From Arenicola marina (lineage: Eukaryota; Annelida; Polychaeta; Arenicolidae): 64,000 nt of DNA. Under the pieces are notes generated by a model that worked only from the letters and a program-made list of their open reading frames with translations, did no database searches and was not told the origin of the DNA. Position numbers and translations under genes: made by a program. Each line of letters starts with the position of its first letter. Position 1 is the first letter of the stretch. Shown here in pieces: positions 1 through 64,000 of the stretch. The DNA is taken from contig OZ025248.1 in the NCBI GenBank assembly GCA_964019135.1, positions 68,144,119 through 68,208,118 on the forward strand, read 5' to 3'.

Positions 1-22
1 ACGTCATATCGGTAAATCCTAC

Positions 23-3000
23 CTGAATAGAGAATGTACCGATACCTCCTGAACCACCGAGAATCAGGATCCTATCACAAACAGAACACCTCGTTAATAC
101 AACCACTAGTTCTAAATTTAATAATATAAAAATAACGTAGGAGAAGCTTTCAGAGCGATTGTTTATGACGACAGAGACTTAATATCCCAAATTAGTTTGA
201 AACTAGCCTTCAAGCAATGGATGCGGAACAATCAGGTGATCATAGGTAATACACGTTATATGTACCTTCTTTGAAATCATATTCTAACATTAATTGTTTC
301 ATTGGAAACTGTACCCAACAAGGAATTTGTGCAAACTGCACCCAACAAGAGATTTGTCCCAAACTGTAATCAAAAAACGGTTTTTCCCAAACATATGTAA
401 TCAAGTGTTGTTGTTGGACCTTTTATCCCTGGTGTTGTTGGCGTTTAATCTTCCCACAGTGCATAGCGCAGACCACGTGGTCGCCGCTACATACGGCAGG
501 GACGCAGCCTCGATGTGGTTCAGCGTCTCCGGCTTACGGGAAATCTGTAAGGCATCCACAACATCAGTGGTCTAAGTCCTCCGTATTTTATCCCAATTTA
601 GTTATAATATTATTATTTCCAAAGCATCCAACAATCAGAGGCATAATTCCTTAGTATTTTATCTCGGCAACGGTTGTTCTAATATCGCGATTTCCGTTAA
701 ATAGCTTTAACAATGTCGCAATCTACTCTTCATATGCGAGCGCCTTACAATTACGACTGAGAAGTATCTGCTTCTGTACAAACCAGTTGTTTAAGACATA
801 TCTTTATAAAGAGCCAGAGGATTGGGATTCTCTTGTGGCGTCTCCCTTCTATTCCGGAAGCTTTACGAAGTGTACTTGTAAACATATCATCACGCCTCCG
901 TATAGAACAAGGACATTGAATGTCTAAACACGTCATCCCGCCTCCGTGTAGAACAAGGACATTGAATGTCTAAACACGTCATCCCGCCTCCGTGTAGAAC
1001 AAGGACATTGAATGTCTAAACACGTCATCCCGCCTCCGTATAGAACAAGGACATTGAATGTCTAAACACGTCATCCCGCCTCCGTATAGAACAAGGACAT
1101 TGAATGTCTAAACACGTCATCACGCCTCCGTGTAGAACAAGGACATTGAATGTCTAAACACGTCATCCCGCCTCCGTGTAGAACAAGGACATTGAATGTC
1201 TAAACACGTCATCCCGCCTCCGTGTAGAACAAGGACATTGAATGTCTAAACACGTCATCCCGCCTCCGTGTAGAACAAGGACATTGAATGTCTAAACACG
1301 TCATCCCGCCTCCGTGTAGAACAAGGACATTGAATGTCTAAACACGTCATCCCGCCTCCGTGTAGAACAAGGACATTGAATGTCTAAACACGTCATCCCG
1401 CCTCCGTGTAGAACAAGGACATTGAATGTCTAAACACGTCATCCCGCCTCCGTGTAGAACAAGGACATTGAATGTCTAAACACGTCATCCCGCCTCCGTG
1501 TAGAACAAGGACATTGAATGTCTAAACACGTCATCCCGCCTCCGTGTAGAACAAGGACATTGAATGTCTAAACACGTCATCCCGCCTCCGTATAGAACAA
1601 GGACATTGAATGTCTAAACACGTCATCCCGCCTCCGTGTAGAACAAGGACATTGAATGTCTAAACACGTCATCCCGCCTCCGTGTAGAACAAGGACATTG
1701 AATGTCTAAACACGTCATCCCGCCTCCGTGTAGAACAAGGACATTGAATGTCTAAACACGTCATCCCGCCTCCGTGTAGAACAAGGACATTGAATGTCTA
1801 AACACGTCATCCCGCCTCCGTGTAGAACAAGGACATTGAATGTCTAAACACGTCATCCCGCCTCCGTGTAGAACAAGGACATTGAATATCTAAACACGTC
1901 ATCCCGCCTCCGTGTAGAACAAGGACATTGAATGTCTAAACACGTCATCCCGCCTCCGTGTAGAACAAGGACATTGAATGTCTAAACACGTCATCCCGCC
2001 TCCGTGTAGAACAAGGACATTGAATGTCTAAACACGTCATCCCGCCTCCGTGTAGAACAAGGACATTGAATGTCTAAACACGTCATCCCGCCTCCGTATA
2101 GAACAAGGACATTGACTGTCTAAACACGTCATCCCGCCTCCGTGTAGAACAAGGACATTGAATGTCTAAACACGTCATCCCGCCTCCGTGTAGAACAAGG
2201 ACATTGAATGTCTAAACACGTCATCCCGCCTCCGTGTAGAACAAGGACATTGAATGTCTAAACACGTCATCCCGCCTCCGTGTAGAACAAGGACATTGAA
2301 TGTCTAAACACGTCATCCCGCCTCCGTGTAGAACAAGGACATTGAATGTCTAAACACGTCATCCCGCCTCCGTGTAGAACAAGGACATTGAATGTCTAAA
2401 CACGTCATCCCGCCTCCGTGTAGAACAAGGACATTGAATGTCTAAACACGTCATCCCGCCTCCGTGTAGAGCAAGGACATTGAATGTCTAAACACGTCAT
2501 CCCGCCTCCGTGTAGAACAAGGACATTGAATGTCTAAACACGTCATCCCGCCTCCGTGTAGAACAAGGACATTGAATGTCTAAACACGTCACACCGCCTC
2601 CGTGTAGAACAAGGACATTGAATGTCTAAACACGTCACCCCGCCTCCGTGTAGAACATGGACATTGAATGTCTAAACACGTCATCCCGCCTCCGTGTAGA
2701 ACAAGGACATTAAATGTCTAAACACGTCACCCCGCCTCCGTGTAGAACAAGGACATTGAATGTCTAAACACGTCACCCCGCCTCCGTGTAGAACAAGGAC
2801 ATTGAATGTCTAAACACGTCACCCCGCCTCCGTGTAGAACAAGGACATTGAATGAACGAGTCATTATGTCTTATGTTTCTAGAGAGTCGAACACAAGTCC
2901 AGCGCGGAGGTCACTGTATGAAATGAAACCAATGGGCCCTTACCTCTGCCGAATGGACGAGCGTGTATGCAGCGTGCGTGCCCTGCTTGGAGGCGTCGCC

Positions 3001-4515
3001 TGCACCCCACACCTGGAATAAATACGCTCCGACATGAAGCGTCTACCTTGAGGGTGACAGCCCCACAGGACAGCCCCACTGCGGCCGACAGAGAATTGTT
3101 GTCGCCATACAAGTAGAGTAAACGCCTCACATACCCATGCACGCTACGAAACGGCCATTCTAAAAAAATCACGTAATATTGTTGTAAAACTTGATCGAGC
3201 CCCACGACGTATATTCATTATCTATATAATAGAGGGTCCACTATATATAATTTTCATCATTACATGTAAAGTTAACCAAATAGTCCATTTACACGATTAG
3301 ACATCACGATATCGATCACTGATATAAACCTGATGGTAAGTAATATGTGAGCCATACTGAACAACCGTTAGCGCTAACATGGAAGGCAACCTGCCCTATA
3401 CTTGAATGTGTGAGAGACGAAAACTTCAATGTTTATAGTCCGCTGATTTCCATAGGTTAATAATGTCCATGTCCTGATGTTAATAATGTGCAAGAGTCCT
3501 ATTACAGGGTTGTTATTTAACTGTTATGAAGAAGGTGTTTGATGAACCATACACCCGGAGTGCTCACCTGGTCTCCCGGTTTGAAGGTGGTGACGGCCTT
3601 GCCTGTGGCGACCACCACCCCGGAGAAGTCTCGGCCAAGGGTGAGCGGGAACTCGGAGCCCTCGGGCAGACGACAGGAGACTTGTCTCACCACGTTCAGC
3701 GTCCGGGCGCCATAGCCACCTGCGGAGGAAGGAGGATGGAAGGGTAAGGGGCTGGAAGGCGGCAGTGTAATGGGCTGGAGGACGGCAGTGTAAGGGGCTG
3801 GAGGGCGGCAGTGTAAGGGGCTGGAGGTAGGCAGTGTAAGGGGTTGGAGGGCGGCAGTGTAGGGCTGGAGGGCGGCAGTGTAAGGGGCTGGAGGGCGGCA
3901 GTGTAGGGCTGGAGGGCGGCAGAGCAAAGGACTGAAGGGCGGCAGTGCAAAGGACTGGAGGGCGGCGGTGTAAGGGGCTGGAGGGCGGCAGTGTAAGGGG
4001 TTGGAGGGCGGCAGTGTAGGGCTGGAGGGCGGCAGTGTAAGGGGCTGGAGGGCGGCAGTGTAGGGCTGGAGGGCGGCAGAGCAAAGGACTGAAGGGCGGC
4101 AGCGCAAAGGACTGGAGGGCGGCGGTGCAAAGGGCTCAAGGACGGCAGAATCACACTCACCTATCATCATGGTGTCAATGGGGTTGACGCTGGCAGCATG
4201 GACCTTCACCAGTACGTCCCAGGGACTCTGGATCACCGGAACTGGTGTAGTGTGGTTGAGGAAGAGTTCTTGGAAGCCGCCATAGTGAGGGATCTGCCAG
4301 GCTGCCATGCTGGCCGGGGGTACGTGTCGGCCAGAGTGAGCGCCTTGACTGTATGCGCGACATTGTAGCAAATCTCTCCCATACAAGACCCCTTGGAAGT
4401 TGTGAATATATTTATTTATTGTCCTGTGGGACATACCACTGTATAGAGGTGACGTTGGCAACACTAATCGCTTAGCATTACACTGAAGACATCGAGATAT
4501 GGTCTGTGATGCCAT
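23..4515 (-). CDS. RTN4IP1: RTN4IP1 (reticulon-4-interacting protein 1, mitochondrial NADPH oxidoreductase), 5' five exons; 3' end off the left edge
   Basis: Exons in transcript order: 4515-4161, 3719-3568, 3012-2944, 544-420, 71-23. The phases join without a break to give about 250 residues of a protein that is about 396 in human. Residues 1-45 are basic and hydroxylated with no acidic stretch, consistent with a mitochondrial presequence. HAASVNPID (about 107-115), FPLTLGRDFSGVV, AASLPYVA and the dinucleotide-binding glycine loop LGGSGGIGTFSIQ (about 238-250) identify the medium-chain dehydrogenase/quinone-reductase fold. The family is known as a mitochondrial NADPH oxidoreductase linked to coenzyme Q metabolism and optic neuropathy. 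Junctions seen: GTGAGT, GTGAGC, GTAAGG and GTAGGA donors. The donor after 420 (AAAAG|GTCCAA) is weak but keeps frame. The remaining C-terminal third should lie to the left. I am very sure of the identity and slightly less sure of the weak donor. Confidence 0.93.
872..2857. repeat. 46-bp minisatellite, about 43 copies, in an RTN4IP1 intron
   Basis: Head-to-tail 46-bp units, each containing TGTCTAAACACGTCATCCCG, then CCTCCGTGTAGAACAAGG and ACATTGAA. Most copies are identical. Variation is mainly GTGTAG/GTATAG and ATCCCG/ACCCCG, with the ACCCCG form gathered at the right end (about 2580-2830). The array lies in the intron between the exons at 2944-3012 and 420-544. The unit does not match either neighbouring exon border, so it is an ordinary intronic minisatellite. 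High copy identity suggests recent expansion or ongoing homogenisation. Confidence 0.97.
3735..4145. repeat. GC-rich short tandem array filling RTN4IP1 intron 1
   Basis: Repeats of about 20-24 bp built on GGGCTGGAGGGCGGCAGTGT with AAGG or AAAGGACT inserts, filling nearly all of the 441-bp intron 1 (3720-4160). The intron length is a multiple of three and the gene strand has no stop codon across it, so exon 1, intron and exon 2 form one open frame of 332 codons. Confidence 0.9.
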
Positions 4516-5853
4516 AGTTCAGACAGGCGTAGGAGACCTAAAAAACAAATAAAATGACTTTAGATGACACCAATATCGAGAAACTGTTCCAGGAGTGTAA
4601 ATATGAAAATGAAAATACAAATGTAATGAAAATCCTGTAAGCTGAGATTACTCAATTAGAAAACAGATGCAGAAATGAGCAGTGTAAATATGGCATGCAT
4701 CCAAATGTACTACAAATGTGGCAGTCACCAACTGTACCTATCCCCTCCCAATTACATGTAAACTATTTTATTTAAATATGCCAGTCATTAAATTTATAAG
4801 TTTAAAGGATAGCAAGTAGTACAGCAGGCCTTCAGTTTATAGGATAGACATCCAAGGACTAATGTACCAGGTAAATATGAGGTATAACTTGGTTCATGGG
4901 CTGAATGTTCCAGATATATAACCTAATTGGTTTATAGGATAGATATCCCAGGGGCCAATGTCTCCATGCTATATATGATAAAGTAATGGATGGGATAGCT
5001 GAGATGAGGGCATAAAGTAGTGGGTTCATAATTTGGTACCTGCATCTGGGGTATATGTTTCACCTATCCCCCCCCCCCCAACCAATGCAACATGCCTGGA
5101 TCTATGTTCTTAGACTACTGGAGTGAGCCAGTTGTAGTTTAAAAGCACTAGGTATATGGGTTAGATCTGATAGTAGACTATTATGAAGCGTAATATTTGG
5201 AATTCTATCCTATATGCTAGTCCTCTCCCTAGTAGCATTTAGAGGTAAAAAAAAGAGGGGGGGGGGGGGGGGGAGGGATGCTTTTCTGTGAAACCTAGCA
5301 ATTTATTAAGTAACCTACCTTAACCCTACCCCAGTACCCCAGGTTGGGTGATCATGGTTTGGCAGTCTATAAGGATATAGGGGAGGGGTGAAGGGAGGAT
5401 GGGTGTGAGAAGCTAGCAGCTGGGTCGATTGGCGGGCCATATGCATACTGTGCAGTGAGGGGTGAAGGCAGGGGAGGCTCGCAGTGGGGTCTGGTGTCAA
5501 AATGGATTAATTGGCATTATTTTATAACAATTAAACCAGATCCGATGATTTTTCAATATTTTATAGACATATACAAGTCTATAGTCCTGCAAGCAAGTCA
5601 CTGTGGCTACGCAACTGGATCCATATCTGAGCAGACTCCGATGATTCCAATTGAAAGCTTCCCCCCCCACCTGTATCAAGGGGTGGGGAGACCATACTGT
5701 AGTTCTGGTAGTACAGCTGTCCTGTCTATACTATATACTATAGACAGTAACAGTCAGAAGCCCAGTCATAGACTATGATAGAGCTTATCTTTATTTAAAT
5801 GCCAGCAGACCGGCCACAGACCATGGTGACCGCCTTCCAAAAACAGACATCCG
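4516..5853. other. Intergenic, upstream of RTN4IP1; no gene seen
   Basis: AT-rich sequence with homopolymer runs: C-run near 5070-5080, G-run near 5257-5274. Short open frames at 5315-5778 are not recognisable and have no supporting splice sites. The stretch just upstream of 4515 should hold the RTN4IP1 promoter, but no TATA box or other element stands out. Confidence 0.6.
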
Positions 5854-7034
5854 GATTAGTGTTCGCACTGTGTTGGCTGAGTGCACTAGGACCACCACTA
5901 CCAGTTGTTGAAATCAACAAATAAAGACAGCCTTCCCTGGGCTCGCGCTAGGATATTTTTTTCATTAGCCAATTTGGCTAATTCTGTGGAAAAACATTAG
6001 CCAAAATTAGCCAAATATTTGTTCGAGGATTTTCTGGTTCCATTTGTTGAAAAAAACATGAATAAAAATGTGTTTCTAGTTGAAATTTATATTCGCCATT
6101 TTGGTGAGTGTCCAGGAAGTTCTTATCGCCAAATCCCGAATTTTCTCGCCAAACAGCTATTGGCGAATGCTAATGCGAGCCCAGCTTCAGGCAATGGGGA
6201 AGCTGAGAATGCCGTACAGACATCAAGCAACTCCTGTCAGCGACAGGTAATCTCTATATTGCTATGCTGAATTACAGAAACACACCACTTGCCAATGGAT
6301 ACAGCCCTGCAGAGCTGTGTATGGCCAGGTCTCTGCGCACCAAAGTGCCTTTCTTGAGAAAGAAGTTAGGTGCCCAGCAGCCTGATGGTGGAAAGATCCT
6401 AGAAGCTGAGTCAGCCTACCGAGAGAGAATGAAGACCAATTTCGATCACCACAGGCAAGTTAAGTCTCTCTCTGGTTTTCAGCCAGGGGATGTAGTATGG
6501 GTATCAGACCAGCAGGAGCATGGCGTTGTGTCTGATCAGGGCCATCCTCTGTCGTACAAGGAACCGCATACAGTTAAACAAGCTACACCATCACCATCAC
6601 AGGTCCTGGCTGCTTTTGGCAGCAACACCGATCTCGCCACAGCCCAGGGTAGCTCAACAATGTGACCCTTGCTTATCACCACCATGGCACCAGCATCTTC
6701 AGCTCTCATCACCCGGAGCGGCTGTACTGTGAAGCCGCCATCCTGTTATAAAGGTTTTGTAAGTTTAATACAAAAATATCACTAACTTCACCAGTTGTTT
6801 GCCTTCCTTTGGACTGTATGCTCCATAAGAGGGGGGGGGTTTCAGAGTTTGGGGTGTGGTGGCATACAACATACAATAACAATTAGTCTTTGTCTCTGCA
6901 GTGTCTAGTTCCATATATGTAACGCAGCTCGCTCCGATATGGTGACTATGCAGTGTCTGGCTGCCAGATTAGTGTTCGCACTGTGTTGGCTGACTGCACT
7001 AAGACCACCACTAACAGTTGTTGAAATCAACAAA
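5854..7034 (+). mobile_element. Remnant of a Ty3/gypsy-type LTR retrotransposon
   Basis: Two 68-bp direct copies (5854-5921 and 6967-7034), both containing GTGTTCGCACTGTGTTGGCT and ending GTTGTTGAAATCAACAAA, flank an integrase-like fragment. The spacing of about 1.1 kb is far shorter than a full element, so most of the internal region is lost. The copies are probably parts of the two LTRs. They differ at a few positions, so the insertion is not recent. Confidence 0.65.
6187..6640 (+). pseudogene. Broken integrase (Pol) fragment of the LTR retrotransposon
   Basis: NGEAENAV (from about 6194) is typical of the end of the retroviral-type integrase core. YRNTPLANGYSPAEL, from about 6270, is the conserved region downstream of it in Ty3/gypsy polyproteins, followed by QPGDVVWV-like sequence near 6483. 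The two parts are in different frames: a base appears to be missing near 6218, so the gene is dead. Protease, reverse transcriptase and RNase H are not seen. Confidence 0.75.
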
Positions 7035-10030
7035 CACAGATATTTATTAATATATTGACATCTTGACAAACTCCGACGACCCCCCCTCCCCCTCCAACCG
7101 TCTGTTTTGGCATGGTCTGCGGTCGGTCTGGATGTACACCCAGGCACCCTTCCCTATAATCTTATTTAGGCTATTGGTCTTTAATTTATTTACCGTGTTG
7201 GACGGATCTGAGCGCCTGTGAACCTGTGTCAATCATGTTTTGTGTCACTTAGTTTTGTAAATTAATGTAATCGAACCATTACATCTTTGACATTTTAAAT
7301 TATGCACTATTTTACAACCTGAACCGACTGGCACAAATATTACCTAGGCCTAATTACTAAGTAATGTCACTTACTTGTAAGCTGAGGTTATGAAATGGTA
7401 AAGTATGTAACCAGACGTTCAAACGGCTGCAATCATAACGCATCCCTGAGAAATTCCATTTGAAGGGCGGATAGTCAAATACATTATCCTCAGCCCAAGC
7501 AACAATTGAAATCGGTGTATGCAGCCCTAATTTTTGGGAAGTACAATTATAATTATGTAAAAAAGTTGTTTCAAGAAGACGTACAAGCCCAGTAGGGCTG
7601 GGTATGCCTTATATGTAATTGTTGTATATGTCTGATGCATTTGTGTACATGGCCGCAAATTCGTTCATTTCGTCAACGCGGTTTTCGGGTGGCAAGGTTA
7701 CCATACGATGTCACAAAGGCAGAAGACATCGATAGAGACAAAACAACAATGTATCCGATTATTATACATAAATTTATTCACTTAAGAGGTCATTTCAATA
7801 TATAAGACAGCCCTGCATATAAAACTACTTCGTCTATTTAAAAAAAGAGAACAAAACGGAAAAAAAACAAAAAAAACAGTACAAGACGAAAGATATGAAT
7901 CATAAAGCCAAGGAATTGTGTAGGAGAGGAGTGGTCATTTACCGCGAAGGCGTCCGTTATGTACATAAAATAGGATATACCGCAGTGTGGGCATCATACT
8001 TCAAGTGAGAAACTAAGAATACAAGATGGCGGCCGATGTAATGACATCACCCTTCGTGGGCACATCACTTACATCCGGGCACATCCAAAGCAGACGTCCA
8101 GGCAGACAGCCAACGAAACAGGGCGCTACCAGTAAAAGCTATTCCTTCATGGTACTGTTATGAAGGGTGCGATTTATACACCATCTTTGTCTCATAATTG
8201 CACCATCGTTAAAACATCCATAAATGGCCGTATCAAGACTAGTGTAGGAAATACAAATCGATTGCGGATTTCTTTTTCGACACTCAATATCTGTCAAAGA
8301 AGTATTATACGGCTAACTGCAACATTAACTACAGGTTACTTGTATGTGACACGTTAGGTTTAGATTTGAGACCTTGGTACCAGTGTTTGACTTTTACACA
8401 TATTTTCAGTCTCCTAAACACATCAGGACAATCGCAACGTCACCGATTGGCAATTAATGAACGTTGCATCAGCGAATCGATTCCGATTCGTTGATGCAAC
8501 GAATCGATTTCGATTCGTTGATGCAACGAATCGATTCCGATTCGCTGATGCAACGACTCCGGGACGCAAGATGTAGGAGGCTGGTCCATCACGGTTGTGT
8601 AATCACACGAACACAAAATATGCCTCTGCCTTTAGCAAGACGAGACATGCAGAGAACAGTGCCTAAATAGGATTTTCCAGTCAACAGTAACACAATTGTA
8701 AGAATCTCAGTTTGATCGGATCAGCAGACAATGTTACGAGGCCTGTTATAGGATATTCACTTATGGGTAGCCGCTTAGTGTCTCGGCAATGCCAATAGCC
8801 ACAACCGGGGGTGTCTGTGTCACGGAGGGTTGTTTGCTATGGGTTCCGGTCTTCATGGCACCGGTAAATACTCGATGCGTGTCAATAGCTCTATGCCCCC
8901 ATTCTACAACACGCTGGGACCAACGTTCTGTTTTTTTTTCAAAGACTTCATCACTTGCAACTAATACAATGCAATTGTACAAGCATCCCAATACAGGAAA
9001 AATGTGCTCACCAATATGGTTCTATAAATTAATTAAAACCTCTGGCGACATTCACCGAAGAAGATTTTATACAGTTGCAATTGTTTGGAGTGTTAACACA
9101 TAACCTGTACACTATGCGATAACATGTTATATCCGCAGAAAAGTAACGACATGCAGTTCACAAACCTGTGCTGCCTTCAGACGCCAAAATTTAAATGCAC
9201 CCAAACTCTATACATATCTGTCAGAAACCCTATGGCAGTAATAAATTGATCTGATTCACGTATACTGATTATACAAGCTCTGTCTATATACATCTAAATG
9301 TCTCTATATATAACATATAGATCATAAGAAATATTTAAATAAGCAAACACACTTGTTATACGCATGTAGACGAGATAAAAACTGGATAACGTGGCATTCT
9401 TAGCCAGAGTTCACCTTGAAGGTGACTGTACTGTAGTTTAAAGGTCAACCTGAGAACGGATTTGGGCGTTGCCATAGCAATATCTCGTTGAGATATGTAC
9501 GCCGCCATTGCTGCCGTACACACGAGGGGCGAATAGGAACCTGTAGATATGTACTCCTCAAGTTCATGTCCTTCATAGGAAGCCACATGGATTCCAAACC
9601 AAGGAAATATCACCGCCTGTAACACAATCGGCCTTGAAGACAACAACGCTATGACTGACACTAAAGCTGATCCACAGTATATCAGCTAAATGTATTGTCT
9701 CCAAGCTTAAACAAGAGTTATTTTTACATAGATAATTAAAATAAGTCGCCTTCTTAAACGTTTCAACCCGATTATAAAAGTTGTGAACGAATATATTAAA
9801 TTTAAAACCTACTTAATAAACCCAATCAGCAGAATATTTCTCATTTTGTCCCAAATTTGTCCGCATGTGATTGTCAGACCTCACGGGATCAGAGGGTGTT
9901 CACATAACACGAGAAGGGTACGAAGAAAACAATACGAAAGGCCTATACGTTGGCACTGCCATTGCACTTAGCTAAATATAGAAAGCGATGTTTTTACACG
10001 CAGGTGCGGAAGGAGCGTTTGGCCCTAGAC
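7035..10030. other. Intergenic or long FAM76 3' flank; no gene seen
   Basis: AT-rich, with no recognisable exon on either strand. A minus-strand AATAAA lies near 7771-7777 and could end a very long FAM76 transcript, but nothing shows this. Open frames such as 9356-9661 (minus) start with a non-ATG codon and resemble nothing I know. Confidence 0.5.
8473..8553. repeat. Three tandem copies of a 27-bp palindromic unit
   Basis: Each 27-bp unit reads CGAATCGATTYCGATTCG followed by YTGATGCAA. The first 18 bases are nearly self-complementary, and the TGATGCAA parts pair with the preceding TTGCATCA, so the block can fold as overlapping hairpins. Confidence 0.85.
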
Positions 10031-10149
10031 ACAGTAGAATGGTAGGTGAATAACGCGAACCTTGACGAGACTCATCGAGAGTTGTGCGGTACCACGTGTC
10101 CATGCAGCGGTGCTTGGCAGCTTGTTGATAAACAACGTTAATGCCGCCG

Positions 10150-10820
10150 CCTGGACACTAACAATGATGACGTCATCGGCGTCCAGAACATCTATTCCGA
10201 AGGTGATGACGTCATCGCATTCGGACCACAAAGCGATTGTTACTAACTAATAACAATGACGTTATCGGCTGTCTAAACGAGCTGCCACAGGAATAAGTCC
10301 CGCACTGGGGACCACAATGCGTCATCTCAGCGGCCATGACGCCATATCACGAGACGTCAACGAATAAGACACCCTACTTCCACGAGGAGGACGTCACCAC
10401 AAATCCAGACATGCTGGCAAAATGATGACGTTACCACAGATCCGGACGTCATGCTGGCACAAGGACGACGTCACCATATATTCGAGCGGCATGTTGACAC
10501 AATGATGACTTCACCACAGATCCGGGCAGTATGCTGGCATAATGATGACGTCACCACATATCCGGGCGGCATGTTGACACAATGACGTCATCACAGAACT
10601 GGACGACATCCTAGTACAATGATGACGGCATCACAGATCTGGACGACATCCTGGCACAATGATGACGTCACCACAGATACGGCGACATGATGGCACAATG
10701 ATGACGTCATCACCGATCACAACGACAGGCATCGGCGGAGATTTAAACTATCCTTTTCGAAAATAATGACGTCACTGGTGCACCGGACAGTCATGCTATG
10801 TTTACGATGACGTCACTATC
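10150..10820. repeat. Degenerate tandem array carrying repeated TGACGTCA palindromes, 3' of FAM76
   Basis: Loose units of about 40 bp built on ATGATGACGTCACCACAGAT and GGACGACATCCTGGCACA. The exact CRE octamer TGACGTCA occurs eight times, starting at 10168, 10207, 10546, 10583, 10663, 10702, 10767 and 10808, with several one-mismatch copies between. The block abuts the FAM76 stop codon and probably lies in its 3' UTR. The octamer is palindromic, so it reads the same for both strands. Confidence 0.8.
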
Positions 10821-10822
10821 GA

Positions 10823-18926
<8,104 letters not shown>

Positions 18927-19486
18927 CTAAAGTCAAAGTCATAAATGCCGTAGACTCACGTTTCGGCCCATATTTTCCGCGAATTTGGCGCAATCGCTCT
19001 ACAAATCACTGACCTGACAAAGCAACCCTGTGCAATTTTAATGATACCAAACTTACGTGCGTACTGCGAGGTTATCCTTTTTTAAGACACAAACAATATT
19101 TCTCCATGCTGACACTCCATTGGCAGCAGACACTTTGTGACAAATAGATTAAATCACAGACAATGAAAGGCTGTTGCCATGGCGGGCGTGCCGGCTGGTG
19201 CAAATATAACTCATAGCACGTTCGGCGCCATGGCAACTACGTCATTTTATGACGTGTGCTTTAGTATGTTTACGAAACGGTGTTTCGTGCCAATGGAGTG
19301 TCGGCACGGAGAAATATTGTTTGTGTCTTAAAAAAGGATAACCTCACAGTAGGCACGTAAGTTTGGTATCATTAAAATTGCACAGGGTTGCTTTGTCAGG
19401 TCAGTGATTTGTAGAGCGATCGCGCCAAATTCGCGGAAAATATGGGCCGAAACGTGAGTCTACGGCATTTATGACTTTGACTTTAG
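18927..19486. mobile_element. Foldback element with two inverted arms of about 199 bp
   Basis: The left arm 18927-19125 (starts CTAAAGTCAAAGTCATAAAT) is the near-perfect reverse complement of the right arm 19288-19486 (ends ATGACTTTGACTTTAG). Both arms have the same length and differ at only a handful of positions. The unpaired centre is 162 bp and has no open frame. This fits a non-autonomous foldback DNA element or long-arm MITE. Clear target-site duplications are not visible. Confidence 0.85.
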
Positions 19487-19753
19487 GGAGTGCAATTTAA
19501 ATACTAATTGTGTATTTACTGCGCAGGGTTGGGGTGAGTGGGTTGAATAATCATGTATAGTTATTTTTAGGACGTGAAGTTGAAGCTGCTTATTCAGGTA
19601 CAGCCTGGGTTCACAGATGTAGTTCCGATCTACCAATTTAGTTCCATTTGTTTTATGGTAGATCAAAAAAACAAAGCTATATATTGATAGAGTACCTTTT
19701 CATTGCGATAACACTCCATTTTCAAGGTCATATTATGTATCCAACGTTAATAT

Positions 19754-20224
19754 TACCATAAACTGCCTTTTTGAAGTTGCTGCTACTATATTAGGAAGTT
19801 GCATTTCTTGCGGAAAATAACAGTATTGCTAAGACAATTGATTGCATCGTAACGTCATCAGTGTAACATGATATAGCTGCCGTCCTCACACAAACTGTAA
19901 TAACTTACTCGGGCTAGATAGAAACCTGGTACAGGGTAAGTAAGACAGTGATTCATAAATATGCAGTACATGCCAAGAGAGCTAGCCACTGGTGTGACAC
20001 TTGATAAGATGTGATGGCAGACGGATAGGTAAATGTTTTGTCATCGCACCTGCTGGTATGAACAATTGACGCCAGAGTAATCACAAGAGGGCAAAGTCCA
20101 AGTGCCGCTTATAATATGTAATTTTCCGGAAATGGTTCTGGGCATACGTCAACCAGGTTTGGAGGCCAAAGTTAGGGTACGGCTCCACTAATATGTATGC
20201 AGCTTCAAAAAGGCAGTTTACGGT
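19754..20224 (+). mobile_element. Short TIR element, copy A (MITE-like)
   Basis: It begins TACCATAAACTGCC and ends GGCAGTTTACGGTA, so the ends are inverted repeats. Internal blocks (TTTTCCGGAAATGGTTCTGG; AGGCCAAAGTTAGGG) recur in the same order and orientation in copy B at 40228-40680. The element is about 470 bp and non-coding. A TA target duplication is possible from the flanks. Confidence 0.8.
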
Positions 20225-20969
20225 AGTGCCTTTTTCGACTTATCCATATGATTTTGTATCACTCTGGCCGCCATGACACTGTGCAAATCTCGCTGCATTT
20301 TCCAATAGATGTATTGGTACAAAACCATCTAGATGGGCAGAATAAAGCTCTAATAATCACTTTTGATGCATCATATCACCCTGAAAATAGAGTATTATTG
20401 CAATGAACAGGTACTACATTCATATATACCACTTTTTAACATCGCCCCACTGTAAACCATAGATCGGACCAGCTCTGCCTACTGTCCGAGAGCAGGGGAT
20501 GGTGACAAAGGTTTCTGGATTCCAAAAAAATGTGATGAAGTTGCCACATATATGTCACATATTCATGTCTAGGAAACATTTATTAATAGCTATGCACAAA
20601 GATTGAAGGCCCCAATCACTACTCACGAATTCATCAGCCCACAATATATCTTCCAAAACAAATGTTCTGCCACTCACAACCATTTGAAAAAGAACAATCT
20701 TGGTATATAGCTATTCATAAATGTATCCTGGACATGAATATATGACAGATATGTGGTGTCTTCATCACATTATTGTGGAAATCAGAAAACTTTGTCACCA
20801 CCCATCCATGGTCCTCCGCTCTGCCCTGTGGCCAGCGGGCCACGTTACAGGGCTAGGTTGGCCTATGTTACCCTGCTATTGTATTTCACCTATTTAGATT
20901 GTATATTATGTAGTGTTTCATGCCAAGTGTCACTTAAATAAATTATTCTGATACTAATACTAGTTAACA

Positions 20970-21613
20970 CCCTGTTTGGACCAGAGGCCACCTTGATTGA
21001 TGGTGGGCCATTCCCTCTTGCACAAAACATATCCATCCTCTCTTTTGGAATGCTGTATCCTTCCAAGAATTTGAACTTTGGTGTGAATGCTTAGTTTTGC
21101 CATACATGTTTGTTCAACCTACTAAAGGTGGTGGTTGCTTTCCTAATGTGAGTATTTATTTCCTCGTCCAGGGATAGATTATCCATAATGGTACTTCCCA
21201 GGTAACAAGACTTATTTACCACCTACAAAGACATATTATTTTGGGTAATCCCTTGTGGTGTGATAGCCCCTTGGCTCATAAGTCCTTTTTAACATATATA
21301 ATCAAAGCAAAAAAGGCACATATTTGCAGGTGTCGATTCATGAGTCTTTGTAGCTAGCTTTCTGAATGCATACAACCAGTGCTGCGTCATCAGCGAATTG
21401 CAGTTCCCTTATTAAGAAGCACCTCCGCTTGGACTTAGCGCACAGTCTTGAAAGGTTGAACAACTTTACATCTGATCTTGTGTGCAAGTAAGCACCGTCT
21501 GTGTCCTCATCAAAAGCATGTGACAGGAGCATAGAAAAAAAGATGCAGACGAAAGTTGATGATAGGACACAACCCTGCTTCACATCATTTCTGACTTGGA
21601 AGCTCTCCGACAT
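20970..21613 (-). pseudogene. Decayed non-LTR retrotransposon (LINE) reverse transcriptase
   Basis: Reading leftward, 21613-21338 encodes VRNDVKQGCVLS and LQFADDAALV, the family's GVKQGCVL and FADDA catalytic blocks. Further left, near 21220-21080, comes YLGSTIMDNLSLDEEIN followed by a stop in KHVWQN*. The F-A-D-D catalytic pair is present, but the frame is interrupted and neither the endonuclease nor the 5' part is found. The clade cannot be set from this piece. Confidence 0.8.
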
Positions 21614-23212
21614 AGATAAATGTGTGTAAGTTCATATAATTATTTGGCATGATGAGGTGAAAGCATTGTAAGATATATAAATTGAACTAATAAATATACC
21701 GTCATATATATAAATAATGGTATCTAGGAGATGAACTTGCACACTGTCTGGCAGTGACACTCCAATAGCATACATGTACATTGTATTTAAAAATCACCAA
21801 TGTGTATGCCCGGCGTAAAAGGGGTGACAATGGTAACTACGCCACTGCTCTTGTGCCACCTGTGGAACCTCTTACATCGATCAGCTCACTGCTGTGTGGA
21901 ACTAGATAAACAGTGCAGCCAGCGTGGGTGACTGGCTTCTTTTGCTTCCTTTAACTCTGTGGATTTATGGCCCCAAGCTGGCGGAGACTTGTGAAGACCC
22001 TGGCCCATAGCCAGGTGGGGTCACAGGGAGCGGGGTGATGCCGGCTCTTGAGAGGCCAACTTATCTCTCCATCTCTCCACGTGTCCAGACTCGTCCATTA
22101 TCTGGTACTGACTCTCGGCACTACCTTTAGTTATAACGTTCCTTTCTCGCAGCAATACCCTTGTCTTTGATGGGAGTCAGTTGTCTGCATGCCATTGCAC
22201 CAATTATGTATCTGGACCTGTTATTCAGTAAATCTTTGTACCATATTGCCATTGATGAGAGGCTGTTGTGTGTGCCGCTATGACTATTCGCCCTTGCCAT
22301 GATACTTTCTCTTGACAGTAATTTTATTATGATCCTTTCTGGTGGCCCTGCACCGGACATTGATGAAGCCTGTTATATATTAGAAGAACAACGTTTGTTC
22401 AAGATTACAATATAAAGACCTGACATATAGACCGGGCCAATACACGCGCATGCTCATGCAGTTACGAACACTCGGGACTTTACTGATACTTGGCCTTTGC
22501 TGCCGTGTTTGCGCCTGGGATCTGAGGTGACGTGACCCGACGGGGATTAGTTATGGACGTGATATGACCTTGCAAGGCTGAAGTGCCCTTGTCAACTAAC
22601 CGACCACCCCTGCTGGTGGATTAGACTGGATTAGACATGGCTCTCGGTGGTGGGGTGCGGATTAGCATGGTTCCATGCTTCGGGTGTCCGGTGACTACCC
22701 GGCATGCATTACCCCCCTCCCCCCATCCCCCCATCCCCACTCCCTCATCAGGCGACAGGCTCTCTCGGGCGACGGACAAAGTGCGGATCAACCGGTGGTT
22801 TACTCGTAGCAAAAGGTTCCACGGAAGCTCTGTGTCTGCAGCTGCTCATGCTGGCGGAAGTGGATATCACGTCGTAGTGTTTGCGGGAATAGCACGTGGA
22901 AACAATGATTTCTTGTATCGTATCCAATATGAAGTCTACGCGACCAACTGGATCGAACTTCGCGTTCATATTATAAATGTGTTTTGCATCATGAGATAAA
23001 CTTAAAATGTCAGGATTCGCGCCCGAGTAGTGTGATTACATCGTACATGTTGGTGCAGCGTATGTTCTCCTGTGGGGATATCCCAATTCGTGGATGTAAC
23101 GTAACGTGTCTTATTCCCGCTGCGAAGCTATACCAGACCGCCCACCCCAGGCACACTCAGACTGAATACATACGGGCTTCATATCCCTGTATGAAGGATC
23201 CACCTTGTTGCC
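21614..23212. other. Upstream region of CEP57; no gene seen
   Basis: No recognisable exon. It probably holds the CEP57 promoter and 5' UTR. A C-rich stretch lies near 22710-22740. Open frames at 22637-22999 and 22984-23220 are short and unsupported. Confidence 0.5.
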
Positions 23213-26200
23213 ATGGGTGACGTTGTCCCTGCGGTGGCGCCGCCCTGGTGGTCCTTTGACCACATATGGGGCGGCGTGGCGGAACCGGAGATGTGGGCCG
23301 AGGATGTCTGGATACCAGATCCCGGCTTGGCCACGGATCCAGAGGATATTGATTCAAAAGGGAGCTCGCTGGAGCAAGAGAACGCGTCGTGTTGGGGCCA
23401 TCACCATGGAAGCGAGATGCCTCACACGTGTGGAGCTGAACACCAAATTGATGGATATCATATTCTGGAGGTGACACTGCGTTTGGTTGCCCCACCTAGA
23501 TGACTGTGCTGAGAATCGTTAGTGCTAACAGCTGAGTAATTGGTTGCGTCATGCCAATATTTAAGGAATACTATTTAGACACAAAAGCTCCAGTTTAGAA
23601 ACAGATCCGACGGCAATGTTTGTGATCAGTTCGAAATACTATACTTGTGTACTATGTCTACCGGGCAATTGGTGTTATTTGCTCTGCTGACAAGAATGTT
23701 AGCTAAAAACTAACGTATTTTAGATAAAAATATGAAGCTCACTTGGTCATAATCATACATCGATCCTTGGTTTACAAAGGGTAGATGAGCATGGGTATGC
23801 AGCCAGTGATATCATTGGTAGCTCATTATTCATGGTACAGATGGCGAGGTGGCGTGGTGATAGGGTGGGGGGGAGGTGCGACTTGTCACGACGTGTCCGC
23901 GACTCGCAGGCAGTGTACCGTGACGTAGTCCCATGCCAGAGTGAAGTGGGTTGGGCTAATCCTGTCTCGGGTGTATGGAGTATGGAGAGACGGTGGGGAG
24001 GGGAGGGGGGTGGGGGGGATTGTAAGCCACTAGGTCAATGTTGCGATGCCTTGGGTTAGGTCTGATGGCCGACAATGTCATGGCTCACCGGGCGGGGGGG
24101 GGGTAGTTACTGTTTACTTAAGGTCACTGGTTAATCCTGTCCGTGGCTATGGCCTAGAGCAGCCTTCCGTCTCCGGTCTGAGACTGCTATAACGAGCTAT
24201 ACACTTAGTTAACCATGCCAGCCAGCCAGCCGAATCGCTGAGAAGGCTGTGCTGCTGGCTGATGACGACACAGTTGAGGGTGTAAGTGGGCGTCAGTGGA
24301 CCATTAGTGCATGTCGTCCTAATGGACAGAGCTCGGCTTATGCTATACACAACTTATGGTCGCGAAAATCATCTTTAGTGCTTTGGGCTTAAACGTAAGC
24401 TCTGTCGAGTGAGCTATGGCGGAACTATATTCGTTTAGCGCTGAGCAGCTGATTTACACGGGTGCTAGTCGTCAAACCATTGCGTGAAATACGAGTTTCC
24501 ATGAACTCTAAAGAGAGTTTGCCTTCTGGCACCAACACCAACATTTTATTTCATTTCCGTGACCCTTTGGACACTATTCTATTTTCAGCCACGCCGATCC
24601 GCCGCCAGGGGGCTCTCACAGCGACGAGCACACCCCCTGCCGGAATCCTCATACACTGACCAGGACAGCAACGATGGACATATGCGCCCTCTGACGGCGG
24701 AGAGTGGGCGGACCAGCGAGGGACCAGCTTCCTTCGTGCCATACCCGGGGAACCAGCCTTTTATTTATGACGATTTCCGGCGGGAAACGAGCGAACCCAG
24801 CAAAGCCTACCCGGAGAATAACAGACAAGGTATAATAGGATACATAAGCCATAGCGCCGTATGGCGCTAAAGGATTGGGTTGCAGTTCACTTTTAACCTT
24901 CGAGAAAGGGGCGTGACCCCGAGTGTGACCTCGAATGTGACCCCGGATGGGACCGCGGGAGTAGCCTCGGTGCCGCGGAAGGATGCTGGCTCCCGAAGAA
25001 GTTAAGTTATCTGGGTCTTGTCACTTGGGTTGTCTCTGGTGTGTCACGTGGTTTGTCCCTGGTGTGTCACGTGGTTTGTCCCTGGTGTGTCACGTGGTTT
25101 GTCCCTGGTGTGTCACGTAGTAAATATCTTAGACGTCACGTGCTTAATGTCTCATTCGTCATGTGGTTAATTTATCGTCCGTCACGTGGTCTTCCAGCTG
25201 TGATGTCGGCGCTGCAGACGCTGCAGAACAAGATCCGGGCACTGGAGCATGATCGGCTCCAGGCGGAGGACAACCTGAAAACGCTGGCCACAGAGACGTC
25301 CCAGTACCGCGAGATCCTGAACGCTGAGCGGGACCGCAGCTACTCGCGGCCCGTGCCGGATCCAGAAGACCTGTCCAGGGCCGACAGGGATCCGGATCTG
25401 TGGGAGGCGGACGCCGGGGATGGATCCAGACTCTACAACTACTCCACGGCGGCCAATACAACGGCGGGCGCCACAGGTAGGGACTCGCAGGATTCTGGGT
25501 CAGAGTGGATCCAGAGATGTGGGACGCGTGTTGTATACTCGGATCCGGACAGATGGCGATATAAATTTATTTATTATAAATAATGATGTAAATGGACGAA
25601 AATGCCGCGGGGTTTCACAAACTAGCAGGCATGTGTAGTGTAATCATAATTATTGATCGAACAGTAGTATAATAGTTAACATTATGACAGGCTACTCGGT
25701 AGGACATGCATTTTAATGTTCATCATTTGAAATGATGTACTGAGTTGCGTGTTTAAACCACCCCCTGATGCCGTTTCGACCTCTCAAATCAGTCCCAGGA
25801 TTTCAACCCATGTGTGCACAAAGGTGATCTAAAACACCAATCCTTAATAATGTCCCACCACCCATCCCTCTGTTGCCGTGTTCATGCAGATGTTCACTAT
25901 AAGCTGGACACGGCTGAACAGCGATGCACCCTGCTAGAGAGACAGCTGGAGTACATGCGCAACCTCGTGCACAACGCCGAACAGGAACGCAGCCAGGCCG
26001 AACGCGTGTCAGCGCTGCGCGCGCAGCAGCATCAGGAACTAGAGACTTCCGGTCTGCGTGCGCAACTGGACAAGATATCTTCCCTGGAGAGAGATCATTT
26101 GAGGCTGACCGCCACACAGACGGTGGCCGAGGTAAGGTCGGCTGGAGGGAAGTCCAGGAAAACCGAAAAAAAACTCAATGTCACTAATGCGTAGAGTGCG

Positions 26201-28813
26201 GGTTTTTTGTAATTGATTTACTGATAATAACCAGCGTTAATCAGAGTTTTGGTCTACCGGGACAAAGGAAGTTTTGAGTTCTGCATATAGTGATGTAGTC
26301 TTATAGCCTGTGTGCCGTGAGATGGGTGTTAATGGGGTTTCTTTGGTGTTCAGAACAAGCTGCGAGAGTTGGAGGAAAAACTGAAGGAAGAGCGGCGACA
26401 CCGGAAGTTAGTCCAGCAGAGAGCAGCAGAGGTGAGCGTCGGTAACTTGTCTTCAAACACGTGCATCTCCAGGTCATTAGCGGATAGACTCAAAATGGAA
26501 TAACTACGTATAGGCTTTTTGTGTAACTTCTGTGTACCTTGTTCGATGTGAGTGACATTTTCCTTCGGGAAAACCTCGTTGAATAAATTGTGGCGGATAT
26601 TTCCAAGCTAATCATAAGTGAGGTTGAAAGTCGATTACGCGAGGAGCGTAAAGGGTTCTACGGCACAAACGTGTACTCCAGGCGACCATAAGTGTGGAAG
26701 GGGGCGTGGTGATATAAGTAAGATTATTGACTTTGCTTGTGCTTTATTGACAGCTAGAGACAGCGACAGAGACCAAACGAATTCTACAGGACGCAACAGA
26801 GGGCAGTCAGTCTTCTCGTAAACCGAAGACGACGAAGAGAAAAAAGAAGAAAGTGACGAGCAGTAAGCATACCAACGGTGCCGCCCCCTGTCGGCCGACG
26901 GCAAGTAGTAGTCGGAAGTCCACCTCGGCGCCAAGTCGGGGGAGCAAAGTGCCGGGGATGGCGCCCACGGAACACTACAAGCTCAAGATGGGAGAGATGC
27001 CCTTCCTTAGCGGCAAGGTCAGTGTGTAGTCTTCATGACTATGTATATGTGTTTTTCTTGGGAAATGAATTTGTGGGGTTTGACATACGGCATGAAATAG
27101 ATAGACAGATGGAGTTTAAGTAGTTAGAACTGCGGAACATTTCTTGAGCCGTACATTGAATGAATATATGTAACTTTTCACCAATAATGTGTATATATTT
27201 ATAGCAAGGAATGGTTTGAATATATACATATATATGTATACCTATTCTGACGATGTGTCAAGGATCTCGCAGTCAAAAATAAATGACCTTGTGGCGTCCT
27301 TGGCAGTCTGTGACGCCGAGCCACCACCTGGCGGCCAACTTCCAGGAGGTGTTGTCGTTGATGAAGGCCCACAACCCTAAGCTCTGCCGCAGTCCGCGCT
27401 CTCACCTGCGCAACGGCTACAACTACTTCCGCGACCACGAGGTGGCGACACTGTCCAGCCGGATACCCAAGAACGGCACGGACCGAGATCTGACAGAGCT
27501 GTTGCTCCAGCTGCAGGATGAGTTCAGTCGCATGAGTTTGTAAGTGAAGACATTGTATTAATGTAATGAATTCTATTCATCTTCCGAGTCCGCCTTCGTA
27601 ATGGAGTGACTTGTCCAATTGATTTATATATGCCTTCTTTCCGTGTGTTCGCGTTGAAGACAATATGCAATCCTTGTGTTAAAACAAAATTTCTGTGGGG
27701 AAGAAAAAGTGCATGTTATCTTGGTTAACAGTTGTAGAGCAAGTGCTGCCATTTAAATCTTTCCCTCTGTGATAACAATTGATATCTGCTAAGTTATATT
27801 ACGAGGCGTATTCGATATGTTCAATGACCTTGACCGTTTGTTTGCCGGCAGAGAGCACCAGGAGCTACGCCAGCAGATCCAGGAGTCGACCGACGTCCGC
27901 CTCCGAGACGATCTGGAGCGGGAGCTAGACGAGTTGGTGACCCGGATGGAGGCGAAGGGCGACCAGATTACGCGCCTGCGCAGACACCAGGAACAGGTAC
28001 CCATCGAGCGCGGTGCCACGTAGTACTCAGTGGCTGGAGTCACTTTAAGCAATAGGTTCTATAATTTGTATATGACCAATCTCTTCTCACTGTCAAATAA
28101 GTATATTTTGTCTTGAATTTCAATCCTGAAAGGTTGTGGGCTATCCGAAGAGAAGCAAATTTGTTCACCGGAGCAGAAGTTGGTAGCCGGCTTTATATCC
28201 CTGCGCGCCTGTTCGCTGTTCGGTATTCTGTGTGATGTTGACCGCGGCTCGCTAGGACGTCCGCGCGCGATAAATTAGTCCGCGCAATTTGATGTTGAAA
28301 TTGCTATTTTACGGACTCAACGAGATTTAAAACATATATGCATCATAATGTTGAGATACTTTAGTCTTGATTCTAAATCAATCTAAGATGGCGCATGTAA
28401 GTAGGCTGCTTTAAATTTAAAGGTCACTTCCGGTCAGTGGCAGTCGACATTTTGTTATAATATATTATACTCGTTTTTTTTACACTTGTATAATTTAAAC
28501 ATCGCCAGTTAAAAATTCATGTAGAGAATCTGTTGCTGACGCGCGTTCTATCACACAGCTGAAGGCGAAGAACAGTCGACCGAAGACGAGATGTGATCAT
28601 GACGAGCGTCCCTCGCGAGACACGGACCCAGCTCACCACGTGAACGGCGAGGTGGAGGTCACCACTACAGTACGAACAAAGGGCAAGGCAGCCGGAAATG
28701 TGGTGGTACGCCCGGAGGCGCCGAACCGGGCGACTGCCAGTCTCAGTCTGTACAAGGGACTCAAGAAGATTCAGACAACACTGAGGAAGGACGATATCAG
28801 CTGGGACTGCTAG
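23213..28813 (+). CDS. CEP57: CEP57 (centrosomal protein 57, translokin family)
   Basis: Exons: 23213-23470 (tentative first), 24589-24829, 25198-25476, 25890-26131, 26354-26431, 26754-27017, 27307-27539, 27852-27996, 28559-28813 (stop TAG). Every phase fits and the product is 664 residues; human CEP57 is 500. Diagnostic blocks: DDFRRETSEPSKAYPENN and MSALQTLQNKIRALE (N-terminal centrosome-localising coiled coil), CTLLERQLEYMRN, a basic KTTKRKKKKV stretch, MGEMPFLSGKS, LLLQLQDEFSRMS, LDELVTRMEAKGDQITRLR (microtubule-binding C-terminal half) and a conserved end ISWDC*. Its known role is pericentriolar scaffolding and microtubule attachment, with links to CEP63 and FGF2. The first exon has a good context (GCCATGG) and an in-phase donor but no family similarity; an in-frame ATG at 24682 is the fallback start. 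FAM76 lies head to head with it. Confidence 0.93.
25020..25195. repeat. Short E-box-containing repeat running into a CEP57 splice acceptor
   Basis: Four copies of about 23 bp (TGTCACGTGGTTTGTCCC TGGTG) lie upstream of the exon at 25198. Diverged copies continue to the acceptor, whose context is GTCACGTGGTCTTCCAG. Each unit carries CACGTG. The copies lack the terminal CAG, so they are not obvious decoy acceptors. Confidence 0.7.
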
Positions 28814-29699
28814 CCCATACTATTATCGTATTTGTATATAACTTATTTATGGCACCTAAGCTTATTTCTGTCCATGCTTTATTTTAATCAAAAATGCTGA
28901 CCTGAGATTGCAAATTGCGTCCCGAGCCCTGAAGATTTTTATGTGAGATGGTTGAAATGAACGTTCATAAGATGACATGAATGGAAGGCAGGCGTTAGTT
29001 CTTGTCCGTATCAGCTTCTATTTTGACTGTATCAAACCACTCGCCCGTTAGCTGTTTGTATCATAGGAATGCCGCACGCTACAGTCTTAAACTATGTTTA
29101 ACGTTTGCAAGAATTGGGACTTAGCGACGGTTCGGACAAAAACCCTGCGCAGGTATAACGTCTCTTCTTGTCGTAGAACTCTATCTAGTGTGTCTGTGCA
29201 CGTATGTAACCAACCTATTCCTCGTGTTGCCACTGTCATATAGACATAGTCCTGAAATATGGACATGTAAGTCGACTGTTTGTCCGTATGTACCCGGTGA
29301 CTCTGCAAGACGAGTATTTGTTTGAATGAACAGAGAATGCTCCAGAGAAGCTTTTTGGGGGGACGCGGATTTCATTCCATTAAACTCGCCCTGTTTTTGT
29401 TTTAGCTAATTGAGCTTTGGTAGATGAAAACTTGTAAACCAGTAATGTAAACCAGGATTGTTCCTCAGGATATTTTAACCTCTGTGACAACCGGAATCCC
29501 CAGAAATACTGACCTTGGTGCTACACCCGGAAGTTGTGGTGGTTGTCTGGATGAGAGCAGTGGAGACAGTGTTTGCGGAGTTGTGACCACCTTGTATCTT
29601 TCACTGATGGCCTGTTTGACTTAACTCCTGCTGTTACTCGTTCCACGGCTCACTTTGTTGGATATTTAATGTTTTTATTACAAAGAGGACTCATCAAAT

Positions 29700-29705
29700 A
29701 ATAAA
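29700..29705 (+). promoter_or_regulatory. Probable CEP57 polyadenylation signal
   Basis: AATAAA about 890 bp downstream of the CEP57 stop, followed by sequence with GT-rich patches (GTGTTCTTGTC). It is the best candidate seen; I did not test every variant hexamer. Confidence 0.45.
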
Positions 29706-30905
29706 CCACCATATTGCAAAAACAAAGGCAGTGTTCTTGTCATTGCTTCTCAAGTCTCGGTTTGATCAATGAAGGAGGAGCTGATCGGCTTAGCGAACAG
29801 TCGTTTGATTGTGATGTCTAACGCTTAGGTATACTCGCGAAAGCATACATTATCCCACAGCCCCTGTCTGGTTACGCTACCCCAGTCACTTTTCGAGAAG
29901 GGATCTAGAGAAATAATTGTCTTAGATATTTAACGGTCAGTCCTCTTACAGCCTACGGTGGATGGTGGGAGGGACCCAAGCTAGATATATGCGGCAATGC
30001 CGCAACCGTGTTTATTTTAAATCGTGCGTTGCCAGGACTTCATTCTTTTAGTGGGTATATTGGCGGTAAAACGGCGATAATTTTCTTGCTAGGAGTTCAA
30101 TTTGCTAAAATTAGTTTTAATATTAATCCATTAGTGTATTTTTGTCCAGCCGCCGCCGTGCAGTGAGTTTCTATTTTGACAAGGCGGTAACAACTATAAT
30201 GTAGTTTCATCTAGCACGAGCTGAACATAGCTCGTCGCTTGCTACCACAAAGTAGTCGTTGCTGTCGCCCAATTCCGACATAGGAGACTGTACCCACCAG
30301 CACAGATAAAGAAACATACAGTGCCGCCCTCTAATGAGCCATTTCGTAGTTAAATGATGAAATGCTTCCACCCAGTGAGATAACAGTAATGCGTCGAGAA
30401 GATACCGTCTGATTCAAACAGCCGTGTCTGCATGTCAACATCAGATGTTTGTATATGCAGGACAATTGAACCACTTTTGGTCATATCGCGTCAATGCGAG
30501 AAGGGAGAGCCATGCCCCCGGGGGTAACCCCCTACTCTTTCCGAAGGACTGTTAGCGTCAGAACATTCCAGCGAATATAAACCAAATTTACGTTTTTCTA
30601 CATGTTTTGGCTGCCAGGACTGATATCCCGCATCTTTGACACAAACCAGACCAGAGGGAGATGAGAATAATTTATTGACGGCTGGTTACAAGCGCGACGT
30701 AGACTGGGTGCGAAGAGACATCTGACGGGGTACAAACACCACCGGCCATAACACAGGAAATGAACCGGCTTCACACAGGACACAGACAAGTCACAGACAT
30801 TGCAGTCAGTTCCAGAGCGAGGCTGATCCTGGCTACCATCTCCAGACAATCCTCTGAGGGAGTCTAAACCGAAACGCTTCGAGATGCACGACTTTTACCA
30901 TGAGA

Positions 30906-31041
30906 GCTGTGGCCTATTTCACGTACATAGTTTAGCCGGCTACGGGGCTTAGACGGCTAAAATCGCCCATCGTTTACATGGTAACTTTAGACGACTAAGC
31001 CCCTTAGTCGGTTAACTGCGTTCGTGAAATCCGCCACAGGC
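30906..31041. repeat. 136-bp imperfect palindrome (hairpin MITE-like)
   Basis: The left half (from GCTGTGGCCTATTTCACG, with GGGGCTTAGACGGCTAAA) pairs with the right half (TTTAGACGACTAAGCCCC … CGTGAAATCCGCCACAGGC) with a short loop near 30968-30978. About 45-50 bp of each arm can pair. It lies beyond the ends of both convergent genes. Confidence 0.8.
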
Positions 31042-31189
31042 GTCAATAACGCTAATAACCCAACGGGTCTGGGGAGTAAGCAAGCAGAGAAGAAGCTATA
31101 ATACTTCTGGTGATTTTCTTGTATACCATGAACAAAGTGAAGTGTTTGTTGATTTTCGTCGCAAGGGGGTTGAGATAAAATCCTAATGT

Positions 31190-31195
31190 TTTATT
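31190..31195 (-). promoter_or_regulatory. AATAAA overlapping the YARS1 stop codon
   Basis: On the minus strand the last codons ATT AAA TAA AAC contain AATAAA, so the polyadenylation hexamer includes the stop codon TAA (31193-31191). If used, the 3' UTR would be only about 15-30 bases. Confidence 0.55.
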
Positions 31196-34100
31196 TAATG
31201 GGGACTTGTGTTAGCGAGGGGCACAGGATGGGTCCCAGCTTGGTGAGCATGGCGCAGTCCTGCCACTCCGCGCCGCCATCGGCGTTTACGCGCAGGTCAA
31301 CCTGCAAGCAGACGACAGGGAGAGTGATGACGTCACAGGCAGTATCAGAAAGCACTCAGCCAGCAAATGTCACGGCAACACAGCTCTGGTACCAAGGCAT
31401 AAGGCACAACATATAGATCATGCGAAAAAGCCTGGTATAATCCAACGATATTTCCAATGATAACTTGCTGAAACGTGTCCAGGCTCAAACTGGCAACAAG
31501 TTGCACAGGCATACCGTCAAGAAGCCTATACATCATTGGCCGTTTACCCTTTTATATCGCCAAGAACCATGTGTACACGCTATGAAATGTAATGTCACTT
31601 CACCAATAATAATATTATTTAACCGTGATATGAATGCCATGGTTACGTCCGCTCAGACTCACCTGTAACTTCTCCCAGACTTTTTTCTTGGGTTTAAGTT
31701 CCTCTTCTGCCTGGCCGTCTTTATGTCCGTCAAAGAACACTCTGTCTCCCGGGGCGCTACCCTCAGGTGCCGCTAGAGGGCACACCGCGCTGGGGTCCTC
31801 CCTGACATCAAATGAACATGAAGCACGGTGAGTGATTCTCTAACTACATGTATAATGAGTCTATCTGCCATGTGATCGCATGTCTAATGCTGAAACCCTC
31901 TTGTGACTTGAACGGTTAAGTTTACTAGAAGACGCCACCCCCGGATTACCCACCTAGAGATACACATGAGCATGGCTCTCGACCCCACCCCCTGATTACC
32001 CACCTAGAGGCACACATGAGCATGGCTCTCGACTCCACCCCCTGATTACCCACCTAGAGACACACATGAGCATGGCTCTCGACCCCACCCCCTGATTACC
32101 CACCTAGAGGCACACATGAGCATGGCTCTCGACTCCACCCCCTGATTACCCACCTCGAGGCACACATGAGCATGGCTCTCGACTCCACCCCCTGATTACC
32201 CACCTAGAGGCACACATGAGCAAGGCTACAGACTCCACCCCCTGATTACCCACCTAGAGACACACATGAGCATGGCTCTCGACCCCACCCCCTGATTACC
32301 CACCTAGAGGCACACATGAGCATGGCTCTCGACTCCACCCCCTGATTACCCACCTCGAGGCACACATGAGCAAGGCTACAGACTCCACCCCCTGGCTACC
32401 CACCTAGAGGCACACATGAGCATGGCTCTCGACCCCACCCCCTGATTACCCACCTCGAGGCACACCTGAGCATGGCTCTCGACTCCACCCCCTGATTACC
32501 CACCTAGAGGCACACATGAGCATGGCTCTCGACTCCACCCCCTGATTACCCACCTAGAGGCACACATGAGCATGGCTCTCGACCCCACCCCCTGATTACC
32601 CACCTCGAGGCACACATGAGCATGGCTCTCGACTCCACCCACTGATTACCCACCTAGAGGCACACATGAGCAAGGCTACAGACTCCACCCCCTGGCTACC
32701 CACCTAGAGGCACACATGAGCATGGCTCTCGACTCCACCCCCTGATTACCCACCTCGAGGCACACATGAGCATGGCTCTCGACTCCACCCCCTGATTACC
32801 CACCTAGAGGCACACATGAGCATGGCTCTCGGCCCACCCCCTGATTACCCACCTCGAGGCACACATGAGCATGGCTCTCGACTCTACCCCTTGATTACCC
32901 ACCTAGAGGCACACATGAGCAAGGCTACAGACTCCACCCCCTCGCTACCCACCTAGAGGCACACATGAGCATAGCTCTCGACCCCACCCCCTGATTACCC
33001 ATCTCGAGGCACACATGAGCATGGCTCTCGACTCCACCGCCTGATTACCCACCTAGAGGCACACATGAGCATGGCTCTCGACTCCACCCCCTGATTACCC
33101 ACCTCGAGGCACACATGAGCATGGCTCTCGACTCCACCCCTTGATTACCCACCTAGAGGCACACATGAGCATAGCTCTCGACCCCACCCCCTGATTACCC
33201 ACCTCGAGGCATACATGAGCATGACTCTCGACTCCACCGCCTGATTACCCACCTAGAGACACACATGAGCATGGCTCTCGACCCCACCCCTGATTACCCA
33301 CCTCGAGACACACATGAGCATGGCTCTCGACTCCACCCCTTGATTACCCACCTAGAGGCACACATGAGCATGGCTCTCGACTCCACCCCCTGGCTACCCA
33401 CCTAGAGGCACACATGAGCATGGCTCTCGACTCCACCCCCTGATTACCCACCTAGAGGCACACATGAGCATGGCTCTCGACTCCACCCCCTGGCTACCCA
33501 CCTAGAGGCACACATGAGCATGGCTCTCGACCCAACCCCCTGATTACCCACCTTGAGGCACACATGAGCATGCCTCTCGACCCCACCCCTGATTACCCAC
33601 CTCGAGGCACACATGAGCATGGCTCTCGACTCCACTCCCTGGCTACCCATCTAGAGGCACACATGAGCATGCCTCTCGACCCCACCCCCTGATTACCCAC
33701 CTCGAGGCACACATGAGCATGGCTCTCGACTCCACCCCTTGATTACTCACCTAGAGGCACACATGAGCATGGCTCTCGACTCCACCCCCTGATTACCCAC
33801 CTAGAGGCACACAGGAGCATGGCTCTCGACTCCACCCCCTGATTACCCACCTAGAGGCACACATGAGCATGGCTCTCGACTCCACCCCCTGATTACCCAC
33901 CTAGAGGCACACATGAGCATGCCTCTCGACCCCACCCCCTGATTACCCACCTAGAGGCACACATGAGCATGGCTCTCGACTCCACCCCCTGATTACCCAC
34001 CTAGAGGCACACATGAGCATGGCTCTAGACTCCACCCCCTGGCTACCCACCTAGAGGCACACATGAGCATGCCTCTCGACCCCACCCCCTGATTACCCAC

Positions 34101-37100
34101 CTCGAGGCACACATGAGCATGGCTCTCGACTCCACCCCCTGATTACCCACGTAGAGGCACACATGAGCATGGCTCTCGACTCCACCCCCTGGCTACCCAC
34201 CTAGAGGCACACATGAGCATGCCTCTCGACCCCACCCCCTGATTACCCACCTCGAGGCACACATGAGCATGGCTCTCGACTCCACCCCTTGATTACTCAC
34301 CTAGAGGCACACATGAGCATGGCTCTCGACTCCACCCCCTGATTACCCACCTAGAGGCACACAGGAGCATGGCTCTCGACTCCACCCCCTGATTACCCAC
34401 CTAGAGGCACACATGAGCATGGCTCTCGACTCCACCCCCTGATTACCCACCTAGAGGCACACATGAGCATGGCTCTCGACTCCACCCCCTGATTACCCAC
34501 CTAGAGGCACACATGAGCATGGCTCTCGACCCCACCCCTGATTACCCACCTAGAGGCACACATGAGCATGGCTCTCGACTCCACCCCCTGGCTACCCACC
34601 TAGAGGCACACATGAGCATGCCTCTCGACCCCACCCCCTGATTACCCACCTCGAGGCACACATGAGCATGGCTCTCGACTCCACCCCTTGATTACTCACC
34701 TAGAGGCACACATGAGCATGGCTCTCGACTCCATCCCCTGATTACCCACCTAGAGGCACACAGGAGCATGGCTCTCGACTCCACCCCCTGATTACTCACC
34801 TAGAGGCACACATGAGCATGGCTCTCGACTCCACCCCCTGATTACCCACCTAGAGGCACACATGAGCATGGCTCTCGACTCCACCTCCTGATTACCCACC
34901 TAGAGGCACACATGAGCATGGCTCTTGACTCCACCCCCCTCATTTTGACGGGCTTGAGGTTGCACATGAAGACGCCGATCCGGTCCTTGAGCTCTTCCAT
35001 GGGAACCAGACGGGCCAGTCCGCTCACCACCGTCCTTGGCTCGGCCTCGCCAAGGTCAACTGTCTCCACGTACAGACTGTCCGCGTCCGGGTGCTGCGGC
35101 GACAAACAGACAGACAGTTACACGATCCAGGTAACGCAACACCTCCTCCCGTCTGTTAGACAAAAAATATCACGTGCTTATTCTTCAGTTTATGCTGGTT
35201 ATTCGCTGACCACAGGCTCTGGGCATCAGAAATGTACCCATATGATCATCGTGTATTATTTAATTCACCAGGATCGTGTACATGCTTTACCTTGTCGACA
35301 GCGAGAATCTTTCCAATTCGAAAGTCCAGTCTGCTGGGAACCAACTCGTCAGTGGCGCCATCTGCCGCCGCCGCCGCCGCCGCCGCTCCACCCTTAGCAC
35401 CCTCTAGCGTCCAAACACAATGACGGACATTTTCCAACGTTGCGCATCACGTTATCATTTAATAATCTAACTTTATGTAACTGTATACTTTGTGTAGGAG
35501 GCGAATATCATCTACCGTATTTCTTCTACTCGCATAAAAATACAGCACAAGTTTCTTATCGGGCATATCGTGCGGCATTAATCCGTAAGTGCGCGGACCG
35601 ACGCTGGCTCACAGACACCTACTTTTACTGGGCGGTGGGTAGGCTTGGTTGGTGAGCTTTCGAAGCTCTGGCGTGGAAAACTCTTTTCTGATTGGCTCCA
35701 GCAGGTCGTTGAGGTAGCGTTCTACGGAGGCCTTCAGATCGGCCGGATGCAGCTCCTGGGATGGAGTTGGTGGAAGGGGGGGGGGGGGGAATTAGCCTAT
35801 GCGTTCATCTGAATAGTTGACTGCTTCAGTTTCGTAGTATTTTCAGTCTCGAAAAGAGACAGCACATAGAATATATGTTTGTACTCTATATAGCTTTCTA
35901 AGTACACGTGTTGTTGCTACTTGGTTGGAATCTGTGTAAGACAATTGCAGCTTATTTTGTTGTATTTTTGGGTATTTTTCCATTGATTCGGCGAAATTTG
36001 CCACTATGCCTGAACAAACTACGAGCAATAATAATAATGAGCAGTAACGCATCCTTAAAAGTAAGATGGTGCCTCACCTCTCGGGCAAAAATGCCTTCCA
36101 ATTCTGCAAAGTCTGTAATGTTTAGTGTGCCGCCATTTTCGGGTTTCCTTTCTACCACAAATGCTGTAACGAAATGAAGTAGATCAACACATCAGAAGTG
36201 CTCGCCGACAAAACAAAAAACTTCAAACATAAAAAAAAAAAAGACAAAATGTAATAGTCTAACGCATAGGCGCATCGCCCACTTAAGGAACAACGTTGGT
36301 AGTAGTGGACTACATTAGAATATCATTAGTTTTCACTTCTTAAATATCAACTTTGGCCAGTAAAGACAACGTAGTGAAAAGCAAGATGGATTGTCCAAAA
36401 CCATGTTGAAAGTTTTATAATCGAGCTCAGCTGGACTCTGGTCTCATTAATGATTTTAAGGTAGTCACCAAAATGGCCCGAGAAGATATGTCTCGATAGG
36501 TCTAGCTTTACCCCAGTTACCCTGTTCCCGGTTCCTGGCTCTGTTGACAGGAAATATTGGTGTTTTAGGCCAGCTTTGTGCAGACAAGGGCTAAACTGGA
36601 CCAAGGAACGATGGACGGATGAAACACGCCCAGGACCTATTCAGCTGCGGTCCACTTTAACCACTACACGAGGGGGCGCCACTGGGCCTACCTTGGCCTT
36701 GCCGGAGCGGGAAGAGCACGTGTTTGACGAAGGACAGGACGCCGTTGTCGGTGACGTTGCCGGGCTCGCAGAACGCTCGCTTCAGCTTCTTCTTCACGTC
36801 CTGTGCGCTGTCCAGCAAGTCGATCTTAGAGTCCTCCTCGGAGGAACTCATCTTGGCCCCAGTCAGACCTGGCACTGGTTAACCCAGGGGTGAACACTTA
36901 GTGTTAATTACACCGTCATATAATGGTAGAAGACGTCCCAGAGACGCAGCATCACCATGGTGACAGAGGCAGCATCACCATGGTGACAGAGGCAGCATCA
37001 CCATGATGGCAGAGGCAGCATCACCATGGTGACAGAGACAGCATCACCATGGTGACAGACAGGCAGAATCACCATGGTGACAGATGGCAACGGTACGCAT

Positions 37101-40100
37101 AACATAAAACACCATTCACCTTTTGACAGAAACAAAATTATTACAGTACTAGTTCCGTTTCATACTAATAATCACTTGTTTACTCGAGAAAGGACAAATG
37201 AACGCTTCTGTGATATATATGTGTTCTTACCCATTGGATTCATTAGATGAACTCTCTTCTTGTATCCGAGCATCGGCATATACTTCACGGGAAGAGAGGA
37301 ACAGAACAGTTATTACATTATATACAAGTATAAGCATCCAGCATCCAGAAACGAGTTACCACGGTAGTTTAACGCGTGAACATTTCTAATACAAACTGGG
37401 TCGTTCTCTGTTGTCTACCGCAAAGTCTCAACATACCCTTTTTGCTCTATATGTAAAAACCACTAAGTTATGATACTAACCATTTAATGGTTTTAATGAA
37501 TTCTTGCAAAGAAGAACAAGACAATGGTATCTATATAGAGCCGCGTGTACAGTGGGTGGCTCGATCATGCGGAACTCCAAGAAAAATCGTCACAGGTGTT
37601 CCCATTAAATAAAAGACAATTCCTGAAAGACCTTTTCTGCAAATGTAAAGATCTTGCGCTGGTCGACGCCGCCGAACTGTGCGTCGCAGTTGAGATACTC
37701 CTCATCCAGAGCCTGGAACCAGAGCAGATCATCCGTCGTGTTGAAACCCGGGGGCCAGTTAACCACAATCACAACTCAATACATTCTTCAGCCATTATTT
37801 TAAAACAGTCGTTCATCAGACTAATTGGACTACATAGACGCCGCCACATCAGGTTAGCAGGTCTTAACATTACTTCACTCCGTCCTTAGTTGAAAATGTT
37901 TCGCGGCAAATTGAAAGTGTTTTGCGGAAATAAGACGGAGGTTAACAGACAGTTAATTTTATTACAGTCGTTTTAATTGAAAGATATTATGTGTGTCTTT
38001 ATTGCACTTTCGGGAAATAAATGTTACTTTACTTGGAAAGTTGAAATTAGGTAAATATTTTATGCGGATGTCTTCATATAACCCGCATATCATTACAAAG
38101 TGGTATTCATCTTCTAATATATCGATTCCCGTGCTCTTTCAGTATAAACAAAATCTTTTGCTTCGTTACTTCTTACCCCTCTGAAAGATATTATAGTAAC
38201 ATATATATATATAAATTTCATCGATAACCCCGTGACCCGGTTGGCAGAGGGGCCGTACCTGGAGACCAGGGTACAGTAAGCCACTGATGAGCGGGCTCTT
38301 GACCTGCTTTACCACCTCAGCGCCAGCCTTCTTGGCGTCATGCTCCGTTACCAAGGACGACAGGCGGTAAACGTCGAGTGAATATTCTCTAAAAATTACC
38401 AAACAGTGTTCTATCGTCACCAAATAAACCAGCAGTTAAACAAACAAAGTTACAATTATAGTAACAAATCTATGACTAGAGTAACAACTTTATAACCTCA
38501 GTAACAAGAACATAATAATCACAGTAACAAGGTTAACAATTAAGTGACAAGTCTGCTACCGCAGTAACAAATTAACCACATGTGACAAGCATTTTACAAC
38601 AGTAATATTATAACATTATAACCACACTATTATAATCGATAATAATAGACCAATACCGACAGTAAAAGGTCTGTAACCACAGTAAAAGGTCTATGAACAC
38701 AGTTAAAGGTGTATAACCACCATAATAGGTCAATAACCACACAAAAAGTTCTATAACCACAGCAAAAGGTCTCTAACCACAGCAAAGGTCTATAACCACA
38801 ATAATAGGACTACAACCACAGTAATAGATTTATAACCATAGTAACAGGCGTGAAACCACAGTAACAGGCGTATAACCACACCGTTTTAACTGGTATTCGG
38901 TGCCTTGGATAAACTTGAGTTTGTCGAGTGGGACCCCGATGGAGCGCAGCATGGCCTTGATGACTGCCTCGTAGTACTTGGCGCGGAACTGGAGCAGGTC
39001 CCAGGGCGCCTTCATGTTGTCCAGGTACGCGTGGAGGTCAGCCAGCAGAATGGTCACCTGTAGCCAAGGTCACAGTTAGACGCTAAATACAGGTCAAGTC
39101 CATTCAATAACGACTTATACAATGAAGATACGGCATGTGCGTAACTACTATAACTATATGTATATCACTTTTAGAAAGGGGTCATGTCCGCCATATTGAA
39201 AACGCAGACAGTAAGTAATAGTACAAATTTAATTAATTTAAATTTAATAAAAAAAAAAATTATATGAACTCTCCCACAAGGAGACGTTACAGTGATCACT
39301 ATTCACTCTCACTAGAAGCGTCTAGCGTGTACTGGGTTTCTTACTTCACATCCAGCCTTGAGGAAGTCTGCGATCTTGCTCATGGGGACGAAGTATGCCA
39401 CGTGGGGGCGCCCCGTGGTGGCCGTTCCCCAGTAGACACGCACGTCGCGTTCCTTCATCACGGCCTTGAGGCGGTCCTCTCCCAGCACCTCCTGAAGGTC
39501 ACAGCGCACATTACATTCTACCATGGGGAACCAAGCGAGCGTGTCTTCTAACTTACTATCAACATTTAATATCGCATTTTTCACAAGTATACTGATGACC
39601 ATCAACCGAGATTTCACTTTATAGTTCCCCGGATAGTTATCTGCTGGTGCTGGTGCGCTGTCAGGTCATTAAAAGTACCATGCAGTGAGTGACCTAGATC
39701 AGCGGGTACATTAGCCTGTACAATGAAACGGTAACAGCTGCTTTGTCTGCCTCTCGCCTGAGGGCATAATGGCGGAAAAAATACTCGTGCTACCGACAGC
39801 CCAACGGCCCTCAGGAGCGATAAATACAGTCTAGCGGACGGTAAACAATGTGACATTGTTGAACAATCAATGAACAAACGAAACTGTATTTTGTAGATGC
39901 ACAGCATGCATAACTCTTTAACCATTTATTAACCTAATATTTGATTGTTAGGTATATATTATTATTTGCCAAGATAACAGCTTACTTTTTAAGTATGTGA
40001 TACATAAATTCATGTACCTGTAAATTACGCTTGATTATTTCCAGTTTCTCATCGAATGTAGAAGGTTGACTGCATGCAGCTCCTTCACTGGTTGCTTCAC

Positions 40101-40110
40101 TTGAAGCCAT
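31191..40110 (-). CDS. YARS1: YARS1, cytosolic tyrosyl-tRNA synthetase with C-terminal EMAP II-like domain
   Basis: Thirteen exons: 40110-40018, 39491-39345, 39057-38882, 38388-38259, 37712-37632, 37282-37231, 36874-36692, 36163-36078, 35755-35623, 35403-35291, 35093-34900, 31801-31663, 31301-31191. All phases agree and give 545 residues; human is 528. It charges tRNA-Tyr with tyrosine in the cytosol. Class I signatures are seen: HVAY (residues 61-64, HIGH-like) and KMSSS (234-238). [12 protein letters not shown], in the catalytic core, is conserved. An eight-Ala tract (367-374, coded by GCC/GCG repeats) precedes [13 protein letters not shown], the start of the EMAP II-like tRNA-binding domain, and [10 protein letters not shown] and [14 protein letters not shown] follow. 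The human ELR cytokine motif position reads QFR (103-105). The last two exons diverge most. Donors GTCTTT (37631) and GTGTGG (38881) are weak. Confidence 0.96.
31934..34949 (-). repeat. 50-bp 'mirage' minisatellite of about 60 copies made from a YARS1 exon-intron border
   Basis: On the gene strand each unit is GTGGGTAATCAGGGGG, then TGGAGTCGAGAGCCATGC and TCATGTGTGCCTCTAG. The last 38 or so bases repeat the 3' end of the exon at 34900-35093 (coding [12 protein letters not shown]), and the first 12 repeat the start of the intron. Each copy therefore carries TCTAG|GTGGGT, a copy of the 5' splice site. The array fills the intron between the exons at 34900-35093 and 31663-31801. Variants (GGCTACC, CAAGGCTACAGA, CACAGGAGC) recur in blocks. 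Confidence 0.95.
36930..37085. repeat. Short 23-bp tandem repeat in a YARS1 intron
   Basis: About six copies of CAGCATCACCATGGTGACAGAGG, with one CATGATGGC variant, in the intron between the exons at 36692-36874 and 37231-37282. CACCATGGTG is self-complementary. Confidence 0.85.
38440..38881. repeat. Degenerate 20-bp array abutting a YARS1 splice donor
   Basis: About 20 loose copies of ATAACCACAGTAAAAGGTCT fill the intron right up to the exon ending at 38882. The intron starts GTGTGGTTATA on the gene strand, which is also part of the repeat unit (ACTGTGGTTATA), so the array begins at or within the splice site. Confidence 0.75.
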
Positions 40111-40227
40111 TGCTGTCGAGAATACACATCACTCAATAGTACAGTTCATTCAGAGTTTTATTATTACTGTTACTGGTAGTGGTCCACATCTGAATTGTTA
40201 GCCTCTTTCATCAACAACATTACATAT

Positions 40228-40680
40228 ACCGTAAACTGCCTATTAGAAGCCGCGGCTTATATTAGGAAGTTGGAGGGTCAAATTCCCAAGTTTTAGTCAG
40301 AAGTCAGGGTGCGGCTTAGTAGAAGTTAGTAGTCGCGACTGCTTGTATAAACAATTAATTGGTTTGGTAAGGTCCAGGAGAGCCAGCCACTGGTGTGACA
40401 CTTGATAAGAGGTGCAATAGGAGAGGGAGAGGTGAATGCTGTTAGTGGTTGCGACTGCTTGCATAAACAATTAAGTGGCTTGGTTGGCCGGATGGATTAA
40501 GCAGGAATACAGGGCGGAGGGTGGGCCGGTGGAGGGGGGGTCAGAAGGCCAAAGTCGGGGTGCGGCTTATAATATGTAGTTTTCCGGAAATGGTTCTGGG
40601 CGCCGGCCAACCCGGTTTTTAGGCCAAAGTTGGGGTGCGGCTTCTAATATGTATGCGGCTTCTATTAGGCAGTTTACGGT
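40228..40680 (+). mobile_element. Short TIR element, copy B (MITE-like)
   Basis: Terminal inverted repeats of about 26 bp: ACCGTAAACTGCCTATTAGA at the left and TCTATTAGGCAGTTTACGGT at the right. The flanks suggest a TA duplication. Internal sequence shares blocks with copy A at 19754-20224. About 450 bp, non-coding, lying roughly 120 bp upstream of the YARS1 start codon. Confidence 0.88.
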
Positions 40681-40829
40681 AGTGGTTCCTTCCTTTTACA
40701 GCCCCAGTGCCTTCTGCAATCTTTTCTCCAGGGATGGAACACTTCTATATGTTATAGCACTTTGATTACCTCCTGACTATTACAACATATTAACGTTGTC
40801 TGCAATGATCTAATTATCCCACAAACAGA

Positions 40830-41340
40830 TGTTACAGTGAATACTATGCACTCTCCAGCAAGGAGACATTACAGTAAACACTCTTCACTCTCAAGCTAGG
40901 AGACATTACAGTGGACACTTTTTACTCTCCAACGAGGAGGTGTTACAGTGAACACTATTCACTCTCCAGCAAGGAGACATTACCATGAACACTTTTCACT
41001 CTCAAGTGAAGACATTACAGTGAACACTATTCACTCTTAAGCGAAGAGACATTACAGTGAACACTATTCACTCTTAAGCGAAGAGACATTACAGTGAACA
41101 CTATTCACTCTCCAACGAGGAGGTGTTAGAGTGAACACTACTCACTGTTCCACAAACAGATGTTACAGCAAACACTATTCCCTCTCCCACAAGAAAATGT
41201 TACAGTGAACACTTATCTCCCAAAAACTGATGTTACAGGGAATACTTATCTCCCACAAACTGATGTTACAGGGAACACTATTTACTCTCCCACAAGGAGA
41301 TGTTACAGTAAATACTATTCACTCTCCCACAATATATGGT
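40830..41340. repeat. Degenerate tandem repeat of about 37 bp upstream of YARS1
   Basis: Units built on ACATTACAGTGAACACTATT and CACTCTCCAGCAAGGAG, about 13 copies with indels. A single unit also sits in YARS1 intron 1 at 39265-39312, next to the exon at 39345-39491. Confidence 0.85.
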
Positions 41341-41369
41341 TGGTTGGTTGGATATTCAGGATGCTTTAA

Positions 41370-41490
41370 CCACTTTTGACCCCTGGTATAACCCCCTACT
41401 CTTTGTGAAGAAGGACATGGGATCTTTATCCTGCAACCACACAGACATGGCCACAGCGAGGCTTGAACCATCGATCCATGTGAAAAACTA
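41370..41490 (-). mobile_element. tRNA-derived SINE-like repeat, copy 2
   Basis: On the minus strand, GATGGTTCAAGCCTCGC (a tRNA B-box-like block) is followed by CAGGATAAAGATCCCATGTC and TTCACAAAGAGTAGGGGGTT. It is similar to the copy at 15180-15400. An A box is not clear, so the 5' end may be truncated. Confidence 0.55.
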
Positions 41491-41894
41491 CACCTCATTA
41501 GACATCAATTGAAACTAGCAACATTAGAAACAAGTGATATTAACAGTGATTCTGATAAGTAGGCCAGTGGGTGGGTCCCAGTGTCCCAGAGCTCCTTAAA
41601 ATTATGGGATATCCAGAAAATAATGGGACATTAATTAAAATGAAATATTATGTAGTCTGTTCACTATTTATTTACAATGTGTCACCATGTCCCCTCACAG
41701 CTCAATAAAAGGCAACATTTGATTTTTTATGTGACAAATGATGCAGGATGCATAGCTTTGAGCTTTACATGAGACATGACATTTTTCTCAGTATTATAGT
41801 AATAATATAATATAATATAATAATATAGTAATTAGCCAATATATTAAGTACACCTTCCCTGCGTCGCATCATCAGCACCATCCACCTCGGCACG

Positions 41895-42840
41895 GACTAA
41901 AACGAGGAAGTCAAAATGAGGAAGTGACACCTCACGCCGACACCTTGCACCTAGCCATGAATCCATGGCTATGGGTTGAAGAATCATAGCCATGTAGCAT
42001 TCTATAGTGAAAAATCAACTTCACATGACAAATTGAATTGTTTAAGTATAGCTTTCACAATTAGTTTTAACAATGTAAAAGTACTTTTCTATATATAATT
42101 ACTGATGTATGAACTCTTCCAAAGTTATTAAAGTCTTCAAAAGGAGCTATACTTGCCTACTAGCATAAAAATGGACAACAACATTCCACCATTTTTTTTA
42201 CAGGAAGTTGCTCACTGCACATGTGCAAGGTCATCACATGATATTATAAGCCATGCTAATTGGTTCATTGTTCAGGGACCCAGTCATTGGGTCAGTGAAA
42301 ACACATGGTTTCATGTGAATTTCTGGTGACAGACTGGACTATTTTTGCCTTTCAAGAAAAGGTTACTTATGTGATTAATCATTACTTGTCAGGAAGTAAA
42401 AAGAAAAGGATTAGGGTTTGTTTCTGTTATAAAACTTTTCCCACAGCAAAGGAGAATCAGAGCTACACTTGGTCAAAGTCAAATAACTCTGAAATGGAGT
42501 TGTTCCAGACCAGAATTTTACTATGGAATGCGACTAGGCTGTGTTTCAGGGGCCCGGATATTTTGTATGATGTAATTACTGCGGCGCCGCAGTAAATTAC
42601 ATCCTACAAAATATCCTGGCCCTGTTTCAGCTCACACAGCCTAGGGTTCTGGGCTACCTTGCACCCCGGCTAGCAGCTATAGGCGAGAGATTTCGGTTCA
42701 CCGATGAGACTTGGGTAAATTGGATTTTCATGTACGGCATTTAAACAAGTAAGTCTTTCAGCTCATATCAATTATATATGTGTACCTGCCACCAAATCTG
42801 CCTTCTTGACTTTTGACTTCTTGACTTCCTCGTTTTAGTC
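41895..42840. mobile_element. Possible TIR element of about 0.95 kb with an internal palindrome
   Basis: GACTAAAACGAGGAAGTCAA at 41895-41914 is exactly inverted at 42821-42840 (ends CCTCGTTTTAGTC). Inside, 42533-42645 is a near-perfect palindrome centred on GGCGCCGC at about 42591, with arms of about 50 bp including GGATATTTTGTATGATGTAA. The open frame 42305-42595 is not recognisable. Target duplications are not evident. Confidence 0.6.
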
Positions 42841-44449
42841 AGGTCACAATGGCTTTTTTTACCAATTCTGGGTTTTTGTTACGATTTTGCGAGCAGTTTT
42901 CCGCCGTTATTCGCGTTTTATTGACAGCCGTCTAAATGAGTGCTCAGCCCCAATGGCAATGCTAATGCATTTATTGGAAAATACGGTATTATCGCCCATG
43001 GCCACACGAACCGGTTCATGTCCGCTCATTATTTACAGAAAACCAAAGCTGCTACATACCTGATTTACCAACTTAATTACATACAATTAACGCCGAAGTA
43101 TCTCTTAGTTTCATATAAGCACAATGAGTCAATTGTTACCTTTTTGTTGCAAGATGTTGCTTACGGCTGCCTACAAGTTGCGTCACCAGACCAGTCACGG
43201 ACCCTCGTGAAAGTATGGAACGCTGTTGACAAATAAATTGAGGGCTCAGTCGCTACTCCGATACTCCATTCGCCAGGTGGCGCAAGTGGTGACATTATGG
43301 ATTTTTTACATTCAATATCTATACACTCGACATATTTTCAATAATGAAACAATCAGGACCAATGTAAATGCTAGCCAGTGACAAATATGTGGTCAATAAT
43401 TCGGCCTATCGGGCGGTTGAATGATATGGGTATAGACACCATGTCATATCTTTACTCTTATTTCAGTCATTGACTCAAAACAGACCATTTCAGCGCCAAC
43501 GGCGGGTGGATTACCGAAGGTCCAGACTCCCCCGCACACCCTTTTAATGCAACAGCTAGTGCCATTTTAATGCAAACTAGCCGACTGGACCCATCCTCTT
43601 GTTACGGCTAAGATACCCCTTTCAGTTCGGGTTCCCTTACTGCATGCGATGTACGTATTCCCTGGTCGTAAGCCTGATGTCGACCATATGCACCCAGCGG
43701 ACATCATGCACACACCCCCACCCCACCACCATGTCATCCCAGCTTTTAGCCAATGGTTCGCGATGGATCCAAGTATTGCGGAACACTGTCGTAAGCAGGC
43801 GGCGCACCATTGTAGCCAATCTGCAGCACTGACCTGAGTTAAAACTAGACATAGAATAAATCAATGAAAATATGAACGATCAACTCTTAGTTCAGTTTGC
43901 CCCGTGATATTATGCCAGAGCGAAACCCTAGCCACCACCACCGCTCGCACCAGTGACCAGGCCATAGGCCACACAATCAATTTCGATCCATTATAAGAGA
44001 CCATTATAAGTGCAATGGTGTACCATACGTCTTACGACATTCTGGTCTTAAAAGATATGTATGATTTCTTTTCTCTCAATCAAAACATTTAATGCATAGC
44101 AACAGTATATTACAATATGGAAATGTCTTCTAGTCTTTTATCTTTTGTAACATAATCCAGATAGAATTAATTTTGCCTGTTTAATTTACGACACATTGGA
44201 ATTATAGACGTCATCATTTTTGGTAGCTAAATGTCAAGTTGACAAGCTGCTAAGCAAGCCACATGTTTTGTAAATCACAGTGAATGCTGACGTGTTTGGG
44301 GATGTGCAACCGAAAGCTTCTCGGCTAGATCGAATGTAAGTGAACTATGCATTGAATATTTTATATTTGCAATTGGCATATGTAACAGATAAGGGGTACA
44401 GCACATCCACCAGTCACGCCAGTGTGTGTGGCATGATCGTGATGATGTG
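42841..44449. other. Intergenic; nothing recognised
   Basis: No exon, known repeat or array that I can identify. Open frames at 42940-43236 and 43599-43864 lack any family resemblance. Confidence 0.5.
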
Positions 44450-45210
44450 GCTTTATCAGGCCTGTCTCCAACCAACGCATCACGGCGTGCCGTTAGAGCC
44501 AGGCAGCATTTGCTGTCTTTGCGGTGTTGCAGCGCATAATGGCGCGGCTGGCGCTGGTCGAATAAAGGTGCCCAGAAAAAGCCCTGACATTGCAAGTTAG
44601 GACAATAAATCAAAGTATTTTCCTTCTGCCAGGTCAGTAAATTGCATAAGGTCTTATTAAATTTAAGGATTCTGGAAAGATCCATATTTTGTCGGCTAGT
44701 TAAAAACTGTGCGCCCTATACGTGAAAATATGCACTGCAACATCGCAAAGACAGCAAATGCTGCCTGGCTCTAACGGCACCCCGTGATGAGTTGGAGACA
44801 GGTCTGGTAAGATGTAGCCCTGGTACATGCCTCTCTTACCACGCCCGTAAACGGAGCAAGGGTGAGAGCCATGCCGCTGACACGGCTGAAAACAAGAAAT
44901 CGCGGACCGGTGGCTCAAGTTGCTCCATTAGATTCCTGAAGCTTTCATGACTTTCGTCGGACAGTCATTTCTTTGGTCGGTAGTGTATTTTCTTGTGATC
45001 CGGGCGATTTGTGTCCTCTCTCGCTTCATTTTGAATGCTCTGCCGCTCGCCGGAAGGAAGCAAATGCCGCCTGGCAGCGACTGCTCACGCTAAGATTGTT
45101 TACTTCCGGCGATTTCTTGTTTTCGGCCGTGTCAGCGGCATGGCTCTCACCCTTGCTACGTTTACGGGCGTGGTAAGAGAGGCATGTACCAGGGCTAGGT
45201 AAGATGTGGC
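44450..45210. repeat. Two adjacent inverted-repeat pairs (nested foldback region)
   Basis: Pair 1: about 44457-44546 against 44729-44806 (shared AAATGCTGCCTGGCTCTAAC). Pair 2: about 44806-44906 against 45108-45204 (shared AGAGGCATGTACCAGGG and GGTGAGAGCCATGCCGCTGA). The second arm of pair 1 touches the first arm of pair 2, so the block can fold as two consecutive large hairpins. Confidence 0.8.
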
Positions 45211-45284
45211 TGTGGCTGTGAGCTTAGCCTTAGTGGCTTAGACTACTTTGGAGCAAGTGCCCCCAGGCAAGCCCGCTTTTCTGG

Positions 45285-45345
45285 GGGCACAATGTTAAAA
45301 TCCTTCGACGTTAGTAGGGAATCGACTGTAGCTTTTATCAAAATG
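45285..45345 (+). repeat. Dispersed repeat shared with 47036-47092
   Basis: AATGTTAAAATCCTTCGACG and GGAATCGACTGTAGCTTTTA occur here and, with few changes, at 47036-47092, which is the left border of the 27-bp array region. The function is not known to me. Confidence 0.7.
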
Positions 45346-45477
45346 TGTGCACGTACAATCATAGTGTTTATATATTCTATATACCTTGTTCTATCTTCCA
45401 TGTCTTCTATCTTCTATCCACCATTATGCCCCTAGAGAAGCGGGCTTGCCTCAGGGCACTGGCGCCAAAGCCTTAGT

Positions 45478-45735
45478 TAGCAGGCAGTTTCAATTTTGGT
45501 GGGCAGATATTCAGTTTGGCGGGCACTCAGGTATTATTTACCCACCCAACAAGGGCCTTTTAGTTAGGAGGTTGTGAAGAAAATCATAGTGGTCACAATT
45601 TTATATGAATACTTTTTTTACCAGCTAAAAGTTTGCTAGCCGAAAAAAAAGAAGTTCTGGCTAAAACCCAGACAGGCAGTTTCAATTTGGGCGGGCAGTT
45701 TTTCCGGCAGGCTGGCACTTAGGTTAGGGTGGCTA
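45478..45735 (+). repeat. Interspersed repeat family, copy
   Basis: Shares GGCAGTTTCAATTTTGG, TTTACCCACCCAACAAGG and TTGTGAAGAAAATCATAG with sequence at about 46440-46680 and 48608-49135, and on the minus strand at 14760-14905. The family has no long open frame here. Its class was not determined. Confidence 0.7.
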
Positions 45736-46439
45736 ACCCATAATTTTTAATATTAGTTATTATATTCATGTCATATATCAATAGAAAGGCCTCTTAAAGC
45801 TGAATAAAATAAAATAAAGAATGTACTTATATCTTAAGTAGTTCAGAAATTATTACAAAATATATCTGCAGATTATGGTATTTTTTTAGAAATTTAGAAC
45901 ATCGCGTAACATGATAATGTTATATATCACAATAAATGTTTTCATCAACAGAATAAAAGAGGAAGTATAATTACTTAAATATATTTATTAAATATAGCGC
46001 TTAAATAGTTTATAAATAATTTCCAAAACTTTGAAAGAATCAATACACTCTCCTGATGAGTCAGATACATATTATTATACAATATTGTATTAATCTAGCA
46101 TTAATAAGGTCTCTATCAATAACTTGTAAACATCTATACATAAATATCAAACCAAAGCTATGCATCCATAACTTGTCTCCTACTTGAAGGCATATACCCA
46201 TTAAGATACTTATTCAGGTAGCTGCTCCAATAGACTGCACACACTAGCAATTATCAACTATTCATACAGGTTATCAATCAATCTGCTACTGTGCAGTCAT
46301 GGCATTTTGTTGGTGAAATCAACCGATGTTGTTCGGGCTCAGTATTCTGGCTGCAAAATGCTTTTCCTTCTCTTTATATGACATATGTGCAAAGCCACCC
46401 CCCCTCTCTCCCGCCCCAACCACCCATGATTGAGGTACC

Positions 46440-46680
46440 TGTGGTTGACGCGATTTGTGGTTGGCAGTACTTAGGTGCTGTTTACCCACCTGAAAAAAGG
46501 GTCTTTTTCATGACATCTAGAAGAAAATCATAGTGCTCACAATTTGGCGATATGGCGATAACTTCTGTTGTTTATTGAATTATAAATTGTGAGTTTATCC
46601 TTCAACATTGTCGGCTGGTGCCATCTTGTTTGTATACATAAAAATTTGTTGAACATTTTGGTTAGTACAATTTTTTTTTG
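46440..46680 (+). repeat. Interspersed repeat family, diverged copy
   Basis: Contains TTTACCCACCTGAAAAAAGG, AGAAAATCATAGTGCTCAC and TTTATTGAATTATAAATTG, matching the second half of the copy at 48608-49135. Confidence 0.65.
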
Positions 46681-46689
46681 CTAATACCC

Positions 46690-47020
46690 TGACATGAATC
46701 ACCCCACATAACCTCCTCATCATACATGAATTACCACTCATAGACTCCTCATGATATATGAATCACCCCACATAGCCTTCTCATCATACATAACATAACC
46801 TCATCATGCCTGAATCACTCACATAGCTTCCTCATCATACATAAATCATCCCACATAACCTCATCATACCATGAATCACCTCACATAGCATCATCATATA
46901 TGAATCACCCCACATAGTCTGCTCATATATGAATCACCCCACACAGCCTCCTCATCATGCATCAATCACCCTACATAGCCTCATCATACACAAAGCACAC
47001 CACATAGCCACCATATAGCC
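46690..47020. repeat. Degenerate repeat of about 30 bp, left part
   Basis: Loose units of CATCATACATGAATCACC plus CCACATAGCCTCCT. The same unit reappears at 48520-48610 and 49135-49360, so one array seems to have been split by later insertions. Confidence 0.8.
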
Positions 47021-47035
47021 TGCAGAGATAGTGTC

Positions 47036-48460
47036 AATGTTAAAAATCCTTAGACGTCAGTAAGGAATCGACTGTAGCTTTTATTATACTGTGTGCGCAC
47101 TAGTACTGCCATTACACTATTGCACTTAGTGGCAACTTGCCACTAGTATTTATACTAGTTTTACTGTATCAGTGTGACACTTGACAGTGACTAGCTTAGC
47201 TTGGACATCAAAACCCATACCTTGTACGTATGGGTTTTTAAGTCAATGCTATGACTAGCTGTGCTGGTGACACTTCCATTGACACACTCCTACTACTTCC
47301 ATACATATAACACTGTCTGCACTCATAGCATATGTCTCCAGTTGTTGGCAGTAGTCATAACAGCTTATTAGCAGGACTAACACACTCACTGGCAGTGATA
47401 CTGCCAGCACCAGTAGCAGTGCCTTGACTTGATGTAAGGTGCTATCCCAGAGAGCAATGTTAAGAGCAAGACAATTACTGTGTAAATTAATGGCTATATT
47501 GACCACATTTCTTATTGATAGCTGTGTTGATGTATTTGTTGTTGATGGCTGTATTGATGTATCTGTCATTGATGGCTGTATTGATGTATCTGTCATTGAT
47601 GGCTGTATTGATGTATTTGTCATTGATGGCTGTATTGATGTATCTGTCATTGATGGCTGTATTGATGTATCTGTCATTGATGGCTGTATTGATGTATCTG
47701 TCATTGATGGCTGTATTGATGTATCTGTCATTGATGGTTGTATTGATGTATCTGTCATTGATGGCTGTATTGATGTATCTGTCATTGATGGCTGTATTGA
47801 TGTATCTGTCATTGATGGCTGTATTGATGTATCTGTCATTGATGGCTGTATTGATGTATCTGTCATTGATGGCTGTATTGATGTATCTGTCATTGATGGC
47901 TGTATTGATGTATTTGTCATTGATGGCTGTATTGATGTATCTGTCATTGATGGCTGTATTGATGTATCTGTCATTGATGGCTGTATTGATGTATCTGTCA
48001 TTGATGGCTGTATTGATGTATCTGTCATTGATGGCTGTATTGATGTATCTGTCATTGATGGCTGTATTGATGTATCTGTCATTGATGGCTGTATTGATGT
48101 ATCTGTCATTGATGGCTGTATTGATGTATCTGTCATTGATGGCTGTATTGATGTATCTGTCATTGATGGCTGTATTGATGTATCTGTCATTGATGGCTGT
48201 ATTGATGTATCTGTCATTGATGGCTGTATTGATGTATCTGTCATTGATGGCTGTATTGATGTATCTGTCATTGATGGCTGTATTGATGTATCTGTCATTG
48301 ATGGCTGTATTGATGTATCTGTCATTGATGGCTGTATTGATGTATCTGTCATTGATGGCTGTATTGATGTATTTGTCATTGATGGCTGTATTGATGTACT
48401 TGTTATTGATTATCTTATGACCAAGTGTGACAATGCACAATTTTGGCGCAGTCTTTGGTA
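47036..48460 (-). repeat. 27-bp minisatellite, about 33 copies, with open frames on both strands
   Basis: Units of ATCTGTCATTGATGGCTG plus TATTGATGT, nearly identical, cover 47515-48420. Because 27 is a multiple of three and the unit lacks stops in several frames, four long open frames result. The minus-strand one (48379-47255, 374 codons) encodes repeats of SIQPSMTDT, then about 80 unique residues with a hydrophobic run (LLLVLAVSLPVSVLVLLISC). It has no signal peptide and no recognised family. I treat it as a repeat, not a gene. Confidence 0.85.
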
Positions 48461-48607
48461 ATTATATTACATTTTAGACCGAGACATTTGAGTGACATGT
48501 TTGGCCGTTTAACTACCCTACATAACCTCTTCATCATATATGAATCACCAGATATGGTCTCCTCATCATATATGAATCATTCCATATATTATGCTCATCA
48601 TACGTGA

Positions 48608-49135
48608 ATCAGGGCGGATGGGTAGGCAGCAGAGTATTAGCTAGCCCTGAAGAACCCAGGCCTGGGTTCTTCAGGGCTAGGTATATTTAGCCAGAGACCC
48701 ACCTGCCTGCCAGATGGGTGGGCAGTTTTAGATATTCAGTTTGGCAGGCATTCAGGTACTGTTTACCCACCCAACAAGGGCCTTTTGGTCAGGAGGTTGT
48801 GAAGAAAATCATAGCGCTCACAATTTTATATGAACACTTTTTTTACCAGCTAAATTTTTGCTAGCCGAAAAATAAAATTCTGGCCAAAACCCAGGCAGGC
48901 AGTTTCAATTTAGGCTGGCAATTTTTACCGGCAGGCTGGCACTTAGGTGCTGTTTACCCACCCGAAAAGGGTCTTTTCATGATGTCTAGAAGAAAATCAT
49001 GTGCTCACAATTTTATATGACCATCATAACTTCTGGTGTTTATTGAATTATAGTTCAAAGTGCACAACCTTATCGGCTGGTGCCATGTTATAAATACATT
49101 TTTTTGAACATTTTGGTTGGTAAAATGTTTTTTAC
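48608..49135 (+). repeat. Interspersed repeat family, longest copy
   Basis: Carries the GGCAGTTT, TTTACCCACCCAACAAGG and CCGGCAGGCTGGCACTTAGG blocks seen at 45478-45735 and 46440-46680. Near its left end, AGCCCTGAAGAACCCAGG is followed by its inverted copy CCTGGGTTCTTCAGGGCT (about 48640-48682), a perfect short hairpin. It sits between two pieces of the 30-bp array. Confidence 0.7.
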
Positions 49136-49360
49136 CTGACATGAATCACACCACATAGCCTCTTCATCATTCATGAATCACCAACATAACCTCATCATCA
49201 TACATGAATCACCCCACATAGCCTCCTCATCATACATGAATCACCCCACATAGCCTCCTCTTCATGCATGAATCACCAACATAACCTCATCAAGATATGT
49301 GAATCACCCCACATAGCCTCCTCATCATACATGAATCATCCCACATAGCCTCCAGGCTCA
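49135..49360. repeat. Degenerate repeat of about 30 bp, right part
   Basis: Same CATGAATCACCCCACATAGC and CTCCTCATCATA units as at 46690-47020. Confidence 0.8.
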
Positions 49361-50319
49361 TGCGTGTTGAGAAAGCTATAGTACGGTAAATTATATATTG
49401 AAGCTCTCTAAATATCAAGATGTAAACTTTGGCCCACACAGAATAAGGTACAGAGACAGTCACTGTGTGTATGTCCAATGTGATAACTGTGCAGTGATAG
49501 AGGATACCGTGTGATAACTGTACCATGATAGATGATACAGTGTGATAACTATACAGTGACAGATGACGCAGTGTGGTGAACGTACAGGGACATGATACAC
49601 TCTCATAGAAGTCCAGCGATAGTGACCGTGACAAGGGCAAATCTAGGATTTGGAAAGGAGCTGGGGGGTGGGGACTTTGAGGTCTACTGTCTATGGCATA
49701 AACTGATGATCGGGAGAGAGAAGGTCGGCGCTTCGAAAACGTCACACCCCCTTAATAAGGGGAGGAGGGGGGCTTGCACAAAATAGGGACACAAAAAAAG
49801 AAGGTGGGAGGCATTCACACATAAAATAGTGTTCAAAAGACTGGTCCTCCACGCTCAAGCCGGACACGAGCCCGGATCCGCTGAACGGCCGCTTGACCCC
49901 CCCCCCTCCCCCCCCCCCCACCACTCTGGATCCGCAACTGGATATAAGTATACATACACACTGGCAGCGCTCCTTGTATGAGGCCAACTGTTTTTCTTCG
50001 CAGAACTAGACGCGCTTCGCACTTTTTTCTCTACATGTAAAAAAACCCAAAAATGTATCCCGGTATTTCTCCCGGATGTACTTGTTGTGATAGCTATGGA
50101 CCGACCAATGGGTCACCGCCAAGGGTCCCGCCAGGCATTCCAGTCTGAGATAACCCGCCGTGTTTTTATCGGATGATTACTAACAATGCATTGCGCACCG
50201 CACTCTTCGTGTCCTCGCTGTCCTCCCATTGTCAATGGTGGCTGCGACCATCATAGTTATTGGCAGCTGATAATGCGCCGATTGGAGGTGTTTCAGATAG
50301 CAAGTTATGAGATCTGTAC

Positions 50320-52300
50320 TATAGAGGCTCCACCTCGCCTAGTACACTGTACCATAGGCGTGGCGCCGTAGTATAGAGGTGGCACCACCCAGCCTGGTAC
50401 ACTGTACAATAAAGGTGACACCAACCAGCCTGATAAGCAGCGAACACACGGTCCGTTTTTTTGCATGCGTCGCCGCGTCCGCGTGCGTCGTGCGTCGTCC
50501 GTCTTAAAGGGATCCACTAATTCAATGGAGAGAACACACGAGTCCGCGCTCAGGTCCGCGTCCTTCTCCGGCTGCGTCGACTTCGGTCCGGGACCGAATT
50601 TGACGCTGGCAGAGAAGGTGGCGGACCATCAATTACGAAGGAGCGAGGTTATCCAGAAGGCTTTGCTGGACTTTGCACCCCAGGTTTTGAATTAACCCAG
50701 CGTAGAACATGGAAATTGGGTATGCGGAAGGATTTAGAACTTAGTACAAATGATACGATTTCAGAAAAAATGCAATTAAGTAATCAGGTAATAGTTAGCT
50801 AAATTTCCTCCAAGTCGTTTTTGCCTTCATTATAATTAGGCTGCCAAATGGAGTCAGTGTATGATATATATCATCATATTCCCTGATGATATATAATGAC
50901 ATGACGCTCTGTAGTTTGGTACGGCCAGAATCCATGAGGCCTGGAATGACCTGGAACAACAGCTTCCGTATGGAAAAGTGGGCCGGGCGACGGACGTGAA
51001 GACGAACACGTGTGTTCGCAAAAGACGCACGACGCACGACGCTCGCGGACGCGGCGACGCATGCAAAAAACGGACCGTGTGTTCGCTGCTTTACACTGTA
51101 CAATAGAGGTGGCACCACCCAGCCTGTTACACTGTACAATAGAGGTGGCACCACCCAGCCTGGTACACTGTACAATAGAGGTGGCACCACCCAGCCTGAT
51201 ACACTGTACAATAGAGGTGGCACCACCCAGCCTGTTACTGTACAATAGAGGTGGCACCACTCAGCCTGGTATACTGTACAATAGAGGTGGCACCACCCAG
51301 CCTGGTACACTATACAATAGAGGTGGCACCACCCAGCCTGGCACACTGGACAATAGATGTGGCACCACCCAGCCTGGTACACTGGACAATAGAGGTGGCA
51401 CCACCCAGCCTGGTACACTGTACAACAGAGGTGGCACCACCAAGCCTGGTACACTGTACAATAGAGGTGGCACCACCCAGCCTGTTACTGTACAATAGAG
51501 GTGGCACCACTCAGCCTGGTACACTGTACAATAGAGGTGGCACCACCCAGCCTGTTACACTGTACAATAGAGGTGGCACCACACAGCCTGGTACACTATA
51601 CAATAGAGGTGGCACCACCCAGCCTGGTACACTGTACAATAGAGGTGGCACCACCCAGCCTGTTACAATGTAAAATAGAGGTGGCACCACCCAGCCTGGT
51701 ACAATGTAAATAGAGGTGGCACCACCCAGCCTGTTACACTGTACAATAGAGGTGGCACCACCTAGCCTGGTACACTGTACAATAGAGGTGGCACCACCCA
51801 GCCTGGTACACTGTAGTATAGAGGTGGCACCACCCAGCCTGGTACACTGTACAATAGAGGTGGCACCACCCAGCCTGGTACACTGTACAATAGAAGTGGC
51901 ACCACACAGCCTGTTACACCATACAATAGAGGTGGCACCACCAAGCCTGTTACACTGTACAATAGAGGTGGCACCACCAAGCCTGTTACACTGTACAATA
52001 GAGGTGGCACCACCCAGCCTGGTACACTGTACAATAGAGGTGGCACCACCCAGCCTGGTACACTGTAGTATAGAGGTGGCACCACCCAGCCTGGTACACT
52101 GTAGTATAGAGGTGGCACCACCCAGCCTGTTACACTGTAGTATAGAGGTGGCACCACCCAGCCTGTTACACCGTACAATAGAGGTGGCACCACCCAGCCT
52201 GTTACACTGTACAATAGAGGTGGCACCACCCAGCCTGTTACACTGTACAATAGGGGTAGCACCACCCAGCCTGGTACACTGCAGTATAGAGGTGGCACCT
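50320..52300. repeat. 36-bp minisatellite, about 35 copies, split by an inserted element
   Basis: Units of GGTACACTGTACAATAGA plus GGTGGCACCACCCAGCCT. About three diverged copies lie at 50320-50440 and about 33 at 51091-52300; between them is the inverted-repeat element 50440-51092. Copies differ mainly by GGTACA/GTTACA and GTACAATAG/GTAGTATAG. The long open frames on both strands are a by-product of the 36-bp period. Confidence 0.93.
50440..51092. mobile_element. Inverted-repeat element inserted in the 36-bp array
   Basis: The left end GCAGCGAACACACGGTCCGT … TGCATGCGTCGCCGCGTCCG is the reverse complement of the right end (CGGACGCGGCGACGCATGCA … CCGTGTGTTCGCTGC). The TIRs are about 70 bp, GC-rich and about 90% alike. 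Both flanks are 36-bp repeat units, so the element landed inside the array. It has no transposase. Target duplication is unclear. Confidence 0.85.
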
Positions 52301-53177
52301 GGTACGTGTATATGTTTAGCCACTGTGATTAACCCTATATTGTAACGTTTGCGTATCCCTGGCACTGTGTACGTGACGTGACGTACCCTGCACGCCCATG
52401 TGTTAAGTATGAAACGCATCTACAGCCGGTGCATTTATTTCATGTCCAATAAATAGAAGGACCCATGAGATACTATTCAGCTATTAATCAGGCGTTATCA
52501 GCGTCAAGTAGCCGGTAACAAGGACAAGCGAATCGAGCGATTGAGATATGGGATGTGCTGGCTGACACAAAGACGGATCACCCTGGGTACAAGGCCGGAG
52601 TATAGTATGGGGATTACTATCCACGTAGGGCTGGACGGTTAAGGGCTGTTGTCACCCGCCTTGATCAGAGTACACCTCCTTTAGCTGCCGCTTTGTGTTG
52701 CCCGCGGCACAGTTTGTCACACTCTTTTTCTCGCTCGCTCGCTTTCTCGGCGTCCGGTGCGACCCATTTTTGTCACAGTGCTCTTGTCAGGTGATGCGTG
52801 GACGGACGTGTGAGTGTTGTGACCCCACACCGGACAGCAGTTTATATGACTTTGAAGTGTTTCACAGGGACCTAAGAAGCATTGCTCGGGATTCATTGGG
52901 CCACTGGTGTAGTTGGCGGGACTGCTTGATCGCAGACACTTTTCATTTAGTGAAGCTGCCCACCCAGTCCTCCTATATGAGCGCCTGGCCAGTCAAGCGG
53001 TGGTGATTAATATAGTAAAGACGTCATCGCATCGGTATGCAAATAATCATTCTCTAAAGCGGAATATCGTATCGATAAACGGTAAAGACATGCGCCATAA
53101 GTTGCTTTCATTTGTTTCTTAATAACATGTTTTTAATTCCCTTTCAGAACCACTCAATTTAACGACGCCCGTCCACC
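52301..53177. other. Upstream region of AGPAT; no coding exon supported
   Basis: Likely promoter or 5' UTR sequence. CCCTTTCAG at about 53140-53148 resembles a splice acceptor, so a 5' UTR exon may start at about 53149. The open frame at 52695-53006 begins with TTG and is not recognised. Confidence 0.5.
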
Positions 53178-53184
53178 TATAAAA
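53178..53184 (+). promoter_or_regulatory. TATA-like box upstream of AGPAT
   Basis: TATAAAA 84 bases before the start codon, immediately followed by the DR1 element. If the acceptor-like site at about 53148 is real, this lies in a 5' UTR exon instead. Confidence 0.35.
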
Positions 53185-53185
53185 A

Positions 53186-53198
53186 AGGTCAAAGGTCA
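53186..53198 (+). promoter_or_regulatory. Perfect DR1 nuclear-receptor element AGGTCAAAGGTCA
   Basis: Two AGGTCA half-sites spaced by one A: the consensus DR1 bound by HNF4 and by RXR heterodimers such as PPAR/RXR in animals. It lies 70 bases upstream of the start codon of a glycerolipid acyltransferase, a plausible target, but binding is inferred only from sequence. Confidence 0.5.
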
Positions 53199-53267
53199 TT
53201 TGCTTGCCCGTGCCGACGACTGCGGCGTGACTCCCGTGTCCCCTCCACACACACACACACTGTCACC

Positions 53268-56200
53268 ATGGGGATGATGGAGTGGCTGAAGACCTACTTC
53301 GTGCTGGGGCAGCTGCTGTTCGGCTTCGTCTTTGTGGTGAGCGGCCTGGTGGTGTGCTTCCTCATGCTGCTCACCTGGATCCTAGTCTGGCCCTTCAACA
53401 AGACCCTCTACAGGAAGATCTGCTGCAACCTGGCGTACACCCACTGGTGCCGTGAGTGCCCCTTGCTCGTCTCGCCTCCGTGTCGCTCCAGATCACATCA
53501 TGGCGGTGTGTCCCATCTTGTATGTAATCCATATCTCATCTCATGGCAGTGTGTCCCATCTTGTATGTAATCCATATCTCATCTCATGGCAGTGTGTCCC
53601 ATCTTGTATGTAATCCATATCTCATCTCATGGCAGTGTGTCCCATCTTGTATGTAATCCATATCTCATCTCATGGCAGTGTGTCCCATCTTGTATGTAAT
53701 CCATATCTCATCTCATGGCAGTGTGTCCCATCTTGTATGTAATCCATATCTCATCTCATGGCAATGTGTCCCATCTTGTATGTAATCCATATCTCATCTC
53801 ATGGCAATGTGTCCCATCTTGTATGTAATCCATATCTCATCTCATGGCAGTGTGTCCCATCTTGTATGTAATCCATATCTCATCTCATGGCAATGTGTCC
53901 CATCTTGTATGTAATCCATATCTCATCTCATGGCAATGTGTCCCATCTTGTATGTAATCCATATCTCATCTCATGGCAGTGTGTCCCATCTTGTATGTAA
54001 TCCATATCTCATCTCATGGCAATGTGTCCCATCTTGTATGTAATCCATATCTCATCTCATGGCAATGTGTCCCATCTTGTATGTAATCCGTATCTCCTGT
54101 CAGTGTGTCCCATCTTGTATGTAACCAATAACTTATATGTATTCCCCGGGGTGTCCACTATATCCTGGGTACTTTAATATATCCTTTATCTAAGTTATGT
54201 GTTTCAAGTGTGTCTCATTGTATGTTCCCAATGTGTCCCATATCTCCTTTGTATTCTCAGTGTCCCATGTCTCCTCTGTATTCCCAGCACGTCCAATATC
54301 GTCCATGTATTAACAGTCCAATATCTCCTGTGTGTTCCCTGTAGTTGTTTCCAGTGTGCCACATCTCTCGTGTGTTTTGAATGTGTCCCATATCTCCTGT
54401 GCATTGGTGTCCCATATCTTCCATGTTTTCATAGTGCCCCATATTTCCTGTATATTCCCCACAATCCCCATATCTCCTGTGTATACCCGGTGTGCCCCAC
54501 ATCTCATGTCAGTTCCATTTGTTTCCCATATGTGTGTTCCCTCTATGTATCTCCTTGTAATCTCAGTATTTTCCATATCTCCCGTGTATTCTCAGTGTTT
54601 TCCATATCTCCCGTGTATTCGTTGTGTCCCGTATCTCCTGTACATTCCAGTGTCCCATATCTTCTTGTATTATATGTACCTTCATGGCACATATTGTTTA
54701 TATCTATTGTGGCGGGTATCTGACGAGTATTCCATTATACTTCTACAAGTGTCCCATTGCGTTATATATACGTGTAATGTAAGTGTTTATCCATTGTGTG
54801 GGCACCTTGCGCGGCAAGTATTGACTTAGATGATAAGGCCCCGCGGGTCACCAAGGCCGACTGTCTGGTGTGTGGGATAGGAGCCAGTGGATGTGTGGGA
54901 CTGACGTGTGGGGGATGAGCCAGTGGATGTGTGGGGCTGACGTGTGGGGGATGAGCCAGTGGATGTGTGGGGCTGACGTGTGGGAAAGGAGCCAGTGGAT
55001 GTGTGGGGCTGACGTGTGGGGGATGAGCCAGTGGATGTGTGGGGCTGACGTGTGGGGGAAGAGCCAGTGGATGTGTGGGGCTGACGTGTGGGAGAGGAAC
55101 CAGTGGATGTGTGGGAATGACGTGTGGGGGGTGAGCCAGTGGATGTGTGGGGCTGACGTCTGGGAGAGGAGCCAGTGGATGTGTGGGGCTGACGTGTGGG
55201 AAAGGAGCCAGTGGATGTGTGGGGCTGACGTGTGGGGGATGAGCCAGTGGATGTGTGGGGCTGACGTGTGGGGGATGAGCCAGTGGATGTGTGGGGCTGA
55301 CGTGTGGGGGATGAGCCAGTGGGTGTGTGGGGCTGACGTGTGGGAGAGGAGCCAGTGGATGTGTGGGACTGACGTGTGGGGGATGAGCCAGTGGATGTGT
55401 TGGGCTGACGTGTGGGAGAGGAGCCAGTAGATGTGTGGGGCTGCCGTGTGGGGGATGAGCCAGTGGATGTGTGGGGCTGACGTCTGGGAGAGGAGCCAGT
55501 GGATGTGTGGGGCTGACGTGTGGAAGAGGAGCCAGTGGATGTGTGGGAATGACGTGTGGTGGGTGAGCCAGTGGATGTGTGGGGCTGACGTGTGGGAGAG
55601 GAGCCAGTGGATGTGTGGGGCTGACGTGTGGGGGAGGAGCCAGTGGATGTGTGGGGCTGACGTGTGGGAGAGGAGCCAGGGGATGTGTGGGGCTGACGTG
55701 TGGGAGAGGAGCCAGTGAATGTGTGGGGCTGACGTGTGGGAGAGGAGCCAGTGGGTGTGTGGGGCTGACGTGTGGGAGAGGAACCAGTGGATGTGTGAGG
55801 CTGACGTGTGGGAGAGTAGCCAGTGGATGTGTGGGGCTGACGTGTGGGAGAGGAGCCAGGGGATGTGTGGGGCTGACGTGTGGGAGAGGAGCCAGTGAAT
55901 GTGTGGGGCTGACGTGTGGGAGAGGAGCCAGTGGGTGTGTGGGGCTGACGTGTGGGGGAGGAACCAGTGGATGTGTGAGGCTGACGTGTGGGGGATGAGC
56001 CAGTGGATGTGTGGGGCTGACGTGTGGGGGATGAGCCAGTGGATGTGTGGGGCTGACGTCTGGGAGAGGAACCAGTGGATTTTGTGGGAGAGGAGCCAGT
56101 GGATGTGTGGGACGGACGTGTGGGGGATGAGCCAGTGGATGTGTGGGGCTGACGTGTGGTAGAGGAACCAGTGGATTTTGTGGGAGAAGAGCTAGGGGAT

Positions 56201-59200
56201 GTGTGCGGCTGACGTGTGGGAGAGGAACCAGTGGATGTGTGGGGCTGACGTGTGGGAGGTAAGCCAGTGGATGTGTGGGGCTGACGTGTGGGAGAGGAAC
56301 CAGTGGATTTTGTGGGAGAGGAGCCAGGGGATGTGTGCGGCTGACGTGTGGGAGAGGAACCAGTGGATGTGTGGGGCTGACGTATGGGGGGTAAGCCAGT
56401 GGATGTGTGGAACTGACGTGTGGGGGAGGAGCCAGGGGATGTGTGGGGCTGACATGTGGGAGAGGAGCCAGTGAATGTGTGGGGCTGACGTGTGGGAGTG
56501 GAGCCAGTGGATGTGTGGGGCTGACGTGTGGGGGGTAAGCCAGTGGATGTGTGGGGCTGACGTGTGGGGGAGGAGCCAGTGGATGTGTGGGGCTGACGTG
56601 TGGGAGAGGAGCCAGTGGATGTGTGGGGCTGACGTGTGGGAGAGGAACCAGTGGATGTGTGGGGCTGACGTATGGGGGAGGAGCCAGTGGATGTGTGGGG
56701 CTGACGTGTGGGAGAGGAACCAGTGGATGTGTGGGGCTGACGTATGGGGGGTAAGCCAGTGGATGTGTGGGACTGACGTGTGGGGGAGGAGCCAGTGGAT
56801 GTGTGGGACTGACGTGTGGGAGAGGAAGCAGTGGATGTGTGGGGCTGACGTGTGGGGGAGGAGCCAGTGGATGTGTGGGACTGACGTGTGGGGGAGGAGC
56901 CAGTGGATGTGTGGGGCTGACGTGTGGGAGAGGAGGCAGGGGATGTGTGGGGCTGACGTGTGCGAGAGGAACCAGTGGATGTGTGGGGCTGACGTGTGGG
57001 AGAGGAACCAGTGGATGTGTGGAGCCGACGTGTGGGGGAAGAGCCAGTGGATGTGTGGGGCTGACGTGTGCGAGAGGAGGCAGGGGATGTGTGGGGCTGA
57101 CGTGTGCTAGAGGAACCAGTGGATGTGTGGAGCCGACGTGTGGGATAGGAGCCAGTGGATGTGTGGGGCTGACGTGTGGGAGAGGAGCCAGTGGGTATGT
57201 GGGGCTGACGTGTGGGGGATGAGCCAGTGGGTGTGTGGGGCTGACGTGTGGGGGATGAGCCAGTGGATGTGTGGGGCTGACGTGTGGGAGAGGAGCCCCT
57301 GGATGTGTGGGGCTGGTGTGTGGGAGAGGAGCCAGTGGATGTGTGGAGCTGACGTGTGGGGGATGAGCCAGTGGATGTGTGGGGCTGACGTCGGGGAGAG
57401 GAGCCAGTGGATGTGTGGGGCTGACGTGTGGGAGAAGAGCCAGTGGATGTGTGGGGCTGTCGTGTGGGGGATGAGCCAGTGGATGTGTGGGGCTGACGTC
57501 TGGGAGAGGAACCAGTGGATTTTGTGGGAGAGGAGCCAGTGGATGTGTGGGGCTGACGTTTGGGGGGTAAGCCAGTGGATGTGTGGGGCTGACGTGTGGG
57601 AGAGGAACCAGTGGATTTTGTGGGAGAGGAGCCAGGGGATGTGTGGGGCTGACGTGTGGGAGAGGAACCAGTGGATGTGTGGGGCTGACGTGTGGGGGGT
57701 AAGCCAGTGGATGTGTGGGGCTGACGTGTGGGAGAGGAACCAGTGGATGTGTGGGGCTGACGTATGGGAGAGGAGGCAGGGGATGTGTGGGGCTGACGTG
57801 TGCGAGAGGAACCAGTGGATGTGTGGGGCTGACGTGTGGGAGAGGAACCAGTGGATGTGTGGAGCCGACGTGTGGGGGAAGAGCCGGTGGATGTGTGGGG
57901 CTGACGTGTGCGAGAGGAGGCAGGGGATGTGTGGGGCTGACGTGTGCTAGAGGAACCAGTGGATGTGTGGAGCCGACGTGTGGGATAGGAGCCAGTGGAT
58001 GTGTGGGGCTGACGTGTGGGAGAGGAGCCAGTGGGTATGTGGGGCTGACGTGTGGGGGATGAGCCAGTGGGTGTGTGGGGCTGACGTGTGGGGGATGAGC
58101 CAGTGGATGTGTGGGGCTGTCGTGTGGGAGAGGAGCCCCTGGATGTGTGGGGCTGGTGTGTGGGAGAGGAGCCAGTGGATGTGTGGAGCTGACGTGTGGG
58201 GGATGAGCCAGTGGATGTGTGGGGCTGACGTCGGGGAGAGGAGCCAGTGGATGTGTGGGGCTGACGTGTGGGAGAAGAGCCAGTGGATGTGTGGGGCTGT
58301 CGTGTGGGGGATGAGCCAGTGGATGTGTGGGGCTGACGTGTGGGAGAGGAGCCAGTGGATGTGTGGGGCTGACGTGTGGGAGAAGAGCCAGTGGATGTGT
58401 GGGGCTGTCGTGTGGGGGATGAGCCAGTGGATGTGTGGGGCTGACGTGTGGGAGAGGAGCCAGTGGATGTGTGGGGCTGACGTTTGGGAGAGGAGCCAGT
58501 GGATGTGTGGGGCTGACGTGTGGGGGAGGAGCCAGTGGATGTGTGGGGCTGACGTGTGGGAGAAGAGCCAGTGGATGTGTGGGGCTGACGTTTGGGAGAG
58601 GAGCCAGTGGATGTGTGGGGCTGACGTGTGGGGGATGAGCCAGTGGATGTGTGGGGCTGACGTATGGGAGAGGAGCCAGTGGATGTGTGGGGCTGACGTG
58701 TGGGAGAGGAGCCAGTGGATGTGTGGGGCTGACGTTTGGGAGAGGAGCCAGTGGATGTGTGTGGCTGACGTGTGGGAGAGGAGCCAGTGGATGTGTGGGA
58801 CTGACAAGTGGGAGAGGAACCAGTGGATGTGTGGAGCTGACGTGTGGGGGATGAGCCAGTGGATGTGTGGGGCTGACGTGTGGGAGAGGAGCCAGTGGAT
58901 GTGTGGGGCTGACGTGTGGGAGAGGAGCCAGTGGATGTGTGGGGCTGACGTTTGGGAGAGGAGCCAGTGGATGTGTGGGGCTGACGTGTGGGAGAGGAGC
59001 CAGTGGATGTGTGGGACTGACATGTGGGAGAGGAACCAGTGGATGTGTGGAGCTGACGTGTGGGGGATGAGCCAGTTGATGTGTGGGGCTGACGTGTGGT
59101 AGAGGAACCAGTGGATGTGTGGGAGAGGAGCTAGTGGATGTGTGGAGCTGACGTGTGGGGGATGAGCCAGTGGATGTGTGGGGCTGACGTGTGGTAGAGG

Positions 59201-62200
59201 AACCAGTGGATGTGTGGAGCTGACGTGTGGGGGATGAGCCAGTGGATGTGTGGGGCTGACGTGTGGTAGAGGAACCAGTGGATGTGTGGGAGAGGAACCA
59301 GTGGATGTGTGGAGCTGACGTGTGGGGGATGAGCCAGTGGATGTGTGGGGCTGACGTGTGGGAGAGGAGCCAGTGGCTGTGTGGGAGAGGAGCTAGTGGA
59401 TGTGTGGGGCTGACGTGTGGGGGATGAGCCAGTGGATGTGCGGGGCTGACGTGTGGTAGAGGAACCAGTGGATGTGTGGGAGAGGAGCTAGTGGATGTGT
59501 GGGGCTGACGTGTGGGGGATGAGCCAGTGGATGTGTGGGGCTGACGTGTGGTAGAAGAACCAGTGGATGTGTGGGAGAGGAGCTAGTGGATGTGTGGGGC
59601 TGACGTGTGGGAAAGGAGCCAGTGGATGTGTGGGACTGACGTGTTGGGGATGAGCCAGTGGATGTGTGGGGCTGACGTGTGGGGGATGAGCCAGTGGATG
59701 TGTGGGGCTGACGTGTGAGGGATGAGCCAGTGGATGTGTGGGGCTGACGTGTGGGAGAGGAGCCAGTGGATGTGTGGGGCTGACGTGTGGGAGAGGAGCC
59801 AGTGGATGTGTGGGGCTGACGTGTGCGGGATGAGCCAGTGGATGTGTGGGGCTGACGTGTGGGAGAGGAGCCAGTGGATGTGTGGGGCTGACGTGTGGGA
59901 GAGGAGCCAGTGGATGTGTGGGGCTGACGTGTGGGGGATGAGCCAGTGGATGTGTGGGGCTGACGTGTGAGGGATGAGCCAGTGGATGTGTGGGGCTGAC
60001 GTGTGGGAGAGGAGCCAGTGGATGTGTGGGGCTGACGTGTGGGAGAGGAGCCAGTGGATGTGTGGGGCTGACGTGTGGGAGAGGAGCCAGTGGATGTGTG
60101 GGGCTGACGTGTGCGGGATGAACCAGTGGATGTGTGGAGCTGACGTGTGGGAGAGGAGCCAGTGGATGTGTGGGGCTGGTCTGGACTGACGGGGGTACGT
60201 CTCTGGCTCCAGAGCTCACCTTCCTGGCGCAGTGGTGGTCCGGCTCGGACTGCACGCTGGCCATGGAAAAACCCGAGGACTTCGAAAAGATAGGCAAGGA
60301 GCACTGCATCGTCCTTATGAACCACAAGTATGACATCGACTGGCTCATGGCCTGGATCCTCGCCGAGAGGTTCGCCATGCTAGGGGTAGGTTACTGTGTT
60401 CACCCAATATGCTACTTCCCCTATGTGTACCGTATTTTACCCGATATGCTACTTTCTCTGGGGGAGGTGTACCTGTATTTCACCCAATATGCTACTTCTT
60501 CTGGGGTGGGTGTACCTGTATTTCACCCAATATGCTACTTCTTCTGGGGTGGGTGTACCGTATTTTACCCCATATGCTACTTTCTCTGGGGTGGGTGTAC
60601 CGTATTTTACCCAATATGCTACTTTCTCTGGGGTGGGTGTACCGAATGTCACGGAATATGCTACTTTCTCTATGGTGAGTGTACATGTATTTCAACCGAT
60701 ATGCAACTTTCGCTGGGGTAGGTGTACCGTATTCACCCAATATGCTACTGTCTCTGGGGTATGTGTACCGTATTTTACCCAATAAGTGACTTTTCTTAGG
60801 GCTAGGTGTACCGTATTTTATCCAATAAGAGACCTTGAGTTTTTTATTGGGGTGATGATATGATTGTGTACAGATGTGTGTATGTGGCGAGACTGTTCTG
60901 TCGGCACAGGGTACTAAGATCTACGGCAAGTCGAGTCTGAAGATGGTGCCCCTGATTGGCTGGGCCTGGACCTTCACCGAGAGCATCTTCCTCAAGCGGG
61001 AGTGGGAGAAGGACCGCGAGATCATATCACGTGACCTGCGCTACGTCACGGACTACCCGGACAACTATTGGATCACGGTCAGTGAGGGGAGGGTTCATAC
61101 TTACTGGTGAATAACATTCATACTGCGGGCTTGTGTTGGGAGTGGGCTGGTCCATCTTCAATGTAAGAACCCACGAAAGGTATTATTGTAGTAAACATTA
61201 GGCGTGAGTAATACGTGAGCTATACTAAAACAATGATTCGGCCTTACATGGGAGAACGACCAGTGGATCAGTTTGGTTTTGGTTAAAACAGGGGTTTCGA
61301 ATCAGTGTCGGTGTTGTGCTATCATAAGTGGATACTGCCGGATCGGTAGTCCGTGTTTACCCTTAAAATGACCTTCAATTCGGTAGAATCCTATAACCAC
61401 GCTTCTTACGTGTACACTTGAATTTGCATTTTGAAATAAGCAGCGCTATGTGGCAATTGAAGTCGCTCCTGATTATACCAAGTTTCTTGTTGTGGGTCGC
61501 CCAAGGAATGTCGCCTGGGGAATGTCGCCTGGCCCCATTGGCCCTGCACCAGGTCTGTTGGGTCACGGACCATACAGATGTCACGCTTGTCGCTTCCAGC
61601 TGCTGTTGTTTTGCGAGGGGACGCGCTTCACGGAGAGCAAACACAAGCTGAGTAACGAGGTGGCGCGCAAGAAGGGTCTCCCCGAGCTCAAACACCATCT
61701 GCTGCCCAGGACCAAGGGCTTCGTCCACTCCATGAACGGACTCAAGGGCAAAGGTCGGATAACGTGCGCGAGACCAAACCTTTGCTGGTTCATATGGAAA
61801 TGTGTGGCATAGTAATATGTCCAGTATATATATATGTATAAGTACACATCACATAATAGCTTAAAATGGGAAATATTTGAAACGTGATTGACTTGTTTTA
61901 AATTTACCCTGATGTCCGGCTCCATTCTCTTCATAAGGTAAAATAAAGTGCCAAGATATAGGTTTTCATTGTCGTCCGACCTCAGTGACCTCGCTGACCT
62001 GAATAACCCCATTATATTCCGTTGCCTTGGATTTAGATCGACCTCACGGTGTTAATTTGAATCACGGAATTAATAGTGTGCCATCCTCCCCCCTCCCCCC
62101 CCCCTCCCCTCCTCCCCCCCTGCAGTGCCCACCATCCTGGACCTGACCGTGGGGTTCCGCCCTGGCACCGTGAGACCCACGCTGATGAGCGTCCTCCAGG

Positions 62201-62803
62201 GCAAGGCCTTCCACGCCGAGATGTATGTCAGGTAAGAGAACCCGTGGAGCCCCCGGTCTGTAACCATGGCGACACACGCACAGATGGACGCCATGTTGTG
62301 TCTGGTCACACTGGTCAGTCAGGTGTAGGTCACGTGTTTGTGATGTATGGAGTGATTTGATTGGTTTGATTGGGGGGATGTGTGGAGTGATTTGATTGGT
62401 TTGATTGGGGGGATGTATGGAGTGAGGACGGTTGGTGAGGAAACTGTAAACAAGAGAGAAGTCTGCCCGTGTGGAATGTACGTCTTGCGGCTTAGTTAAG
62501 TTAGCGGCATGGCTTCTCTGAACTCAAGACACATATACCGCATACATCAGACTGCAGTTCAAGCAATAACGCAGTGATATATCTTTCACTCTAGTGTTTT
62601 AATACCTGTAGGGTCTGCGTGTTCTATTGTGCGTCACCTTTATTGGCCGGCACTTGTGTCGGGTGCAGCTAATAGGCAAAGCGCTTGAGCACTCATCTGG
62701 AGTCTTGACCTCTGCGTTTTACAGACGGATTCCGATCGACTCTGTGCCGACAAATACAGATGAAGAATGCGCCGCTTGGCTTCACGGAGTATATCAGGAA
62801 AAG
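53268..62803 (+). CDS. AGPAT3/4-type 1-acylglycerol-3-phosphate O-acyltransferase, first six exons; 3' end off the right edge
   Basis: Exons: 53268-53451, 60213-60385, 60910-61077, 61600-61753, 62126-62231, 62725-62803 (first donor). The joined frame is about 288 residues; human AGPAT3 is about 376, so the C-terminal transmembrane part lies to the right. The enzyme adds an acyl chain to lysophosphatidic acid to make phosphatidic acid, at the ER or Golgi membrane. A hydrophobic N-terminal segment (FVLGQLLFGFVFVVSGLVV) anchors it. The catalytic NHX4D block is NHKYDID (residues 98-104), EGTR is at 181-184 in FCEGTRFTESKH, and VPLIGWAW and LLPRTKGF match AGPAT3/4. Exon 6 ends AAWLHGVYQEK, as in AGPAT3. 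The start has a good context (CACCATGGGG). AGPAT3, AGPAT4 and a common ancestor of both cannot be told apart here. The introns hold four large arrays. Confidence 0.94.
53495..54110. repeat. 43-bp minisatellite in AGPAT intron 1, about 14 copies
   Basis: Near-identical units of CATGGCAGTGTGTCCCATCT plus TGTATGTAATCCATATCTCA and TCT, starting about 45 bases after the exon 1 donor. The only common change is CAGTG/CAATG. Confidence 0.93.
54111..54720. repeat. Degenerate region related to the 43-bp array
   Basis: Irregular repeats of TGTCCCATATCTCCTGTGTA TTC type, about 20-35 bp, gradually losing similarity to the 43-bp array on the left. It looks like an older, decayed extension of it. Confidence 0.65.
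54865..60180. repeat. 36-bp minisatellite of about 145 copies filling AGPAT intron 1
   Basis: Units of GAGCCAGTGGATGTGTGG plus GGCTGACGTGTGGGAGAG or GGGGAT, running for 5.3 kb to within about 30 bases of the exon 2 acceptor. Shortened units (GGATTTTGTGGGAGAGGAGC) recur. A block near 57100-57460 is copied at 57940-58300. Because 36 is a multiple of three, long open frames such as SQWMCGADVWER repeats appear on both strands. They have no splice or start support and are not genes. Confidence 0.96.
60378..60830 (+). repeat. 42-bp array, about 10 copies, starting at the AGPAT exon 2 donor
   Basis: Units of CTCTGGGGTGGGTGTACC plus GTATTTTACCCAATATGCTA CTTT. The first unit begins in the last codons of exon 2 (CTAGGG|GTAGGTTACTG), so later copies carry donor-like GGG|GTRGGT. 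This is a probable border-derived (mirage) array with a short exon part of about 6 bases. Confidence 0.8.
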
Positions 62804-63820
62804 GTAAAGGCCGCGTGGCTTCACGGAGTATATCGGGAAAAGGTAAAGGCCGCGTGGCTTCACGGAGTATATCAGGAAAAGGTAAAGGCCGCGTGGCTTC
62901 ATGGAGTATATCAGAAAAAGGTAAAGGCCGCGTGGCTTCACGGAGTATATCAGGAAAATGTAAAGGCCGCGTGGCTTCACACAGTATATCAGGAAAAGGT
63001 AAAGGCCGCGTGGCTTCACACAGTATATCAGGAAAAGGTAAAGGCCGCGTGGCGTCACGGAGTATGTCAGGAAAAGGTAACGGCCGCGTGGCTTCACGGA
63101 GTATATCAGGAAAAGGTAAAGGCCGCGTGGCTTCACGGAGTATATCAGGAAAAGGTAAAGGCCGCGTGGCTTCACGGAGTATATCAGGAACAGGTAAAGG
63201 CCGCGTGGCTTCACGGATTATATCAGGAAAAGTTAAAGGCCGCGAGGCTTCACGGATTATATCTGAAAGATAAAGGCCGCGTGGCTTCACGGAGTATATC
63301 AGGAACAGGTAAAGGCCGCGTGGCTTCACGGATTATATCAGGAAAAGGTAAAGGCCGCGTGGCTTCACGGATTATATCAGAAAGGTAAAGGCCGCGTGGC
63401 TTCACGGACTATATCAGGAAAAGGTAAAGGCCGCGTGGCTTCACGGAGTATATCAGGAACAGGTAAAGGCCGCGTGGCTTCACAGATTATATCAGGAAAA
63501 GATAAAGGCCGCGTGGCTTCACGGATTATATCAGAAAAGGTAAAGGCCGCGTGGTTTCATGGATTGTATCAGGAAAAGGTAAAGGCCGCGTGGCTTCACG
63601 GAGTATATCAGGAACAGGTAAAGGCCGCGTGGCTTCGCGGATTATATCAGGAAAAGGTAAAGGCCGCGTGGCTTCACGGAGTATATCAGGAACAGGTAAA
63701 GGCCGCGTGGCTTCACGGATTATATCAGGAAAATGTAAAGGTCGCGTGGTTTCATGGATTATATCAGGAAAAGGAAAAGGCCGCGTGGCTTCACGGATTA
63801 TATCAGAAAAGGTAAACGGC
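62765..63820 (+). repeat. 39-bp in-frame 'mirage' minisatellite made from the AGPAT exon 6 border, about 27 copies
   Basis: Each unit is GCCGCGTGGCTTCACGGA, then GTATATCAGGAAAAG, then GTAAAG. The first 33 bases repeat the last 33 coding bases of exon 6 (AAWLHGVYQEK), and the last six are the intron start, so each copy has the donor GAAAAG|GTAAAG. The 39-bp length keeps frame: the exon frame stays open for about 11 further units before a deletion near 63268 shifts it. Variants include GGATTATATC and GGAACAG. Confidence 0.96.
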
Positions 63821-63839
63821 CCCTCGCTTTACAAAATAT

Positions 63840-63945
63840 GGAAAGGGCAAACGGTATTATCTCATTTAATTATCTCGGTATTTATCTCATTTGATTATCT
63901 CTGTATTTATCTCATTTAATTATCTCTGTATTTATCTCAGTTATC
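63840..63945. repeat. Short AT-rich tandem repeat
   Basis: Three copies of about 32 bp of TATCTCATTTAATTATCTC plus TGTATT, in AGPAT intron 6 beyond the mirage array. No further exon is seen before the window ends. Confidence 0.8.
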
Positions 63946-64000
63946 GCATTGTCCTAGGGTTTCCCTGCGTCCACCCACTTCGCTCTACGATGCACAAAAG

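Follow-up and report, generated by a model that had tools for sequence, protein, structure and literature searches.

Does a ladder of splice donors at the end of an exon lengthen the encoded enzyme step by step, or is it a by-product of a repeat-rich genome? The question is raised by an AGPAT3/4-like gene of Arenicola marina, in which the border between exon 6 and the following intron is copied in tandem. The window, the whole stretch of 64,000 nucleotides that was analysed, comprises positions 68144119-68208118 of contig C1 (OZ025248.1), which is 77 Mb long in an 867-Mb assembly. Eight coding exons were modelled on the plus strand, six inside the window and two in the flanking locus L001. The first seven are as follows.

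53268..53451, plus strand: AGPAT exon 1, starting at ATG, with donor GTGAGT, placed by reading frame and AGPAT protein homology
60213..60385, plus strand: AGPAT exon 2, ending in GGG before the donor GTAGGT, and adjoined by a 42-43 bp array (60383-60827)
60910..61077, plus strand: AGPAT exon 3
61600..61753, plus strand: AGPAT exon 4
62126..62231, plus strand: AGPAT exon 5
62725..62803, plus strand: AGPAT exon 6, of which the final 33 nt are array copy 1, and which closes at a codon end
From window coordinate 64450, beyond the window and seen in L001: AGPAT exon 7, beginning GAC GCC ATT..., in phase 0, first residue Asp

The spliced frame runs for 400 residues without a stop (coding sequence, 1203 nt). 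Membership of the AGPAT family was judged by the acyltransferase domain PF01553 together with the C-terminal domain PF16076, and the protein matched both above the Pfam cut-off (E 4.7e-14 and E 1.7e-12, respectively). Its designation as AGPAT3/4-like is suggested by the names of database matches, such as 'gamma' and 'delta'. The best named matches, among the best 120 of 325, were those of Capitella (73%), Dimorphilus (69%), Helobdella (69%) and a chiton (67%) over the queried part. Exon 4 encodes the EGTR motif. A genome search with the AGPAT protein, in which 12 candidates were scored, returned a single matching locus. Intron 1 is mostly filled by a 36/108-bp array of ~5.3 kb (54870-60178).

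The intron between exons 6 and 7 is 1646 bp long and opens with the array in question, of which two features matter for the reading frame.

62771..63821, plus strand: 39-bp border-copying minisatellite (TRF: period 39, 27.1 copies, 92% matches)
62804..63193, plus strand: in-frame, stop-free intron stretch to donor 11, in which copies 2-11 retain GT and would add 13 residues each

Copy 1 consists of exon bases 62771-62803 (33 nt) and the intron bases gtaaag (62804-62809), so that the border reads AAG followed by gtaaag. The exon-6 copy differs from the array consensus at one base, and this difference is silent. An array of 27 such copies is no chance match. TRF and reading of the copies thus bore out the unit, frame and donors described in the original prediction (33 exon and 6 intron bases, 39 bp, ~27 copies), with the start moved to 62771 from 62765, which was 6 bases too early. 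The array interrupts the C-terminal PF16076 and not the catalytic PF01553.

Each 39-bp step preserves the frame because exon 6 ends at a codon end and exon 7 is in phase 0. The GT donor is intact in 23 of the 27 copies and lost in four. When the 23 were joined to exon 7, 11 gave a frame that is maintained and open (donors 1-11), 11 were frameshifted and one was stopped. Donor 12 has become TT and copy 13 carries a 2-bp deletion; length changes were found in copies 13, 16, 20 and 27. The run of in-frame donors, put at up to about 12 in the original prediction, therefore ends at 11, with a ceiling of 10 extra modules (donors 2-11). Scored with a human donor matrix, ten of donors 1-11 scored 3.3-3.7 bits and donor 5, with AAT before GT, about 0. 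By the same human donor frequencies, 20 of the 22 GT donors beyond donor 1 were near-equal in score and two were weak.

This arrangement invites a reading in which donors 1-11 are true alternatives, yielding AGPAT proteins lengthened by 0-10 additional VKAAWLHGVYQEK modules, a number that may differ among individuals with the length of their arrays. In its favour are the phase 0 on both sides, the 11 open in-frame donors, ten of them alike in strength, and the report that border repeats in human genes cause alternative splicing, in the available passages of that study (PMC2812944). The modules also still match PF16076, as copied sequence would in any case: the score rose from 71.7 bits without a module to 75.7 bits with one and 82.4 bits with three, the extra match being a second stretch, and since the copied sequence would match anyway, this rise is not evidence of function.

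The conservation of the protein argues against such isoforms. The homologue set comprised 176 different proteins, drawn from the best 120 of 325 and the best 120 of 671 matches. The 173 homologues that span the exon 6/7 junction were all free of insertions and deletions across the 20 columns surrounding it, and 172 of them had Lys followed by Asp at the junction itself. In a structural model of the Capitella homologue (mean pLDDT 86.9), the junction falls at residues 289/290, within a helix that spans 275-299; the two long helices that follow are read as putative membrane helices, and a search of solved structures gave no match to the Capitella homologue. The module VKAAWLHGVYQEK was found in none of the 176 homologues fetched. 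When database proteins were scored on the module region, none of 711 candidates reached E <= 0.001; this search returned no ordinary AGPATs either, so that it tests for multi-module proteins only. The absence of the module from databases says little, because Arenicola's own AGPAT protein was itself absent among the best 120 of 671 matches.

The copies gave no sign of coding constraint either. Copies 2-12 carry 12 distinct changes, of which 11 are replacements and one is silent, when ~23% silent would be expected without selection; so few silent changes have a P of 0.16, the changes being few and the test weak. Together with the homologues, with sister arrays that are mostly out of frame (below) and with reports, in the passages available, that amphioxus mirages leave regular splicing undisturbed (PMC3087553, PMC3902484), these results leave the proposed protein length series unsupported, and we consider functional isoforms of this kind very improbable.

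The same copies may record how the array grew. Residue 284 is Val in the exon and in copies 2-11. Of the 16 copies numbered 12-27, 12 encode Leu there, if the CTA of copy 17 is included, and the other four encode Val; in the homologue alignment, 102 of 121 rows show Leu, the query being one of the rows. Copies that stand further along the array are more distant from the exon copy (rho 0.44, p 0.021, with the degenerate 28th copy included). The pattern at residue 284 and the rising distance fit growth from the exon end, by which the nearest copies would be the youngest. A similar rise was found in a myosin array at locus L035 (rho 0.66, p 0.0004), and an array behind a synthetase exon had no such order trend (rho 0.14, p 0.28).

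Retention of GT in 23 of 27 copies could also be taken to mean that the donor copies are under selection because the array regulates or buffers splicing, for instance as a platform for U1 binding that helps to define the exon. The loss of GT in the other four weighs against this. A hand recount over the 23 well-registered 39-base copies gave 3 changes at the GT sites (1.5 per site) vs 37 over 39 sites (0.95 per site), so that GT is no better kept than other sites. Moreover, six of the seven AGPAT donors lack such copies, near-copies being found at exon 6 alone. We consider a regulatory role very improbable. The array adjoining exon 2 (60383-60827) was not accepted as another AGPAT border array. 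By TRF it starts 3 nt within the exon, but its units resemble the donor only weakly, and a search that allowed 3 mismatches gave 0 near-copies of the donor 20-mer.

An inflated copy number or a misplaced array was considered as well, tandem arrays being difficult to assemble. The copies are, however, mutually different, and the array lies within a 77-Mb contig, in a gene with an open frame, which makes an assembly artefact highly improbable.

Border-copying arrays occur at other exons of this genome, one of them in the window.

34900..35093, minus strand: tyrosyl-tRNA synthetase-like exon, C-terminal domain (PDB match 1ntg_A, E 2.5e-28)
31931..34938, minus strand: 50-bp border-copying array, 60 copies (TRF), which copies the synthetase exon end and donor

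The donor 20-mer of the synthetase exon has 59 near-copies. Of the 42 intact donors in this array, the first alone is open, 23 being frameshifted and 18 stopped, which makes the array look like a long string of decoys behind one real donor. The array is followed by an open frame that resembles the next synthetase exon, judging from its likeness to the human protein.

Further arrays came from 20 myosin loci, the best 20 of 77 matches, some of which lie in the same gene. Donor-copying arrays were counted at two of these 20. At L035 (1623-3174) a 62-bp unit is present in at least 25 copies up to the end of the locus, and of 24 intact donors the first alone is open. At L042, on the minus strand and from the match end, a 37-bp unit is present in ~8 copies with 8 intact donors, two of them open; one of the 7 later donors is in frame and open (+69). 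An automatic donor test had flagged three of the 20 loci, L035 at the donor itself, and the other two at a GT past the match end, by 30 bases in L031 and 26 in L042; L042 was counted from sequence reading and a motif count, and L031 was left out as its array begins past the donor. L030 (17 bp x 88) was likewise left out, its array beginning at a donor without copying it. On the reverse strand of L043 (1-640), repeated 77-bp units consist of AG, a 45-nt exon-like stretch and GT; they lie upstream of, and away from, the myosin match and did not enter the count. Among the four border arrays counted, only that of AGPAT has a unit divisible by three (39 bp; not 50, 62 or 37 bp).

How often an array would meet an exon border by chance was estimated from 20 stretches, each of 10 kb and evenly spaced along contig C1 (L008-L027), searched by TRF for periods of 10 or more. 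Minisatellites cover 31.6% of these stretches (2-91% per stretch), and a share of ~32% seems unusually high. The 110 merged arrays correspond to 1.06 array edges per kb, which, if edges are uniform, predicts 0.6-1.3 edges per 1203 nt of AGPAT coding sequence, depending on the score threshold. Main periods were divisible by three in 34 of the 110 arrays; higher score thresholds left 71 and 56 arrays, of which 18 and 14, respectively, had such periods. By this edge density and these period counts, it is unremarkable in this genome for one border to carry an in-frame array.

Two other features of the assembly were observed. On contigs C443, C465, C504, C330, C652, C390 and C536, frames for kinases or kinesins contain TAA/TAG codons; these contigs are possibly ciliate contamination, in which such codons would be read as an amino acid. 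At C5:5402476-5437356, five kinase matches share one E-value and are spaced ~8.5 kb apart, in what looks like a recent tandem duplication.

Collectively, these results suggest that the exon-6 ladder is a side effect of the genome's wealth of repeats and not a device for longer enzymes. Most probably, the AGPAT array is an intronic minisatellite of the kind called 'mirage', in which the first donor is mainly used, the protein is the normal one without a module and the frame is kept by chance. A tandem duplication would have straddled the exon 6 donor by chance, and the copies would have multiplied through slippage or unequal exchange, the genome being dense in arrays. The spliceosome would mostly take the first donor and so produce the normal AGPAT protein with no extra module. 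The frame would be preserved through an accident, 39 happening to be divisible by three (a chance of roughly one in three or four), and through the youth of the nearest copies, with the modules themselves unselected. That the first donor is used is the simplest inference, because the later intact donors counted in the synthetase and L035 arrays would all ruin the protein. Some results sit less well with the mirage reading. Ten donors among 1-11 score nearly equally, so that the donor itself does not favour the first; L042 has a later donor that is in frame and open; and the order trend is missing in the synthetase array.

Near-equal donors also allow for splicing noise, in which the first donor dominates and a measurable minority of transcripts comes from donors 2-11, giving longer, functionless proteins at low level, with donors 14 onward giving frameshifted or stopped transcripts. 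The 22 further GT donors, 20 near-equal and two weak, speak for such noise, and cryptic use of mirage sites has been raised as a possibility for the amphioxus globins, in the part of that paper available (PMC3087553). Against it stands the absence of the module from all 176 homologues and from the module search, which says little when the animal's own AGPAT is absent too. We regard measurable noise as rather unlikely; it overlaps with the mirage reading, with which low-level use of later donors is compatible. A bolder proposal is that donors 1-11 are measurably used and add 0-10 extra 13-residue helical modules, with a limit that shifts with individual array length, and that such ladders exist genome-wide, opened or closed by unit length. 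This we think improbable.

The AGPAT array is probably a further case of the mirage kind known from amphioxus. As far as the available text of the sources goes, amphioxus mirages are minisatellite-like copies of exon-intron borders that carry splice signals, in Adh3, BflGb6, BflGb9, troponin C and PGBD5 (PMC3087553, PMC3902484). The AGPAT array resembles them in both respects, its tandem copies lying across an exon-intron border and many of them carrying splice signals. Lengths that are unstable between haplotypes or somatic cells are a further mark of mirages, and the assembly represents the AGPAT array by one matching locus. For the globin mirages, RT-PCR is reported to show regular splicing (PMC3087553, PMC3902484). 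The original prediction was right that border arrays are known from amphioxus. The border repeats of PGBD5, of 60 and 108 bp, are, like the 39-bp AGPAT unit, multiples of three (PMC3902484). One PGBD5 gene model includes the copies as an additional 57-residue exon, which the authors omitted, according to the passages available (PMC3902484). On account of these units and this gene model, an in-frame border repeat has a precedent. The annelid arrays differ in size: the amphioxus globin and PGBD5 mirages have 2-7 copies in the descriptions available, whereas those counted here have 27, 60, at least 25 and, at L042, about 8.

In human segmentally duplicated genes, border tandem repeats alter splicing, and 66% of such intron changes have transcripts that retain the repeat, in the portion of the study available (PMC2812944). 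A real ladder is therefore not impossible. The human repeats described there are supported by transcripts and lie in recent paralogues, in contrast to the AGPAT gene, for which the genome search matched a single locus. Earthworm metallothionein genes are likewise from annelids: they have intronic minisatellites, and fourth-exon duplications in another clone are missing from the transcript, according to the text available (PMC12783039). Annelid introns rich in minisatellites, with duplicated exon sequence there kept outside the mRNA, are a shared trait, although the metallothionein repeats are not described, in that text, as copies of one exon-intron border (PMC12783039).

If the mirage reading is right, the arrays of this genome provide a natural test of how splicing settles on the first donor when many almost identical ones follow it; the synthetase exon alone has 42 intact donors. 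Border arrays at several exons of this annelid, beside those described in amphioxus and in human duplicated genes, suggest that such structures emerge wherever minisatellites are dense, and they are material for ideas on intron gain and new exon ends.
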